The notes under the pieces are model-generated. The model saw nothing but the letters and a program-made list of their open reading frames with translations. It ran no database searches and was not told where the DNA came from. From an uncultured Opitutaceae bacterium (GTDB lineage: Bacteria; Verrucomicrobiota; Verrucomicrobiia; Opitutales; Opitutaceae), in NCBI GenBank assembly GCA_937902925.1, contig CALFNN010000036.1, forward strand, positions 62,001-126,000: a stretch of DNA of 64,000 bases, given 5' to 3'. Of the stretch, positions 1 through 64,000 are shown piece after piece (positions within the stretch are counted from its first letter, which is position 1; every line of letters starts with the position of its first letter). A program made the position numbers and the translations under genes.

Positions 1-33
1 GCGAAGGCGGCCTACATTCAGCCCGGCACGTGA
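1..33 (+). CDS. C-terminal end of an upstream gene (partial)
   Basis: Frame 1 is open from the left edge and ends in TGA, giving only ten residues (ending YIQPGT). The reason to believe it is coding is that a clear intrinsic terminator starts two bases after the stop codon. The product cannot be named from this much sequence. Confidence 0.45.
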   Translation, partial: AKAAYIQPGT

Positions 34-34
34 C

Positions 35-58
35 ACGGCCCGCGATCGGGCCGTTTTT
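35..58 (+). terminator. Rho-independent terminator of the upstream gene
   Basis: A perfect 8-bp stem (ACGGCCCG / CGGGCCGT) closes a CGAT tetraloop and is followed at once by a run of T. It sits just after the partial upstream reading frame and before the beta-helix gene, so it should insulate the two. Confidence 0.85.
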
Positions 59-106
59 CCGCACCCAATCTTCCCGCGCTTGCGTCTGGCTGAGCGCTTC
101 AACCCC

Positions 107-3100
107 ATGGCTACACTATCTCGCACCGCTTCGCGCGGATTGTCCCCTGTTGTCTGTTTTGTCATTCTCGGCCTGCTCGCGCCGCTGGCCGGTGCCGCCG
201 AAGCCCGCAACCGTCCCGCGATTTCCGTCCGCGCGGGCGACAACGGCGCGCTTGTCTACACGGCGGATGACGCGGGGAACCGGGTCATCGATTTTTCCGC
301 GGCCGGTTACGGTGGCGGCGGCGAGGCGATCCCGCTCGTGCCGGCCAGGATGGTCGTGGCGCCGACCGGCAATCGCGACGGAGAGCGAATTCAGGCGGCG
401 CTCGACCTCGTGGCCGCGATGCCGGTCGACGCGCAGGGTTTTCGCGGTGCCGTGCTGCTCAAGCCCGGCCGCTACCGGATCGACGGGAATCTTCGCCTGC
501 GCGCGAGCGGAGTGGTGCTGCGCGGGTCGGGGCAGGCGGAAAACGGCACGGTGCTGGTGGCAACCGGTCTTTCGCGTCGCGCCTTGATCGAGATTGCCGG
601 CGCCGGCGACCGGAACGAGATCGCGCCGTCGCGCCAGAATGTCACCGACGCCTATGTGCCGGTGGGCGCGACCCGGCTCGCGGTCGACGACGCCTCGGCG
701 TTCCCGGTCGGCACGCGGATCGTCGTTCGCCGTCCGAGCAACGCCGCGTGGATCGCGCAAGTTGGAATGGGCGCTTTTTCGGGCTGGCCGCAGAACCCCC
801 TGTCGTGGAGACCGGGCACGCGCGATATCGTCTGGGAACGCGCGGTGACGGCCGTGGAGGGCAACACCCTGACGCTCGATGCGCCGATCACCACGGCGCT
901 CGATGCGAAGGTGGGCGGCGGCACGGTCACGCGCTATGACTTTCCCGGCCGCATCGATCACGTCGGCGTCGAGAACCTCCGCTGCGTGTCCGAGTTCAAC
1001 AAGGCGTTGCCGAAGGACGAGGAGCATGCGTGGTTCTGCGTCACGCTCGACAAGGTGGAAAACGCCTGGGTGCGGCAGGTGACCGCACAGCAGTTCGTGA
1101 GCTACGTCGTCGATGCGCAGGCGGACTCGAAGTCGGTCACGATCGAGGACTGCACCGCGCTCGACCCGGTGTCGGAGATCGCGGCCTATCGCCGCCGCGC
1201 GTTCGCCATCGCCGGCCAGCTGACGCTCGTGCAACGCTGCCAGTCCGAGCACGGGTTGCACGATTTCACGTCGGGCTTCGCGGCCGCGGGCCCGAATGTT
1301 TTCCTGCAATGCACCGCCCGCGACGCGCAGGACTACAGCGGCCCGGTCGAGAGCTGGGCGTCGGGCTTGCTTTACGACAACGTCGTCATTCGCGGCAACG
1401 CGCTGCGGTTCATCAACCGCGGGGCCAACGGTCAGGGCACCGGCTGGACCGCGGCGAATTCGATCTTCTGGAGCTGCGAGTCCACCGAGCTTCAGGTGCA
1501 GAGCCCGCCGGGCGCGCCGAACCAGGCGTTCGGCTGCAAGGGCCTCATCGTGGATGACAGCAAGGACTACGATCCCCGGGTGATGCCCTATCAACCGTTC
1601 GTGAAGGGCTCCGCGATGACGCCGGTCAGCCTCTATCTCGCCCAGCTCGCCGCCCGCAAGGGCGGCGACGCTGTCCCCCGTCTCGCGCGGGCGACGATTT
1701 CCATTTCAGCCGACGGCGTCCGCGCCCTTGCCGCGGCCGACGTCCCGCCGCCGCCGGCCCGCGGCCCGGTGCATCCGTTGCGCGTGGAGCACGCCCAGTT
1801 TACCATCGATGGCCAGCGCGCGTTCACGGCGATGACCAACTGGTCGTGGTATCTCGGCCAGATGCCGCGCGGCATCGCGCGGCCCGCGGGGCCGGGCATC
1901 ACGCGATTTTCGCCTGGCGAAACCGGCACCGGCCAGACCGACCGCCTCGAGGATGTGATCGCGGCGCTCGCCCCGGGCGCGGCGTTCGTCCACCACTATG
2001 GCCTCTGGTATGACCGGCGGCGGATCAACCACAACTTCTACGGCGCCCCCGAGCTGCGCGCCGACGATGTGGCCGCGCCGTTCATGGAGCAGCCGTGGGC
2101 GCGCAGCGGGCAGGGGACCGACTGGGACGGGATGAGCAAGTATGACCTCACGAAATTCAATCCGTGGTTTTTCCAGCGCGTGAAGGATTTCGCCGGCCTC
2201 TGCGACACGAACGGCCGCATCCTCTACTACAATTTTTATTTTCAACACCCGGTGCAGGAAACCCGCGCACACTATGTCGATTTCCCGTGGCGCCCCGTAA
2301 ACTGTCTCCAAGACACCGGTCTCCCTGACGAAAATCCCGCCGGCAGCACCTTCTACGACCTGTCCTCGCCAGTGCGGCGCGATCTTCATCGACTCTACAT
2401 CCGCCACGGCCTCGACGTCCTCAAGGACAACGTCAACGTCGTCTACGGCATCGATCGCGAATACTCCGGCCCGCTCACGTTCGTCCAGTTCTGGCTCGAT
2501 ACGGTCGCCCAGTGGGAGAAGGAGAACGGCAAAAAAATCTTCATCGCCCTCGAGATTCCCAAGGCGGAGATGGACGCCGTGCTCGATGACCCGGTGCGCG
2601 GTCCGATGATCACGGCGGTTGACTTCTTCAACTGGAACTATCGCGCCGACGGTTCGCTGTTCACCATCCTGGGCGGCCTCAACCTCGCACCGCGCGAGCA
2701 ACTGCAGCGCGCGCAGCAGCAGCCGTCGGCGGCACGGCCGGGCGGCGCCGAGCAACGCTACCGGGCGTTTCGCGAGTATCGCGACGCGTTCCCGCAGCTC
2801 GTTCTCATCCGCAAGAACGACGATTTTCCCGCGGTCAGCGCGGCCGTCGAGAAGAACATTCCGGCCGCCGCCCGCGCGGAGACGCGCGCGGCGCCGCTTG
2901 TCCGCACCCATGCCGGCTCGAGTTGGGCGATGGCGGCGCGGGGCAAGGCCTACCTCGTCTACGCGATGACCGGCGAGCCGGTCGACGTCGACTTGGCGGG
3001 CGATCCGTCGCGCTTCACACTTTCTTGGATCGACTCCGCGACAGGCGAGATGCGGACGGCAACCGAGCCGGTGGCCGGGGGTGGCACGGTCACTCTTGCG

Positions 3101-3154
3101 CCGCCGGTGTCCGACACCAAGCATCCGTGGGTGGCATGGTTGGCGAAACGCTAG
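107..3154 (+). CDS. Exported beta-helix (pectate-lyase-like) protein fused to a DUF6298-like barrel
   Basis: The protein is 1015 aa. The ATG at 107 is preferred over an upstream TTG because it gives a clean Sec signal peptide (hydrophobic segment about residues 14-31, ending AGAAEA). Residues about 65-500 read as a right-handed parallel beta-helix of the pectate_lyase_3 type: a turn-rich N-terminal cap, then repeated short V/I-rich rungs (VVLRGSG, VTIEDCTAL). From about residue 540 a second domain begins, rich in Trp/Tyr/Phe and acidic motifs (VHHYGLWYD, YYNFYFQHP, VVYGIDREYSG), which resembles DUF6298, a presumed TIM-barrel glycosidase-like domain. The two-domain fusion suggests a bifunctional exported polysaccharide-degrading enzyme, probably acting on pectin. 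The beta-helix and export are well supported; the second domain's name is from memory and the substrate is inferred. Confidence 0.85.
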   Translation: MATLSRTASRGLSPVVCFVILGLLAPLAGAAEARNRPAISVRAGDNGALVYTADDAGNRVIDFSAAGYGGGGEAIPLVPARMVVAPTGNRDGERIQAALDLVAAMPVDAQGFRGAVLLKPGRYRIDGNLRLRASGVVLRGSGQAENGTVLVATGLSRRALIEIAGAGDRNEIAPSRQNVTDAYVPVGATRLAVDDASAFPVGTRIVVRRPSNAAWIAQVGMGAFSGWPQNPLSWRPGTRDIVWERAVTAVEGNTLTLDAPITTALDAKVGGGTVTRYDFPGRIDHVGVENLRCVSEFNKALPKDEEHAWFCVTLDKVENAWVRQVTAQQFVSYVVDAQADSKSVTIEDCTALDPVSEIAAYRRRAFAIAGQLTLVQRCQSEHGLHDFTSGFAAAGPNVFLQCTARDAQDYSGPVESWASGLLYDNVVIRGNALRFINRGANGQGTGWTAANSIFWSCESTELQVQSPPGAPNQAFGCKGLIVDDSKDYDPRVMPYQPFVKGSAMTPVSLYLAQLAARKGGDAVPRLARATISISADGVRALAAADVPPPPARGPVHPLRVEHAQFTIDGQRAFTAMTNWSWYLGQMPRGIARPAGPGITRFSPGETGTGQTDRLEDVIAALAPGAAFVHHYGLWYDRRRINHNFYGAPELRADDVAAPFMEQPWARSGQGTDWDGMSKYDLTKFNPWFFQRVKDFAGLCDTNGRILYYNFYFQHPVQETRAHYVDFPWRPVNCLQDTGLPDENPAGSTFYDLSSPVRRDLHRLYIRHGLDVLKDNVNVVYGIDREYSGPLTFVQFWLDTVAQWEKENGKKIFIALEIPKAEMDAVLDDPVRGPMITAVDFFNWNYRADGSLFTILGGLNLAPREQLQRAQQQPSAARPGGAEQRYRAFREYRDAFPQLVLIRKNDDFPAVSAAVEKNIPAAARAETRAAPLVRTHAGSSWAMAARGKAYLVYAMTGEPVDVDLAGDPSRFTLSWIDSATGEMRTATEPVAGGGTVTLAPPVSDTKHPWVAWLAKR

Positions 3155-3197
3155 CCGCGGCCCGACGTCGATGCTCCGCCTTAACTTCCTACCCCGC

Positions 3198-3641
3198 ATG
3201 AAATCGCCCCTCCTCCTCGCCGCCGCGCTTTTGGGCAGCGCCGTCCACGCGCAAACGCCTGAAGCCCCCAAAGCCGTCCAGGAAAAACTTGCGTCGGCCG
3301 TTTACGATTGGGACCAGATGCCCGTGACTCCCAACGCGCTCGGCGTCCGCCGCGCGGTATTCGACGGGATGACAGCGACGGTGGACAAGATCCACTGCCA
3401 CATCACCACGCTCAATCCCGGCGAGCGCAGCGGCGACCCGCGCAAGCACTTGCAGGAGGAAATCATCATCGTGAAGGAAGGTTCGGTCGAAGCGAATTTC
3501 AATGGCCAGACCCGCACCGCCAATGCCGGCTCGGTGATCTTCTTCGCGTCCGGTGCGACGACATTTCTCCACAATGCGAGCAAGGTGCCCGTCACCTATA
3601 TCGTCCTTTATTACTACACGCCGCTCACGCCCAAGAGTTGA
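3198..3641 (+). CDS. Exported cupin-domain protein (copy 1)
   Basis: The protein is 147 aa with a Sec signal peptide (MKSPLLLAAALLGSAVHA) followed by a single small cupin barrel. Metal-ligand-like positions are visible in the first cupin motif (GERSGDPRKHLQEEIIIVKEG, in pieces) and the second motif is the stretch around SVIFFASG. The ATG at 3198 is chosen because it starts the signal peptide exactly. It is closely similar to the cupin starting at 3985: same length, same 'HCHITTLNPGE' type core and same LTPKS end, so the pair is a tandem duplication. In copy 1 one His of the first motif (RKH versus copy 2's HRH) is changed, so metal binding may differ. The substrate is unknown. Confidence 0.88.
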   Translation: MKSPLLLAAALLGSAVHAQTPEAPKAVQEKLASAVYDWDQMPVTPNALGVRRAVFDGMTATVDKIHCHITTLNPGERSGDPRKHLQEEIIIVKEGSVEANFNGQTRTANAGSVIFFASGATTFLHNASKVPVTYIVLYYYTPLTPKS

Positions 3642-3673
3642 GCGTCGCGCCCTAGCCGCCAGTTCGTGCCGTT

Positions 3674-3916
3674 GTGACATCTGAGCCCAATCCCACCGCC
3701 GGCCCCCGCCCGGTGACCGTGCGCGCGGAACCGATCGAACTCTGCCAGTTGCTAAAGTTCGCCGGCCTCGCGGAGAGCGGCGGCGCGGCGAAACAAATGA
3801 TCGCCGATGGCCGCGTGCAGGTGAACGACACCCGCGAAACCCGGAAGCGAAGAAAGATTCTGGCTGGCGACCGCGTCGCGCTCGGCGGAGTCTCGATCGT
3901 CGTGCAGGTCGGCTGA
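3674..3916 (+). CDS. S4-domain RNA-binding protein (YbcJ-like)
   Basis: This 80-aa protein consists almost wholly of an S4 RNA-binding fold: ELCQLLKFAGLAESGGAAK, then MIADGRVQVND, then a basic stretch TRKRRKILAGDRV. That is the usual size for YbcJ/YaaA-type stand-alone S4 proteins. The start is GTG at 3674. It lies between the two duplicated cupins, 32 bases after the first and 68 before the second. The family binds structured RNA, often rRNA or stalled ribosomal complexes; the precise role here is not shown. Confidence 0.85.
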   Translation: MTSEPNPTAGPRPVTVRAEPIELCQLLKFAGLAESGGAAKQMIADGRVQVNDTRETRKRRKILAGDRVALGGVSIVVQVG

Positions 3917-3984
3917 AGCTGCCGGCGAGCGCTGACAACCCGATCAAAATCTCCACTGTTATCGACTCCCAGCGTCCTTCTCCC

Positions 3985-4431
3985 ATGAAATTGCTCACCT
4001 GCCTTGCCCTGTCCCTTGTCGCTCCTGCCATGCTCCCCGCCCAAACACCCGCTCCCGCCACGCCACCCGCCGCCAAGATGAACTCGATGGTGATCGATTG
4101 GACGAAGCTCCAGTTCACCCCGACCAAGACCGGTGCGCGCGTGGCCGTTTTCGACGCGCCCACGCCGACGCTCGATCGTTTTCATTGTCATATCTCGACG
4201 CTCAATCCCGGCGAGAACACCGGGGCGCCGCACCGCCATCCGCAGGAGGAACTGGTGATCATAAAGGAAGGGACGCTCGAGATTAACATCGACGGAAAGA
4301 TCACGGTCGCGCCGACCGGCTCGATGATCTTCTACGCGGCGAACGAACTGGAAAACATGCGCAATATCGGGAAAACGCCCGCGACCTATTACGTGGTGCA
4401 GTTCTACACGGCGCTGACGCCGAAAAGCTGA
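3985..4431 (+). CDS. Exported cupin-domain protein (copy 2)
   Basis: The protein is 148 aa with a signal peptide (about residues 1-20, ending LPAQ) and one cupin barrel. The first motif has a complete metal-binding His pattern (HRHPQEELVIIKEG); the second motif lies around GSMIFYAANE. The paralogue at 3198 shares the framework and the LTPKS C-terminus. The best guess is a periplasmic small-molecule binding or isomerising cupin; no substrate can be assigned. Confidence 0.88.
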   Translation: MKLLTCLALSLVAPAMLPAQTPAPATPPAAKMNSMVIDWTKLQFTPTKTGARVAVFDAPTPTLDRFHCHISTLNPGENTGAPHRHPQEELVIIKEGTLEINIDGKITVAPTGSMIFYAANELENMRNIGKTPATYYVVQFYTALTPKS

Positions 4432-4444
4432 CGACCGCGGGTCA

Positions 4445-4457
4445 AAATGTAACATTT
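4445..4457. promoter_or_regulatory. AAATGT-A-ACATTT palindrome upstream of the histone-like gene
   Basis: Two 6-base arms separated by one base form a perfect AT-rich palindrome in otherwise very GC-rich DNA, about 107 bases before the start at 4564 and just after the second cupin gene. It could be an operator. No regulator is known, so function is inference only. Confidence 0.3.
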
Positions 4458-4563
4458 GGACGGTTGCCGCGCCGGCCGGCGCACCGTAACGTGAGCGTAA
4501 CAATTCGCTTCGTTCCATTCGCGCCGTCCACGCGTGGGTGGATGCGAGGCAGCGTTTCACCCC

Positions 4564-5106
4564 ATGAAGATCCGTCGATCCAGCACCACGCCGACGAGCC
4601 GTCGCGCGAAGATCAAGAAACTGAACGCGAAGATTTCCGGCGCAAAGGAGCGAGCGGCGGCGGCGCGACATCAGGCGGAGGCGGCCAAGGCCGATTTCAA
4701 GCGGGTGCGCAAGGCCTTCAAGCAGGCGAAAAAAGCCGCCAAGGCGGCGCGCAAACGGCTGAAGGCGTTGAAAAAGGCGCTCCACGCAGCGATGAGGCCG
4801 GCAGTAAAGAAGGCGGCCAAGCGTCCCGACAAAAGCGCGGTGGCAAAGTCGCCTCGACGGCTCGCAGACGCGAAGCCGGCGAAGCCCGCGGCGAAAGCCA
4901 ACGGAAAGAAAGCTCGTCGCTCGCCGGGCCAGGTGGCCGTCGCGGCGAGCGCGCCCGCTACGCCATCGGCGCCCGACGGTCCGCCGGGGTTGCCGGTTCT
5001 TCGAGGGCCCGCTTCCGACTCCACGTCGGAGGAAGTGGCGGGGCCGACGACGGAAACCGCGCCGGCGCCGGACGCGGGAGCGGACGTCGCGCCGCCGGCG
5101 GTTTGA
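4564..5106 (+). CDS. Histone H1-like Lys/Ala-rich DNA-binding protein
   Basis: The protein is 180 aa. Residues 1-85 are dominated by Lys, Arg and Ala in a helix-forming pattern (RAKIKKLNAKI, KAFKQAKKAAKAARK), likely a coiled coil. Residues 75-125 are a PAKKA-type basic tail like histone H1 C-termini, and the last 50 residues are Pro/Ala-rich and acidic. The start at 4564 follows a pyrimidine-rich leader. Such proteins occur sporadically in bacteria with complex nucleoids and probably compact DNA or bind RNA. The assignment rests on composition, not on a conserved fold. Confidence 0.7.
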   Translation: MKIRRSSTTPTSRRAKIKKLNAKISGAKERAAAARHQAEAAKADFKRVRKAFKQAKKAAKAARKRLKALKKALHAAMRPAVKKAAKRPDKSAVAKSPRRLADAKPAKPAAKANGKKARRSPGQVAVAASAPATPSAPDGPPGLPVLRGPASDSTSEEVAGPTTETAPAPDAGADVAPPAV

Positions 5107-5199
5107 GCTCACCGGACGCGCCGGCTTGTCGCTTCGTGCCACGGATCGCTGGACCTGACGCGCTGGACGAATTGCGTTTTGCGTGCAGCTTTCGCGTTT

Positions 5200-6153
5200 A
5201 TGCAGCTCGCTGGAATCCATCATCTCACCGCCGTCACCGCCGACGCGTCGCGCAATCACGCCTTTTACACCCGCACACTGGGGATGCGGCTGGTGAAAAA
5301 GTCCGTCAATCAGGACGACGTTTCCGCCTATCATCTTTTCTATGCCGATGGCGCGGCGAGTCCCGGCAGCGACCTGACATTTTTTGACTGGCCCGTGCCC
5401 CGCGAGCGACGGGGCGCCCACAGCATCGCGCGAACAGGACTGCGCGTCGGAAGCGAGGCGAGCCTCGGCTGGTGGGAGGCGCGGTTCCAGGTGGAGGGCG
5501 TCGCGCACCAGGCGGCGGCGGTTCGCGACGGACGCGCCACCGTCGACTTCGAGGATTTCGAGGGGCAGCGATTTGCCTTGGTGGCCGATGCCAAGCCGCG
5601 CGAGCCGGCGCATCCGTGGGCTCGAAGCCCCGTGCCGGCCGAGCACCAGATTCTCGGACTGGGGCCCATCACGCTCAGCGTGCCCGAGCTCACCCCGACC
5701 GATCGCGTGTTGCGCGAAGTAACGAACATGCATCATGTCCGGGAATATGTTTCGCCGGATGGGAAGGTGACCACGCACGTTTACGAGATGGGTGGCGGAG
5801 GGGCGGCGGCGGAGTTGCATGTGGCGGTTGAGCCGGGCCTGCCCGGCGCGCGTCAGGGCGCCGGCGGAGTGCATCACGTGGCGTTTCGCACGACGAAGAA
5901 GGACTATCCGGCCTGGGTGCAGCGGTTGACGGAACTCGGCGTGCGCTCGAGCGGGCCGGTGAATCGCTACTATTTTCAAAGTCTTTATTTTCGGGAGCCA
6001 AACGGGATTCTATTCGAGATCGCCACCGACGAGCCCGGATTTGCGGTGGACGAGCCGATGGAGAGCCTGGGCGAGAAACTGGCGCTGCCGCCGTTTCTCG
6101 AGGGCCGCCGGCAGGAGATCGAGGCCGGACTCAAGCCGTTGAATCCGGCCTGA
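5200..6153 (+). CDS. Ring-cleaving dioxygenase / glyoxalase-fold (VOC) protein, MhqO-type
   Basis: The protein is 317 aa. The ATG at 5200 starts at [12 protein letters not shown], the typical beginning of this family. Two vicinal-oxygen-chelate modules are visible, at about residues 4-140 and 145-290. Metal ligands expected for the family are present: His in GIHHLT near the N-terminus, His in GVHHVAF at about residue 225 and a C-terminal Glu in [13 protein letters not shown]. Members of the MhqO/MhqA group detoxify hydroquinones or cleave catechol-like rings. The gene is monocistronic here. The exact substrate is unknown. Confidence 0.88.
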
Positions 6154-6251
6154 GCGGCGGCGCCAAAATATTTGCGCTGCCCGCCCCAGCCGTTAAGCTC
6201 AGTGCCATCCGAGGGGGCCGCGTGGCCTCGCCCGGACCCGATCGTCGCGCC

Positions 6252-6665
6252 ATGGACAAAAAGCACCCGAAGAAAAAGCCCGCGGTCGTGCCGGCCGCCG
6301 GTGCCGACAAGGCCGAGTTTGCCCGGGTGCGGCGGCGGGCGCGGGAACTGGCGATCATCGACGGCCGGGCTCCCCACGATTTGTTGGAATCCGACTACGA
6401 GCAGGCCCGGCGCGAACTGGCCGGCGAACCCGTGGGAGACGAGAAGGAATCGCTGCTTGAGTCGCTGCCGGAATCGGCCCGCTGGGACCCCGTGCCCGGC
6501 TCGACCGGACATCGGGCGCCGGAGTCGAGCGCCGAGGACGACGAGGACGAAGACGGCCACAACGAGAGCGCGCGGCTGGTGGAGGGCGGAATGATCGACG
6601 CGGAGGACGATCAGGCCACCGAGGCGGAAAAGGCCTCCGGCCGGAGGGCGACGAACGGCGGCTGA
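6252..6665 (+). CDS. Hypothetical acidic cytoplasmic protein
   Basis: The protein is 137 aa with no signal peptide or membrane segment. A short basic Lys/Pro start (MDKKHPKKKPA) precedes a charged helical region (FARVRRRARELA). The second half is strongly acidic, with a patch around EDDEDEDG at residues 96-103. The ATG at 6252 is preferred over an in-frame ATG 30 bases upstream. No family is recognised. It converges with ffh, leaving 48 bases between the stops. Confidence 0.6.
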   Translation: MDKKHPKKKPAVVPAAGADKAEFARVRRRARELAIIDGRAPHDLLESDYEQARRELAGEPVGDEKESLLESLPESARWDPVPGSTGHRAPESSAEDDEDEDGHNESARLVEGGMIDAEDDQATEAEKASGRRATNGG

Positions 6666-6713
6666 GCGGAGTGGACGAACCGGTGCCGCGGAGCCGGCTG
6701 CGCCCGGCGGCAA

Positions 6714-8057
6714 TTACATGCCCGGGAAGCCGCCCTTGCCCTTCATCGCCTCCATCTGGCGCATCATTTTCTTCGCGCCGCCGCCCTTCAGCATCTTCAT
6801 CATCTGCTGCATTTGCTGAAACTGTTTCAGCAGCTGGTTCACCTCGACGATCTTCACGCCGGAACCATCGGCGATGCGCTTGCGGCGGCTGCCGTTGAGA
6901 ATATCGGGCTTCTTCCGTTCCTGCCGCGTCATCGACTTGATGATGGCCTCGGTGCGGGCCATCTGCTTGTCCGCGCCCGCCGGCAGCTCCATGCCGCTCA
7001 TGCCCGGCATCATCCCGATGATGCTCTGCATCGAGCCCATTTTTTTGATCTGCTGCATCTGCGCGAGGAAATCGTCGAGGTTGAAGTCGCCCTTGCGGAG
7101 CGACTCGGCCATTTTCTCCGCTTCCTTCTGGTCGATGGTTTCCTGCGCCTTCTCAACGAGCGATACGACGTCGCCCATGCCGAGGATGCGCTGCGCGAGC
7201 CGTTCGGGATAAAACGTGTCAAAGTCGCCCGTCTTTTCGCCGGTGCCGATGAACTTGATCGGGACGTTGGCGATCGACTTGATCGAAAGCGCCGCCCCAC
7301 CGCGGGCATCGCCGTCCATTTTCGTGAGGACCAGTCCCGTCAACGCGAGCGCATCATGGAACGCCTTGGCGACGTTGACCGCTTCCTGGCCCAGTGCGCC
7401 ATCGGCGACGAGCAACACCTCATCGGGCTGGATGCGGGCGTGAAGTTTTTTCACTTCCTCGATGAGGTCCGCGTCGATTTGCAGGCGGCCCGCCGTATCG
7501 AAGATGATGCAGTCCGCCGTCGCGGCCTGCGCGGCGGCGAGCGCCGCCACGCCGATCGCCGGGACGTCCTTTGATATGCGATCGCAATAGAAGGCGAGTT
7601 CCTCCTGGCTCGCGAGAATCTCGAGCTGGTCGATGGCCGCGGGCCGATAGACGTCGCAGGCGGCGACAAGCGGACGATAGCCGCGTTTCTTGAGCAATTT
7701 ACCGAGCTTCGCGGTCGAGGTGGTCTTGCCGGAGCCGTGCAGACCGACCATCAGGATCTTGAGCGGCCGCGCGCCGGAAAGAGCGTTCGCGCCCTCGCCG
7801 AGCAGGCGGACGAGCTCGTCGTGGATGATCTTGACGATCTGCTGGCCGGGCGCGACGCCCTTGAGAACCTCCTGGCCGACGCATTGTGTCTGGACGCGCT
7901 CGACGAATTCGCGGGCGACCTTGAAATGGACATCGGCGGCGAGCAGGGCGGTGCGCACTTCCTTGAGCGCGTCCGCCATGTTTTCCTCGGAAAGCTTGCC
8001 GACGCCGCGAAGCTTGCGGAGGGCCTGGCCGAGTTTGTCGGTAAGGGATTCAAACAT
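6714..8057 (-). CDS. ffh: Signal recognition particle protein Ffh (SRP54)
   Basis: The protein is 447 aa, normal for bacterial Ffh. An N domain (residues 1-90) is followed by the G domain with the P-loop GLHGSGKTT (105-113) and the SRP-specific [11 protein letters not shown]. The C-terminal M domain is Met-rich ([22 protein letters not shown]), the surface that binds signal sequences and 4.5S RNA. Ffh with FtsY targets nascent membrane proteins to the Sec translocon; secG is in the same window. The ATG is preceded by ...GTTCC with no Shine-Dalgarno. No SRP RNA gene was seen next to it. Confidence 0.98.
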
Positions 8058-8135
8058 GGAACGGGCAGTGAAACCGCAAACGCGCGGTTATCCACGTTTT
8101 TTTATCGACGCCCGGCCGGACGTCGGACGCAGGCG

Positions 8136-8154
8136 CGTGGCCCGCGGGGCCACG
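8136..8154. other. Strong GC hairpin downstream of the response regulator
   Basis: CGTGGCCC-GCG-GGGCCACG forms an 8-bp stem with a 3-base loop, 36 bases past the response-regulator stop on the minus strand. There is no T run on either side, so it is not a standard intrinsic terminator. It could slow 3' exonucleases or assist Rho-dependent termination. Confidence 0.4.
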
Positions 8155-8189
8155 GCGACTCCCGTGCGACCTCGACGGCGCGCTTCGGG

Positions 8190-8582
8190 TCAGCGGGCGC
8201 CCGGACTCGATGCCGCGGCCTGGATCTGCTGTATCTTGAGCAAAATGACCGCCTCCGTGCAGGGTTTGACGACGTAGTGGCGCACCCCGAGCTGGATCGC
8301 CTTGGTGACCGTGGGACGGTCACTCGAGGACGTGGTCAGGACGATCTCGAGCGACTTGAGCAGCGGGGACTGCCGGACGCGGCGGATCAGCTCGAACCCG
8401 TCCGGGGCCGGCATGCTCAAGTCGAGGAAGGCGATGTCGAAAGACCGGGCGGGATCGTCAAGGATCGCCCACGCGTCCTCGCCATTGTCGGCCACAGTCA
8501 CCTGGTGCTCGGGGTGGGAGGCAAGAATCTTGGACAGGACCGTCCGGGAGACCGGTTCATCGTCGACGATCAGAATCTTCAT
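8190..8582 (-). CDS. Single-domain response regulator (CheY-like receiver)
   Basis: The protein is 130 aa and consists of one receiver domain. The acidic pocket is intact (ILIVDDEP), the phospho-acceptor Asp is in IAFLDLSM, the switch Thr/Ser is in VLTTSSS and the conserved Lys is in HYVVKPC. No output domain follows. The start at 8582 is chosen because it begins exactly at MKILIVDDE; an upstream in-frame ATG would add eight residues. The cognate kinase is not in the window. The role could be in chemotaxis or phosphorelay. Confidence 0.9.
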   Translation of the reverse strand: MKILIVDDEPVSRTVLSKILASHPEHQVTVADNGEDAWAILDDPARSFDIAFLDLSMPAPDGFELIRRVRQSPLLKSLEIVLTTSSSDRPTVTKAIQLGVRHYVVKPCTEAVILLKIQQIQAAASSPGAR

Positions 8583-8690
8583 AGGATGGGAAGCCAGCGT
8601 TGTCATCGACTCGAATCGACCGGACTGTAGCGGTCCCGCACATTTTCATCCTCGTCAAATGCCGGGGATTGCCGGATAACCGGCGCCTCT

Positions 8691-9179
8691 ATGAACCCTG
8701 TTCTCAAGCTCTTGATCGAAGGTGGCAGCCTTACGACCGGCCAGATGGCCAAGGTCGCCGGGCTGACCGAGCCGGAGGTTATTCAGCACCTGGAACAGTT
8801 GAAGAAGGAGAAAATCTTCCTCGGCTGGCGTCCGGTGCTCGATCTCTCGCACGACGCCGCCGCCGCCAACGCCGTGCGCGGCGTGATCGAGGTCAAGATC
8901 ACTCCGGAGCGCGGGGGTGGGTTCAACCGGCTGGCGGACCGGATCAGCCGGTTCGACGAGGTCGAATCCTGCTACCTGATGTCGGGAGGCTACGACCTGC
9001 TCGTGTTCGTCAAGGGCGCGTCGCTGCAGAAGGTCGCGGCATTCGTGTCGGAGAAGCTCTCGACCATCGAGGGTGTGCTCTCGACCTCGACGCATTTCAT
9101 GCTGCGCTGCTACAAGGAGCAGGGCTTCCTGCTCGACGGCGGCGACGCGCAGAGCGCCCGTCTCGATATCACCCCCTGA
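8691..9179 (+). CDS. Lrp/AsnC-family transcriptional regulator
   Basis: The protein is 162 aa. An N-terminal helix-turn-helix (SLTTGQMAKVAGLTEPEVIQ, about 13-32) is followed by a RAM/ACT ligand-binding domain (about 65-145; VIEVKITPERG, LMSGGYDLLVF). The gene lies 19 bases before an aminotransferase gene in the same direction. An Lrp-type regulator beside an amino-acid enzyme is a common arrangement, so it probably senses an amino acid and controls the neighbour. Confidence 0.9.
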   Translation: MNPVLKLLIEGGSLTTGQMAKVAGLTEPEVIQHLEQLKKEKIFLGWRPVLDLSHDAAAANAVRGVIEVKITPERGGGFNRLADRISRFDEVESCYLMSGGYDLLVFVKGASLQKVAAFVSEKLSTIEGVLSTSTHFMLRCYKEQGFLLDGGDAQSARLDITP

Positions 9180-9198
9180 CCGGCCGGTCGCATCAACC

Positions 9199-10374
9199 AT
9201 GAGCACCGACCCGAAACAATGGGTGGCGGGCCACGTGGCCGCGCTGCCCAAGAGTGGCATCCGCGACTTTTTCGAGCTCGTCGCGAAAATGAAAGGCCAG
9301 GACGTGATCTCGCTCGGCGTGGGCGAACCGGATTTCGTCACGCCGTGGCACATCCGCGAGGCGGCGATCTTCGCGCTTGAGCGCGGCAAGACCTATTACA
9401 CGTCCAATCTCGGCCTGATCGAATTGCGTCGCGCCGTCGCGACCTACGTCGGGGAGCACTTCGGCGTCAGTTACCGGCCCGACGACCAGATTATCGTGAC
9501 GGTGGGGGTGAGCGAGGCGCTCGACCTGGCGTGCCGGGCCTTCATCAACCCCGGCGAGAAGGTGATGTTTCACCAGCCCTGCTACGTGAGCTATCATCCA
9601 AGCATCGCGCTCGTCCACGGACAGGGCATCGCGGTGCCGACCTACGCGAGGGACAACTTCGCCCTGACGGCCGAGGCGCTGCGCGCGGCGTGGCAGCCGG
9701 GCGCGAAGATGCTCATGTTGAATCTGCCCTGCAACCCGACCGGCGGCACGTGCAGCAGGGAGCAACTGGAAAAGATCGCCGCCTTCTGCCGCGAGAAGGA
9801 CCTGCTCGTGTTGACCGACGAGATCTACTCGGAGCTGTCGTTCGACGGCCCGCACACGAGCATCGCCAGTCTGCCGGGGATGGCGGAGCGCACGATTTTC
9901 CTGCATGGTTTCTCGAAGGCTTTTGCGATGACCGGCTGGCGCATCGGCTACGCCTGCGGTCCAGCCGTGCTGATCGATGCGATGATGAAGGTGCATCAAT
10001 ACTCGATGCTCTGCGCCTCGATCGTGGCGCAGGAAGCCGCCCTCGAGGCCCTGCAGCGCGGGTGGGACAACGTGCTCAAGATGCGCGACCAATACCACCG
10101 TCGCCGCGACCTGATCGTCCGCCGCTTCAACGAAATCGGCCTGAAGTGTCATTCGCCGCGCGGGTCGTTTTACGCGTTTCCCAACGTCGCCGCGACGGGC
10201 CGGACCGAGAAGGAGTTCGCCACGGGGCTGCTCACGGCGGAGAAAGTCGCCGTCGTGCCCGGCACCGCCTTCGGCGAAAACGGCACCGGTCACGTCCGGG
10301 CCTGCTTCGCCACCGCCTACGAGCAAATCATCGAGGCGTGCGACCGGATCGAGCGATTCGTGCAAACAAAGTGA
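9199..10374 (+). CDS. PLP-dependent aminotransferase, class I/II
   Basis: The protein is 391 aa, typical for fold-type I aminotransferases. Visible features are the substrate-side ISLGVGEPDFVTP, the PLP-ring region, LNLPCNPTGG, the cofactor Asp/Tyr in LTDEIYSEL, the Schiff-base Lys in HGFSKAFAMTGWR (about residue 240) and the carboxylate-binding Arg near the C-terminus (GHVRACFA). The ATG at 9199 follows the regulator stop by 19 bases, so the two are probably co-transcribed. The substrate could be aspartate, an aromatic or a branched-chain amino acid; this cannot be settled from sequence alone. Confidence 0.92.
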   Translation: MSTDPKQWVAGHVAALPKSGIRDFFELVAKMKGQDVISLGVGEPDFVTPWHIREAAIFALERGKTYYTSNLGLIELRRAVATYVGEHFGVSYRPDDQIIVTVGVSEALDLACRAFINPGEKVMFHQPCYVSYHPSIALVHGQGIAVPTYARDNFALTAEALRAAWQPGAKMLMLNLPCNPTGGTCSREQLEKIAAFCREKDLLVLTDEIYSELSFDGPHTSIASLPGMAERTIFLHGFSKAFAMTGWRIGYACGPAVLIDAMMKVHQYSMLCASIVAQEAALEALQRGWDNVLKMRDQYHRRRDLIVRRFNEIGLKCHSPRGSFYAFPNVAATGRTEKEFATGLLTAEKVAVVPGTAFGENGTGHVRACFATAYEQIIEACDRIERFVQTK

Positions 10375-10379
10375 CCGTG

Positions 10380-10402
10380 ACGGGCGCGGTCCCCGCGCCC
10401 GT
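10380..10402 (+). terminator. Hairpin between the aminotransferase gene and der
   Basis: A perfect 10-bp GC-rich stem (ACGGGCGCGG / CCGCGCCCGT) with a 3-base loop lies three bases after the aminotransferase stop and is followed by TTGCTTTCCT. The T tract is interrupted, so termination may be partial. It separates the Lrp-aminotransferase pair from der. Confidence 0.6.
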
Positions 10403-10448
10403 TGCTTTCCTCCTCGCCACCCGTTACCCGGTTTCCGCTACTTTTCCC

Positions 10449-11960
10449 ATGAATCGCACCGTTGCCATCGTCGGCCGACCCAACGTCGGCAAAAGCCGGC
10501 TCTTCAACCGGCTGGCGCGGAAGCGCATTTCCATCGTGCACGACCAGCCGGGCGTGACGCGTGACGTCATCTCGGCCGAGGTCCGGGACGGCGACTACAC
10601 CCTGCTCGACACGGGCGGCATCGGCTATCGGGGCATCGACACGCCGGCGGCGCTGACGGCGGCCTCCGAGGTGCAGGTGGACTTCGCGATCACGACGGCT
10701 GCGCTCATCCTTTTCATCATCGACGGATTGTCCGGGCTCTCGTCGCTCGACGAGAAAATCGCCGCGATGCTGCGCAAGAGCAAAAAGAAGGTGCGGCTCG
10801 TCATCAACAAGGCGGACTTCGACGACGACAAGATTCAGCTCGACGAGGCCTACCGCCTCGGACTGGGCGAACCGCTGCGCGTCTCCGCCGAGCACGGTCG
10901 CGGCGAAACCGAACTGCGGGCCGCGATTCTGGAGGAGTTGGGACCGCTCGCGCCTGAGAGCGAGGCCGTGCGCGACCCGGACCAGGCCCTTACGGTGTGC
11001 TTCATCGGCCGGCCCAACGTCGGCAAATCGTCGTTGAGCAACCGGCTCCTGCAGAGCGAACGCTTGATCGTGAGCCCCACGCCGGGCACGACGCGGGATT
11101 CGGTGGAGCTCGGTTTCACCTTCAAGGGCCGTAACGGAAAAATGTATCCCTTCCGGCTGATCGACACCGCCGGCATCAAGGCGGCGACCAAACTCGCGTC
11201 GCCGGTCGAGTATTTTTCCCGGCTGCGCTCGCTCGATGCGATCAAATCCACCGACGTCGTTTTTCTCGTGCTCGACGCCATGGAAGGGGTGACGCAGCAG
11301 GACAAGGCCATCGCCGGCGAGTCGATCAAGGAGAAGAAACCGATCGTCGTCGTCGTGAACAAATGGGACCTCGTGAAGGAGGCCTTTCAGCGCCAGGGCG
11401 GCTTCGAGCCTTACAAGAGCGAGCGCGACTACCGGGAAAAATACGAGCACGCCCTGTTCGAGCGGCTGTATTTCACCCCGGGCGCACCGGTGATCTACGT
11501 TTCGGCGGTGAGCGGCTACGAGGTCGACCGGATGCTCAACGCGGCGGTGCAACTCAACCGGATGCTCGATACGAAACTGCCGACCGCGAAGCTCAACAAG
11601 ATCATCGGGTTTTTGAGCGAGCGGATGCCCGCTCCCTCGATCGGGGGCAAGCGTTTCCGCGTCTACTATGCCACGCAGACCGGGTCGCGGCCGTTCCGGA
11701 TCAAACTTTTCTGCAACCGCGAGGAGAAGCTGACCGAACAATACCGCCGTTATCTCGAGGCCGGCCTCGTGAAGGAATTCGGCCTCAACGGCTGCCCGAT
11801 TTATTTCGACCTCGTCGGCAAGGACAAGCACGAGCCGGGCATGTCCTTTTCCGCGATTCGCGCCGCCCAGGAGCGAGCGCGCAGCCAGCCGCACACTCCG
11901 AAGTGGCGCACGCACGAGGACGCGGAACCCGATTCGAAACATGAAATCCTCGAAGACTGA
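10449..11960 (+). CDS. der: Ribosome-assembly GTPase Der (EngA)
   Basis: The protein is 503 aa. Two consecutive GTPase domains define the family: the first has GRPNVGKS at residues 9-16 with LDTGGIG and NKADFDD, the second has GRPNVGKSS near residue 190 with DTAGI and NKWDLV. A KH-like C-terminal domain follows. A somewhat extended C-terminal tail (from about residue 480) is charged. Der is essential for 50S subunit maturation. The ATG at 10449 follows a pyrimidine-rich leader. The next gene overlaps its last 20 bases. Confidence 0.97.
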   Translation: MNRTVAIVGRPNVGKSRLFNRLARKRISIVHDQPGVTRDVISAEVRDGDYTLLDTGGIGYRGIDTPAALTAASEVQVDFAITTAALILFIIDGLSGLSSLDEKIAAMLRKSKKKVRLVINKADFDDDKIQLDEAYRLGLGEPLRVSAEHGRGETELRAAILEELGPLAPESEAVRDPDQALTVCFIGRPNVGKSSLSNRLLQSERLIVSPTPGTTRDSVELGFTFKGRNGKMYPFRLIDTAGIKAATKLASPVEYFSRLRSLDAIKSTDVVFLVLDAMEGVTQQDKAIAGESIKEKKPIVVVVNKWDLVKEAFQRQGGFEPYKSERDYREKYEHALFERLYFTPGAPVIYVSAVSGYEVDRMLNAAVQLNRMLDTKLPTAKLNKIIGFLSERMPAPSIGGKRFRVYYATQTGSRPFRIKLFCNREEKLTEQYRRYLEAGLVKEFGLNGCPIYFDLVGKDKHEPGMSFSAIRAAQERARSQPHTPKWRTHEDAEPDSKHEILED

Positions 11961-12858
11961 TTATCGCGGTGGCGAGGCGCGGTTGCTCGCGACCAGGAAC
12001 CTCGAACTCGTGGTGACGACGTCGGTCGGGCCGCGGGTGGTTTCGCTGCGTTCGACGGCGGGTCGCGCGGGCAATTTGTTCTTTCAGTTCCCCCGCGATG
12101 AGCAGCGGGCCAACGGTTATTTGCTGCGCGGCGGCCACCGGCTCTGGCATTCGCCCGAGGATATCGTGCGGACCTACCAGCCCGACGACGATCCGCCGGC
12201 GGTCAAGTTGCTGCCCCGCGGGGTCGCGTTGACCCAGCCGACCGAGCCGAGGACCGGTCTCCAGAAGGCGATGAAGCTCGAACTCACGGACGACCGGACC
12301 GTGAAGGTGACGCACGCCTTGACGAACCACGGACTGTGGCCGGTCGAAACCGCCGTATGGGCGCTGACGATGTTTCGCGGCGGCGGCTACGGCGTGCTGC
12401 CGCTGCTGCCGAAGGGCAGTCATGCGGCGGGCGATTTGCTGCCGACGTATTCGTTTGTGCCGTGGAGCTACACCGACCTTGCACTGTCGCTGTGGGACTT
12501 GCATCGGGATTTCGTTGGCATCGACGTGCCGAAGGCGAAGCAGGCGCAGAAGTTCGGGATCACGAACTATCCGGGCTGGGCGGCCTACTGGCTGCGGGGG
12601 ACGACATTTGTGAAGCATGCGCCCGTGATCGCCGGCGCGACCTATCCCGACTTCGGCTGCGCCTTCGAGACGTTCACCAATGGCGAAATGATCGAGTTCG
12701 AGACGCTGAGCCCGCTGGTGAAACTCCCGCCGGGTCGCAGCGTGACGCACGTGGAGTATTGGGGCGTGCTCGATGGCCTGCCGAAGCCGGACCGCGACGC
12801 CGCGTTCACCAAGGCGCTGGCGCCAGCCGTCAAGGCGTGGCTGAAAAAAATCCGCTAG
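11941..12858 (+). CDS. DUF4380-like / aldose-epimerase-fold protein
   Basis: The protein is 305 aa with no signal peptide. The pattern LELVVTTSVGPRVVSLRS near the N-terminus, a HRLWHSPED segment and VTHALTNHGLWPVE in the middle resembles the DUF4380 and galactose-mutarotase-like beta-sandwich superfamily. The start overlaps the end of der by 20 bases, so translation is probably coupled. A sugar- or cell-wall-related binding or epimerase role is possible but not shown. Confidence 0.75.
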   Translation: MKSSKTDYRGGEARLLATRNLELVVTTSVGPRVVSLRSTAGRAGNLFFQFPRDEQRANGYLLRGGHRLWHSPEDIVRTYQPDDDPPAVKLLPRGVALTQPTEPRTGLQKAMKLELTDDRTVKVTHALTNHGLWPVETAVWALTMFRGGGYGVLPLLPKGSHAAGDLLPTYSFVPWSYTDLALSLWDLHRDFVGIDVPKAKQAQKFGITNYPGWAAYWLRGTTFVKHAPVIAGATYPDFGCAFETFTNGEMIEFETLSPLVKLPPGRSVTHVEYWGVLDGLPKPDRDAAFTKALAPAVKAWLKKIR

Positions 12859-12866
12859 GCCGCGAG

Positions 12867-12887
12867 CCGGTCGCGCTGCGCGACCGG
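12867..12887. other. Hairpin between the DUF4380-like gene and fmt
   Basis: CCGGTCGCG-CTG-CGCGACCGG is a perfect 9-bp stem with a 3-base loop, placed 9 bases after the upstream stop and 19 before the fmt start. No T run follows, so it is more likely to shape mRNA stability or fmt initiation than to terminate. Confidence 0.45.
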
Positions 12888-12906
12888 AAGGTGCGCGTCT
12901 TCACCA

Positions 12907-13887
12907 ATGTCTTCTTCACTCCGCCTTGTCTTTCTCGGCTCCGACCCGGTCGCGCTGCCATTGCTCAACTGGCTCGACGGTGAGGGGAGATCCGCCGCGA
13001 AAGTCGTGGCGGTTTTCACGCAGCCCGACCGGGCGGTGGGCCGTGGCCAGCAGATCCAGCCGAACGCGATCAAGACGTGGGCGCTGCGGCGCGATCTTCC
13101 GGTGCACCAGCCGGAAAAACTCACTCCGGAAGTTCGGGCGGACTTGGCGGCGCTCAACGCTGACGTCGCGCTGGTGATGGCTTACGGCCACATCCTGCGC
13201 GACGAGTTCATCGCGACTCCGCGCCTCGGCACGCTCAATCTTCACACCTCGATCCTCCCCAGGTATCGGGGCGCGTCACCAATTCAGTCGGCTATCGCCA
13301 GTGGCGAACGCGAAACAGGGGTGACGCTGATGCGGATCGTGAAAAAACTCGATGCCGGTCCGGTCGCCGGCGTCGAGCGTGTGCCGGTCGGGTGGCTCGA
13401 TACGGCGGCCGAAATCGAGGCGGCACTCGCGGCAGCGTGTGTGCCGCTGCTGGCGAGGACCTTGCCACGACTGGCGACGGGATCGCTGGAGTTCGCTGCC
13501 CAGGACGACTCGGCCGCGACTTATTGCCGCAAGCTCGGGAAAGAGGACGGCGTGCTCGATTTCACCGCACCCGCCACCGCATTGGCGGCGCGCATCAACG
13601 GTCTCTTTCCCTGGCCGGCATGTCGCGTCGAGCTGGGCGGGCAGCCGGTTAGAATTGGACTCGCCGAGGCTTTGCCGGACGCTTCGGCCGGCGAGGCCGG
13701 AACGGTGTTGGGCCCCGATGCCGACGGTCTGCTGGTTGCCACCGGGAACGGCGTCTTGCGCCTGCGGCGGCTGCAACGTCCGGGGGGGCGAATGCTGACG
13801 GCGTTGGAATTTCTGCGCGGATGCCCGGTGCCGGCTGGCACGCTGGTGCCCTCGCAGCCGATGCCGCCCCTCGTTACAAGGCGCTAG
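12907..13887 (+). CDS. fmt: Methionyl-tRNA formyltransferase
   Basis: The protein is 326 aa, the usual size. The N-terminal formyltransferase domain has the signature SILPRYRGASPIQ (115-127) and the catalytic triad N111, H113 and D149 (LNLHT...KLDAGP). The C-terminal OB-like tRNA-binding domain starts near residue 205 (YCRKLGKEDG). Fmt uses 10-formyl-tetrahydrofolate to formylate initiator Met-tRNA. No peptide deformylase gene is adjacent, unlike in many bacteria. Confidence 0.97.
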   Translation: MSSSLRLVFLGSDPVALPLLNWLDGEGRSAAKVVAVFTQPDRAVGRGQQIQPNAIKTWALRRDLPVHQPEKLTPEVRADLAALNADVALVMAYGHILRDEFIATPRLGTLNLHTSILPRYRGASPIQSAIASGERETGVTLMRIVKKLDAGPVAGVERVPVGWLDTAAEIEAALAAACVPLLARTLPRLATGSLEFAAQDDSAATYCRKLGKEDGVLDFTAPATALAARINGLFPWPACRVELGGQPVRIGLAEALPDASAGEAGTVLGPDADGLLVATGNGVLRLRRLQRPGGRMLTALEFLRGCPVPAGTLVPSQPMPPLVTRR

Positions 13888-13894
13888 CGCCGGA

Positions 13895-14058
13895 CTACGG
13901 ACGGCCGGTCTTGAGTTTCGCGCGGGCCTCGTCGGCCCCGGTGACTTGTCCGATCGGCGGGCAGGTCGGGATCGCGATACGGTCGCAGGCGAGCACGTGG
14001 GATTCCGAGCGGGAAACGTCGCGCTTGATTTTGCCCCGAATCTTGCGGCCGAGCGGGA
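13895..14058 (-). pseudogene. Possible coding remnant or unannotated small gene
   Basis: Read on the minus strand, a frame ending in TAG at 13895, seven bases past the fmt stop, gives about 53 residues (GRKIRGKIKRDVSRSESH, ACDRIAIPTCPPIGQ in pieces). Its third codon positions are strongly G/C (about 80% by eye), as in real genes here, but there is no ATG, GTG or TTG in frame before the signal fades near 14058. It is either a decayed gene, a gene needing a frameshift, or chance. No family is recognised. Confidence 0.25.
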
Positions 14059-14170
14059 AGATTTCACCGCGATTAGCGGGCGTGTTTGGAGGTCGTGAAA
14101 CGCACGCGGGAGATCGTGACGGTGCTGCTCTTCGCTTGTTTTCATCCCCAAAGTTTTCAATGTCGCTCCC

Positions 14171-14785
14171 ATGACGCTGCGACCGTTCCCCCGCCACTGG
14201 CCCCGAGGGCTGCTCTTGGCGGGCGTGGCTGCGACCGCCTGGGCGCAGAGTGGGACCGGTGCTTACTCCGGCAATTCGTTGCCGGTCGATGTGGCCAACT
14301 TGCGGGAGGACGTGCGTGGCCTCACGCAACGGGTCGGCGATTTGACGCTGCGCCTCGAGCAGCTGGAACGGGAAAACGGCGAACTGCGCCGCAAGTCGGA
14401 CACCTCGGACAAGGCCTTCGTGACGCTCAACCAACTCAACAACGCGGTCGCCGATCTGAACGGCCAGATCAAATCCTCGGTGGCGGCCTCCAAGGCTGAA
14501 ATTCTCGAGCGCGTTGGCACGCAGATGGAGACGCTCGGCAAGCAGACCAATGCCGCGCTCGATTCGCTGGCGAAAAGCATGGCCACCCGGCCGGCGGTGC
14601 CGCCGAGCTTGGTCGAGGATTTTCAAAAAGACGGCGCGAAATACACGGTGCAGAAGAGCGATACGATCGCCGAGATCGCACGCAAGACGGGCGCCAAGGC
14701 GCAGGACATCATCAACGCCAACAAGCTTTCCGATCCTTCGCACATCGTCGTCGGGCAGACGCTCGTGATCCCCGGCGGCAAATAA
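14171..14785 (+). CDS. Exported coiled-coil LysM protein
   Basis: The protein is 204 aa. A signal peptide (about 1-25, ending AATAWAQ) is followed by a coiled coil (about 36-75; LREDVRGLTQRVGDL, LRLEQLERENGELRR). A second helical region follows, and a C-terminal LysM motif (about 155-202; KYTVQKSDTIAEIARKTG, then VVGQTLVIPGGK) binds peptidoglycan. The layout resembles envelope organisers of the YbgF/LysM type. It ends 5 bases before parB. Confidence 0.88.
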   Translation: MTLRPFPRHWPRGLLLAGVAATAWAQSGTGAYSGNSLPVDVANLREDVRGLTQRVGDLTLRLEQLERENGELRRKSDTSDKAFVTLNQLNNAVADLNGQIKSSVAASKAEILERVGTQMETLGKQTNAALDSLAKSMATRPAVPPSLVEDFQKDGAKYTVQKSDTIAEIARKTGAKAQDIINANKLSDPSHIVVGQTLVIPGGK

Positions 14786-14790
14786 ACTCC

Positions 14791-15723
14791 ATGTCTGCAG
14801 CTCCCAAATCACGTCTTGGCCGCGGTCTCGGCGGTCTCATTGCCGCGGCCAAACCGGCCGGGTCCGCCGCCACCGCTCCCGCCGCGGACGGCGGCTCGCC
14901 GGACCCGGCGCCTGTCGCCGGCGCTCCTGGCTACCAGGAGATCGCCGTGCACCTCGTCGAGCCCAGCCCCTACCAGGCGCGCCGGGAAATTCCGGCGGAG
15001 CAGCTCAACGAGCTGGCCGAGAGCATCCGCGCCGAGGGATTGCTCCAACCCATCGTGGTTCGCAAACAAGGCGAAAAATATCAACTCATCGCCGGCGAAC
15101 GCCGCTGGCGGGCATTTCAGCAACTGAAAATCAAGGCGATCCCGGCGCGAATCGTCGAGGCGAGCAACGCCTCCGCCGCCGCCCTCGGCTTGATCGAGAA
15201 TCTGCAGCGCGAAGGGTTGAACCCGATCGAGGAAGCCCACGGTTACGCGAGCCTCATCCGCGATTTCGACCTCACGCAGGAAACCGCGGCGGAACGGGTG
15301 GGGAAGGGGCGGGCAAGCGTGGCGAATTCCCTTCGTTTGCTGGCGCTCGATGCGGAACTCCAGGGATTCCTGGCCAAGGCGTTGCTCAGCGTCGGCCACG
15401 CCAAGGTCTTGCTCGGCATCGAGGACGCGGCCCGGCGCGGCTTGCTCGCGCGACAGGTGATTGAGGAGGGGCTGAGCGTAAGGGTGACGGAAAAGCTGGC
15501 GCAATCGGCCCGGGCGAATGGTGGCGCGTCGACCAAGCCGGCAAAGCGCGGGATGAATTCGAAGGACGCGGCGACCGTCGCTGGAATCGAGAAGAAGCTG
15601 ACGTCGCACCTGGGAGCCCGCGTGGCGGTCCTGCATTCCGCCAAGAAGGGGCGGATCGTCATCGAATACCGCGGCAACGAGGATTTGCAGCGACTGCTCG
15701 AAAAATTGGGTGTTGAGGCGTGA
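14791..15723 (+). CDS. parB: Chromosome-partitioning protein ParB
   Basis: The protein is 310 aa. The N-terminal ParA-stimulating motif (KSRLGRGLGGL, 6-16) is followed by the CTP-binding ParB/sulfiredoxin fold with GERRWRAF (102-109) and the ENLQREGLNPIEEA box (136-149). A helix-turn-helix and a C-terminal dimerisation domain complete it. ParB loads at parS and slides as a clamp to organise the origin. parA is not adjacent, which is unusual because the two genes commonly form a pair; no parS-like palindrome was noticed in the window. Confidence 0.96.
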   Translation: MSAAPKSRLGRGLGGLIAAAKPAGSAATAPAADGGSPDPAPVAGAPGYQEIAVHLVEPSPYQARREIPAEQLNELAESIRAEGLLQPIVVRKQGEKYQLIAGERRWRAFQQLKIKAIPARIVEASNASAAALGLIENLQREGLNPIEEAHGYASLIRDFDLTQETAAERVGKGRASVANSLRLLALDAELQGFLAKALLSVGHAKVLLGIEDAARRGLLARQVIEEGLSVRVTEKLAQSARANGGASTKPAKRGMNSKDAATVAGIEKKLTSHLGARVAVLHSAKKGRIVIEYRGNEDLQRLLEKLGVEA

Positions 15724-15802
15724 CCGGTGAAGCACGCTGGACCGCCCGGAACGAGGCCTTGAAGTGGTCGCGGGCGGGATGCAGGCCCTTGAATCAGTCG
15801 GA

Positions 15803-15831
15803 TTGACAACCGGCTCCCGCGTCTGCTGTCC
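15803..15831 (+). promoter_or_regulatory. Possible secG promoter (TTGACA element)
   Basis: A perfect TTGACA hexamer lies in the 120-base gap between parB and secG, about 36 bases before the secG start. The -10 region at the right distance is poor (around CTGTCC), so this is a weak prediction. Confidence 0.25.
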
Positions 15832-15843
15832 TGCCCCTTTACC

Positions 15844-16299
15844 ATGAGCATTGTCCTCGGAATCGTCGCGTTCCTTCTTATCCTCGTTTCACTGTTCCTC
15901 ATCCTCGTGGTGCTGGCCCAGAAGTCCAAGGATGGTGGCATGGGCGCGGCCATCGGCGGCGGCGCGGCGGAGGCAGCCTTTGGCGCCGACACCAGCAACG
16001 TGTTGTTCAACACGACGAAATACCTCACGATCACCTTTTTCGTGCTGGCGTTCACCCTTTACTTGGGGCGCATCTACGAGCGCAAGCACGCGATCCCGGC
16101 CGGCGGCTCCGCCCTCCCGAATATCGCCGTGCCGGCCGCGCCCGCGCCGACCACGCCGGCCCCGGCTGGAGCCACGACGACCGCGCCGGTCGCGGCACCG
16201 GCGACGGCGCCATCGGCCACGACTGCCCCATCGGCCACGACGGCGGCTCCGGCGTCCACTGGCACCGCAGCTCCGGTTGAGCCGAAAAAGGCGCCCTGA
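15844..16299 (+). CDS. secG: Preprotein translocase subunit SecG
   Basis: The protein is 151 aa. Two transmembrane helices (about 3-24 and 59-77) flank the conserved cytoplasmic loop AQKSKDGGMGAAIGGG and FG...TTKYLT, as in all SecG. The family is usually 75-110 aa; here a C-terminal tail of about 65 residues rich in Ala, Pro and Thr (residues 87-145) adds length. Such low-complexity tails are seen in several phyla and probably project from the membrane. SecG assists protein export through SecYE. Confidence 0.95.
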   Translation: MSIVLGIVAFLLILVSLFLILVVLAQKSKDGGMGAAIGGGAAEAAFGADTSNVLFNTTKYLTITFFVLAFTLYLGRIYERKHAIPAGGSALPNIAVPAAPAPTTPAPAGATTTAPVAAPATAPSATTAPSATTAAPASTGTAAPVEPKKAP

Positions 16300-16308
16300 T
16301 CGACGTTC

Positions 16309-17178
16309 ATGGCGAAAATCGGCAGAGACGCGCCCGCCATTTTCCGGCGGGCGTTTTTTATTCTGGCGACGGCCGCCGCCGGCGCGGCCGCGGCGCCGCC
16401 TCCTGCTTCGCCACCGGAATTGGCGCAGATCGGCAAACCGGACGCGGCCGAAGCCCAGCGCATCCTCGTCCAATTCCGCGAATCCGGCATTGCCGGGGAA
16501 TACTATCTCGAGTTCGACCTGATTGAATTACCGCGGCGCGGCGACGAGACCCGGTTCCGCGGCCGGATGTGGGGAGGCCACAACGAGCAGGGGGCCGTGG
16601 CGCGGATCGCGCTGATGGATGCCGCGGGCCATGAGCATCGTTTGCTGGTGCAAAACGGCGCGAGAGCGGCCGGGTGGGTGCTGGAGGGCGGGACCGTGCA
16701 ACCACTCGCCCCCGGCTCAATCATGGCGCCGCTCATTCCCGGCGTGGAGCTTTCGGCCTTCGATCTGCAGATGCCGTTTCTTTACTGGCCCGGGGCGACG
16801 GTGGAGAGCATCCAGCGCATCGGTGGCCGGCCGGCGCACGAATTCCTGTTTCCGCCGCCTGCAGCTTTCGCCGCGGCCCATCCAGGGATCACGGCGGTGC
16901 GTTCCTACTTTGACGCGCAGTTCAACGTGCCGGTGAAGACGGAGGTGCTTGGCGCCGATCGCCGGGTGACGAAGACGCTCTCGCTGGTCGACCTCAAGAA
17001 GGTCAACGGGCAATACATCCCGAAATCCTTCGAGGTGCGGGATGAGAACTCGCGCAACAAGACGCGCCTCCTCGTGACCGCGGCGGCGCTGGGCCTGCAG
17101 CTGCCGGCGTCGGTCTTCGCACCGGCGGAGCTCGGCGGCGAGGCCCCGGTGCCACCGGTGGAGCAGCTGCCGCCATGA
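16309..17178 (+). CDS. Exported hypothetical protein, LolA/lipoprotein-sorting-like
   Basis: The protein is 289 aa with an N-terminal signal peptide (about 12-30, ending AAGAAAAPP). The body is beta-rich, with an extended half-barrel feel (YYLEFDLIELPRRG, SYFDAQFNVPVKTEVLG, LVDLKKVNGQYIPKSFEV). The last pattern is like TP0789/LolA-type outer-membrane lipoprotein-sorting proteins. The assignment is tentative. The ATG at 16309 is nine bases after the secG stop; an intrinsic terminator lies inside codons 8-17, which is odd (see findings). The stop overlaps the next start by four bases. Confidence 0.7.
   Translation: MAKIGRDAPAIFRRAFFILATAAAGAAAAPPPASPPELAQIGKPDAAEAQRILVQFRESGIAGEYYLEFDLIELPRRGDETRFRGRMWGGHNEQGAVARIALMDAAGHEHRLLVQNGARAAGWVLEGGTVQPLAPGSIMAPLIPGVELSAFDLQMPFLYWPGATVESIQRIGGRPAHEFLFPPPAAFAAAHPGITAVRSYFDAQFNVPVKTEVLGADRRVTKTLSLVDLKKVNGQYIPKSFEVRDENSRNKTRLLVTAAALGLQLPASVFAPAELGGEAPVPPVEQLPP
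16331..16359 (+). terminator. Intrinsic terminator of secG, inside the next reading frame
   Basis: CGCCCGCC and GGCGGGCG form a perfect 8-bp stem with a 7-base loop, followed by six T. It is one of the best intrinsic terminators in the window, yet it lies 22-50 bases inside the next coding frame (start 16309). Confidence 0.85.
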
Positions 17179-17864
17179 CGCCCGCGAGCAGGACACGGGC
17201 CGTGGTATTCGACCTGGACGGAACGCTGCTGGACAGCCTGTCGCTCGTGCTGCGCGCGATCGCCCACGCGATCGAGCCGTTTGCGCCGCGGCCGACGACG
17301 GAAATTTTCTCCCATTTGGGCGGTCCGCCGGAGCGGTTCATCCCAGTCCTGGTCGAGGATGCCCGGCATGTGCCGGCCGCCATCGAGCGACTGGAGCGCT
17401 ATCACTTGGAATACGGCCATCAGATCGAACCGTTTCAGGGCGCCATTCCCATGCTGGCGCGGCTGCGCGACGGCGGTGTGCGGGCCGCGATCTGGACGGG
17501 ACGCGATCGGGCTTCGACGGAGCCACTGCTTGCCAGCCACGGATTCAGGGGATTTTTTTCCACGGTGATTTGCGGCGACGACCTGCCGACGCACAAACCG
17601 GATCCGCAGGGTCTCCGCGCGATCATGGCCCGCCTCGATGTCGGCTCGGCCGAGACGGTTTTCGCGGGCGATGCAGACGTGGATGTGTTCGGCGGGGCCG
17701 CGTGCGGCGTGGACACCGTTCTCATCCGTCATGCCCGCACACTTTCGGATGAAGTCCGGGCCCGGGCGGGGCGGATCGTTGAATCGCCGCAGGACGCCTA
17801 CCGGCTGGTCTTGGAACGCGTGGACGCGGGCGGGCTGGAACTCCCGCCGGAAGCGCGGGCGTAA
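17175..17864 (+). CDS. HAD-superfamily phosphatase (phosphoglycolate-phosphatase-like)
   Basis: The protein is 229 aa. The four HAD motifs are visible: nucleophile FDLDGTLLDS (about 13-22), motif II Thr in IWTGRDRA, motif III Lys in THKPDPQGL and motif IV GDADVDVFG. A helical cap (about 25-90) fits subfamily I. It overlaps the upstream exported-protein gene by ATGA, so the two are coupled. The likely role is small phosphate-ester hydrolysis; the substrate is not determined. Confidence 0.9.
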   Translation: MTPASRTRAVVFDLDGTLLDSLSLVLRAIAHAIEPFAPRPTTEIFSHLGGPPERFIPVLVEDARHVPAAIERLERYHLEYGHQIEPFQGAIPMLARLRDGGVRAAIWTGRDRASTEPLLASHGFRGFFSTVICGDDLPTHKPDPQGLRAIMARLDVGSAETVFAGDADVDVFGGAACGVDTVLIRHARTLSDEVRARAGRIVESPQDAYRLVLERVDAGGLELPPEARA

Positions 17865-17872
17865 CGCGCCCG
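17856..17872. other. Small hairpin at the convergent gene end
   Basis: CGGGCG-TAACG-CGCCCG, a 6-bp stem, spans the HAD stop codon and lies three bases before the end of the convergent ABC ATPase gene. It has no T run and may weakly serve both transcripts. Confidence 0.25.
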
Positions 17873-17874
17873 GG

Positions 17875-19029
<1,155 letters not shown>

Positions 19030-19174
19030 GACGCGGGCGGTGACGCCCAAGGCATGAACCCGCCAAGACCGGGGTGAGTCAATGCCGCAGGCCGCGAATA
19101 TTTTCGTTGCGACCGAACGACGGAGCGTGCCTGCTCTCCGCCCAAGGCAACATACCCCATGGTCGCTGTTCAGC

Positions 19175-19492
19175 ATGCCAAAACACTCCCGCAAAGCTTC
19201 CGCCCCGCTCACGTTTGACCTGCCGGTTTCGCTGATCGCTCGAATCGAGGCCTGCCGGCGGGGACACGGATTCAAGACCGCGAGCGAAGTGGTGCGCCTC
19301 GGGATCGACACGTTTGATTTCGAGGGTTGCGAGCCGGCCCGCGATCCGCACCGGCAGATTTCGGTGCGCGTCACCTCCGGCCAGCGCGCGATGCTCAAGC
19401 GTTATGCGCGCGTCAAGGACGCCAGCGTCGGCGAACTGCTGCGGCTGGCGCTGGAAAGTCTGCCGGTGAAACCGGCGAAAAAGAAGCGGTAG
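19175..19492 (+). CDS. Single-chain tandem ribbon-helix-helix protein
   Basis: The protein is 105 aa. Two consecutive repeats each read as a beta-strand then two helices of the Arc/CopG/MetJ fold: residues 12-48 ([31 protein letters not shown]) and 61-97 ([31 protein letters not shown]). Normal RHH proteins dimerise to make one DNA-binding unit; here one chain holds both halves. The C-terminus is basic (KPAKKKR). It is probably a DNA-binding regulator with an unknown target. An upstream in-frame ATG at 19082 is rejected because the extra 31 residues are not RHH-like. Confidence 0.7.
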
Positions 19493-19608
19493 GCGGCCGG
19501 TGCAGTTTCGTGGCGCGCCGCAATGCCGGTGGGTTCGCCGGTGGCGGGGATCAATCGCACCGGGCTTGCTTTTCGCTAACCACGGTCTTTTCGTCTGACC
19601 GTTTGTCC

Positions 19609-20802
19609 ATGAGCAATCCTCCCGCGCCTCTCTCCACCTGGGCCCGCAATGTTTCGCCGTCACCGACGCTTGCCGTCGACGCGAGGGCCAAGGCCCTGCT
19701 GGCGGCGGGCGAAGATGTCTGCGGTTTCGCCGCCGGCGAGCCGGATTTCGACACGCCCGAGCACATCAAGGAGGCGTGCATCGCGGCGCTGAAGGCGGGG
19801 AAGACGAAATATGCGGCGACTCCGGGCATCGAGCCACTCCGGCAGGCGGTGGCCAGCCGTTATGCTGCCGAATACGGCCTGAAGGCCACTCCGGCACAGG
19901 TGGTGGTTTCACCGGGCGGCAAATTCAACTGCTACATGGGCGTCCTCGCGACCTGCTCGCCGGGCGACGAGGTGATCGTGCCTGCGCCCTATTGGGTGAG
20001 CTATCCCGAGATGGTAAAGCTCGCCGGCGCGACCCCGAAGTTTGTGCTGGCCGACGACCGGACGGGTTTCCGTCTCACCCCCGCGATGGTGGAAACCGCG
20101 ATCACGCCGAAAACCAAGCTGCTGATTCTCAATTCGCCCTCGAACCCGACCGGCGCCGTCTATACGCGGGCCGAGCTCGAGGCGATCGTGGCGGTCGCGC
20201 TCAAGCACAACCTCTACATCCTCTCCGACGAGATGTATGAGCACCTGGTCTACGACGGGGTGAAGCCGACCTGTGTGGCGACCCTGAGCAAGGAAGCCGA
20301 GGCCCGCACCATCGTCGTCGCCGGATTTTCGAAAACCTACGCCATGACCGGCTGGCGCATCGGGACGACGCTCGCCCCGCTGCCGATTGCCAAGGCGCTG
20401 GCGGAATTGCAGAGCCAGATGTCGTCGAACGTGACGACCTTCGCCCAATACGGCGCGCTGGCGGCGTTGACGGAAAAGGAAAAAACCGCCGCCGCGCTGA
20501 AGACCATGCTTACGGCCTTCGACCGCCGGCGCAAAATGTTGCATGCCGAGCTGAACAAGATTCCGGGCGTCACCTGTCTGCTGGCCGAGGGCGCGTTTTA
20601 TCTCTTTCCCAACATCTCGAGCTTCGGCCTGAAGGATCTCGATTTCTGCAACCGGCTGCTCGACTCGGAAAAGGTCGCGGCGGTGCCCGGCAGCGCGTTC
20701 GGCGCCGAGGGCTACTTGCGGCTGAGCTATGCGACGAGCGACGAAATCATCCAGAAGGGTGTCGCCCGCCTCGCGAAATTCTGCGCCGCGCTGAAGCGCT
20801 GA
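19609..20802 (+). CDS. aspC: Aspartate-type PLP aminotransferase (class I, subgroup Ib)
   Basis: The protein is 397 aa. The family pattern is clear: [14 protein letters not shown], a PLP-phosphate region, [24 protein letters not shown], the Schiff-base Lys in [15 protein letters not shown] and [10 protein letters not shown] with the carboxylate-binding Arg. This is the bacterial Ib aspartate/prephenate aminotransferase group. It is only moderately similar to the aminotransferase at 9199, so the two are distinct family members and not a recent duplication. The leader is GTTTGTCC-ATG with no Shine-Dalgarno. Confidence 0.93.
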
Positions 20803-20852
20803 CGTCGCCGGCGCCGGTCAGGACCTGATACGGCGTCCCAAGGGAAACGACA

Positions 20853-20874
20853 ACGCCGCTGCGATTTGCGGCGT
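20853..20874 (-). terminator. Hairpin at the end of the small zinc-binding gene
   Basis: ACGCCGC / GCGGCGT forms a 7-bp stem with an 8-base loop. On the minus strand it begins at the last base of the small gene's stop codon and is followed by TTGTCGTTTCCC. The T content is modest, so it is a plausible but imperfect terminator. Confidence 0.45.
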
Positions 20875-21038
20875 CAGCGAGTGGCCAAGTGCCATTTTCC
20901 GCAGAGCGGACAGAGATACGCCTTCCGCTGGCGTTCGGTTCCGGCCAGGCGCGCCGCGTCGAGTGCGTCCGCCCCGGTGCGGTAGCGGCGTTTGTGCGTG
21001 CACATGCGTTTTCGTTCCTCGGGAGTCGGTCTCTTCAT
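20874..21038 (-). CDS. Small zinc-finger-like protein (54 aa)
   Basis: The protein is 54 aa, starting at MKRPTPEERKRMC. It has a basic N-terminal half (THKRRYRTGADAL) and a C-terminal knuckle YLCPLCGKWHL. Cys13, His15, Cys43, Cys46 and His50 could bind zinc. The CPxCgxWHL ending is typical of small conserved bacterial proteins of unknown function. The start is ATG and codon use fits a real gene. It lies 13 bases after the YkgJ-like gene, also on the minus strand, so the two Cys-rich proteins may be co-transcribed. Confidence 0.7.
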   Translation of the reverse strand: MKRPTPEERKRMCTHKRRYRTGADALDAARLAGTERQRKAYLCPLCGKWHLATR

Positions 21039-21051
21039 CGCCCGTGCGGAC

Positions 21052-21336
21052 CTAAATGCGATTGGTCTTTGCGAGAATCCGGCGGCACAATTCGCCGCCC
21101 CGTTCGAAGTTCCGGCAAGTCTGCGGCCGGTTCTCGTAAATGGTGCACAACCGCGTCAGCGGGTCCAGGGCGATGCAGGCCCCATCGCCGCGCTGTTCCA
21201 TGCACCGCACCCCGTCGTGCTCGACGACGAAGATCTCGGGGACGCGATCGACTCCCGCGACGAGTTCGACCACTTGGTGGCAGCAGCGGCCGCAACCGCC
21301 GCAAACTGGAAGGTCATCGTGATCGTCGGTGATGAT
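21052..21336 (-). CDS. YkgJ-family Cys-cluster protein (start codon unclear)
   Basis: The reading frame holds the family's CxxCxxCC cluster (CGGCGRCC) followed by VVELVAGVDRVPEIF, GVRCMEQRGDGACIAL, LCTIYENRPQTCRNF and a final Cys, so about 95 residues match a complete YkgJ/UPF0153-type metal-binding protein. The only standard in-frame start is the GTG at 21273, which would cut off the Cys cluster. An in-frame TGA lies at 21343-21345, and between them only ATC codons (21331-21336) could start. The true start is therefore uncertain: a rare ATC start, a sequence error or a small indel. The family probably binds iron-sulfur or zinc. Confidence 0.7.
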   Translation of the reverse strand: MITDDHDDLPVCGGCGRCCHQVVELVAGVDRVPEIFVVEHDGVRCMEQRGDGACIALDPLTRLCTIYENRPQTCRNFERGGELCRRILAKTNRI

Positions 21337-21457
21337 AGCGGATCAGAGATGCACGGAGACGCGGTGGCTGGCGACGCTAAGTTTTGCGCGCGATGGGCGA
21401 AACCGGGGTGGCGGAATAGAGTTCGCGCGGGGCACGACGCCGGACCATGGTCTTGCC

Positions 21458-21477
21458 GGCTTCACTGCCGTGAAGCC
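21458..21477. promoter_or_regulatory. Perfect inverted repeat in the DUF3892 leader
   Basis: GGCTTCAC-TGCC-GTGAAGCC has 8-base arms and a 4-base spacer, 17 bases before the DUF3892 start. It could be an operator bound by a dimeric repressor, or an RNA hairpin near the start codon. There is no T run after it. Confidence 0.5.
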
Positions 21478-21494
21478 CCCAAACCAATCCGACC

Positions 21495-21785
21495 ATGGCT
21501 CTTCCCGTTCACCGCCGCACGATCAGTTTTGTCCAAAGGGCATACAGTCACGATCCGCATGAGCGCATCGACTCGATCGGGGGCCTCAATTCGGACAAGA
21601 GTCGCTGGAAGTTGTCGCAGGAGGCGGCGATCTCCGCCATTGAATCGGGCCGCACGGAATTCTTCGTCGGCGCGACCGAGCGTGGCGTCAAAGTGGCCGT
21701 GGTGACGCATGCCGGGAAAAAATACCTGTGGGCTGGATCGAGCGACAAGAATTCCGATCAATTGCTCTGGCTGCCCACCGGGTGA
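21495..21785 (+). CDS. DUF3892 family protein
   Basis: The protein is 96 aa. The DUF3892 pattern is visible in the second half: EAAISAIESGRTEFFVGA, VAVVTHAGKKYLWA and, at the end, DQLLWLPTG. The first 35 residues are family-variable. These are small beta-rich cytoplasmic proteins without known function. The gene is monocistronic, with a perfect inverted repeat just upstream. Confidence 0.8.
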   Translation: MALPVHRRTISFVQRAYSHDPHERIDSIGGLNSDKSRWKLSQEAAISAIESGRTEFFVGATERGVKVAVVTHAGKKYLWAGSSDKNSDQLLWLPTG

Positions 21786-21824
21786 CCGGTCGGGCTCGAG
21801 CCGCGCCGCGGCGCGCTTGCGCCG

Positions 21825-22496
21825 TCAGGGGCGGGGGCGACGGACCTCGAACTCGGCGAGCACCTCGGGAAATGCCGCCGGGACCGGCGACGTTTTCAAG
21901 AACTCAGCCGCCGCCGCCTTCCCGCCACGGGCACGCAGTCCCGCATAGACATGCAATTCAAATTGCCGGCGCAGTTGCTCGTGGACGTCGGGCAACCCGA
22001 GCGCCGCCAGCAGGAACAACAGCGCCTCGATCGTGCTGAATTTATTCTCGCCGGCCTGCGCCCGCAGCCAGTAACGGCTCTCCCCGGCCATCGGCAGCCG
22101 GACCCGGCGTCCCCACGGTTCGAGCGCGCGCGCCATGTCGCCGGCTTGTCGCCAGGTGCCGTCGAGCAACAGCACCTGCAGTGCCGCCGCCGGGGGCGGC
22201 ACGGACGGCAACGGCTCGCCCAGCGGATGGAGAATCCAGAGTGTCCGGTCCGGGCGGAACATCGCCGCCGGTTCGATCCCGCGCTCGCGTCGATAGACAT
22301 GCAGCCCCGCTCCCGCGACCGTGCGGTGAATGAGATGCCCGGTGCTGCTCGGGCGCCACACCTCCATGTGATGCATCAGGACATCGACCTGGAGCGGACA
22401 CTCCACCGTGCGCAGTCCCCGGCAGACGCACCAACGCGGCGGGAGCTGGCACCGGGCGCAGCGCACGCTTTTTTGGAGGACGACGCTGCGCGGCAT
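21825..22496 (-). CDS. DTW-domain tRNA-uridine aminocarboxypropyltransferase
   Basis: The protein is 223 aa. The N-terminal zinc knuckle CARCQLPPRWCVC gives Cys13, 16, 23 and 25. The DTW motif is LLLDGTW (109-115), with SRYWLRAQ (140-147) and STIEAL (154-159) after it, all characteristic of the TapT/TuaA/YfiP group that adds the aminocarboxypropyl group of SAM to tRNA uridines (acp3U). The start at 22496 is preferred over the upstream extension, which is not domain-like. Confidence 0.87.
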   Translation of the reverse strand: MPRSVVLQKSVRCARCQLPPRWCVCRGLRTVECPLQVDVLMHHMEVWRPSSTGHLIHRTVAGAGLHVYRRERGIEPAAMFRPDRTLWILHPLGEPLPSVPPPAAALQVLLLDGTWRQAGDMARALEPWGRRVRLPMAGESRYWLRAQAGENKFSTIEALLFLLAALGLPDVHEQLRRQFELHVYAGLRARGGKAAAAEFLKTSPVPAAFPEVLAEFEVRRPRP

Positions 22497-22736
22497 GTTC
22501 GCGCTATCGGGCCCATCAATCGCGTGGTGGTCAATCCGGGTTTCCCGGACGTGGTGGACTCGCGATTCGCGCCGCCGGCGGCGCCCCTTGATTTCCGGTG
22601 GGAGCATAAATTGCGGCGCCCAGCACCCGCGCTTATCGTTCAACGCCCGGCGGGGATTTCGCTCAAGCCCGCGCATCGGGCGCCCGAAAGGAAATCAATC
22701 GGGCCGGACCGCCGGAAATCGAACCGGCCTCAATAT

Positions 22737-22961
22737 ATGGTTCCAGCCAAAACTCATCCGAAATGGGTGGCCTTGTTGCAGGGCCACCTCGACTACAAAT
22801 TCAGCAATGCGGCTGCCTCGATGCTGCTCTTCCGCCTGAAAGGCGATTTCCGCCGCGATCCGACGCACACGACATTGCTCCGGGCGGTTGAGGAAATGCA
22901 CGCCTTCTTCTGCAAGTATCAGCGCATTCTCGCCCCCGATATTGCCGCGATCTTCAACTGA
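22737..22961 (+). CDS. Small helical protein of unknown function (74 aa)
   Basis: The protein is 74 aa. It is rich in amphipathic helix segments (HPKWVALLQGHLDYKFSN, TLLRAVEEMHAFFCKYQ) and has no signal peptide. The family is not recognised. Its TGA stop is 7 bases before the next ATG, and both genes read the same way, so they form a two-gene cassette. Codon use matches the neighbours. Confidence 0.7.
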   Translation: MVPAKTHPKWVALLQGHLDYKFSNAAASMLLFRLKGDFRRDPTHTTLLRAVEEMHAFFCKYQRILAPDIAAIFN

Positions 22962-22968
22962 CATCATC

Positions 22969-23937
22969 ATGCTCCTCTCCCTCGCCCAAGCCAACGCCCG
23001 CATCGCCCGGGGTGCACCGCTCATCATCGCTGGTTCGCGCCCGGCACTCGCCCAGCTCAAACCGGGCAACTGGATCGGCGGCAGCATTCCCTATTTTGTC
23101 ACCGCCGAGGGCGGCTGCTGCGACCGGCACCAGGTGTTTGTCGATGAGATCAAGCTGCCCGTCTCGCGCTGGGCGATCAAGAGCTACGCGGCGGATGCCC
23201 TCGGCGCGATCGCCACGGACGCATTTGCGAACGGTTTCTCCTACGTCATCATCCCGGCCAACAGCGAGGCGCATCTCGAATACGCGATGCATGCGCCGGG
23301 CTATGCCGAGATCTTCCTGAAGCCCGTCATCGGCTGGATTTCAGGAGTCCACCTTGACGATCTCGCGACGGACGCCCCGATCGTGGTCGATGGGCGCACG
23401 GGAGTATTTCTGACCAACGAAGCCATCGTGCTCCATGCCGAGCTCGCACGGGAAGCGCAGGTCATGGTGCAGACGGTGAACCTCTTTCAACCTGGCACGG
23501 GGCTGACCGTGCGGTTTCGCGAGGCCGGATTCTCCGCGAACATCGCCCTCGTGGATGGCCAGCCGGTCAGTCTTGCCCGGTTCATGAAAGAGCGGAACTG
23601 GCTCCCGGACCGTCCGCTGGTCGCCGATTACGCCGGAACCAACGTCAACGTCAGCATCAAGTCCGTTGACGAGGCGACTGGCCGGGTGAATTTCTATGCG
23701 CCTGTTTTCCCCGACGTGGACTACCGCGAAGCCGCTCCGGTGGGCGACTACGTGGAGGCGTTTTCGAAGCTTGTGCCCACGGGCGTCCAGCCGGTGCTGT
23801 CCTGCAATTGCATCTTGAACTACGTCTACGGGGGATTGCATGGCCGCAAAACCGGTCCATTCACGGGCCCGGTGACGTTCGGCGAGATTGCCCATCAGCT
23901 TTTGAACCAAACGCTGGTTTATCTCGCGGCCGCCTGA
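22969..23937 (+). CDS. Conserved hypothetical protein, partner of the 74-aa protein
   Basis: The protein is 322 aa and apparently cytoplasmic: its N-terminus MLLSLAQANARIARG is not a signal peptide. It is a mixed alpha/beta protein with several Cys (GGCCDRHQV near residue 45, VLSCNCILNYVYGG near 285) and clear Gly-rich turns (KPGNWIGGSIPYF, GPFTGPVTFGEIAH). The late Cys motif plus YGGLHG, and the ending TFGEIAHQLLNQT, resemble the C-terminal part of FIST-type sensory proteins, but I could not confirm the fold. Function unknown; operon with the upstream small gene. Confidence 0.8.
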   Translation: MLLSLAQANARIARGAPLIIAGSRPALAQLKPGNWIGGSIPYFVTAEGGCCDRHQVFVDEIKLPVSRWAIKSYAADALGAIATDAFANGFSYVIIPANSEAHLEYAMHAPGYAEIFLKPVIGWISGVHLDDLATDAPIVVDGRTGVFLTNEAIVLHAELAREAQVMVQTVNLFQPGTGLTVRFREAGFSANIALVDGQPVSLARFMKERNWLPDRPLVADYAGTNVNVSIKSVDEATGRVNFYAPVFPDVDYREAAPVGDYVEAFSKLVPTGVQPVLSCNCILNYVYGGLHGRKTGPFTGPVTFGEIAHQLLNQTLVYLAAA

Positions 23938-24209
23938 CGCCGCCTCGGAGTTGTCGCCGACGCGATCAGGGTGGAGACGAGCGGTCGTGGTGCCGCGACA
24001 GAGGTGATCGCAGTGTCATGATTTCGGCTTTGCGACGTTTTGGCCGCCGAGGGCCGCAATCGGGCGGGTGATTCTCGGGACTGCTTAACGGTGACAGCGT
24101 TTTTAGCGTGGGATTATCCGGCGTCGTTTGTCTCCCTGTGATGGCAGCGACATGGACATGCGTGGAGAACGACTCCGCGCGTTCTCCGCTGCCATTCAAG
24201 GACCCCATC

Positions 24210-25922
24210 ATGGACGAAAACAGCGAACAGATCCTCTCGCGTCGCAGGTGGCTGGGCGTCGTCTCGACGCCGGCACTCGCTGCGGCGTTATTGCCGCAAC
24301 GGATGCTCGCCGCCGAAACGGACGCCTCCGCGGCTGGCGGCCCCGCGGCCGGCGCGCGAATCTACAATGTCCGCGATTTCGGCGCCAGGGGCGACGGCGC
24401 CACCGTCGACACGCCGGCATTGCAGGCCGCGATCGACGCATGCGCGGCCGACGGCGGTGGCACGGTGCTCGTGCCGGCGGGGACCTTTGTCATCGGCACG
24501 ACCCAGCTGAAGAGCAATATCACGCTGCATCTCGCGGCGTCGGCTGCGCTGCTCGGCAGTGGCGACGGCAAGCAATATCACGCGGTCGGCGCGATTCCAC
24601 TGCGCGGCGACTCGACGCTGGGCGACGGCAACTGGGCGTTGCTCTACGCGGTGGAAGCGAAAAACGTCACGATCGAGGGTCCGGGAACGATCGACGGCCA
24701 GGGACATCTGTTCAACAACTATGGGAAGAACGGTGCACCGCCGCCCAGCGGCATCGGTGGCGCGCAACGACCCTACCATCTGCTCTTTTATCGCTGCGAG
24801 AATCTTGTCGTGCGCGATCTCCGCCTCGTGCGTTGTGCGTTTCACAGCATCCGGGTGATCCAGAGCCAGCAGGTGCGGCTGGAGGGCCTCTACATCCACA
24901 ATCGGGTTAATGTGAACAACGATGGCTTCCACTTCATCAGCGCGCAGCACGTGGCCATCAGCAATTGCACGGTGCTTTGCCAGGACGATGCCTGCGCGTT
25001 ATTCGGCAGCTGCCAGTTCGTGACCGTGACGAACTGTGTCTTCAGCACGCGTTGGTCGGTGTTCCGGTTCGGCGGCGGGGTGGTGCGAAATATCGCGGTA
25101 TCGAACTGCCTGATCTACGAGACCTACGGCTGCCCGGTCAAAATCGGCGCCGGCGGCATGCAGCTCGAGAACCTGTCGTTCTCGAACATCATCATGCAGA
25201 ATGTCACCGGCCCGATCGGCATCAACTTCAGCTCGCGCGGTCGCGGGGAAACCGGCGGGGCGGCGGTCGCGGCCGCGTCGTATGTGCGCAATATTTCCTT
25301 CAGCAACATCCGCGCGACGACCGTGCCGGCGCCCGTTGACAGCTACGGCGGCGACATGGCGACGATCGGGCGCATTTACGACGGCGAGCAGCATTCGTGC
25401 ATCACGCTCAACGGCATTGGCGACGCGTTCATCGAGAACGTCACGTTCGACGACGTGCACGTGACGTCGGCCGGCGGCGGCTCGGCCGAACTGGCGGCCA
25501 AGCGGAAAATTCCCGCGACCACCCGGGAGTATTTCGGCGTCTGGGGCGAGGCGCCGCTCGGCCCACCGGCCTATGGCCTGTTTGCGCGGAACGTGCGCGG
25601 ACTCGCGCTCCACAATGTGCGGTTCGAGGTCGCGAGCGCGGACCTTCGCCCCGCGGTGGTGTTCGATAATGTGGAGGATGTGGCGATCAACGGGCTCAGT
25701 GCCCAGGGCAATCCGGCCGGCGAAGCGGTCGTGCGGTTCACGGGCGTGAAGGATGCGTTGCTCACCGCTTCGCGGGTGCTGACGCCGGCGGCGGCGTTCT
25801 TACAGGTCGAAGGGGAGGGCAACGCGGGCATCACGATCGACGGCGGCGACCTGACGAAGGCGGCCGTGCCCGTGACGTTCCGGGATGGCGCCGCGGAAAA
25901 GACGGTGCGGTTGCGGGCTTGA
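24210..25922 (+). CDS. Tat-exported GH28-like (polygalacturonase-type) beta-helix protein
   Basis: The protein is 570 aa. A twin-arginine signal (RRRWLGVV, 11-18, then a hydrophobic stretch) is followed by IYNVRDFGARGDGATVDTPA (51-70), the classic GH28 N-terminus, and a right-handed beta-helix. Catalytic-region motifs are NNDGF (236-240, for NTD) and QDDACALFG (258-266, for DD). The GHG motif appears as GGG (288-290), losing the usual His, and RIK as VKI (310-312). It probably acts on pectin galacturonan or a related uronic-acid polymer. The ATG at 24210 starts the Tat leader. Confidence 0.87.
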   Translation: MDENSEQILSRRRWLGVVSTPALAAALLPQRMLAAETDASAAGGPAAGARIYNVRDFGARGDGATVDTPALQAAIDACAADGGGTVLVPAGTFVIGTTQLKSNITLHLAASAALLGSGDGKQYHAVGAIPLRGDSTLGDGNWALLYAVEAKNVTIEGPGTIDGQGHLFNNYGKNGAPPPSGIGGAQRPYHLLFYRCENLVVRDLRLVRCAFHSIRVIQSQQVRLEGLYIHNRVNVNNDGFHFISAQHVAISNCTVLCQDDACALFGSCQFVTVTNCVFSTRWSVFRFGGGVVRNIAVSNCLIYETYGCPVKIGAGGMQLENLSFSNIIMQNVTGPIGINFSSRGRGETGGAAVAAASYVRNISFSNIRATTVPAPVDSYGGDMATIGRIYDGEQHSCITLNGIGDAFIENVTFDDVHVTSAGGGSAELAAKRKIPATTREYFGVWGEAPLGPPAYGLFARNVRGLALHNVRFEVASADLRPAVVFDNVEDVAINGLSAQGNPAGEAVVRFTGVKDALLTASRVLTPAAAFLQVEGEGNAGITIDGGDLTKAAVPVTFRDGAAEKTVRLRA

Positions 25923-25954
25923 GCGGGGGCAAGACCTCGAGTGCGCGGGTCAAT

Positions 25955-26467
25955 TCACCGTGGAAGCCGGCTTTTTTCCAGCTCCTCCCGCACCGACTCG
26001 ATGAATTGTTTCGGAGTATCCTCAGTGGCCTTGGCCGAATATCCACGGGCGGAAATCGGGCCGACAATGGTCTGATCGATTTGCCAGTCTACTTCACCCG
26101 ACAAAACGCGGTCGTTGCCGCGAGCAACGAAAAATGGACGGGAAGTCGTCGTCGTGCCGGTTTTGACCAGAGGATACCATCGTCCCCACGGGCTATGGCG
26201 TGTTTCGGCATAGTAGACCGTAAGCTCGCCGTGGCCCGGCAGGGCGAGGGTCTGCCATTGGTGCTGGCGTCGGACCTCAGCGGCCGAAAGCGGAAGGCGG
26301 GTCGAATCGGATTGGGTTAAAAGATGCTCCGACCGGCTGTAGTTTACGTAGCAACTCAGATCGCCATATCCCGCTTCACGTAAGAGGAGAGCCAGAAGGA
26401 TCGCCGCGGCCGTCGCCGACCAGATGATCGGACTGCGGATGAGAGGACGAAAGCGGAGAGCGGGCAT
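25955..26467 (-). CDS. Hypothetical membrane-anchored protein
   Basis: The protein is 170 aa. One N-terminal transmembrane segment (about 12-30; IIWSATAAAILLALLL) is followed by an extracytoplasmic domain with no recognised family (GELTVYYAETRHSPWGRWYPL in pieces). Shape and size recall EpsI-like or other single-pass envelope proteins, but evidence is thin. It lies downstream of the TIM-barrel-like gene on the same strand, 76 bases after it. Confidence 0.6.
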   Translation of the reverse strand: MPALRFRPLIRSPIIWSATAAAILLALLLREAGYGDLSCYVNYSRSEHLLTQSDSTRLPLSAAEVRRQHQWQTLALPGHGELTVYYAETRHSPWGRWYPLVKTGTTTTSRPFFVARGNDRVLSGEVDWQIDQTIVGPISARGYSAKATEDTPKQFIESVREELEKSRLPR

Positions 26468-26543
26468 TTCACGGAAAGCAGCCGGCGGGCAATCAAACCG
26501 AACAATGGATCGTGCGTCTTCCGTTCGCGTCGATGCGTCGGAT

Positions 26544-28124
26544 TCAGGCCAGCTTCAGCTCCCGCAATGTGGCCCCGACGGCGCTGAGATTTTCCGGGCG
26601 CATCGCGGCGTGGCTTGTCGAGATCACCATGCCGCTGCCGCCCGCGCGGAAAATGGCCTCGACCGCCTCGCGCACGCTTTCCGGCGTGCTGTTCTTCAAC
26701 TGCACATCGATGCCAAGGCCGGGGCAGATTCGGGTCTTCGAACCGGCGACGCCTTCCACCGCGCGTTTCGTTTCGCGATAAACGTAGTCGGCAGAGAAAC
26801 GCTCGAACTTCCCGCGCGGGGTGCCGTTGATCGGTTGTTCCCGCAACTGCGACTGGTAGGTGGCGGCCGATCCGCCGACGATTTCGTCGTAGGATTTTTC
26901 CTTCAGGTCCATCACGGCGTATTCGAAGTCGAGCATCTGCTGGTGGGTCAGGTCTCCGAAGACGTTTTGCGTCATGCTGTCGACGAACGACGTCATCCGC
27001 TCGCCCGCGGGGTTGTCGTAGACCACCGGCTTCAGGAAATCGGCATACTTGGTGTAGGGTGCGTAGTCCTGCTCGGCCCGATAGATCGGGTTAAAGGCGA
27101 TATTGTGCCAGATATGGAAGCCCACCTGGACCGCCGGTCGCACGGATTTGGCCCTGGCGGAAAACTCCCGCTGCATCTCGCGCATGCTCTCGGCCCAGAA
27201 GTTTTCCCAGGTCAACAGTTCGGGATGGCGGAGCAGGATCCGCCAGAATTCCACGAAATATCCGTCGCGCGGGCGTTTGCCGGCGCGGCCGTCCCGCACG
27301 TAGGGCTCCAGGGCGAGGAAGGCTTTTTTAACCCGGTCCAGATCGATGCCCTGTTTCGCCGCCTTGGCGGCGCAGTGCTCGCAAAAGCACGAGGTGTGGC
27401 CGGGGTCGCTCTTCGCGCCGTGATGCCATGCGCCGAGCGCGTTGCCCAGCGGACCCTGGCGTTCGGAACCGCGCTGCAAACCGTCGACATCGTAGGAGCG
27501 AATGTAGTCCTCGATCGAATCGGAGATGAGATTGCGGAAGTAAGGATTGTTCAGGCAGGGCCCGCCCGGATGGCCGCCGGTTCTCCGGCCGTAGAGATCG
27601 ATTTCGTAAAGCTGGTCCATGCCCTTGATTTTCGGGGGCGGACGATTGTCCTCCTCCATCCACGGGAAAACCTTGATGCCCCGCTTCCGGGTCTCGGCGG
27701 TGATCTTTTGCATCGCATCCGGCAGATCGAAATCGCCCGGACTCAGGGCCTGGGGCGCCATCAAAACGTTTCCGTAGTATTGCGGGTGCGCCGTGGCGAA
27801 GTGGCCCGCGGGGTTGGTTGCCCGGTCGAGGCCCGCCCATGACGCCTCGAAAAGATTGGCGTGCAGGAAGAGCGTGTTGACGCTGGCGCGAGCCTGAACG
27901 TCGTCGAAAAATCGCGCGATGCCGTATTGCAGCAGGTAGGAAACCTCCGCTTGAAAACCGATCATGGGCGGCGGCGTCCCGGGTGTTTCCGCCGCGGAGT
28001 TGGCCGCGCGGGCGCTGGTCGCGGTGAAGCCCAGGCCGGTTCCGACGGCGGTCGCCGCCACGGCGGCGGTGCGCACGAATTCCCTCCGGGAAATCGCATT
28101 CTTCTCATTGCTTGGGGTATTCAT
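26544..28124 (-). CDS. Tat-exported putative glycosidase-like TIM-barrel protein
   Basis: The protein is 526 aa. A twin-arginine signal is clear (SRREFVRTAAVAATAVG, RR at 13-14, cleavage near ARAAN). The body has alternating strands and helices with many acidic/aromatic loops (NTLFLHANLFEAS, GIKVFPWMEEDNRP, NPIYRAEQDYAPYTK, ISTSHAAMRPENL) and two Cys pairs (SCFCEHCA). It resembles exported (beta/alpha)8 proteins annotated as putative glycoside hydrolases, but I cannot name the family. Being next to the GH28 gene suggests a carbohydrate role. The start is ATG at 28124. Confidence 0.75.
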   Translation of the reverse strand: MNTPSNEKNAISRREFVRTAAVAATAVGTGLGFTATSARAANSAAETPGTPPPMIGFQAEVSYLLQYGIARFFDDVQARASVNTLFLHANLFEASWAGLDRATNPAGHFATAHPQYYGNVLMAPQALSPGDFDLPDAMQKITAETRKRGIKVFPWMEEDNRPPPKIKGMDQLYEIDLYGRRTGGHPGGPCLNNPYFRNLISDSIEDYIRSYDVDGLQRGSERQGPLGNALGAWHHGAKSDPGHTSCFCEHCAAKAAKQGIDLDRVKKAFLALEPYVRDGRAGKRPRDGYFVEFWRILLRHPELLTWENFWAESMREMQREFSARAKSVRPAVQVGFHIWHNIAFNPIYRAEQDYAPYTKYADFLKPVVYDNPAGERMTSFVDSMTQNVFGDLTHQQMLDFEYAVMDLKEKSYDEIVGGSAATYQSQLREQPINGTPRGKFERFSADYVYRETKRAVEGVAGSKTRICPGLGIDVQLKNSTPESVREAVEAIFRAGGSGMVISTSHAAMRPENLSAVGATLRELKLA

Positions 28125-28280
28125 GGAAAGACCGGCATCGGCGCACCTGCACCGGCATTGGGGATCGCGCAGCCAGACGCACGGTGCCGGCAATGGTTGT
28201 CCGGGTCCACCGCGACACACGCAATCGGTTGGGTGGATTGAATTCCGCCGCCGGGCAGAAACCGGTCGTTGCGCCCGTCG

Positions 28281-30179
28281 CTAGAAACGCAACGCCGCGG
28301 CCGGAGCCGCCCGTGCGGCAACCAGCGGCGGGCGGTGGAGACTCTCCGATGAAACGGAGAGGCGTTTCCAGCGGGCGACCTTCGCATGAAAAAAGCCGCA
28401 CTCGCGGAAAGCGCGTTCGATGCGGCCTTCCTGCCGGAGAATCGCGATGCCGCGGTCGAGTGCTGGGACGAGGACGTCGGCGTGTGGCGAGTGCTTCGAA
28501 ACGATCCACGAACGACTGCCGGGGAGCGGAACCTTGCACTGGGGCACGGGGATGAGGCGGATGCCGTCGTGCTCGACCGCCATGTCGGCCGAACTCGCAA
28601 ACTCCAGCAGCGTGAAGTCGGCGCGTCCGTCGCGCAGGAGCTGGAACAGCTTTTCCGTCCGGCTGGCCTTCTCGATCCGCTTCAGGCCCATCTGGTCGAG
28701 CAACTGCAAATCGACCGGCCAGTTGAAGACGGTGGCGCCCACCAGCCCGGCCAGCGACTCGGACAGGTTGGTTTGCAGCACGCGCTGGTTGCCGGGCAGC
28801 ACGTAAAGGCCCTTCTCGAATTCGCCATTTTGGATGACCGGCCGCGAGGAGTGCAAAGCCTCGGCGTTGCGCGCGATTTCCGAATCCCAGACGGTTTCGG
28901 CCGTGAGATCGTTGTAGCCCTGCTGAACTTCGACCACGGCGCGCCCGTGATTCGGGTGGATGGACAATTCGTAGTCGAAATCGAGGCCGCCAGCCGCAAG
29001 CGCCTGTAATTGAAGCACCAGATCCACGGTGGGACGGTTTGCATGGGGCCCGTCGAAACGGTCAATCGCGACGGCCGGTGTCTGCTGGGTCCACTTGGCC
29101 AGCGAATCCGCGACGAGCGTGCTGACGGCGATACGCAACTTGAGACGGCCATCGGTCGCCGCCTCCGCCCCGGCGCCGCCGCGTTGCACCCGCAGCAAAC
29201 GGCGAAGATCGGCCAGCAGGGCATCGATGGCCTGTGACTCCCCCGTCATCTGCTGGGCGGCACTGGCGGAATGATCCGCGTTGGCGACCGTGTGCTGGAC
29301 GACTTTCTCGATCTCGATGACGGCAATGTTGAGCTGGTCGAGGCCGCGGGCCTGCTCGGCCGAGGCCTGGGCGATCTCCGAAACAAGGCCGCTCGATTTC
29401 GTGACGCGGCCGTTGACATCCTCGAACTGCCGGCTCGTCTCGCTGACCACGGTGGTGGCCTGCGCGACATGGCGGGCGGTTTCCTCGAGCAATCCAGCGG
29501 TGTCGCGCGCGGCCTCGGCGGCGTGCCGGGCCAGCGTGCGGACCTCCTCGGCGACGACGGCAAAGCTGGCGCCGTGCTCGCCGGCGCGGGCGGCCTCGAT
29601 GGCGGCGTTGAGCGCGAGAATGTTGGTCTGGAAGGCAATTTCGTCGATCGTCTTGATGATCTTGGAGGTCGCGGCGCTCTGGCGTTGGATGGCCTCGATC
29701 GCGGTCAACAAGGTGTGCATCGATGCATCGGCTTGCGTCATGGTCGTGCGCGTCTCCTGCATGAGGCGGTCGGTCTCGCGCGTGTTGTCCGCATTGCGTT
29801 GTGTCATCGAAGCGAGCTCCTCGACGGTGGAGGCAATCTCCTCGATGCTGGCGGCCTCGCGCGAGGTGACGGTGGCGAGCGCATCGGCATCGCGCGTGAC
29901 TTGCGAGGCATGGGAGGCGATCCGCTCGGAACGATCGGTCAGGGCATCGATCTTTTCCGCCAGCGGCCGGGTCTGACGAAGCCGCAGGAAATGAGACAAG
30001 GTGAAACCGAACCCGGTGACGAAGGCGCCGCCGACGGCGAGCTGCACCCAGGGAATGCGACCGGCGTCGAACCCGCGATGGTCGACAAGGATCGCCACGG
30101 CGCCCAGAACGAGCAGCAATGAACCCGCGGCGAACATCGCCGGCTTTCGATTCATGGGGAAAGACGTGGGAGCATTCAT
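28281..30179 (-). CDS. Methyl-accepting chemotaxis protein with C-terminal solute-binding-like domain
   Basis: The protein is 632 aa. Two transmembrane segments lie at about 14-32 and 44-65 with only a short loop between them. The MCP signalling domain follows (about 80-330), with the hairpin tip [20 protein letters not shown] (179-198) and [18 protein letters not shown]. From about 345 to 605 a further domain begins at [11 protein letters not shown] and resembles family-3 solute-binding proteins ([29 protein letters not shown]). By this topology that domain would be cytoplasmic, which is unusual. An in-frame ATG at 30155 is an alternative start. A sigma-28-type promoter lies just upstream. 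Confidence 0.9.
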
Positions 30180-30221
30180 GCCATGGCAGGCGTGATCAGG
30201 GCAGCTAGGAGATAACGCCTT

Positions 30222-30248
30222 CTATCGACCGGGTTGGCGAAAAGTTTA
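30222..30248 (-). promoter_or_regulatory. Sigma-28 (FliA)-type promoter for the chemotaxis gene
   Basis: On the minus strand: TAAACTTT, then exactly 11 bases, then GTCGATAG. The FliA consensus is TAAAGTTT-N11-GCCGATAA, so the -35 matches 7 of 8 and the -10 matches 6 of 8 positions. The element ends 43 bases before the start at 30179, a normal distance. Flagellin at the right edge supports a flagellar regulon. Confidence 0.7.
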
Positions 30249-30440
30249 GCCGGCATAAGGAGGCATCCCAGCCGTCACGACCCCGGGGGTGGGAAGACAC
30301 TTGCCGGGCGCGGGGCAAATCAGCCAGAACGGACGGCTTTACGTGGGGTCGGTGTCCAAAGAACGTCGCCTCGTTCGTGAGCTATGGAAGACCATCGCGA
30401 CTCGCCGCGCGTTTCAATTCATTCCCCCTCCACCCGAATC

Positions 30441-30959
30441 ATGAGCTCAAAACCAACCGTCGGGAACGACACGTCCGTGCAGCCAGCCGCCGACTGTTCC
30501 GCATCGGACCGCGAACTCTCGCTGACCCGCATCATCGCGGCCTCCCGGGAGAAGCTCTTTCGGGCGTGGACCGAGCCGGAACTCCTTAAGCAGTGGTTCA
30601 CGCCGCGCCCTTGGACAACGCCGATCGTGGAAGTCGACGTGCGGTCCGGCGGAGCGAACCTGATCGTCATGCGCGGACCGGAGGGCAACGAGTTTCCCAA
30701 TCGCGGGGTCTATCTGGAGGTCGTGCCCAACGAGCGGCTGGTATTCACCGACGCCTACACGAAGGCGTGGGAGCCCTCGGCCAAGCCATTCATGACAGTA
30801 GTGCTGACGTTTGAAGATGCAGGTCCGGGCAAGACCCGGTATACCGCGCGGGTGCAGCACTGGACGTCCGCCGACCGGGAGGCACACGAGAAAATGGGCT
30901 TTCACGCGGGATGGGGCAAAGCCACCGATCAACTGGAAGCCCTTGTCGGCAAACTGTAA
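30441..30959 (+). CDS. SRPBCC / AHSA1-type protein
   Basis: The protein is 172 aa. The pattern ELSLTRIIAASREKLFRAWTEPELLKQWFTP is the standard start of an AHSA1 (activator of Hsp90 ATPase homologue-like) START fold, followed by VEVDVRSGGANLIVMRG and a C-terminal helix GWGKATDQLEAL. The ATG at 30441 is preferred over an upstream ATG at 30384. It is the first of four small genes in one direction (SRPBCC, VOC, YCII, VOC). Ligand unknown. Confidence 0.88.
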   Translation: MSSKPTVGNDTSVQPAADCSASDRELSLTRIIAASREKLFRAWTEPELLKQWFTPRPWTTPIVEVDVRSGGANLIVMRGPEGNEFPNRGVYLEVVPNERLVFTDAYTKAWEPSAKPFMTVVLTFEDAGPGKTRYTARVQHWTSADREAHEKMGFHAGWGKATDQLEALVGKL

Positions 30960-30971
30960 TCCATTGTCCCC

Positions 30972-31457
30972 GTGAAAAGGATCACTCCGTTCCTGTGGTT
31001 CGATGACAATGCCGAGGACGCAGCGAAATTCTACACCTCGATCTTCAAGAAATCGAAGATCACGAAGATCGCGCGTTATGGTGACGCAGGGTCGGACGTC
31101 ACGGGGCGGCCGGCCGGGTCGGTCATGACCGTGGCTTTCGTGCTCGACGGCCAGCATTTCACGGCGCTGAACGGCGGGCCGGTTTTTCAGTTCAACGAGG
31201 CGGTTTCCTTTGTCGTCGATTGCGCGACCCAGGAGGAGATCGACTATTATTGGAAGCGACTCTCGAAGGGCGGGAAAACCAGCCGATGCGGCTGGTTGAA
31301 GGACAAGTTCGGAGTGTCCTGGCAGATTGTCCCCCAAGTTCTCGGCGATTTAATGAGTTCCAAGGATTCCGCGAAGGCCGAACGGGTCATGAGCGCGCTG
31401 CTCAAGATGACCAAGCTCGACATCAAGCGCCTCCAGCTGGCGGCGGTGAAGAAGTAG
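30972..31457 (+). CDS. VOC-superfamily protein, PhnB / 3-demethylubiquinone-methyltransferase-like
   Basis: The protein is 161 aa and starts at GTG. The family signature is ITPFLWFDDNAEDAAKFYTS at the N-terminus and VSFVVDCATQEEIDYYW in the second half, then CGWLKDKFGVSWQIVP. The 'methyltransferase' label common in databases is misleading; this is a glyoxalase-fold protein. It lies 12 bases after the SRPBCC gene, so co-transcription is likely. Confidence 0.88.
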   Translation: MKRITPFLWFDDNAEDAAKFYTSIFKKSKITKIARYGDAGSDVTGRPAGSVMTVAFVLDGQHFTALNGGPVFQFNEAVSFVVDCATQEEIDYYWKRLSKGGKTSRCGWLKDKFGVSWQIVPQVLGDLMSSKDSAKAERVMSALLKMTKLDIKRLQLAAVKK

Positions 31458-31552
31458 CGGTCGAGGCCGGCAGAGCTATCGGATGATCGGCGATGCGTTT
31501 TGTCCTGCTGCATCGAATCCGTTCGTCATAGGATCAATAACCATCCCCGACC

Positions 31553-31921
31553 ATGACCGAATCATCCGACAAATCTCAGTTCCTCCTGCTCCTCCATCAG
31601 CCCAATACCGGGGTCGGTCCGACGCCGGAGGAGCTGAAGCAGATCATGGCCCGTTTTAAGATCTGGATGGACGGTTTGACGGCGAAAGGCCTCGTTCTCG
31701 GGACGAACGGGTTGGACGTCGGTGGCAAAATTCTCCGTGGCCCGCGCGGGGCGTCGATCACCGACGGACCCTTCGCGGAATCGAAGGAAATCGTCGGTGG
31801 CTATGTCCTTATCACGGCGGACAATTTGGATCACGCAGTCGAATGCGCCCGCGACTGCCCCGGGCTGGACTACCGCATGGCGGTTGAAGTCCGGCCGGTC
31901 ATCAAGCGGCGCGAACCATAA
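31553..31921 (+). CDS. YCII-related (DGPF-type) protein
   Basis: The protein is 122 aa. It has FLLLLHQPN near the start, the central ITDGPFAESKEIVGGYVLI (DGPF motif at about 71-74) and ALDHAVECAR-like helix before PGLDYRMAVEVRPV. YCII proteins are ferredoxin-like and act in an unknown detoxification or signalling role; they are often encoded beside ECF sigma factors, absent here. It is the third gene of the small cluster. Confidence 0.9.
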   Translation: MTESSDKSQFLLLLHQPNTGVGPTPEELKQIMARFKIWMDGLTAKGLVLGTNGLDVGGKILRGPRGASITDGPFAESKEIVGGYVLITADNLDHAVECARDCPGLDYRMAVEVRPVIKRREP

Positions 31922-31948
31922 CGCTCAAAAACTGGAGATCACCCCGTC

Positions 31949-32317
31949 ATGCCCAACCCGTTTGTTCACGTTGAACTCAACACCACGAGCCTGCCCAAGG
32001 CGAAAGCCTTCTATTCGAAACTGTTCGCCTGGAAATTGACCGAACTCCCCATGCCGACTCCTGGCGGCGCCTACACGATGATCGATGTCGGCGAGGGCAC
32101 CGGCGGCGGCATGATGAAACAGATGTGTCCCGGCGCCCCGTCGGCATGGCTGCCTTACGTGCAGGTGAAGGATATCGATGCGGCGACGAAAAAGGCGAAG
32201 AAGCTTCGGGCGAAAATCATGAAGGACGTTACCGAGGTCGAGGGCATGGGCTGGCTCAGCATCATCGTCGATCCCACCGGCGCCGTCCTCGGACTGTGGG
32301 AACCGAAGGGCGAGTAG
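31949..32317 (+). CDS. VOC-superfamily (glyoxalase-fold) protein
   Basis: The protein is 122 aa with a single VOC module: FVHVELNTTSLPKAKAFYSK, WLPYVQVKDIDAATKKAKKL and VDPTGAVLGLWEP. The metal-site residues are partly retained (His7, late Glu). It is separated by 27 bases from the YCII gene and ends the cluster. Confidence 0.88.
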   Translation: MPNPFVHVELNTTSLPKAKAFYSKLFAWKLTELPMPTPGGAYTMIDVGEGTGGGMMKQMCPGAPSAWLPYVQVKDIDAATKKAKKLRAKIMKDVTEVEGMGWLSIIVDPTGAVLGLWEPKGE

Positions 32318-32594
32318 GGAAGGCCACGTCGCCGGCAGTTGGCGCCCTCGACGCCGGTGGAATGGAATCGCCGCACTGCGCCGGAAGGCTGGCGCTGGAG
32401 GATTTACCTCGCGCGCGCTAATCGCTTCTCCCCATTGCGGGAATTCGAAAATGGGGGCAGAGTCCGTTCAAGGAGAATGGAGTCATGTTGGCTGCGAATA
32501 TTCTCGGGCATTCACGACGGGGCGAGCGCCGGGTGAGTTTCCTGTGCCCGGCGAAGGATTCGATACGGTCGGGCGAGCGTTAGCATTCCCGGCG

Positions 32595-33053
32595 ATGAAT
32601 CCTGTTTGCGAAGATCCGCGCCTGATGCACGCCGTTCTGCGTGAACGACCCGAGACTGGAAAACGCGTTCTGGTCGCCGCCGGAGATTCCGACCTGCGTC
32701 GAATGGTGATGGCTTCGATGGAGCCGGCCGGTCATCGCGTCGACGCCGCGGAGGACGGCGAGGCCGCGTGGAAGGCGCTGCTCGCCAATGTCTATGACTT
32801 GATGATCACCGACCACATCATGCCGAAGGCTTCCGGTCTGGCGTTGGTGCGACGGATGCGGGTGGCGGAGATCGTGCTGCCGGTCATCGTCGCCTCCGAA
32901 ACGCTCGATGCCACGGACGCGCTGAGGTTGAGCCACGATCCGTGGGCGCGGGTCGATGCGTGTGTCCATAAGCCGGTCACGGCGGCGGAACTGCTGGAGG
33001 CGGTGCGGGGCGTCTTCGCCGACTTGCCGCCGGTGTCGCACGCGGGGGAGTAG
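32595..33053 (+). CDS. Receiver-domain protein with altered acidic pocket
   Basis: The protein is 152 aa. A receiver fold covers residues about 24-145: phospho-acceptor Asp73 in LMITDHIMP, Ser101 in VIVASET and Lys126 in CVHKPVT. The usual pair of acidic residues after the first strand (as in LVVDDE) is replaced by Ala29-Gly30 (VLVAAGDSD), with Asp31 next. Magnesium binding and phosphorylation may therefore be weakened. No output domain is present. The start ATG is at 32595. Confidence 0.8.
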   Translation: MNPVCEDPRLMHAVLRERPETGKRVLVAAGDSDLRRMVMASMEPAGHRVDAAEDGEAAWKALLANVYDLMITDHIMPKASGLALVRRMRVAEIVLPVIVASETLDATDALRLSHDPWARVDACVHKPVTAAELLEAVRGVFADLPPVSHAGE

Positions 33054-33098
33054 TTTTTCCGGCCCGGCGGCGCTGGCGACGGACGGCGGCGGCGGAAG

Positions 33099-34046
33099 CT
33101 ATTTCCGCACGAACTTTTTTATGGAGGCGCCACGGGTCTCCGCCACATAGATGGCGCCGTCGGCGGCGACGGCGAGCATGTGGGGGCCGACGAGGCCGCC
33201 AAAATGCGCGAGCACTTTCTGGTCCGTGGTGTCGATGATTGTGAGGTCGTCCTTGCCCGGCGTGCCATCGACCGTGTAGAGGACATCGTCCTTCGCCATG
33301 AAGAGCCCGTAGGGCGTGCCCGCGTTCGTCATCGCGCCGACATAGCCGCCGTCCTGGTCGAAAATCTCCACGCGTTTGTTGGATCGGTCCGCGACGAACA
33401 GCCGGCCCTTCGAGTCCATGACGATATTGTGTGGCACGTCGAGCTGGCCCGGGCCCGAACCCTTCGTGCCCCAGAATTTGATGAGCTTGCCATCGGGCGA
33501 GTATTTCACGACTCGCGTGTTGGTGCTTTCGCCGTCGGACACGAAGATGTCACCGTTCGGTCCGACGACCACGTCGCTCGGTCCGTTCAGGGCGTCGACG
33601 GACGTGTTGTCGCCCTTCACGCCTTGCTTGCCGAGGGCCAGCAACAATTCGCCGGTCGCGCTGAATTTGAGCACTTGATGCCGCGAGCGATCGGTGACCC
33701 AGACGTTGTCCTTGCGATCGACCCGCAGCGCATGCGCGTTCGGAAACATGCCTTCGCCCCAGGCACGCAGCAGTTTGCCGGCGGAGTCGAGGACCATGAC
33801 CTTGGCCGGCGCACCGCGCTGCAACGCGTAGATCGTCCCCTTGGAATCGATGTCGACCGCGGTCATCATGGCCCATTTCGTCCCTGCCGGAAGCTGGGCC
33901 CAATTTTCCACTTGTTGATAAACCGGCTCCACCGCCCGGGCGGGCACGGGATGCAATGCCGCGGCGGAAGCCAGCGCGAACAGCACGAAGGTTGCGAACA
34001 ACGGTGGGGTTGGTGGGGTGCGCATCGGTCGTTTTTTCGCCGCCAT
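33099..34046 (-). CDS. Exported NHL-repeat beta-propeller protein
   Basis: The protein is 315 aa. A signal peptide (FATFVLFALASAAALHPVPARA) precedes a six-bladed NHL propeller. Repeats are visible as short blocks: HALRVDRKDNVWVTDRSRH, GPSDVVVGPNGDIFVSDGE, VPHNIVMDSKGRLFVADRSN and HMLAVAADGAIYVAET. Such proteins bind ligands or act as scaffolds outside the cell. The start at 34046 (MAAKKRP) is preferred; 34025 (MRTPPTPP) is also possible. It diverges from the gene at 34175. Confidence 0.85.
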   Translation of the reverse strand: MAAKKRPMRTPPTPPLFATFVLFALASAAALHPVPARAVEPVYQQVENWAQLPAGTKWAMMTAVDIDSKGTIYALQRGAPAKVMVLDSAGKLLRAWGEGMFPNAHALRVDRKDNVWVTDRSRHQVLKFSATGELLLALGKQGVKGDNTSVDALNGPSDVVVGPNGDIFVSDGESTNTRVVKYSPDGKLIKFWGTKGSGPGQLDVPHNIVMDSKGRLFVADRSNKRVEIFDQDGGYVGAMTNAGTPYGLFMAKDDVLYTVDGTPGKDDLTIIDTTDQKVLAHFGGLVGPHMLAVAADGAIYVAETRGASIKKFVRK

Positions 34047-34174
34047 GGGGTGCAGCGTCAAGGTCCGACCGAAATCCTGGGAGCAGGTCCAGACGCTGCC
34101 GCGCGGGGCGAGATCGCAGAGTCCCGGCCAATTAAACATTGAGACGCCGTCCGGCGCCGCGCAATTTCCGCCGG

Positions 34175-34528
34175 TTGAACCCGGCCAAGATAAACAAAAT
34201 CAGCGTCGCGCTGCTCGCGCTCGGTCTCGGCGGCGCGCTGGCGATTTACCTGACGGCCCAGCCCGATGTCCTGGATCCGCTGCTGGGGAATCCACTGGGG
34301 ACGAAGAAATATGTTCACGAGCTGCGCGAGCTCGGGGGCCGGGGCAATGTGCTCTCGGCCGAGTTCATCGACTGGTTTTCCGGGCTCTGGCACGGTCCGC
34401 GGCTGGGTGAAACGGTCGCGGTTTTGACGGTGCTCGCGACCCTGGCGTTTCGTTTTGTGGCGGCCCGGCCCGATCTCTATGCCGCTGATCCGCCCCCGGA
34501 CCGGGGACCGTCGACCGGTGGCTCATGA
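34175..34528 (+). CDS. Small membrane protein of unknown function
   Basis: The protein is 117 aa and appears to start at TTG (34175, MNPAKINKIS); another TTG at 34139 would add 12 residues. Two transmembrane segments (about 10-28 and 75-93) flank a polar loop with KKYVHELRELGGRG. No ATG or GTG exists in frame at the start, which lowers confidence in the exact N-terminus. The family is not recognised. Its stop is 21 bases from the convergent neighbour. Confidence 0.6.
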   Translation: MNPAKINKISVALLALGLGGALAIYLTAQPDVLDPLLGNPLGTKKYVHELRELGGRGNVLSAEFIDWFSGLWHGPRLGETVAVLTVLATLAFRFVAARPDLYAADPPPDRGPSTGGS

Positions 34529-34549
34529 GAGGCATGCCGGGCGCCGGGG

Positions 34550-35356
34550 TTACTCGAAATTGAGATTGGCCGGGGTCTTGGGCAGCGTGCGGGCGCGGTT
34601 GGTGACCATGTTGGTGGAGGGAACCTCGGGGCCGACGGCCTCGATCTTCGTTCCGCTAACCCACATTTTCCCGGTGCCCTGCACGAAAAACCCATAGGCA
34701 AGGGCGGCCGATTGCGGGGGAACGTCCAGCACGACGGAGTATTGCTGCCAGTCCGTCGTTCCCTTGACCGGACGGCTGTCCATGTTGTCGAACTGCAGGG
34801 TCTGCCCGCTCTGCTGGCCGTCGACCCGGAACCAGAGATGGCCGCCTCCGTCGTTGGCGTCCTCGGTCTTCACCCAGCCGCTGAGGCGCACGCGTTTCCC
34901 GACCATGTCGTCGGCCGCGCTCATTTGCATCATGCCGCCGAATCCATCGACGGCGGAGTCGATCGATTTTACGTAGGCACTCGGCATTCCACCCAGCGTT
35001 TGGTTCCGATCCACGCCGACGACATAGGAGCCGGGCTTGCTGCCGTTCTTCGTCCAACCGGCCGGTGCCTTGAGGGTGACCCCGGGAGCCGGCGGTTCCT
35101 CGACATGAACCGGTGGTGGCGGGGGAGCGACGGCCTCGACACGAGGCGCTTCGGGAGCAGGTGCCGGGACCGACGCACGCTGATTCGCCTCAGCCACAAG
35201 TCGGGCCAGATTCTTGACCTGTCGGTTCAGCGAATCGCGGTCCGCGCCGAGCGCCGCGAGGGACTTCTGGGTTTCCTGGGCCCGGTCGCGTTCGTAGAGG
35301 GAGGCGGCGGCGGCGAGAAGGACGATGACGGTGATCGTGGATCTGTTGGAACTCAT
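34550..35356 (-). CDS. Membrane-anchored protein with ligand-binding-like beta-sandwich
   Basis: The protein is 268 aa. An N-terminal signal anchor (about 7-22) is followed by a coiled coil (DSLNRQVKNLARLVAEANQ) and a Pro-rich linker (PAPAPEAPRVEAVAPP). The C-terminal domain (about 95-260) has the pattern GSKPGSYVVGVD, GFGGMMQMSAADD, KRVRLSGWVKTED, LQFDNMDSRPVKGT and WQQYSVVLDVP. That domain is seen at the C-terminus of several bacterial AraC-type regulators and hydrolases and looks carbohydrate-binding-like. The start is ATG at 35356. Confidence 0.78.
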   Translation of the reverse strand: MSSNRSTITVIVLLAAAASLYERDRAQETQKSLAALGADRDSLNRQVKNLARLVAEANQRASVPAPAPEAPRVEAVAPPPPPVHVEEPPAPGVTLKAPAGWTKNGSKPGSYVVGVDRNQTLGGMPSAYVKSIDSAVDGFGGMMQMSAADDMVGKRVRLSGWVKTEDANDGGGHLWFRVDGQQSGQTLQFDNMDSRPVKGTTDWQQYSVVLDVPPQSAALAYGFFVQGTGKMWVSGTKIEAVGPEVPSTNMVTNRARTLPKTPANLNFE

Positions 35357-35543
35357 GGCGGCGAGGGATTCGTGAGACGGCCACGCGGCCGGCACGACGG
35401 GGATGGACGGTGGGGTGGGGAGACGATTCTAACCGCCCGTGACATCCCGGGCGTCGCCGGTCAGATAGACGCGAGGGTCCGAACGTTCCACTAAATTTGT
35501 CCCCGGAGCACGCCGCCAGGTCGCGCGCCGACGCGCCGATCCG

Positions 35544-36089
35544 CTAGGCGAAGGTGGCGAGGAACCTGATCAGGTTCGCGATATGGTCGTCGACCGTGAT
35601 GCCAAGGTGTTCGCAGCCCGTGTAAATCGTGGCCCGATCCACCTTCGCGGCGAACGCGGGCTCCTTGACCTTTTTCTTGATCGAACTCGCTTTCATCGCG
35701 CCGTAGGGCACCGGATTCAGTTTTCGATAGGCGTAAAAAATCCCGCAGAGTTCGTCGGTGGCGAGGAGTGCCGCGGCCAGTTTGGTGCGCGGCAGCGTGG
35801 AAAATCCGTTGTAACCGTAGGCGTGCGCCTCGACGGCATGGACCAGTTCCTCGGGATAGCACCAGTCCGTGAACCACCGCAGCGACTCGCGCGGATGGGT
35901 GTCGGGATGTTGCTCAAAATCGATGTCGTGGAGCAATCCGGTCACGAACCACAGATGGGGGTCGCCTTGAAAGAGCGGCGCATAGCCTTCCAGCGCGGCG
36001 GCCACCATGCGCGCGTGATAGCGCTGGTAGTCGTCGCCGACGTGTTGTTCGAGGAGTCGACGCGCTTCGTCCTTGGTCGGAAGGGGCAT
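35544..36089 (-). CDS. HD-domain phosphohydrolase-like protein
   Basis: The protein is 181 aa. The HD pattern is H25 (RYHARMVAAALEG), then LLHDIDFEQHP with the paired His-Asp, then VEAHAYGYNG and TDELCGIF later in the chain, matching metal-dependent HD hydrolases of small size. No regulatory domain is attached. The substrate could be a nucleotide. It diverges from fumC, with about 125 bases between the two starts. Confidence 0.88.
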   Translation of the reverse strand: MPLPTKDEARRLLEQHVGDDYQRYHARMVAAALEGYAPLFQGDPHLWFVTGLLHDIDFEQHPDTHPRESLRWFTDWCYPEELVHAVEAHAYGYNGFSTLPRTKLAAALLATDELCGIFYAYRKLNPVPYGAMKASSIKKKVKEPAFAAKVDRATIYTGCEHLGITVDDHIANLIRFLATFA

Positions 36090-36214
36090 GGCAAGCTGAC
36101 GGTGGCTGCCGCGCGCGCGGAGTCGAGCGAACGAGACAACGAACCATGCCGAACCAAGCGAGCCCGGATGGGTCCGTTGGTGGTGGACCGGCCCTGGGTC
36201 GGTGAGCGGAAATC

Positions 36215-37705
36215 ATGCGCACGGAAAAAGATTCGATGGGAGAGATGACGGTCCCGGACTTGGCGCTGTGGGGCGCCTCGACGCAGCGCGCGGTGACTAA
36301 TTTCCCGATCAGTGGCCGGCGCATGCCGGCGGCCTTCATCCGCGCGCTCGGTCTGATCAAGCTGGCCGCGGCCCGGGCGAATTTGGAACTCGGCCGGCTC
36401 CGGCCGGAAAAAAGCAGGTTCATCCAGCAGGCCGCCCGCGAAGTCGCCGAAGGGCGGCATGCGGCCCAATTTCCCGTCGATATTTTTCAGACGGGCTCCG
36501 GCACTTCGACCAATACGAATCTCAACGAGGTAATCGCGCGCCGCGCGACGCAGTTGGCGGAGCACGGGGGCGGGCAGCGCGCCTCGATCCATCCGAACGA
36601 CGATGTCAATCTCGGGCAGTCGTCGAACGACACGATGCCGACCGCACTGCACGTGAGCGTGGCGCTGGCCTTGCACGGCGATCTGACGTCGGCGCTCGCG
36701 GGGCTGGCCGCGGCCCTCGAACGGAAGTCCATGGATTTCGAAGGGATCGTGAAACTGGGCCGCACCCACCTCATGGATGCGACGCCGCTCACCCTCGGAC
36801 AGGAGTTTTCCGGCTACGCGAGCCAGGTGCGCAAGGCGGGCGAAAGGGTGCGGCACGGCATCGCGACGCTCGGCGAGCTGGCCGTCGGCGGGACGGCAGT
36901 CGGCACCGGGCTCAACACCCACCGGGAGTTTGCCGCCGCGATCTGTCGGATTCTCGGTGCGGAAACCGGCCTCCCGTTTCGCGAGGCGCGCAATCACTTC
37001 GAGGCCCAGGCGGCGCGTGACGATTGCGTGGAGGTTGCGGGCGGGCTCGCGGCGGTGGCGGGAAGCCTGACCAAGATCGCCAATGATCTCCGCCTGCTCG
37101 GTTCGGGGCCGCGGGCGGGTTTCGCCGAGCTGCGCCTGCCGGCGGTGCAGCCGGGCTCCTCGATCATGCCGGGCAAGGCCAACCCCGTGATGTGCGAGAT
37201 GCTCGGGCAGGTCGGCCTCTATGTGCAGGGTCTCGCGCAGATCGTGATCGCATGCGGCCGGGAGGGGCAGCTCGAGCTCAATGCCACGATCCCGTTGATC
37301 GCGCACTGCCTGCACGACGCCATCCGCTGCCTGGCCAACGGCACGCGCGCTTTTGCGGAAAAGTGCGTCGCCGGCCTGGAGGCTGACGCGGAGCGCTGCC
37401 GCGAACACTTGGAACGGTCGCTGATGCTCGTCACCGCTCTCACCCCGCGCATCGGCTACGATGAGGCCGCGCGCGTCGAGCACGAAGCGCAGGCGACCGG
37501 GCGGTCGTTGCGCGAAGTCGTGTTGGCGCACCGGCTAATGGACGCCGCCGAAGTCGACCGGGTTTTGGAGCCGCTGGCCATGACAAGGCCCGCCGACCCT
37601 CGCCCCCACGCATCGACCTCAGCCGAAGAGGTCATGGAGAACGAGGGTGGGCACTTCGTCGAGGCAGTCCCGGCGGCACCGTCGTTCCGACTCGTGCGAC
37701 ATTGA
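36215..37705 (+). CDS. fumC: Fumarate hydratase class II
   Basis: The protein is 496 aa, slightly longer than usual (about 465) through a C-terminal tail. Family motifs are in order: GSGTSTNTNLNE (94-105), QSSNDTMPTA (135-144), THLMDATP (184-191) and the fumarase signature GSSIMPGKANP (314-324). It converts fumarate and malate in the TCA cycle. The tail from about residue 455 (DPRPHASTSAEEV) is low-complexity and may be dispensable. A weak GAGCGGA element lies before the ATG, one of the few Shine-Dalgarno-like sequences here. Confidence 0.96.
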   Translation: MRTEKDSMGEMTVPDLALWGASTQRAVTNFPISGRRMPAAFIRALGLIKLAAARANLELGRLRPEKSRFIQQAAREVAEGRHAAQFPVDIFQTGSGTSTNTNLNEVIARRATQLAEHGGGQRASIHPNDDVNLGQSSNDTMPTALHVSVALALHGDLTSALAGLAAALERKSMDFEGIVKLGRTHLMDATPLTLGQEFSGYASQVRKAGERVRHGIATLGELAVGGTAVGTGLNTHREFAAAICRILGAETGLPFREARNHFEAQAARDDCVEVAGGLAAVAGSLTKIANDLRLLGSGPRAGFAELRLPAVQPGSSIMPGKANPVMCEMLGQVGLYVQGLAQIVIACGREGQLELNATIPLIAHCLHDAIRCLANGTRAFAEKCVAGLEADAERCREHLERSLMLVTALTPRIGYDEAARVEHEAQATGRSLREVVLAHRLMDAAEVDRVLEPLAMTRPADPRPHASTSAEEVMENEGGHFVEAVPAAPSFRLVRH

Positions 37706-37721
37706 GAATGGGCTGAAATCC

Positions 37722-37739
37722 GATCATCGTTGATCATCG
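37722..37739. promoter_or_regulatory. Direct repeat GATCATCG-TT-GATCATCG
   Basis: Two identical 8-base units spaced by two bases lie in the 246-base gap between fumC and the molybdenum oxidoreductase gene. Such spacing (10-bp phase) fits a tandem protein-binding site, but no regulator is known. Confidence 0.25.
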
Positions 37740-37951
37740 ATTTTGTCGTCGAGCAACTCGGGCGATTGACGTTGTGCGCCCGTTGGACCGCGTCGCGAGG
37801 ATTTCTCGCCGGTGCGTTGCCAGAATGCCAAGATTTTGGGACTCGCCGGTTGCGTTGAACCCCGGCCGCATGCAACGTCGGCGATGCCGCCGCGTTCCGC
37901 CTATTTGCGGCCGTTCCCCGTTGTCGTCTTCGGTCAAACTCATTGCCCGCC

Positions 37952-40141
37952 ATGAATGTTTCCACCACCACCACCACGCCTCGCCCCCTCGATCGCCGCT
38001 CCTTCATCAAGCTCAGCGCACTCGCCGGCGGCGGCCTCGTGGTCGGCACCTACCTGCGTTGGGGCGCCTCGCCGGCCTCGGCAGAGCTGGCGCCGGCGAC
38101 GTCGGCAAACTTCAGCCCGAATGCGTTCATCACCATTGCGCCGAGCGGGACGGTGTCCCTGATCGCGCCCAATTCCGAGATGGGCCAGGGCGCCAAGACG
38201 GCGCTTCCAATGATCATCGCGGAGGAACTCGACGTGGCATGGGATCAGGTGACCGTGATCCAGGGCGACTTGAATCCCGCCTACGGACGGCAGTTCGCGG
38301 TGGGCAGTGGCTCCACGCCGGGAAATTTCCAGCCATTGCGCCAGGCCGGCGCCACGGCGCGTGCGATGCTGGTCGAGGCCGCGGCGCAGACCTGGAACGT
38401 GCCCGCCGGCGAATGCACGACGGAAAGCGGCGCCGTTCTTCACCCGGCTTCCCGGCGCCGCGCCACTTACGGCGAACTCACGACCAAGGCCGCGGCGCTG
38501 CCGAGGCCGGCGAATGTCACGCTGAAGAACCCGAAGGATTTCAAGTTGCTTGGCACGCGCGTGCCCGGCGTCGACAACCGGAAGATCGTCACGGGGCAGC
38601 CGCTCTTCGGGATCGACCAGAAACTGCCCGGCATGGTCTACGCGACCTACATTAAGTGTCCGGTGTTTGGCGGCAGGTTTGTCAGCGCGAATCTCGACGA
38701 GGTGAAGGCGAAGCCCGGGGTGCGCGACGCATTTGCGCTCGAGGGAATCGAAGGGCTGCCGTCCGGGGTGGCGATCGTCGCCGACTCGACCTGGAGCGCC
38801 TTCAGCGCGGCGAAGGCCCTGCGCGTCCAATGGGACGAGGGCGCGGCGGCCGGTCAGGACAGCGACGAAATGGCGAAGCAGGCGGATGCCCTCGCGCGGG
38901 CCGCACCGCCCGCCGCTTTGGCGCCCGGCGTGAAAGGCGTCGAGGCGGCCTACCATTATCCCTTCCTCGCCCATGCGACGCTCGAGCCGCAGAACTGCAC
39001 GGCTTGGTTCAAGGATGGTGTCATGGAAATGTGGGCGCCGTCGCAGATTCCCGCCAGCGGCCAGGGACTGGTCACGCGGGGTCTGGGACTGCCGGCGAAG
39101 AATGTGCTCGTCCACGTCACGCGGCTGGGCGGGGGCTTCGGTCGCCGCGGCAGCAATGAATTTTCCCTCGAGGTCGCGGCCATGGCGAAGAAACTCGAGG
39201 GCACTCCCGTCAAGCTCACGTGGACACGCGAGCACGATTTCGGACACGACAACTATCGCTCGAACGGCTGGCACTATTTGCACGCCGGCCTCGACACGGA
39301 CGGGAAGGTCGTCGCGCTGCACGACTCGTTCGTGAAAATGGAAGGCGGTCCCGGGGACATGAACGGTGGCGGTTTTCCGTTCACGGCGGTGCCCGGATCG
39401 ACCGTTCACTCGAGCAAGCTTCCGGGCGGCGTGCCGACCGGCTATTGGCGCGCGCCCGGCGACAACGGCAACATCTGGGCAACACAGTCATTCGTGGATG
39501 AACTGGCGCATGCCGCCGGCCGTGATCCGCTGGCATTCACCCTCGATCTGCTGGCCGCGATTCCCCCGGCTCCGGCGGGCGGCGAACGCGGGCGAGGACG
39601 CGGGGGGCGTGCCGGTGGATTCGATGCGGAGAAGATGACGTCGGTGCTGAAGCTGGCCACGGAGCGGGCGGGTTGGGGCAGAACGCGGCCACGCGGAGAG
39701 GGGCAGGGTTTGGCGATCACCCACACCAACAATGCGTATGTCGCCATCGTGGCCGATGTGAAGGTCAGCCAGGACGGCGAACTCGCGATTCAAAAACTTA
39801 CGGCCGTCGTCGATGCCGGACAGATCGTGAACCTCAGTTCCGCGGAGAGCCAGGTGCAGGGCGCGATGCTCGACGGCATCAGCGCGGCGTGGTTTCAAAA
39901 GCTCACGATCAAGGGCGGAGCCGCCGCGCAGACGAACTTCGATCAATATCCGCAGTTGCGCATGAACCAGTCGCCGCCGGTGGTGGACGTGCATTTCATC
40001 AAGTCCGCGGCGGCGCCCACGGGTTTGGGCGAGCCCGGGTTGCCCGCCGCCGCGCCCGCGGTCTGCAACGCCATCTTCGCCGCGACCGGCAAACGCATCC
40101 GCACGCTGCCGTTCGCTGGCGAGAGTCTGCAGTGGTCATAA
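37952..40141 (+). CDS. iorB: Molybdopterin-binding oxidoreductase large subunit (isoquinoline 1-oxidoreductase beta type)
   Basis: The protein is 729 aa. A Tat signal (DRRSFIKLSALAGGGLVVG, RR near 15-16) is followed by the xanthine-dehydrogenase-like molybdopterin domains: SEMGQGAKTALPMIIAEELD, RLGGGFGRRGSNEF, a Cys/Ser-rich middle and the C-terminal GLGEPGLPAAAPAVCNAI with the expected catalytic Glu. This is the IorB/aldehyde-oxidoreductase group that hydroxylates N-heterocycles or oxidises aldehydes in the periplasm. The small [2Fe-2S] subunit gene that normally sits next to it is missing on both sides. Confidence 0.9.
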   Translation: MNVSTTTTTPRPLDRRSFIKLSALAGGGLVVGTYLRWGASPASAELAPATSANFSPNAFITIAPSGTVSLIAPNSEMGQGAKTALPMIIAEELDVAWDQVTVIQGDLNPAYGRQFAVGSGSTPGNFQPLRQAGATARAMLVEAAAQTWNVPAGECTTESGAVLHPASRRRATYGELTTKAAALPRPANVTLKNPKDFKLLGTRVPGVDNRKIVTGQPLFGIDQKLPGMVYATYIKCPVFGGRFVSANLDEVKAKPGVRDAFALEGIEGLPSGVAIVADSTWSAFSAAKALRVQWDEGAAAGQDSDEMAKQADALARAAPPAALAPGVKGVEAAYHYPFLAHATLEPQNCTAWFKDGVMEMWAPSQIPASGQGLVTRGLGLPAKNVLVHVTRLGGGFGRRGSNEFSLEVAAMAKKLEGTPVKLTWTREHDFGHDNYRSNGWHYLHAGLDTDGKVVALHDSFVKMEGGPGDMNGGGFPFTAVPGSTVHSSKLPGGVPTGYWRAPGDNGNIWATQSFVDELAHAAGRDPLAFTLDLLAAIPPAPAGGERGRGRGGRAGGFDAEKMTSVLKLATERAGWGRTRPRGEGQGLAITHTNNAYVAIVADVKVSQDGELAIQKLTAVVDAGQIVNLSSAESQVQGAMLDGISAAWFQKLTIKGGAAAQTNFDQYPQLRMNQSPPVVDVHFIKSAAAPTGLGEPGLPAAAPAVCNAIFAATGKRIRTLPFAGESLQWS

Positions 40142-40439
40142 GGGCGCCAATGCACGCGAGCGCCTTGGTGCTTCCCGGATGGTCCCATTGAGGCGCCACG
40201 TGAGTTCCGCGGCGGGTTTTGCCCCGGTGGAGAAAAACGCCATGCGCGCCGCAGGATTAGTTTTCCGCGAGCGTGTGGAGTGGCGGCGAGCGGAATCCAT
40301 GGATTACGCCCGATGACGGGCGCGATCCAGCGCCGTGCGGTGCTGCCGCGGTCCGTGCCGGGAGCATCAGGGATGTTTCGCTGCGGCAGGCGCGGGCTCG
40401 GCCAAAGAATCGGCCAGTGCATCTGGCTGAAGAGGCGCG

Positions 40440-41567
40440 TCACTGGGCGGGTTGGTAGCCCTGCCACAACCATTCGAGGGCCGACGGCAGCGTTTGCGCA
40501 ATGACTTTGCCGTCCGTGTGCCCGGCGCTTTCGGCAAAGACGAACTGATAATGGTAACCCTTCGCTTTCAGGGCACTGGCCATGCGCTCGTTGGCGATGA
40601 CCCAGTTGTGCAGATCGACAGCGGTGTTCTTCGCCCCGTTGTCATTTTCTCCCACCTCCATCCAGACACGCAGCGATCTGGGTTCGCCCTGCGAGACAAG
40701 GTGTTCGTGATATTCCCAGGCGCCATGCGGCGACGCCGGATTTTCCGGCGATTGATTGTTGGTGTAGGTGCCGGAGTAGGTCAGCACCCGGCGATACCAT
40801 TCCGGATGGAACCACGCCATCGTGAATGCCGCCGCTCCACCCGAGCTTCCGCCCATCGTCGCCCGGCCTTCGGGATCGGTGGTGAGCGTGACCTCGTAGT
40901 CGCGGGCTACGCGGGGCAGCACCTCCGCCTCGATGAACTCGGCAAACTTGCCGGAGACGGTGTCGTATTCGAGGCCGCGTTCGCTGCCGCGGGCATCGCC
41001 GCCGCCGTTGGCCACCATCACCGCCACGATGGGCGGCAACCGATGCTCGGCGATCATGTTGTCGAGGATCGTTGGCAACTGGTTGTTCCTCGAACCCATC
41101 GCGTCGTGGGTCACGAGCAGGGGCGCCGGCGAGCCGCGGACGTATTGCCGGGGGATATAAACGACTATCTCGCGCGTCAGCTTGGCGTCACGCAAATCGG
41201 TGTCCGGATAAAATTTGCTGTCGGCGGCGGTCAGCGTGAACCGCTCGACGCGACCTCGCGGCACGTCCGGGCGCGGCGTTTGCTCCGGAGCAGGGGCATA
41301 CGGCGGTTTCAGCAAGTAGTCGCCCTCGCCGGCTTTCGGGGTCAACGGAGGGAATCGGAAGAGTCCCGCCATCTCGGAGAGATCCGCCGGGGTCGCCGGA
41401 CCTCCGCGAAAATGGAGAACCGTCTCCGCCGTGCCGACGCCGGCTGGAGGGTTGGTGCCGGCGTTGCCAGCCGGCCTCGGATCAATCCCCGCGGCGAAGA
41501 TGAATGTGCCGCTCGAAAGCAACCCCAACGCAACGGCCGGACGGGCAAACAAGCATTTTTTCTTCAT
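40440..41567 (-). CDS. Exported CE1/esterase-D-like alpha/beta-hydrolase
   Basis: The protein is 375 aa. A signal peptide (VALGLLSSGTFIFAAG) and an N-terminal Pro-rich region (to about 110) precede a hydrolase core: LTREIVVYIPRQYV, LVTHDAMGSRN, the nucleophile elbow GGSSGGAAAF (Ser in GxSxG), YSGTYTNNQSPE and a late His in SAGHTDG. It belongs to the Fes/esterase-D group that includes acetyl-xylan and feruloyl esterases. It lies divergent to a pectinesterase-like gene, so a plant-wall ester substrate is plausible. The start at 41567 begins the signal peptide. Confidence 0.87.
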   Translation of the reverse strand: MKKKCLFARPAVALGLLSSGTFIFAAGIDPRPAGNAGTNPPAGVGTAETVLHFRGGPATPADLSEMAGLFRFPPLTPKAGEGDYLLKPPYAPAPEQTPRPDVPRGRVERFTLTAADSKFYPDTDLRDAKLTREIVVYIPRQYVRGSPAPLLVTHDAMGSRNNQLPTILDNMIAEHRLPPIVAVMVANGGGDARGSERGLEYDTVSGKFAEFIEAEVLPRVARDYEVTLTTDPEGRATMGGSSGGAAAFTMAWFHPEWYRRVLTYSGTYTNNQSPENPASPHGAWEYHEHLVSQGEPRSLRVWMEVGENDNGAKNTAVDLHNWVIANERMASALKAKGYHYQFVFAESAGHTDGKVIAQTLPSALEWLWQGYQPAQ

Positions 41568-41801
41568 CGCGGGAAATTTGAGTGCTGGAGAATGGTCTGC
41601 TCGAAGCATGAGTGTGAGGCGATGCAGGCTGGACAAGGAATCGCGCTTAAATCCGCCGCCCGGTGTCGATGGGATGACGCATTCCGGAACGACGCGGGAC
41701 ATCCGTCAAGTCAGGTCGGCGCGTAGAACCGATCTCTCGTAAACCAGGGTCGTCGCTCTCGTGCGCGCTTCGTTCTTTTCTCTTTTCATTCTACCTTCAG
41801 C

Positions 41802-43115
41802 ATGAAGCGCATGACCCCCGCGTTCAGAACCGCTTCCCTTTCTTTGGCCGCCCTGCTGATTCCCTGCGGAATCGGCCTCCGGTGTGTCGCCGCCGGCGAG
41901 GCTCCCCGGACCACGTTGCCCTCGGGCATCGCACCCGACATCGTCGTTGCGCCGGATGGCACGGGGAATTTTAAAACCGTGCAGGCCGCCATCGACTCCC
42001 TTCCCAAGGGCAACACGGAGCGCCGGATCATCTTCATCCGGAGCGGCACCTACCACGAGCACATCCGGCTGGAGAATTCCTTCGTGACCCTCCTCGGCGA
42101 AGACCGGATGAAGACCCGGCTCGTCTGGGAAATCAACGATCGGCGAAACGATCCCAAGGCAAATGCCGACCGCAAGGGCACCGCCAGCTTCAACCTCAAC
42201 AACGCGAGCGACATCGTCATCGACAATCTTACCATCGACAATCCCGCCCAGCTCGGCGGCAAGCCGTTCGTCGTGTTCAGCACCGGCACGGGCACCCGCG
42301 TCATCATCCAGAATGCCGAGATCCTCGGCCTCGGCGGCGACTCACTCTCGCTCTGGACGCGCGGCATGTATTACCATCGCAACATTCATGTGACCGGCAC
42401 GTATCATTTCGTCGGGCCGCGCGGCACCTGCTACATGTCCGATTCCCTGATCGACTGCCTCGGTTCCGTGAACAACGTGCTCTTCAACGAAGGCATGGAA
42501 GCCGAGCAGGAGCGATTTGTCCTGCAGCGCTGCCGGATAATTTCCAAGGTCCCGGTTGGACTCGGGTCGAATTTCCGCGATGCCGCGTGGTATTTCGTCG
42601 GCTGCCAGTTTCCCGAAACGCTGAAACCGGACGGCAAGATTTTCATCGCCCAGTCCAACGTCAACGATCCCCAGCCCGTCAGCAAAATGTTCAAGTGGGC
42701 CACCGACCGGATCTATTTTGCCGGCTCGAAAGGCCCCGACTATCCATGGCTGAAGGACAACATCGGGAATTCACCGGCGAAGAGCGCCGCCGCCGTCACG
42801 GCTGCGTGGACCTTTTCCGGCGAGTGGGATCCCGAGAATGCCGCGCCGCCCGCCGTCGCGAGTATCGCGCGAACAGGCGGGCTCGTGAGTGTCAGATTTT
42901 CCGAACCCGTCACCGTGAAAGGCCGGCCCACGCTCGGCCTCGCCGACCGCGCGAGCGCCGACTATCAATCCGGTTCCGGCACCGATACCCTCATGTTCCA
43001 GGCGACAAGCTCCGCCGCTCCCGCGCAGTTCCAGCTCAACGGCGGCGCGATCCTTGCCTCCATCGCCTCGGCGCAACTCCGGTGCGTTCCGGACGCACTG
43101 AAGTTGAAAATGTGA
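41802..43115 (+). CDS. Exported pectinesterase-like (CE8-like) protein with altered active site
   Basis: The protein is 437 aa with a signal peptide (about 10-31). The CE8 beta-helix start is normal: IVVAPDGTGNFKTVQAAID (48-66) and RSGTYHEHI. At the catalytic region the usual QD...VDFIFG pair reads GGD (178-180) and YHFVGPRG (201-208), so the second catalytic Asp is His202. No LGRPW motif is seen later. From about 340 a small Ig-like domain (VSVRFSEPVTVKGRPTLGLAD, YQSGSGTDTLMFQ) follows. It is probably a pectin-binding or altered esterase. It converges with the next CE8-like gene. Confidence 0.85.
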   Translation: MKRMTPAFRTASLSLAALLIPCGIGLRCVAAGEAPRTTLPSGIAPDIVVAPDGTGNFKTVQAAIDSLPKGNTERRIIFIRSGTYHEHIRLENSFVTLLGEDRMKTRLVWEINDRRNDPKANADRKGTASFNLNNASDIVIDNLTIDNPAQLGGKPFVVFSTGTGTRVIIQNAEILGLGGDSLSLWTRGMYYHRNIHVTGTYHFVGPRGTCYMSDSLIDCLGSVNNVLFNEGMEAEQERFVLQRCRIISKVPVGLGSNFRDAAWYFVGCQFPETLKPDGKIFIAQSNVNDPQPVSKMFKWATDRIYFAGSKGPDYPWLKDNIGNSPAKSAAAVTAAWTFSGEWDPENAAPPAVASIARTGGLVSVRFSEPVTVKGRPTLGLADRASADYQSGSGTDTLMFQATSSAAPAQFQLNGGAILASIASAQLRCVPDALKLKM

Positions 43116-43144
43116 CCGGCCCGCAACTCGCGTGACGCGCGGAC

Positions 43145-44752
43145 TTACCGGTCGACGACCGGGGTCCAGCCGCCCAGCACGTAGGAAGGGTTACGGTAGT
43201 TCGCGAGGACGTCCGCATCCTGCGGCAGGGAAAGCTGCCGCGAGACGGGATGGCGTTTGCTCACATCGACCGGCTTCCCGTCCTCCAGGTTCGTGCTGTG
43301 GTATTCCCAGAAATGAAGATGCGACGTGTCGTCAGCGATCGGGCCCCAGCCTTCGGGAGTGATTCCCTTGAGGCGGCAGTCGATCAGCACCGCCTCGGCG
43401 TAGGGATAATTGATGCCGTGATTGTTGGGCAGGCGCGCTAGGACGGGATTGGGCGCACGGCCGGTCGGAGAAGGTCCGGCCCGCGTCTCGAAGGTGCAAT
43501 CGACAAAGACATTCCCGTGGTTCGCGGCCGGGTTGCGCACCCACATGTAGGGCCCGCGGGAAGCCAGTTCACAGTGGTCGAAGAACGCCGGGCCGACGCC
43601 GAGGATGGTGTCGCCGTCGCCCTTGAGCCGGCTGTCGGTCAGGTAGACGGAACCTTTTAGATTCAACGCATCGCCCGAACCGTTGATCGTCACCTGGCTG
43701 ACGATGTTCTTCGAACCGGAGATGAGCAGGCCCTCCGCCTGCCCCGTGTAGTAATTGCTGACCGTGAAATTGGAGAGCACGATGCCAGTGGAGTTATAGC
43801 AGGCAAACGCACAGCGGCGGGAGGGCCCGCCTAGGACGTGGCCCGCGGCGTCCGGCTGGGATGTGGGCGGGTTGAAAACGCTGTTGTTCCCGTAGCCGAT
43901 CTGCACTTTCGTCCGGTCTTCGCCTCGCAGGGTCAGGTTGTTCTTGTCGTGGAAGAAAACGATTTCCTCGTAGGTGCCGTTCTTGATGAAGATGGTCACG
44001 CGTTGCGCCGGATCGTCGGGGACGAAGTCCAGCGCGCCCTGCACGGTGTTGAAATCTCCCGTGCCGTCCGCTGCGACCAGGACCCGCCGGGTGCCGGCCG
44101 CGGGCGGCGCGGCCTTGGTGGTGAATGTCCAACCGGCGTCGCGGTCAATTCCCTTGAAACTCCCATCTGCCGTGGTGAGGACACCGGGGTCGATCTCCAC
44201 GCGATAGCTTCGGTGGTAGTCCAGGAGATTGTTGTGCGGATAGATGGTCGCGACGTTCCCATGAATGATGACCGGATAAAAATGAAACCCCTGGGTCACT
44301 CCGCCAATGATCGTGAGCTGGTAGTCGCGGGACGGCGTCGGGTAGTTGACCGAGGTGCCCGCGACGGCGTTGGCATTGGTCAGGTGCCCGAGTGGGGCGG
44401 CCGCCCGGGCCTGGGTCTGCGCCGCGCGGGCTTCGGCCTCGGCGGGCGAGAGGGTGGGCGTCGGCGCCCGCGGTCCGTGAGGGTCTGGCCCGGCAGGAAT
44501 GCCGAGGTCGAGTGTGTCGACCAGTTGACCGGTCGAGGTATCGTAGATGCGAATGAACCCCGATTTTCCGAGCATCGGCGCGCTCGGGAAGCCGATGACA
44601 AGGTGAGTGTCCGGATTCACGCCGGAGCTTCCGGTCGCGGGAAAGAATTTTACGACGAGAGAGTCAGTCTGCCCCGCGAGGGCAACGGGCGAGAGCGTGG
44701 CGCTAAACACGGCGACCAGAAGCGCCGGATGGAGAATTTGGGGGAGGGGCAT
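43145..44752 (-). CDS. Exported pectinesterase-like (CE8-like) protein with N-terminal Ig-like domain
   Basis: The protein is 535 aa. A signal peptide (to about 27) is followed by a SbsA/Big_5-type Ig domain (28-212; SLVVKFFPATGSSGVNPDTHL) with an Ala-rich loop, then a CE8-type beta-helix from about 222: VLVAADGTGDFNTVQGALDF, KNGTYEEIVFF, SGD (359-361) and GDGDTILG (378-385). Here the Asp corresponding to VDFIFG is kept, unlike in the two other CE8-like proteins of this window. The helix continues to about 510. It probably de-esterifies pectin outside the cell. Confidence 0.86.
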   Translation of the reverse strand: MPLPQILHPALLVAVFSATLSPVALAGQTDSLVVKFFPATGSSGVNPDTHLVIGFPSAPMLGKSGFIRIYDTSTGQLVDTLDLGIPAGPDPHGPRAPTPTLSPAEAEARAAQTQARAAAPLGHLTNANAVAGTSVNYPTPSRDYQLTIIGGVTQGFHFYPVIIHGNVATIYPHNNLLDYHRSYRVEIDPGVLTTADGSFKGIDRDAGWTFTTKAAPPAAGTRRVLVAADGTGDFNTVQGALDFVPDDPAQRVTIFIKNGTYEEIVFFHDKNNLTLRGEDRTKVQIGYGNNSVFNPPTSQPDAAGHVLGGPSRRCAFACYNSTGIVLSNFTVSNYYTGQAEGLLISGSKNIVSQVTINGSGDALNLKGSVYLTDSRLKGDGDTILGVGPAFFDHCELASRGPYMWVRNPAANHGNVFVDCTFETRAGPSPTGRAPNPVLARLPNNHGINYPYAEAVLIDCRLKGITPEGWGPIADDTSHLHFWEYHSTNLEDGKPVDVSKRHPVSRQLSLPQDADVLANYRNPSYVLGGWTPVVDR

Positions 44753-44971
44753 GAGGTTGGTTACCGGAAGGCACCTCTTCGGGCCTCGATGTCATGACAG
44801 ACGCAGCGCCGTTGCGGGGGTTGTTCGGGCAGCGGGATTTTCTGCCGTTCAACGGGGACGGCAGGAAAGAGCGGATCGATGCCGCCAGTTCACGGCCAAA
44901 GGAATCGCCGCCACCGACCAACCCAAGGGCGAAGCGGACGGCAGCACCGTCGCCCGTCCCCCCGCCAGAGT

Positions 44972-45274
44972 TCATGGCAGCTTGTCCGCGAGCACGTCCG
45001 CTTTTTCGATCTTGGGGCCGGTGACAAACAAGTCGGCCGCCTTGGCCATGAGTGCCGCGGCCACCTTGCCGGTCAGGTGCGCGCTGCGACCGGCCTCATC
45101 GGGAAAAGCGTCGCAAATCGCAAAACTGGCCGGCCCGAAGCGAAGGGCAAACCATGCGGTCGTGCCGGTCTCGGCCTGCACGAGTGGGACGGCACTGACA
45201 AGAAACTGGGCAACTTCGGCTTCCTTGCCGGGTTTCGCCTCAAGGCGAACGAAGAGAGCGGTTTTCGTTTTCAT
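44972..45274 (-). CDS. Quinol monooxygenase-type ABM-domain protein
   Basis: The protein is 100 aa. The ABM ferredoxin-like fold is recognisable: KTALFVRLEAKPGKEAEVAQF at the start, AVPLVQAETGTTAWFALRF and FAICDAFPDEAGRSAHLTG. Members (YgiN, ActVA-Orf6) oxidise quinols or protect against electrophiles. The ATG at 45274 is preferred to an upstream start. It lies downstream of an SRPBCC gene on the same strand, a common small-stress-gene pairing. Confidence 0.87.
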   Translation of the reverse strand: MKTKTALFVRLEAKPGKEAEVAQFLVSAVPLVQAETGTTAWFALRFGPASFAICDAFPDEAGRSAHLTGKVAAALMAKAADLFVTGPKIEKADVLADKLP

Positions 45275-45442
45275 AGGGTGATGCGCGACGGCACAGCCTA
45301 GCGAATTCGAGTTTTCCCCGAGTGCAAACGCCCGCAGACGCCCGCGCAGAATCGACAACGCGAAGAAATCCCTGCCGCGCCGGCGCCGATTCGGGTCGCT
45401 CGTCAGTTTCAACCGGAGCCCACCGGCGTGGCTCGGGAGGAC

Positions 45443-45895
45443 TCAATTCGGGATGTCCGGCTCGACGAGCATCGCCAGTTGCACGAGCGAATCCTGCCAG
45501 CCGAGGTAGCACATCTCGGCCGGGATTACCGCGGGCACGCCCGCCTGCTCGATGTTCACCTCGGTGCCGCACGAAACTTTCTTCAATGTGACCGTCACGG
45601 TGATGAGGCCGGGCAGGTTCGGGTCGTCGAACTTGTCGGTGTAACGGAGGCGTTCGTGGGGCACGAGTTCGAGGTATTCGCCGCCAAACGAGTGACCGCC
45701 GCCGGTCGTGAAGTTGGTGAACGACATCTTGAAGGTGCCGCCGACCCGGGCGTCGATGTGATGGACCTTGCCGGTGAATCCGTTCGGCGGAAGCCATTTG
45801 CTCATGGCATCGGCGTCGAGGAACGCGCGATAGACTTTCTCGGGAGTCGAACGGATGACGCGGTGCAGGCGGATGGTATGGGTGGAGGTGGACAT
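45443..45895 (-). CDS. SRPBCC / AHSA1-type protein
   Basis: The protein is 150 aa. The AHSA1 pattern is STHTIRLHRVIRSTPEKVYRAFLDADAMSKWLPP, then HHIDARVGGTFKMSF, HSFGGEYLELVPHERLRYTD and a terminal helix GWQDSLVQLAML. It is related in family to the protein at 30441 but clearly diverged. The ATG at 45895 is chosen because upstream sequence is not domain-like. The leader contains two competing hairpins. Confidence 0.88.
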   Translation of the reverse strand: MSTSTHTIRLHRVIRSTPEKVYRAFLDADAMSKWLPPNGFTGKVHHIDARVGGTFKMSFTNFTTGGGHSFGGEYLELVPHERLRYTDKFDDPNLPGLITVTVTLKKVSCGTEVNIEQAGVPAVIPAEMCYLGWQDSLVQLAMLVEPDIPN

Positions 45896-46242
45896 GCTTT
45901 TTCCTTTCGCGGAAGGGTTAGGGATGAGGTTGGCGTGGCTGGCTTCAATATCCCAACGAGCAGGGACGGGCGAGTTGGACAAATTTGGAACCCAGATTCC
46001 AAAGAATCTGGAGCGGGGCGTGGTGGTCTGGGCGCGATTTCCTGAAACATAGCCTGCGCTTTGCAACACCAACCTTGAGTGAAAGGGAAAACGCCACCGT
46101 GTGCCGGCGTGATGCGGAGTAGGGCTTCTCGGGGAAAGAAAAGGCCCGTTGTGGATCAGACCGCTGGCAATACCACGCAGTGATCCGCAGGGCCGGTGGA
46201 AACCTCGCGCCCGTTCCGTGCACCAGAGCGCGCCAGTCTTGG
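45896..46242. other. Gap of 347 bases with a structured leader, no gene seen
   Basis: This stretch separates the SRPBCC gene (start 45895, minus strand) from the end of the Ig-repeat gene (46243, minus strand). Six-frame reading shows no plausible gene. It holds the overlapping hairpins at 45984-46011 and presumably the SRPBCC promoter. Confidence 0.5.
45984..46011 (-). promoter_or_regulatory. Two mutually exclusive hairpins in the SRPBCC leader
   Basis: Hairpin A pairs TTTGGAA (45984-45990) with TTCCAAA (45997-46003). Hairpin B pairs CCAGATTC (45992-45999) with GAATCTGG (46004-46011). They share bases 45997-45999, so only one can form at a time. The element is 89-116 bases before the start at 45895 on the minus strand, a normal place for an attenuator or ligand switch. 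Function is inferred. Confidence 0.4.
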
Positions 46243-49200
46243 CTACTGACCCGGGTTGACGACAATGGCCGTCGTTACATCCACGCCATTTTGAAGAAGG
46301 ATGGTCTTATTGTTCTGTGCGGGGAGGACAACACCATGAGAATTCTGTCCGGCCATGAACTTGAGCTGGGTGATGCCACTCACACGCATCGGCTGGCCGT
46401 TTGACTGCAGAAGATCTCCGCCGGTGATCCACGTATCGCCAGTGGCCCCGCCGAGGAGGAGGACGGGCCGGGCGGCTCCGGATGCGCTGACGTCACCCAC
46501 GTATACTGGACCGGTGAACGTTACTCCGGGTGCGTAGATACCCGTCAGTCCCTGAGTCGCAAAATAGCTGGCGTCGGCCGTGCGCACTCCGCCGAATTTT
46601 CCATCGGCGCTCGTGATCGCAATAAAGGCAATATCCGCCACTCCGTCGTAACTAACCCCGTCCTTGAAGAGATCTGGATTCCCCGAGGTGACCCGACCGA
46701 CACTGAACACCGAAACGTTGGTGTCCTTGGTGGCGCCAATAATTACGATACCGGCGTGGCCTCTCATATAGGCGACATTCTGATTGTATTTCACCGGCAG
46801 CGCGGGGCCCGTGGGGCTCGCCAAGACCAGCGATAACGTTCCCGGACCGCTCAATTCGACCTGCACGATATCGTCGCTCAAATCGATAAAGGAGGAACGC
46901 GTAATCTGACCTGAGTCCGCAGTGACTGTTGCCGCCGGGCCGGAAAGCAACACTTGATCGAAGGTGGCATTGTTGGAGGGCGAAAAGATGTTCGCCGCGA
47001 CTTGCACTCCGGTCCCGACAACCTTGCTGGCGGTCAAAACCCCCACAATCACGGGGTCGCTTGTTGCTCTGCCGATGGTATTGGAAACAGCGGTCGAGTA
47101 TAGGCCAGCGTCCGTCGGCTGAAGATTCGGCAACGTAAACGACGAGTTTACGGCCCCTGCAATCGGATCGCCGTTAAGTTGCCACTGGTAGCTCAGTGAG
47201 GTATCGCTGGAGACGCCCGGGCTGACCTGCAGCGTAACAGCGGCACCTTGAGTGGCTGGCACGAGGGTTAATCCCGGCGGGACGCTGATCGTAACAACCG
47301 CGGTCGAACTCGTCGCAGATCCAGTGGGCTGGCTCACGACAACGAGATATCCTCCTGCATCGCTCAGCTGAACGTTTGAAAGCGTCAGCGTGCGGCTGCT
47401 TGCACCATCGATGGGAGCCCCGTCCTTCCGCCATTGATAGGTCAGCGCCGTATCCGCCGTGGCTGTGACCGAAAGCGTCACTGTCGTGCCAAGACTGGCG
47501 GTCGTGCTCGTCGGCTGCACCGTGATCTGGGGGATGCCAGCGATCAGAACGGTTGCGATCGAACTCGTCACCGACACGGTGGTCTCGCTGACGATGACCG
47601 TATAACTGCCCGAGTCCCTTGTTTGGGCGTCCGGAAGGATCAGGGTCGTGCCGGTCGCGCCCGCGATGGAGCTGCCGTTCTTCTGCCATTGGTAGGTCAA
47701 TGCCGCGTCACCAATCGCAGACACCGAAAGCACGACCGTCGAACCGGCGGCAGCGGTGATGCTGGATGGCTGCGCCGTGATCTGGGGAACGCCGGGAACC
47801 AATGGCGCGCTGATTGAAACGGTTACCGTCGTGCTTGTGACCGATCCCGTGGACTCGCTGACCACTACATAATATGACCCGGCATCGGTGGCTTGGGCAT
47901 TTGCGAGCACCAACGTTGCGCCAGTCGCGCCATCGATGGGTTGTCCGCCTTTCCGCCATTGATACGAAAACGGCGCGTCACCCGTGGCCGTCACGGAAAG
48001 AGTTCCGGTCGAGCCGGCGGGGATGACAAGACTGATCGGCTGCGTCGTGATCTGGGGAACACCACTGGGGGCTGCCGTGCCGACCGTGACGACCGCGTCT
48101 GAGCTTGTAACCGATCCCGTGGGTTCGCTGACCACGACATTATAGGAACCGGCATTGGCCGGCTGCACGTTCGTGAGCAACAGCGTCGAGCCGGTTGCGC
48201 CCACCACTGTGACTCCGTCCTTCCACCATTGGTAGGTGAGAGGCGCGTCTCCGGTTGCCGCCACCGACAGCGTCACGGTGGCACCGACCGCCGCTCCGAC
48301 ACTCCCAGGCTGGGTCGTAATCCGGGGTATGCCGGCGATCGCAACCACCGCAGTGACGCTTGTTGCCGAGCCCGAGGCCTCGCTGACGGTGACATAATAG
48401 TTCCCCACGTCGGAATTCTGAACGCTCGGCAGCGTCAGCGACGAATTGGTGGCGCCATCGATCGGCTGTCCGTCCTTCCGCCATTGATAGGTCAGCGGCA
48501 GGCTCCCCGTCGCCGTAACCGAGAGAGTTGCGGCGGCCCCCAGATCGACCGCAATGCTGGCCGGCTGGATGGTGATTTGAGGCACTCCCGACGAGGGTGG
48601 CGCGACGAACGCGAGAGACGCCGTGGTGCTCGTGGCCGACCCTGTGAACTCGCTGACGACCACGTAATACTCCCCGGTATCGGCTGCCTGGATGTTGGTC
48701 AGCGTCAGCGACGGGCTGGTCGCCCCGTCGATCGGTTGTCCGCCTTTCCGCCATTGATAGCTCACCGCCAGATCGCTGGTCACTGAAACGGACAGCACCA
48801 CGTTCGTGCCGGCAGAGACCGCGACGCTCGGAGGTTGCGTGTTGATTTGCGGAACGCCCGCGCTCGCTGGCCCGCCAACGTTCACGACCGCCACCGAGCT
48901 TGTTGCCGAGCCCGTGGCCTCGCTAACGACCACGTAATATCCGCCAGCGTCGGCCGCCTGGACGTTGCTGAGTTTCAGCGAAGGGCTCGTGGCTCCATCG
49001 ATGGGTGATCCATCCTTCCGCCATTGAAAGATCATGGCCGCATCGCCGGTTGCCGAAACCGAGAGCGTTGTGGTGGCTCCGACCGCCACTGTGACACTGG
49101 TGGGTTGCGCTGAGATTTCAGGAACACCAGCGATGCTGGCGAGCAGTCGCCCGGAGGTGACCAAGGCGGTTACAAGGATTAGATTCCGCGCCAAGCGCTG

Positions 49201-49254
49201 CATGGAATCAACCACCCGGCTGGAGTGGGCCACTGAAACTTGTTTTTGGTTCAT
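46243..49254 (-). CDS. Large exported protein with eight Ig-like repeats
   Basis: The protein is 1003 aa with an N-terminal signal segment (about 22-40; LILVTALVTSGRLLAS). Eight Ig-like domains of about 88 residues follow (about 42-745), each with the pattern G(V/I)P.I..QP.S, LSV.ATGDA.L.YQW(R/W)KDG and DAG.Y.VVVSE. The last 250 residues are different: a beta-rich domain with FDQVLLSGPAATVTADSG, GHAGIVIIGATKDTNVSVF and VGDVSASGAARPVLLLGG. It is probably a surface adhesin or matrix protein. An in-frame ATG at 49203 could be the true start. Confidence 0.88.
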   Translation of the reverse strand: MNQKQVSVAHSSRVVDSMQRLARNLILVTALVTSGRLLASIAGVPEISAQPTSVTVAVGATTTLSVSATGDAAMIFQWRKDGSPIDGATSPSLKLSNVQAADAGGYYVVVSEATGSATSSVAVVNVGGPASAGVPQINTQPPSVAVSAGTNVVLSVSVTSDLAVSYQWRKGGQPIDGATSPSLTLTNIQAADTGEYYVVVSEFTGSATSTTASLAFVAPPSSGVPQITIQPASIAVDLGAAATLSVTATGSLPLTYQWRKDGQPIDGATNSSLTLPSVQNSDVGNYYVTVSEASGSATSVTAVVAIAGIPRITTQPGSVGAAVGATVTLSVAATGDAPLTYQWWKDGVTVVGATGSTLLLTNVQPANAGSYNVVVSEPTGSVTSSDAVVTVGTAAPSGVPQITTQPISLVIPAGSTGTLSVTATGDAPFSYQWRKGGQPIDGATGATLVLANAQATDAGSYYVVVSESTGSVTSTTVTVSISAPLVPGVPQITAQPSSITAAAGSTVVLSVSAIGDAALTYQWQKNGSSIAGATGTTLILPDAQTRDSGSYTVIVSETTVSVTSSIATVLIAGIPQITVQPTSTTASLGTTVTLSVTATADTALTYQWRKDGAPIDGASSRTLTLSNVQLSDAGGYLVVVSQPTGSATSSTAVVTISVPPGLTLVPATQGAAVTLQVSPGVSSDTSLSYQWQLNGDPIAGAVNSSFTLPNLQPTDAGLYSTAVSNTIGRATSDPVIVGVLTASKVVGTGVQVAANIFSPSNNATFDQVLLSGPAATVTADSGQITRSSFIDLSDDIVQVELSGPGTLSLVLASPTGPALPVKYNQNVAYMRGHAGIVIIGATKDTNVSVFSVGRVTSGNPDLFKDGVSYDGVADIAFIAITSADGKFGGVRTADASYFATQGLTGIYAPGVTFTGPVYVGDVSASGAARPVLLLGGATGDTWITGGDLLQSNGQPMRVSGITQLKFMAGQNSHGVVLPAQNNKTILLQNGVDVTTAIVVNPGQ
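46993..49134 (-). repeat. DNA-level tandem repeats encoding the Ig domains
   Basis: Eight units of about 260-285 bases, visible as repeated blocks such as CGCCATTGATA, GTCAGCG and TGGGGAACACC at regular spacing. Units are similar enough at the DNA level to misalign in recombination, but each has its own differences, so the array is not freshly amplified. Confidence 0.7.
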
Positions 49255-49264
49255 TTTGATGTCA

Positions 49265-49279
49265 GTAAACTTAGTTTAC
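49265..49279. promoter_or_regulatory. GTAAAC-TTA-GTTTAC palindrome at the Ig-repeat gene start
   Basis: A perfect 6-base inverted repeat with 3-base spacer lies 10 bases upstream of the start codon at 49254 on the minus strand, where a ribosome would bind. It could be an operator or a translation-blocking RNA hairpin. Confidence 0.45.
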
Positions 49280-49763
49280 GTGGAATCAGTCCGATGATCC
49301 CATCTACTCGCCGTCTGTTACAACACGGCCATCTTTCATGGCCTTGAGAACCAACGACTGGAAACTTCGACAGACAAGGCCGACGCGCGGAGAGTGTAAA
49401 GGATTCTGGGAATCCGTTCTCACGAAGATTGAGTTTCCCGAAATATTTTGGACATTTCATAGCGCAGTAGCCGATGATTGGCGAGTAATGGTTCTTTTCG
49501 TCCCACAGACACCGTCGAGGGTGTCCTGACGCGCTGGGCACTCGACTATAAGACACAGACGGCCGGAGCAGGCAATCCGATTGGTTCCGATATTTAAGTT
49601 CCGTCGTAGCACCGAGGCCTCGGCGTTTTTCTCGCGCCTGCCCTTCGCCGCTTTACGGTTTTACGCTGAATGCGACCAAAAGCGCCTCGCTCCATCGGAG
49701 TGGATGTGCAGCGGAATTTGGATGATTCTGAGGACAATGACCTGAGGCCGTTGGTTCAGGTTA

Positions 49764-49786
49764 CGTTGGTCGGAAATTTACCAACG
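49764..49786 (-). terminator. Hairpin downstream of the three-gene operon
   Basis: CGTTGGT and ACCAACG form a 7-bp stem with a 9-base loop, starting 17 bases past the stop of the gene ending at 49804 (minus strand). No T run follows, so termination may need Rho. Confidence 0.35.
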
Positions 49787-49803
49787 GGCCCTTTATTCCG
49801 TCG

Positions 49804-50868
49804 TCAAATCAACTGGTCGGGCCCGATCGGGGCGTGACGCTGCGCCAGGCGGCGGGCCGTGGCGGCGAAGCCGGACTCGCCGGTGAGGCGCGCGGCATGG
49901 GCGAACATTTGCACCATCTCCATGTAATTCACGCCTTTGATTTTCCCGGAGCGCAGATGCTCCTGGCCGTTGACGCGCGTGCTGCCGTCGGCGTCGAGTT
50001 CACCGGTGGCATCCACCCGCGCAGCAAGCCAGCGGGCGCCGCGCGCGATCATCTCGCGGAGGCGTTGCTGGAGGCTCGCGTCGGCGCATGAGGGAAAATA
50101 GCGCGCGGCAAACAGCATCCCGGCCGACTGGTAGTTGACGTCGAAGCCGTCTTTTTCCGGGTTGATGCCCTCGGCGGTCTGGCGGGCCAGGCCTTTGGCG
50201 GCGCTTGCAACGGCCGCATCGGCCAGGCGGCGATTGAACGTCAGCTCCGCGGTGAGGCCGAGCGCCGCGGCGAGAATGTAGTGCCGGTGCGTATAGGGAA
50301 GATTGCGTTTTTCTCCCGCCGCGAGGACCACCGGTTTTGTCATCCAGAGCGCGGCGCGCTCCAGCTTTGCCGCGAACTCGTCGACGACTGCGCGATGCTC
50401 GGCGCGGCCGGTCTGCCGGAGCAGCAGCAGCGCCCGTCCGATGTCGGCGACGAATATCTCCGTGCTGTGAAACGGATCCGTGCTGCCCGGGAAGGAGCCG
50501 TCCTCGGCCTGTTTGGCAAAACTCCAGTGCATGATCGGTGCGACCGGCTGCAAGAGCCCGGCGTCCGGCCGGCCGAGACCAGCCTGTGCGAGGTCACCGG
50601 CGATGCGCTGACTCTCGATGAACCACTGCGGCGCCTGCCCCGCTTCCCAACGAGCGTTGACGCCGACGGCGCCATTTGCCGCGATCGGGAGCGTCTTGAA
50701 TGCCGGCGATCCGTAGAGCTGCTCCCGCAGCAGCGGGTCGTCGATCAACTCCAGCAGCGTTCGCGGCCGGACCGGCGTCCCGGCCGTGCGACCGACAAAC
50801 GGCGATGCCAGCAGGCCGGCCAGGGCGACACGCAGCAACTCGCGGCGGGAAAACTCCGGGGGCGGCAT
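49804..50868 (-). CDS. Tat-exported hypothetical protein, probable alpha/alpha-toroid
   Basis: The protein is 354 aa. A twin-arginine signal (FSRRELLRVALAGLLASP, RR at 8-9) is followed by an all-helical body with regular hairpins (MHWSFAKQAEDGSFPG, ALLLLRQTGRAEHRAVVDEF, HYILAAALGLTAELTF, YFPSCADASLQQRLREM). The layout resembles (alpha/alpha)6 glycosidases or polysaccharide lyases, but no family signature is certain. It is the last gene of a three-gene minus-strand operon, 80 bases after the preceding stop. Confidence 0.72.
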   Translation of the reverse strand: MPPPEFSRRELLRVALAGLLASPFVGRTAGTPVRPRTLLELIDDPLLREQLYGSPAFKTLPIAANGAVGVNARWEAGQAPQWFIESQRIAGDLAQAGLGRPDAGLLQPVAPIMHWSFAKQAEDGSFPGSTDPFHSTEIFVADIGRALLLLRQTGRAEHRAVVDEFAAKLERAALWMTKPVVLAAGEKRNLPYTHRHYILAAALGLTAELTFNRRLADAAVASAAKGLARQTAEGINPEKDGFDVNYQSAGMLFAARYFPSCADASLQQRLREMIARGARWLAARVDATGELDADGSTRVNGQEHLRSGKIKGVNYMEMVQMFAHAARLTGESGFAATARRLAQRHAPIGPDQLI

Positions 50869-50948
50869 GGCGAAAGTGCATCGGAAGAAATCGAGCGCGC
50901 AAGCCGATACGGTCCACGCCCACGATGCGGACGCTGTGATGCGCGCCC

Positions 50949-52652
50949 TTACCGCGCGGGAGATCGCACCGGCGTCACGGGCAGGTCCGCGCGCAAGCGC
51001 GCAATATCCGCGAGCGTTTTCTCGTCCGCCGGACAGCCCGCGCAGGCGTCGAGCACCGCGGCAGCCTCCGCCGTTTTTCCGTGCCGGGTAAAAGCGAGGG
51101 CAATGGGATACGCCACCATCGGGCGCCGTGCGAAGAGCTGGGCGCCCGTCCCAAGTTCTGCGAACTCGGTCGCGTCAGGCGAATCCGCGCAGCGCGCCCA
51201 GGCTTGGGCCAGCAAGACGAACACGTCGGGCATCGGCGGTGGCTGGGTCAACGCCCGCTGGAGCGGCCGGATGATGGACGTGAGATCGGCGCGAGAAAAC
51301 CGCTGCGTGTCGGGGGCGCCGCGCCGCAGGTCCTCGAAACGAAGCCGGGCAAGTTCATAGTAAGCGCTGGGCCGGATAACGCCGGCGGCTGTCGCCGGCT
51401 CGAGATATTCGCGCGCTGCGCCGGGATTGCCGGAGTTGATTTCGCAGAGTCCCATGACGGCCAGCAGCCGGGGGTCGCGGTCGCCGGCATCGTAGACGCG
51501 GTGCAGCGTGCGCCGCGCCTGGGCGATGTAGGGTTCGCGGGCCTGCGGCATGTGATTCTGGACGTGCCAGATCGCGAGCCGCTCCCATTCGCCGCGGACA
51601 CAGGCGATCTGATCGGGAGTGGCGCGTTCCACTTCATACGGGGCCAGCGAAGGCAGCGACCCGGGATCGATCCGCTTCGTCACGTCCACCGCCACCGGCA
51701 GGTAGTCGCTCAGCCGGTCGCGCAGTTCGGAAAAATCGAACCCGAAGCACGTCGCGAACATCCCGGCGGTTGCCGGTGTCTCGGCGGCGCGGGCGGCGAA
51801 TTTCCACAACGCCTCGCGGGTGGCGCTGCTGGAGAGGAGCGCCCAGCGGACGAACAACTCCTGTTCGGACTCCCGGGTTTGCACGCGCCGGGGATGCTGG
51901 TTCTCCATGAATCGCTCCGGGTCCGCCGCAAACAGCTCGTTCGCGGGCAGGAGGGCGCGCGGACGCAGCGGGTCGCTGGCGAGCGCGTCGCTTTCCGTCG
52001 AGTCATACCAGACCATCGGATTGAAGGTGATCGGCGCCAACGAGAAATCCGCGGTGCGCCACGTGCGCTCGAAGCCGTCGACCAACCAGGCCGGCAGATC
52101 CGGGACGCGCCCGCGGAGGAGAAAGCGCACGTGGTTGGCCGAGATGCCCACCTGGGCGCCTTGAAATTGGGTTTCATCGATGTAGACGATGGTCGCCTGC
52201 ATGTCGCGATCTTCGAGCCGCATGTTCGGCGCAATATTGACGCGGCTTCCGTCGGGCGAGTCGTCCCGGGCCTTGCCGGCCGCCTGGAGCTCGTGCTGGA
52301 TCTCTGCGCTCATCGTCTGGTCCAGGTCCTGCGAATAGAGCACGCAGATCGAGGGCGCGTTCATCCGGGAGATGAATTCCGCCGGCACCAGCACCTGCAT
52401 CAATTGCATCTTGCTCCGCCATGCATCGATGAACTGCTCCGTCGTGGGCTTCGAGCATCGCGAAAGAAATTCGGTGCCGTCGACGTTCGTGTAAAGCCAC
52501 GGTGCGCTGGACTTCGATTCCTCGACCAGCATCGGGGGCAGCACCACGGGCGCGCCGGCGGGTGCCGGCGCGCCCGCGGCCTGCAGCATCGGACATAGTC
52601 CGCCGGTTCCTAACACGAGAAGAAGGCACAGGGTCGTGGCGATGCGTCTCAT
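50949..52652 (-). CDS. Exported metallopeptidase-like protein without HExxH, plus TPR-like region
   Basis: The protein is 567 aa with a signal peptide (about 1-26). Residues 150-200 resemble the gluzincin/MA-fold core: VYIDETQFQGAQVG, then the segment normally carrying HExxH reads ISANHVRFLLRGR, followed by the typical LPAWLVDGFERTW (186-198). The HExxH and following Glu are absent. From about 330 the chain is helical and TPR-like (LLAVMGLCEINSGNPGAARE, PMVAYPIALAFTRHGKTAEA). Its start overlaps the upstream peptidase-like gene by four bases (ATGA). Confidence 0.75.
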   Translation of the reverse strand: MRRIATTLCLLLVLGTGGLCPMLQAAGAPAPAGAPVVLPPMLVEESKSSAPWLYTNVDGTEFLSRCSKPTTEQFIDAWRSKMQLMQVLVPAEFISRMNAPSICVLYSQDLDQTMSAEIQHELQAAGKARDDSPDGSRVNIAPNMRLEDRDMQATIVYIDETQFQGAQVGISANHVRFLLRGRVPDLPAWLVDGFERTWRTADFSLAPITFNPMVWYDSTESDALASDPLRPRALLPANELFAADPERFMENQHPRRVQTRESEQELFVRWALLSSSATREALWKFAARAAETPATAGMFATCFGFDFSELRDRLSDYLPVAVDVTKRIDPGSLPSLAPYEVERATPDQIACVRGEWERLAIWHVQNHMPQAREPYIAQARRTLHRVYDAGDRDPRLLAVMGLCEINSGNPGAAREYLEPATAAGVIRPSAYYELARLRFEDLRRGAPDTQRFSRADLTSIIRPLQRALTQPPPMPDVFVLLAQAWARCADSPDATEFAELGTGAQLFARRPMVAYPIALAFTRHGKTAEAAAVLDACAGCPADEKTLADIARLRADLPVTPVRSPAR

Positions 52653-54472
52653 GGTGCATCCTTGGCCGGCGCCGGCTGGACAACGACGCCGGGAAATTGC
52701 CGGCGGAGGAATTCCCCGGCCTTTCGATAGACGGCGGCGCGCGCCTCCGACGCGGGTTCGAGCGCGAGCACGTCTGGCGTGCGACCGAGGCGGGTCAACC
52801 GGGCGCGCAATTCCTCGGTGCCCGTGTCGACAGCCGCGCTGCGCCCGGCCTCGACGAGGAGTAGCACCGGATTGGTCAGCATCTCCGCGTCGTCCAGCAC
52901 CGGGAATTCGTTCCCATCCGCGCCTTGAACCGCGATCGCCTCGGTGGCAGCGTCGCGCCGGGCGCCGCCGCCGGCTTCCTGTTCGCGCAACCAGGGGCGC
53001 AAGTCCGGCGGCGCATTGATGGCGATCCCGCAGCGGAACAGCGCCGGCTGCAACTGGAGTGCCCGCAAGGCGAGGAATCCGCCGAAACCCCGGCCGAGCA
53101 CGGCGACGTGTCCGCGGTCAAAGGGGCATTCCTGATATTGCGTCGCGAGCCATTCGACGACCGCCCGGCTGTCTGCCACCGCAATGCGATCCGCGCCCGG
53201 GCGCAGCGCCGGGATGTCCTCCGCCTTCGCGCCGTCCGCCACGCGGCGGTGATTCAACCGCGCCACCGCGAATCCCAAATCGGCAAAGACCTGCGCCTCG
53301 GGATCGAACGCCGATTGCGCCCGCGCGGGAAGTCCGGCAGGGAAGACCACGAGCAACGGCGGCGGTTCGGCGCCCGCGGTGGCCGGCCAGGTCAAATAGC
53401 CGCTGAGGTGAGCGTGGCCGGGCGCCTCGAACTCGAACCAGCGCGTGGGGTTGAGTTTGTCGGCACCGAGCCATGGAGCGCATTGGAAAATTTCCAACGG
53501 GAGATCCTCCAGGCGCTGAAACACGAAGGCCCGTCCGGGGTCGCTCCCACCCGTGACGCAAAAGAGCACGCGCGAATGTGTGTCGCTCCAATCCCGAAGC
53601 TCGACGGTTCGCCGGGGAAATTTGGCCTCGAGGACGCGTTGCATGCGGGCGAGATCCTCGTCCTGCCAGAGCGTTGTCGGGCGTGGCGCCTCCCGGCGTT
53701 CACCGACGACCTTGCGTCGGAACCAGTCGTAAACCTGGGGCTCGCCCGGCGGCAGCGGCCAGTCGCCGCCGAACTCCCGCACGTTGCCGAGGCGGATATC
53801 GACCAGATATTGCGTCGGCACGCTGTAGGCGCCGTAGGTTCCGATGACGAGCTGGTTACGGTCCTGGGGCAGAAAGCCGAGGACATCGAGGTGCGGCATC
53901 CGCCAGTGGATGGGGTCACGATGCAGGGCCGCGAGTTCCGCTGGCGAGCGCAGGAGATCCGCCATCGATTGCAATGCACGGGCCGGGGTCTCTTGAAAAT
54001 CGTGCGCATCGACCACCGCGCCGCGCTGCCGGCCGTCGGCGTCCACCGCCATGATCGGCGCGAGGATCGTCGGCCCGTCGGGATTGGGCGCGGAACGCCC
54101 GTCCTGGTCCGTGACCGGCGGCAACGGCACGACGCGTTCGGCCGGCGCATAAACGAGGCGGTTGGCGCTGGCCCAGTGGAGAAAACGCAGTTCCACCGGC
54201 GGTTCGGCTTCGGGATTCGCGGCGTCCGGCTTGGACGCCACGGGCACCGTCAGCCGCTTTGTTCCCGGATGGTCGATGTCGATGATGACGATCGCCAGCC
54301 TGCCGTGAAGCTCGGACGTGTAGGCGACGCGCTGGCCGTCCGGGGAAAGTGCCATCATCTCACCTTGCGGCGGCCGGAACAGCGTTTCCAGCCGGGCATC
54401 GAACGACGCCGCGTGTGCGAGACCGGCCGCGAAGCACGACGCGGCGAGCAGGCGAAGGTGGGGAAACCGCAC
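52649..54472 (-). CDS. S9-type (prolyl oligopeptidase-like) protein lacking catalytic residues
   Basis: The protein is 607 aa from the GTG at 54472, which starts a clean signal peptide (RFPHLRLLAASCFAAGLAHA). A GTG at 54541 would add 23 residues. A beta-propeller-like half (MMALSPDGQRVAYTSELHG) precedes an alpha/beta-hydrolase half. The nucleophile elbow GxSxGG reads GRGFGG, with Gly462 in place of Ser. The acid region reads EAGRSAAVD and the His region reads SEARAAVY, so none of the catalytic triad is apparent. It is first in the operon and overlaps the next gene by four bases. Confidence 0.84.
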   Translation of the reverse strand: MRFPHLRLLAASCFAAGLAHAASFDARLETLFRPPQGEMMALSPDGQRVAYTSELHGRLAIVIIDIDHPGTKRLTVPVASKPDAANPEAEPPVELRFLHWASANRLVYAPAERVVPLPPVTDQDGRSAPNPDGPTILAPIMAVDADGRQRGAVVDAHDFQETPARALQSMADLLRSPAELAALHRDPIHWRMPHLDVLGFLPQDRNQLVIGTYGAYSVPTQYLVDIRLGNVREFGGDWPLPPGEPQVYDWFRRKVVGERREAPRPTTLWQDEDLARMQRVLEAKFPRRTVELRDWSDTHSRVLFCVTGGSDPGRAFVFQRLEDLPLEIFQCAPWLGADKLNPTRWFEFEAPGHAHLSGYLTWPATAGAEPPPLLVVFPAGLPARAQSAFDPEAQVFADLGFAVARLNHRRVADGAKAEDIPALRPGADRIAVADSRAVVEWLATQYQECPFDRGHVAVLGRGFGGFLALRALQLQPALFRCGIAINAPPDLRPWLREQEAGGGARRDAATEAIAVQGADGNEFPVLDDAEMLTNPVLLLVEAGRSAAVDTGTEELRARLTRLGRTPDVLALEPASEARAAVYRKAGEFLRRQFPGVVVQPAPAKDAP

Positions 54473-54666
54473 GGGGGAATCGTCAGCTCGCGACGTGCCA
54501 TGGAGCAAAAGGAAAAATCGCGGCAACTCCCCGTCGCTCACGGCTCCGGCACCTTCGCGTCCGAATCCCTCCGCTTTCCACTTTCAACCACTGCTCTTCT
54601 GTCGCATAACCCGGATAAGCGCGAAGGACGGAACGCCCATCGGTGAGGGCGGGTGCGCTTTTCCCC

Positions 54667-56175
54667 ATGAGAATTTTCCCCACGATCCCGTTTGCCTTGC
54701 TTCTGGCGGCATCGATCTCACCCGGCTTCGCGCAGGCGCCGGCCGCGGCGTCCAGCCCGGCGCCCACGGCTGCTCGTCCGGCATTTCCCGGCCAGCTCGG
54801 CCCCGAGGAACGGCAACGGCAGCAACAGCTCACCAACGAGGACCATGCGGACATGATGTCGCAGCTTGGGATCAAGGCCCTGCGCCCCGGCTACAACGGG
54901 AACACCGCCCCCGGCACGCCCAACCAGGCGAACTACGATCAAGCCAAGGCCAACCCTTACCCCGATTATCCGGATGCGCTCACGCTCGAGAACGGTCGGA
55001 AAGTTGCCACCGCGGAGGAGTGGTGGCGGCAGCGCCGCCCCGAGATCGTCGAGGACTTCGAGCGGGAAGTCATCGGGCGCGTGCCGAAAAATGTTCCGGG
55101 CGTGACGTGGCGCGTGACGCGGACCGTGGCCGCGACCGTGGGCGCGCTCCCGGTCGTGGCCCGGCAGGTGATCGGGCACGTCGACAATTCCGCGGATCCC
55201 GCGATCGCGGTGGACATCAAGCTGGCGGTCGTGACCCCCGCGGAGGCGAAAGCCCCGGTGCCGGTCTTGATGATGTTCGGTGGCGGCACGATGCCCGGCG
55301 AGGGCGGTTTCGGTTTTGGTGGCGCGCGTGCCGGTGGTCCCGCCGATCCTCCGTCGACCGACCAGCTCATCGCCGCGGGTTGGGGTTACGTCTCGATCAG
55401 CACGGCCAGTATCCAGGAGGACAACGGTGCGGGGCTCACGAAGGGCATTATCGGTCTCACGAACCAGGGGCGGCATCGGAAGCCGGAAGATTGGGGCTGT
55501 CTGCGCGCCTGGGCCTGGGGCGCCGCCCGCGGACTCGACTATCTCAAGACCGATCCCGCGGTCGACGCCAGCCATGTCGGGATCGAGGGCGTTTCGCGCT
55601 ACGGCAAGGCGGCCCTCGTCACGATGGCCTTCGAGCCGCGCTTTGCGGTCGTCCTGGTCGGCTCGTCCGGCGCCGGCGGCGCCAAGCCGTATCGCCGCCA
55701 TTTCGGCGAGTCGCTGGAAAACCTCGCCGGTTCCGGCGGCTATCACTGGATGGCGGGGAATTTTTTGAAATACGCCGCCGCCCAATCCACGTTCGGCAGC
55801 CGGACGGCGGGCGATCTGCCGGTCGATTCGCACGAACTCATCGCGCTCTGCGCGCCGCGGCCGACGTTCATCAGCTACGGCTTGCCGGAAAAGGGCGACG
55901 CCAACTGGCTCGACCATCAGGGAAGCTTCATGGCCACCGTCGCCGCCGGTCCCGTGTTTCGCCTGCTCGGAGTGCGCGACCTCGGCGTGGCGGAAGATTA
56001 TCGCACCGCGAGGATGCCGCCTTGCAACACGGGTTTGCTCGACGGCGAACTGGCGTGGCGGCAGCACGACGGCGGTCACGAGGACCGCTCCAACATGAAA
56101 TACTTCATCGCCTGGGCCAATCGGCTGATCCATCACACCCCGCCGGCGCCGGTCGCGAACCCAGCCACCCGGTGA
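54667..56175 (+). CDS. Exported glucuronoyl esterase (CE15)
   Basis: The protein is 502 aa with a signal peptide (about 4-23) and a Pro/Ala-rich linker. The CE15 nucleophile motif is GVSRYGKAAL (Ser near residue 311; family GCSRxGK). Other family features are GWGYVSISTASIQEDN, WGAARGLDYLKTDP, DSHELIALCAPRP and the catalytic His in HDGGHED. CE15 enzymes split the ester between lignin and 4-O-methyl-glucuronic acid of xylan. The Cys-to-Val change in the motif is common in bacterial members. The ATG at 54667 starts the signal peptide. Confidence 0.9.
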   Translation: MRIFPTIPFALLLAASISPGFAQAPAAASSPAPTAARPAFPGQLGPEERQRQQQLTNEDHADMMSQLGIKALRPGYNGNTAPGTPNQANYDQAKANPYPDYPDALTLENGRKVATAEEWWRQRRPEIVEDFEREVIGRVPKNVPGVTWRVTRTVAATVGALPVVARQVIGHVDNSADPAIAVDIKLAVVTPAEAKAPVPVLMMFGGGTMPGEGGFGFGGARAGGPADPPSTDQLIAAGWGYVSISTASIQEDNGAGLTKGIIGLTNQGRHRKPEDWGCLRAWAWGAARGLDYLKTDPAVDASHVGIEGVSRYGKAALVTMAFEPRFAVVLVGSSGAGGAKPYRRHFGESLENLAGSGGYHWMAGNFLKYAAAQSTFGSRTAGDLPVDSHELIALCAPRPTFISYGLPEKGDANWLDHQGSFMATVAAGPVFRLLGVRDLGVAEDYRTARMPPCNTGLLDGELAWRQHDGGHEDRSNMKYFIAWANRLIHHTPPAPVANPATR

Positions 56176-56196
56176 GGCGGCGGACGCATCCGCGGA

Positions 56197-56982
56197 CTAC
56201 TTCGTCATGAGCTGGCTATAGAGCAGCTCGAAGGCATCGGGGCCGACGCTGTAGTCGCCCCGGAATGGAAAATCCATCACGGCGAGCAGAAACACCAGCA
56301 GCCCGAGCATGCACGCCAGCATCGCGGTCAGCAGGTCGTGCAAGCGCTTGTTCTCGACGACAAACAGCCACATCTGCGCCAAGGTGAGCACGGAGCCGCT
56401 GAAAACCACGAACCAGACGATCGGCGGCAGTTGGGTGGAGACACTGGCGAGACGTTTGCGCCGGCTCCCACTCATCTGGCTGAACAGCCGGAGAGTTTCA
56501 CCGTGGAGTGTTTTTTGTCCCTCGGTGGTGGGGTTGAAGCTGGTCAAGGTGCGGTGAATCTGGTCCAGCATCGTGTTGCCCACGGGGCCCGGCGTGATCC
56601 CCAGTTGCTGCTTGGGCCAGGCGATGTCGATTTCCCGTCGCGTGTAGGTCCGCACCTGGTTGACAAGGATCGCATGCTGCGGCTCGGGGTAGTCGTCGAT
56701 CGTGCGATAAAATACGCCGATGTCGGACGCCTCCTGCGTGACGGCGTCGTCAACCGCGGCGAAGTTTTCCCAGGCGCCCACGGCCAGCAGGCCGAGCGTG
56801 ATGCCGAAAAATACGCCGGAGGCCGCGAGGCATTGCCCGACGACATCGTTGTAGTCCTTGCCGCCAAACCACCGGGGCAGAACCCGCCGGACCGCGAACT
56901 GGCCGGTCAACGCGAACACGACAAACGCGCCGACAATCATGGCGCCCAGAAGCCAGCTAGGGGCATCGTAGAGTTCGAACAT
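56197..56982 (-). CDS. DUF4239 membrane protein
   Basis: The protein is 261 aa. Four hydrophobic segments (about 9-28, 52-75, 186-208 and 217-238) enclose a soluble loop with DDAVTQEASDIGVFYRTID, the characteristic DUF4239 stretch. The ATG at 56982 (MFELYDAPSW) is chosen because the upstream extension is Pro/Arg-rich and not conserved-looking. The family is of unknown function in the inner membrane. Confidence 0.87.
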   Translation of the reverse strand: MFELYDAPSWLLGAMIVGAFVVFALTGQFAVRRVLPRWFGGKDYNDVVGQCLAASGVFFGITLGLLAVGAWENFAAVDDAVTQEASDIGVFYRTIDDYPEPQHAILVNQVRTYTRREIDIAWPKQQLGITPGPVGNTMLDQIHRTLTSFNPTTEGQKTLHGETLRLFSQMSGSRRKRLASVSTQLPPIVWFVVFSGSVLTLAQMWLFVVENKRLHDLLTAMLACMLGLLVFLLAVMDFPFRGDYSVGPDAFELLYSQLMTK

Positions 56983-57454
56983 CAGGTTCACCGCGGGGAC
57001 GGGTGGGTGGCGGACAAGGAGAAGAGGGACGGGGAAAGTCAATCTCGGTCCGGGAGATTTGAGCAAGTCGGGAGATGCCATCCGCGCGTCGGCTGTTTTC
57101 GCGGCGGGCGCGGCCGGCGTTCGCGGAGTCGTTCATCCGTCCCGGGTCGCGAACAAATTTGATTGGCCAGGCACGGCGCGGCCCGGCTGGAAGCAGGCCA
57201 CCGGATCCGTGGACCGTGCCCGCCGCGCCGGATCGCACGGGTTTCGAATTTTCCGGGACACCGTTGCTGACAAAACTCGAGGGTAAATGGAGCGCCGTCG
57301 AACTGGTTCGCGACGGCGATGCGCTGGCCGCACGCAGGGTCCGGGCGCGACGCCATTTTGCTTCTCATCGGGCCGCGGGCCGTTTTAGTCACGTGTCAAA
57401 ATATGGCCGCGCCGCAGCTCTCGAATGCGCCGCGTGCGGCCCCCGAAGCCCCGT
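56983..57454. other. Divergent gap of 472 bases with a possible gene remnant
   Basis: Between the DUF4239 gene (minus) and the CE8-like gene (plus) there is no complete gene. Bases about 57263-57325 on the plus strand translate to LLTKLEGKWSAVELVRDGDAL, which looks like the start of a TIGR03067/lipocalin-type domain (LQGTWKVVSLERDG style), but the frame continues without homology-like sequence. The rest presumably holds both promoters. Confidence 0.4.
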
Positions 57455-59878
57455 ATGAAATCCTCCCGCGGTTGTTTTCTCCTCGTTGCCGGACTGTCGC
57501 TCCATGCCAGTCCCACCGTGTTCGCGCAGGACAACGGCCGGCTGGGCGAGCCGATCATGTCTTCCATCGATCCGGCGAAGCTCAGCTACGACTATCTTGT
57601 CGACGGCAGCCTGTCGCAGGACGATCCCGGGAACCACCGGTTCAAGACCCTCGCCGCCGCGTATGCGGCCGCGCCCGCCGGCACCGCGGCGCAACCGACC
57701 GTCATCGGTTTGCTGCCGGGGGTCTACCTGCTCGCGGGCACTTCGAGTTCCGCAGGGATCGACGTCAGGAAAAACTACCTGACCTTGCTCGGGCTGACCA
57801 ACAACCGGCGCTCCGTCGTCCTCGCCGGCAATCGCGGCAACAAGGAAGGCGGCGGCGACGTGGCGACCGGCACTTCCTACAACGGCTACGTCGTCACCGT
57901 GAACGCCACCGGCTTTACCGCGCGGAATCTCACGATCCTCAACTACTGCAATGTCGACTACGAGTATCCGGGCGATCCGTCGAAGAACCTGCACAAGCGT
58001 GCGCCCGTGATCACGCAGGCCGTGGCACTCGGCACGGCCGGCGACAAGCACGCCTACATCAATGTCGCGATCCTCGGCCGGCTTGACACCGGTTATTTCC
58101 AAACTGTGCGCGCCTACTACAAGGATGTGTTTATCGAGGGCACCAACCATTTCATTGGCGGCGGCACGGCCAGTTACTGGGAGGACTGCACGGTCGATTT
58201 TCCCGAGGGCAACGGCGTGATGCTCGCCTCGGGCATCGCGTTCGTGAACTCGAGGTTCACGGCGACCCGCGGGTTCCAGTGGTATGACGGCAGCTTCGGC
58301 CCGAACCCCAGCATCCTCATCAATTGCACCGTGCCCGTCGCCGCCACCGCGGCGCCGGTCGCGTGGGTGCGAGGCGAGGCGCCGCCGCGGCCAAACTATT
58401 ATTCGCTCACCTATCGCGTGAAAGACCCGGGCGGGAAACCGGCCGTGATCTGGGACGCCTCGGGCGGTCCGCATACGACCAACTATTCGCGCGAACTGAC
58501 GGCGGCCGAAGCCGCGGCGTTCAATCCCTGGAATCTCCTGCGCGCGACGCCGGCCGGCACGGCGGACGATTGGGACCCGGCCAACGCCCGTGAAAAATAC
58601 GAGGCGCTGGGGCAGGGCAGCCTCGTTTACCGGATGACGCTGAACAACGCCACGCCGTCCGTTCGCGTCAATACTGCGGGCACGAGGCTCACCGCGACGG
58701 TGGCCCCGGCCCGGGCTTCGGATTCGACGATCACATGGTCGACCAAGTCCGACCTCGTGGCGCTGAGTGCTGCGACCGGCAAGAGTATCGTCGTGACGGC
58801 CAAACCGGCGGTCGAGAAGCCGGACGACGTTCCAGTTACCGCCACCGCCGCCAACGGCTTTTGCGCGACGGCCTGGGTGCATGTCGAACCGGCCTATATC
58901 GATCCACCGGCCATCGCTTCTGCGCCGGTGCTTGGGGCACCGCGCGAGGGCGCCGTGACGGTGAACTATGCGCTGAAGCTCGGCGGTCATGAGGATCAAT
59001 CGCTCGTGTCGTGGGCCGTGTGCGACGACGCGACGGGCAGGAACGCGCGCCTGGTCGCGGTCAGCCGCGGTGGCCGGCCGACCAGGAGTTATTCGCTGTC
59101 TTCCGCCGATGTCGGAAAGATTCTCCGCGTTACCCTGGAACCGAAGCACGATCGGAGCGAACCCGGTCCCGCGGTGGTGGCGTATGCCGCGCGGCCGGTG
59201 CAGGCGTCGGACCTGCCGTCACCGGACGTGTCGCCCGATTTTCGGAGCTTCGTCACGGACCCCAACCCCGGCTACGTGGGCGGACGGTGGACGTTTCTCG
59301 GCACGTGGACGGTCGAGAACGGGCCGAAGTTCGCGCAGGGGTGGGGGGCGCGCGCCGGCACGCGGGGTGCGTCGATGCTTTACCAGCAGGATGGTGAGTT
59401 TGGCGACATGCAGGTCGACGTGGTCCTGACCCACGAGAAAGGTGACGGCAGCGGCTTTGGCAGTCCCGGATCGTCGATCGACGGCGAGCTCATCCAGAAA
59501 TCCGACCTGTTCGTCAAATACGATCCGCGCACGCGCAGCGGCTACTCGCTGCGCTATTGGCGGTCGAAGGATGCGACCAACCAGTGCGTGTTCCAACTGT
59601 TCCGGCATACGGCCGGGGCCGGCACGCCGCTGAGCGACCGGCAGGTGGTGAGCGGGGTGCTGCTGCCGAGCACCCACGTGACGTTGAGGGTCGTTGGCAC
59701 GAAGTTTACCGCCGAGCTGCGCAACGACGTCAACCAGGAGACGGTGTCGCTCGCCGCGACGGTCGAGCCGAACAAGTTTGGCGGCGCCGGCGCGTTTTGG
59801 TCCGGCACCGTCTACCGGGGCAATAGCGTTGCCTATAGTCAGTTCAAGATCGCCTACCCGGGTCAGGCGGGAAAATAG
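57455..59878 (+). CDS. Large exported pectinesterase-like protein with Ig-like and LamG-like domains
   Basis: The protein is 807 aa with a signal peptide (about 1-25). The N-terminal CE8-like beta-helix (about 40-345) reads VIGLLPGVYLLAG, RLDTGYFQTVRAYYKDVFIEG and then TNHFIGGGTASYWEDC (230-245). The usual VDFIFG is NHFIGG, so the catalytic Asp is His232. Next come Big/Ig-like domains (about 400-590; SVRVNTAGTRLTATVAP). The last 200 residues form a LamG-like jelly-roll (GTWTVENGPKFAQGWG, MQVDVVLTHEKGDGSGFG) suited to carbohydrate binding. The ATG is at 57455. Confidence 0.86.
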   Translation: MKSSRGCFLLVAGLSLHASPTVFAQDNGRLGEPIMSSIDPAKLSYDYLVDGSLSQDDPGNHRFKTLAAAYAAAPAGTAAQPTVIGLLPGVYLLAGTSSSAGIDVRKNYLTLLGLTNNRRSVVLAGNRGNKEGGGDVATGTSYNGYVVTVNATGFTARNLTILNYCNVDYEYPGDPSKNLHKRAPVITQAVALGTAGDKHAYINVAILGRLDTGYFQTVRAYYKDVFIEGTNHFIGGGTASYWEDCTVDFPEGNGVMLASGIAFVNSRFTATRGFQWYDGSFGPNPSILINCTVPVAATAAPVAWVRGEAPPRPNYYSLTYRVKDPGGKPAVIWDASGGPHTTNYSRELTAAEAAAFNPWNLLRATPAGTADDWDPANAREKYEALGQGSLVYRMTLNNATPSVRVNTAGTRLTATVAPARASDSTITWSTKSDLVALSAATGKSIVVTAKPAVEKPDDVPVTATAANGFCATAWVHVEPAYIDPPAIASAPVLGAPREGAVTVNYALKLGGHEDQSLVSWAVCDDATGRNARLVAVSRGGRPTRSYSLSSADVGKILRVTLEPKHDRSEPGPAVVAYAARPVQASDLPSPDVSPDFRSFVTDPNPGYVGGRWTFLGTWTVENGPKFAQGWGARAGTRGASMLYQQDGEFGDMQVDVVLTHEKGDGSGFGSPGSSIDGELIQKSDLFVKYDPRTRSGYSLRYWRSKDATNQCVFQLFRHTAGAGTPLSDRQVVSGVLLPSTHVTLRVVGTKFTAELRNDVNQETVSLAATVEPNKFGGAGAFWSGTVYRGNSVAYSQFKIAYPGQAGK

Positions 59879-59974
59879 ACAGCGCCCGCTTGGGGAGGGA
59901 GACAATACGTTTGCCGCCGTTCATTTACCCGGAACATCCGGGCGGCGGAGCGCATCCCACCGGCTTTCCGCTTC

Positions 59975-61809
59975 ATGAACGTTCTTTCGCTTCGGGGAAT
60001 CTCGCGACGCCGGATGCCGCCAATCCGCCGCTCTCCGCTCTTCACCATCGCGATTTTCGGACTGGCCGCTCCGTTCGCCGCCGTGGCGGCCGAGCCGGCG
60101 GATGCCGACAAGGCCGATGCCGCGAACGACGACGAGATCATTTCGCTGGCCGCCTACAACGTGAAGGCGGATCGGATTGAGGATTTCGGGCTGCGAATTG
60201 ACAGTGCGCCTTACCCGGACGCCTCCCGCCTGCTTACCTCCGGGACGATTTGGTTCGCGAAATACGCCCCACGGATCACCGCCGTCGCGCCCAATACCGC
60301 GGCGGCCAAGGCCGGTCTCCAACCGGGCGACCGCATTCTCAAGTCCGATGGCCAGTCCACGGTAGGGGGTCTGTTTCGACGGGCAAATTTGGCCAGTGGG
60401 CGAAGAGCCAAAAGAAGAAATGGGCGGAGGTCTCGGCGGGAAAAACCAACGTCGCGTGGACCCTCGAAGTCGAATCGCCGGCGGCGAAGGCCGTGCGCAC
60501 CGTCAAGCTGGCGGTGCCTACGCCGCCGCCGCATTGGGGCGCCGCGATCTGGCGTGCGCCCGAAGGACGCAAGCCCAGCACCGTCGCGGAAGCCGGACCA
60601 CTGGCGGAACGCAGCCGTGCCGTCCTCGACAATGGCATCGCGACCTTGCTCGACTGGCCATTCACGAGCGTCGCCGGCGCCAATGTTTCGCCCCGAGTCA
60701 CTCCAATAGCAACGGGCTACGAGTGGCATTTCGAGAACGAGCATCGGTTGCACCGGATCGTCGTGACGCAATTTCAGGGTGGCACGCAGGTCTTTTTTGA
60801 GACGATGTCGCCTTCAACCGGCCGGCGCATTTATCTGACCTCGCCATCGGGAGCGCTGACGAAGGCGTGGCGGTGGGGGCGCGAGGAAAACATCGCCATG
60901 ATGAAGGCGAAAACAGCGGAGGCCGCCGCCAGGGTGGGGGAAGTGCGGTTCGAGGACGCCCGCATCGGTTTCGAGCACGAACTCGGCTTGTGGACGACGA
61001 AAGTCCGGAAGCTCTCGTCGCGCTGGCCGTTCGAGGTGATTCCGGGATACGATCCGGATGCGATCTTCGCCGTCCTCGCCGCGAAAGACGGAAAGCCCGT
61101 CACCGCCGCCGCGCCGATCCGTCCGTTGGCCGCAGAGTTTTTGAAACTCCCACTTGCGACTGACGCCCAACGCGCGCTATTCGCCGAGGCCTACGGGAAA
61201 CTCGGCGCCGATTCCGATCAGTGGGCCTATACGGAAACGTCGCACGGCCTCGAAGACAAACGCGTGATCACGGTGCACATCGATCCCTCGAAGCCGGAGA
61301 CCGGACGTTGCATGTTGCTGAGCATCGATGGCAAGGCGCCGACACCCGCCGACGTGCAGCGCTGGCGCGACGACGGCGGCGACGTGCCGAAAGCGCTGGG
61401 CGATCTTCCCCCGCTCACGGAGATCGTCGACTTGAAGGACCTGCGCATCTTTCAGGATGAGGCCGCCGCCACGGTTTTCGAACTGCCGATCCGCGGTGGC
61501 AATGCGGAGTTTCCCGCCGAGAAATTCCAAGCGCACTTCCGCGTGAACAAAACCACGCGGGCGTTCGAGGACATCACGGTGAAGCTGCGTGACTCGTTCC
61601 GCGTCGCTGGCGTGGTGAAGGTCACCGATGCGGGGCTGGCGATGCATTTCCAGACGTTCGATCCCGCGCTCGCGCCCCAGCCGGTGCTGCTGAAAATGGG
61701 CGGCGGCGTCCGCGTGCTGCTCGTGAAATTCTCGCGCTCCTTCGAGGCCGCGCGCACAGATTTCAAGCGGGTCGCGCCGTTCGACGAAGCCACGTCGCCG
61801 GAGAGGTAG
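59975..61809 (+). pseudogene. Exported PDZ-domain protein gene, frameshifted in a G run
   Basis: Frame 59975-60369 encodes a signal peptide, ISLAAYNVKADRIEDFGLRI and the start of a PDZ domain (TAAAKAGLQPGDRILKSDGQSTVGG). The rest of the protein is in the next frame from about 60370 (SVSTGKFGQWAKSQKKKW onward) and runs to the stop at 61809, a further 480 residues of ordinary-looking protein. The break is at GGGGG (60365-60369); one extra G restores a continuous protein of about 611 aa. It is either a recent loss-of-function mutation, phase variation, or a sequencing error. Function after the PDZ domain is not recognised. Confidence 0.8.
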
Positions 61810-61992
61810 GCCGTTGTCGCCGGACATCCACTTTGTCTCGCGGGAAAGGACTTTACCTCGAGACGCGACATGCGCGACGAAATGCGGTCGCGGCTGGCCC
61901 CAAGGGACTTCGTGAGCATGCTTGGCTTTAACGGGACCTGGGTTCCGCTTCATGATCCCCGCGGGCTGGCCTCGCTCCAGATTCTTCTGACG

Positions 61993-62322
61993 ATGAAAAC
62001 AACCGAAACACTGGAAGAGGTCGAAATCGAATCGAAGGTCGTGCGCGGTGCCCGGCTGACGTTCCTAGCGAGCCTGTTGTTTTGGCCGCTCTTCCTGTTG
62101 GCGGTGACGTTCATGCTTGGTGCACCGGAAAAAAACACGGCGGCCTTGGTGGAGCGAAGGATCCTCGTTTATTGCGCCCGGCTGTATCCGGTGGCAGTCG
62201 GGCTGGCGTGGTATCTCTCCAAGCGTGGATTGCGAATGGGGAGTCCGGACATTGCCTGCTTGCTGCCCTGGCTCATTCCGGCGCTGGTGGCGAGCTACTG
62301 GCTTGTTTACTTCCTGCTTTGA
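61993..62322 (+). CDS. Small integral membrane protein
   Basis: The protein is 109 aa. Three hydrophobic segments lie at about 23-42 (LTFLASLLFWPLFLLAVTF), 60-77 and 88-108 (the last ending WLVYFLL). The N-terminus is acidic (TTETLEEVEIESKV). No family is recognised. The ATG at 61993 is preferred because upstream sequence in this frame is not membrane- or domain-like. Confidence 0.65.
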   Translation: MKTTETLEEVEIESKVVRGARLTFLASLLFWPLFLLAVTFMLGAPEKNTAALVERRILVYCARLYPVAVGLAWYLSKRGLRMGSPDIACLLPWLIPALVASYWLVYFLL

Positions 62323-62634
62323 ACAGGGGACACCGCCGGCGCGGCGGAATGGCAAGGCGGTCGGTCCGGCCGGCGTGTCGGCGCTCGTTCAAACCCGATT
62401 CCTTCGGGCTGCCCTTTCCTGACGGCTGGAAGTGCCGGGGCCTGCGGAGCGCTCAAGCAAAACAGGTGGCATCTTCGCGCCTGTTCGGCCGTTCGCCCGG
62501 CACTTCAGCATGGATTTTTGAACCACCTAGCTTTCCTGACCCACGCTGATGGGCAAACCAAGCTCGGGCATTTGCCGGCTCGGGCCGGAATTGGCGCCGA
62601 CTAGCCTGGATCGGCGGCTGGAGGTTCTCACCGG
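62323..62634. other. Gap of 312 bases, no gene seen
   Basis: This convergent gap between the small membrane protein gene (plus) and the VOC gene (minus) has no convincing frame on either strand and no clear terminator. Confidence 0.5.
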
Positions 62635-63069
62635 TTACTTCGCCGTGCAGTTGAACATCCACTGCACGCCGAAGCGATCGGCCAGGCTGCCCCAATAGGC
62701 GCCCCAGAACATCTCCGCCAGCGGCGACTCGACTTTGCCGCCGGCTCCGAGAGCGGCGAACAGGCAATCGGTCTCGGCGCGCGTGTCGGGTTCGAGGTTG
62801 AGGTGGACATTGTTGCCCTGGTTCAGCTTGAAACCCATCGACTCGGGTGCATCGGTGCCCATGAGGACGTGACCGCCCAGGATGGGCAGCGCCACGTGCA
62901 TCACCATCTTCGCCTGATCCGCCGGCATCGGCGGCTGGCCGGGCTGTGGGGGGCCGTCCCCGAAGCGCATGATGGGACCGGCAAATTCGGTTTTGAAAAC
63001 CGACTGGTAGAAGAGGAAAGCTTCCTCGGTGTTGCCGGCGAAGTTGAGATAGGTGGTGACGCGAGCCAT
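62635..63069 (-). CDS. VOC-superfamily protein, PhnB type
   Basis: The protein is 144 aa. It starts ARVTTYLNFAGNTEEAFLFYQS, the PhnB signature, followed by FAGPIMRFGDGPP, MVMHVALPILGGHVLMGTD, VHLNLEPDTRAETD and the ending FWGAYWGSLADRFGVQWMFN. The fold is glyoxalase-like and the function unknown. It is the third PhnB/VOC-type gene in this window and diverges from the DUF3817 gene. Confidence 0.9.
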   Translation of the reverse strand: MARVTTYLNFAGNTEEAFLFYQSVFKTEFAGPIMRFGDGPPQPGQPPMPADQAKMVMHVALPILGGHVLMGTDAPESMGFKLNQGNNVHLNLEPDTRAETDCLFAALGAGGKVESPLAEMFWGAYWGSLADRFGVQWMFNCTAK

Positions 63070-63255
63070 GATGAGTGAGAGGACGGGGTTGAGGTTGAGA
63101 GGGGCGGACATCCAGTCAACGAACGGCTGGTGACAATTCGGACACGGTGCGCGGGTTTCTTTGCCATTGGGCCCAGCCGACGCTGGTCGGCAGCCGGCGA
63201 TTCGGTCTTCGGCGTTGACGTCCGCGGTGCTTCCCGGCCCGTTTTCGATTTGCGC

Positions 63256-63555
63256 ATGAAACTCTCCACGTCGCTTGGCCGGCTCCGGCTTGTCGGTTTC
63301 CTCGAAGGCGTCTCGTTCCTCCTGCTGGTGGGCGTGGCGATGCCGCTGAAATATCTGGCCGGGCACCCCGGGGCGGTCCGCGTGATGGGGATGACGCACG
63401 GAGTCCTGTTTCTCGCATTCGTCGCGAGCATCATCCGGGCTCACGGGGAATACGGGTGGCCGGCGAAACGCTCGGCGCTTCTTTTTGTGGCGGCGCTGCT
63501 GCCGTTCGGCCCGTTTGTGGCAGACCGTAAACTTTTGCGCGGCCTGCCGGAGTGA
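63256..63555 (+). CDS. DUF3817 membrane protein
   Basis: The protein is 99 aa. The DUF3817 pattern is clear: LGRLRLVGFLEGVSFLLLVGVAMPLKYLAG, VRVMGMTHGVLFLAFV and LPFGPFVADRKLL at the end, with three transmembrane helices. The family occurs across bacteria without a known role. The ATG at 63256 begins the domain. Confidence 0.9.
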   Translation: MKLSTSLGRLRLVGFLEGVSFLLLVGVAMPLKYLAGHPGAVRVMGMTHGVLFLAFVASIIRAHGEYGWPAKRSALLFVAALLPFGPFVADRKLLRGLPE

Positions 63556-63678
63556 TTGTCGTGGATGACGGCTCCTCGCCGGCATGGCCGTCGACGCGGC
63601 TGCCACCGGGCCTTTTGATCGCGTTTTTGGGCCACATCCCTTGAGCCTGAATATCTCGGCCTTCGCGCGCAGACGGAC

Positions 63679-64000
63679 TCAGCCGAGCAGTTTGAGGGCG
63701 ACTTGCGACGACTGGTTGGCCTGCGCCAGCATCGCGGTGCCGGCTTGCACCAGAATATTGTAGCGCGCGAGCGTCGTGGACTCCTCAGCGACGTCGACAT
63801 CCGTGATCCGGCTGGTGGCGGCCTGGAGGTTGGCCCGGTTGACGGAGTTCAGTTCCGCGGCATAGCCAAGGCGGCTTTGGGCAGCACCGTTTTGGGCGCG
63901 ATAGGTCGCAACGTCCTGCAGCGCCGAGGTGACGGTCGACAGGTCCACGGCTCCGAGGTCGCTGGCTGAGCTGACCGACGAGAGATTGCCGCCGCCTCCA
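63679..64000 (-). CDS. Flagellin, C-terminal part (runs off the window)
   Basis: The frame is open from the right edge to TGA at 63679. The C-terminal D1/D0 flagellin region is clear: ANLQAATSRITDVDVAEESTTLARYNILVQAG and MLAQANQSSQVALKLLG in pieces, the standard ending of flagellins. Just upstream the translation is Gly/Ser-rich (GGGNLSSVSSASDLGAVDL), which fits the hinge before the final helices. The N-terminal half is outside the window, so length and promoter cannot be judged. Confidence 0.93.
   Translation of the reverse strand, partial: GGGGNLSSVSSASDLGAVDLSTVTSALQDVATYRAQNGAAQSRLGYAAELNSVNRANLQAATSRITDVDVAEESTTLARYNILVQAGTAMLAQANQSSQVALKLLG

Follow-up and report, generated by a model that had tools for sequence, protein, structure and literature searches.

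Gene location and domain order

The gene described here lies at 28281..30179 on the minus strand of the window, by which we mean the whole 64,000-nucleotide stretch of Opitutaceae DNA under study, and encodes a chemoreceptor of 632 amino acids (ATG at 30179, stop at 28283-28281). A first-pass annotation of the same DNA had given this position and left the strand unstated; the gene was found on the minus strand. The plus strand over 28281-30179 was interrupted by stops in the one frame tried. A search of the source genome with the receptor returned a 100% match in contig C36, where the open frame extends over 646 residues and thus leaves room for a start no more than 14 residues further upstream.

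Membrane segments were located by a hydropathy scan (Kyte-Doolittle, 19-residue mean, cut-off 1.0). TM1 comprises residues 14-32 (30084..30140, minus strand, as for all features below; mean 2.54) and overlaps a model helix at 14-34, a region of low model confidence. By hydropathy and by comparison with a related receptor from another genome (G003, see below), it is followed by a periplasmic loop at residues 33-46 (30042..30083), which at 14 residues is too small for a ligand domain, and then by TM2 (residues 47-65; 29985..30041; mean 1.45). TM2 runs unbroken into the signalling helix (model helix 43-199), and HAMP was absent from the Pfam scan of the receptor. The MCP antiparallel hairpin, as placed by Pfam and the full-length model, spans residues 66-329 (29193..29984). 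A linker (residues 330-345; 29145..29192) has a pLDDT under 50 at 330-340 and is identical to G003 at 2 of 13 positions over 333-345. It leads to the predicted C-terminal family-3 solute-binding-like domain of type II PBP fold (residues 346-608; 28356..29144), which was delimited by modelling, Foldseek, VIA-align and relatives. The protein ends in a short variable tail (residues 609-632; 28284..28355) of low pLDDT with 8 of 23 residues identical to G003. Note that the tail ends in AAPAAALRF; no match to the consensus of the CheR/CheB pentapeptide was seen in it by eye.

MCPsignal, at residues 141-293, was the sole Pfam domain above cut-off in the 632-residue receptor (131.2 bits against a gathering cut-off of 34.6; E 4.6e-38). 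A DUF948 match inside the hairpin remained under the Pfam cut-off. In the full-length model, the hairpin consists of helices extending to residue 199 and from 206 to 329, connected by a turn at 200-205. Thus, the first-pass description of two N-terminal membrane segments with a tiny loop, followed by an MCP hairpin, was borne out. The hairpin shares 36-43% identity with those of six of the ten paralogues in the same genome, and its length is gap-free relative to these ordinary receptors (alignment columns 103-379, comprising the window protein, G003 and the six paralogues). Methylation sites were read by eye against what we take to be the consensus: the N-terminal EE pairs are retained, one C-terminal EE pair of the paralogues is replaced by DH in the window protein and EH in G003, and the next pair is QQ.

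Fold of the C-terminal domain

The C-terminal domain (residues 339-615) was modelled with AlphaFold2 from a 31-row alignment of relatives, resulting in a pLDDT of 93.8 and a pTM of 0.89. Foldseek comparison of this model with the PDB returned 748 matches at E up to 0.001 (best E 2.9e-11), headed by glutamine-binding proteins, GlnPQ binding domains, GluR0 and BvgS VFT2. With VIA-align, the domain matched YtmK (2o1m; Z 16.5, rmsd 3.4, 218 aligned), GlnPQ SBD1 (4la9; Z 15.8, rmsd 4.3, 214 aligned) and GluR0 (1ii5; Z 15.6, rmsd 3.8, 212 aligned), and the best 50 rows were mostly family-3 binding proteins or glutamate-receptor ligand cores. Identity of the window domain to the solved chains among the VIA-align matches listed was 10-18%. 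The modelled domain is a family-3 solute-binding fold (type II, GlnBP/GluR0-like). It had been proposed from the sequence that about 260 C-terminal residues resemble a family-3 solute-binding protein, with an unrelated predicted fold named as the outcome that would speak against it; AlphaFold2, Foldseek and VIA-align agreed on the resemblance, and no unrelated fold was found.

The window domain by itself gave no Pfam match to SBP_bac_3 (PF00497), the gathering score not being reached, and no NCBIfam match was obtained for the C-terminal domain alone. In the Pfam scan, SBP_bac_3 was touched weakly by 7 of the 32 family rows (best E 0.002). When the domain profile was compared by hhalign with a profile of six SBP_bac_3-matching proteins, five of them above the SBP_bac_3 cut-off, the two were linked at 98.8% and E 5.3e-17. 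Thus, of the profile search suggested earlier, the direct match failed and the remote profile-profile link held. By that family's own cut-off the window domain is not a PF00497 member.

Sequence searches of the PDB gave candidates that were set aside. The best hits of the single sequence (E 0.93) and of a 3-row profile (E 0.13) were taken as chance, and a 32-row profile returned a nuclear pore protein at best (E 0.04) and SocA, a binding protein, at E 0.56. A viral fold search with the domain gave 8 matches at E up to 0.001, several of them named binding-protein-like, and added nothing.

Topology of the receptor

The full-length receptor was modelled as a monomer from a 29-row alignment (pLDDT 79.7, pTM 0.50). 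The model shows a helix at 14-34, a helix at 43-199, a turn, a helix at 206-329, a low-confidence stretch at 330-340 and the binding fold from residue 346. A third hydropathy peak (476-494, mean 1.24) falls on a strand and a helix inside the C-terminal fold. Between the hairpin and this domain, neither hydropathy nor the full-length model indicated a further membrane segment. Because the hairpin must be cytosolic to meet CheA and no membrane segment intervenes, the C-terminal domain should be cytosolic, as the first-pass annotation had argued; the third membrane segment that it named as capable of placing the domain outside was not found, and the model consists of one hairpin, a linker and the domain. 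The receptor fits the layout of chemoreceptors with a C-terminal ligand domain, in which a folded sensor-type domain, here predicted to be cytosolic, stands behind the hairpin. It is not a solute-binding protein in the strict sense of an exported, separate protein, the domain being fused behind a cytosolic hairpin.

A second fused receptor and the pattern of conservation

A second fused receptor was found in G003, a single-contig genome of 5,957,605 bases from another genus of Opitutaceae. Its frame was listed as 717 residues from a TTG, and the ATG version of 681 residues was used. This receptor has membrane segments at 18-36 and 92-110, followed by MCPsignal and the C-terminal domain; two further hydropathy peaks of 1.04 fall inside the hairpin.

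Identity between the window protein and the G003 receptor is 65% in the hairpin (172/263), with 37 of 41 residues identical at 175-215, and 57% in the binding domain (149/263). The membrane region is 34% identical (20/59), and the loop between the membrane segments measures 14 residues in the window protein and about 55 in G003. Nei-Gojobori estimates, rough since dS is high, were dN 0.38 and dS 1.61 for the binding domain and dN 0.25 and dS 1.10 for the hairpin; in the membrane region (dN 0.67, dS 2.68), dS is near saturation. By these rough dN/dS values, both the binding domain and the hairpin are under purifying selection. Conservation thus falls on the output and C-terminal domains and not on the extracytoplasmic part. 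Because the signalling and binding domains are conserved whereas the loop and membrane segments are not, the comparison points to the C-terminal domain as the sensor, in line with the sensory role predicted for it in the earlier annotation.

Distribution and probable origin of the domain

The fusion was present in 2 of 57 relatives, in 2 of 288 sampled genomes of the phylum, in 2 of 200 genomes of another sample and in 2 of 252 genomes of the family, always the source genome and G003. The proposed survey of this domain order across genomes thus revealed a rare fusion, found in two genera of one family. Within the source genome, the C-terminal part matched only itself. A scan of viral contigs gave no relative, and a plasmid search with the whole protein (1420 records, 3211 places) gave no place covering 80% and no fusion.

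Outside the phylum, the genome-contig scan yielded one relative, a separate 285-residue protein of Cognaticolwellia aestuarii (L011). In the order around this species, 36 of 394 genomes matched, 34 of them strongly. All 44 strong places of this sample, with E values of 1.4e-39 or lower, fall in frames of 282-337 residues; the frames of three weak ones measure 288, 252 and 699 residues. The long frame in G409 (688 aa; 699-residue open frame) was considered as another fusion and rejected: by eye it is exported, with two solute-binding-like parts and no MCP hairpin. In a sample of the phylum Pseudomonadota, 18 of 398 genomes matched, with 11 strong places (frames of 282-337 residues, 7 already in the order sample) and 11 weak places (frames of 266-400 residues). 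A stand-alone relative is also carried by a plasmid of Catenovulum adriaticum, where it is annotated as 'hypothetical protein'. The window domain is 39% identical to the Cognaticolwellia aestuarii protein and 30% identical to that of Catenovulum adriaticum. The N-termini of 34 stand-alone proteins resemble export signals: 31 exceed a 12-residue hydropathy cut-off of 2.0 within the first 60 residues, and the other three score 1.94, 1.77 and 1.56. This Pseudomonadota family (L011, L016-L043, L054-L057) is widespread, with export-signal-bearing, solute-binding-like proteins of about 290 residues.

Among 36 domains placed in a tree, the two from fused receptors formed one clade (support 100/99). 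The proteins of Cognaticolwellia and G533 were its nearest neighbours, at moderate support (86/68); several long branches leave the deeper order unsure. The simplest history would be that, within Opitutaceae, an MCP acquired an exported binding protein at its C-terminus.

The neighbourhoods of 19 stand-alone relatives were surveyed with a longest-frame script, which gave 76 frames (74 scanned, two of 92 aa omitted). No shared transporter partner stood out among 25 of 72 families. The neighbours included two FtsX/MacB-type permeases, two proteins with MCPsignal and two with GGDEF.

Chemotaxis machinery and neighbouring genes

Besides this receptor, the source genome contains ten MCP matches and six CheW-domain matches, two of the latter in frames compatible with CheA (725 and 1063 aa). 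Two of three CheR matches were above cut-off, and from one FliG match we infer that a flagellum is present. Note that one CheR domain (G000:C82, 37238-37807) is located inside a 1317-residue open frame, and a larger CheR fusion is possible. One paralogous receptor (L004 742-2934, G000:C31) combines 4HB_MCP_1 and MCPsignal with a C-terminal CZB zinc-binding domain; thus, the organism also uses a known kind of C-terminal sensor. The contig of this paralogue holds two more MCP matches and a CheW match.

Near the receptor in the window are a glycosyl hydrolase of family 28 (pectin-type; 24108-25922, plus strand) and a gene at 26544-28220 (minus strand) with a weak GHL10 match below cut-off (E 0.00065); both products have a Tat-like N-terminus by eye. 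The latter gene follows the receptor, its likely ATG about 150 bases beyond the receptor stop, and the two may share one transcript. On the other side, 30384-32317 (plus strand) holds four small genes (AHSA1-type, 3-dmu-9_3-mt, YCII-related and glyoxalase-like), and a response regulator domain protein is encoded at 32451-33053 (plus strand), 2.3 kb from the receptor and on the other strand.

In G003, a response regulator gene (L094 10201-10740) lies 197 bases behind the receptor gene. The surroundings (L094 6651-7916 and 10769-12931, both minus strand) include a Peripla_BP_4/LacI-type protein, whose start is 41 bases from the receptor on the opposite strand, and a GH97 behind the receptor, as well as a beta-helix protein. 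Carbohydrate genes thus flank both receptors, in families that differ between the window and G003, and a link to pectin or sugar is a weak lead.

Putative ligand

Ten columns were invariant over 31 family rows, both fused rows included, among them W487, D490, F527 and R556; R382 is arginine in 30 of the 31 rows. In a remote alignment, the residue that we take to be the carboxylate-binding arginine of family 3 corresponds to R437 in the window protein and to glutamate in G003. The commonest residues of this column in the 31 rows are D (8), A (6), S (5), E (3), Q (2) and R (1). The position of E526 of the fused forms, placed by eye near what is presumably the ammonium-binding acid of family 3, is glutamate in 8 of 31 rows and proline in 20. 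Because the aligned arginine is not conserved and the position of E526 is mostly proline elsewhere, a standard amino acid is not predicted as the ligand from these alignments, an amino acid staying as one option. The published trend of the solute-binding family is towards amino acids (PMC9602780). The domain would probably bind a small polar metabolite, perhaps in a non-standard way; should the family trend apply, this would resemble an amino acid.

Proposed mechanism and alternative explanations

We consider it fairly probable that the protein is a membrane-anchored chemoreceptor whose predicted sensor is a captured solute-binding domain of periplasmic type residing in the cytosol. Two membrane helices would hold the receptor, and the MCP hairpin would reach to the conserved tip, the contact site of MCPs for CheA and CheW, before returning toward the membrane-proximal end. 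There, a short flexible linker would carry the two-lobed binding domain. In the model, about 134 residues separate the end of TM2 from the tip and about 124 the tip from the helix end; given these near-equal lengths, the domain would be suspended close to the cytosolic face of the inner membrane, next to the adaptation helices. The clamshell would close on a small molecule of the cytosol, and closure would alter the packing of the returning helix at the bundle end where HAMP would act, thereby changing CheA activity at the tip. The low-confidence linker suggests loose coupling, possibly via domain dimerisation or bundle contact. Note that the full-length model is a monomer of moderate confidence and does not predict the placement of the domain against the bundle. 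The cell would then steer by the internal level of the putative ligand. We give an even chance to the reading that a captured nutrient-binding domain of an exported family reads the cytosolic ligand pool, a form of metabolite taxis by direct binding in which compounds already imported would guide the bacterium.

Several other explanations were weighed. That two genes were joined by an assembly or frame artefact might be suspected from the draft state of the genome (105 contigs), yet the frame is uninterrupted in the genome and an assembly join is unlikely because the single-contig genome G003, of another genus, shows the same domain order; we regard an artefact as extremely improbable. It is also very unlikely that the C-terminal domain lies outside the membrane like ordinary solute-binding proteins. 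The stand-alone relatives examined do look exported, but the receptor has only two membrane segments, both ahead of a hairpin that must be cytosolic for reaching CheA, and the linker at 330-345 is short and not hydrophobic.

The two other readings accept a cytosolic domain and differ in what it does. The domain may no longer bind a ligand and may instead serve to dock or localise the receptor at a partner protein, the membrane or a pole, with input from elsewhere, for example membrane state or neighbouring array receptors. This would be in keeping with the lack of conservation at the aligned family-3 arginine and has a parallel in the C-terminus of H. pylori TlpD, reported to be needed for polar localisation and function (PMC13001251). 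However, the residues that do not vary in the exported relatives are retained in the fused forms, and conservation is higher in the domain than in the membrane region; we consider a docking or localisation role without ligand binding unlikely. Alternatively, the domain could bind a ligand and yet tune adaptation or array packing (for example near CheR/CheB), the primary signal coming from the membrane part or from another receptor in a mixed trimer. Its position directly behind the returning helix with the second adaptation region would suit such a role, and the PilZ domain of Azospirillum Tlp1 is described as modulating oxygen sensitivity (PMC13401364). The loop, only 14 residues long and of different length in the orthologue, argues against it, as no other ligand site is evident, making tuning as the main function distinctly improbable. 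We favour direct sensing of a cytosolic ligand by the C-terminal domain.

If correct, this would represent a compartment switch for an exported binding-protein family. A cytosolic solute-binding domain at the far end of a receptor without HAMP would also offer a compact test of how C-terminal input controls CheA. The usual explanation of metabolism-dependent taxis is that redox state or energy is sensed; to our knowledge, few receptors bind a cytosolic metabolite directly.

Comparison with known systems

MCPs whose ligand domain stands at the C-terminus are already on record as a subfamily, so far poorly characterised; at least 17 Pfam domain types occur in it, most often CZB (PMC7390727). The C-terminal PilZ domain of Cbp1, which binds c-di-GMP with a KD of 14.94 uM, offers a precedent, and C-terminal PilZ is cited there for 52 of 20681 receptors (PMC6454048); a hemerythrin domain occupies this position in the DcrH receptor (PMC13401364). 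The suggestion in the first-pass annotation of an undescribed mechanism was thus overstated. Among the open-licence papers listed by the literature searches, none dealt with a cytosolic family-3 domain on an MCP. C-terminal sensors on MCPs being known, what may be new, within the scope of those searches, is a family-3 type domain in this position.

Like the CZB receptors, Cbp1, Tlp1 and DcrH, the window receptor has a sensor domain behind the signalling hairpin. In contrast to the CZB, PilZ and hemerythrin receptors, this domain is predicted to be a two-lobed solute-binding fold of 263 residues, from a family otherwise consisting of separate exported proteins. The modelled fold is that of SBP_bac_3 proteins and GluR0-type domains (YtmK, GlnPQ SBD1, GluR0). 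Unlike PF00497 proteins, however, the window domain has no Pfam match, shows no conservation among its relatives at the arginine position as placed by the remote alignment, is predicted to be cytosolic and is fused to an MCP. Most conserved residues are common to it and the stand-alone Pseudomonadota relatives (L011, Catenovulum adriaticum), whereas the latter are separately encoded and begin with sequence resembling an export signal. According to PMC9602780, binding-protein profiles also match certain sensor domains that belong to cytosolic systems. A parallel is offered by receptors with periplasmic Venus-flytrap or SBP_bac_3 domains, namely BvgS (PMC5829827) and the arginine-linked RmcA (PMC8846402): there too, as predicted here, the cytosolic signalling module is under the control of a domain of family-3 type, but that domain is periplasmic, unlike the one predicted for the window receptor.
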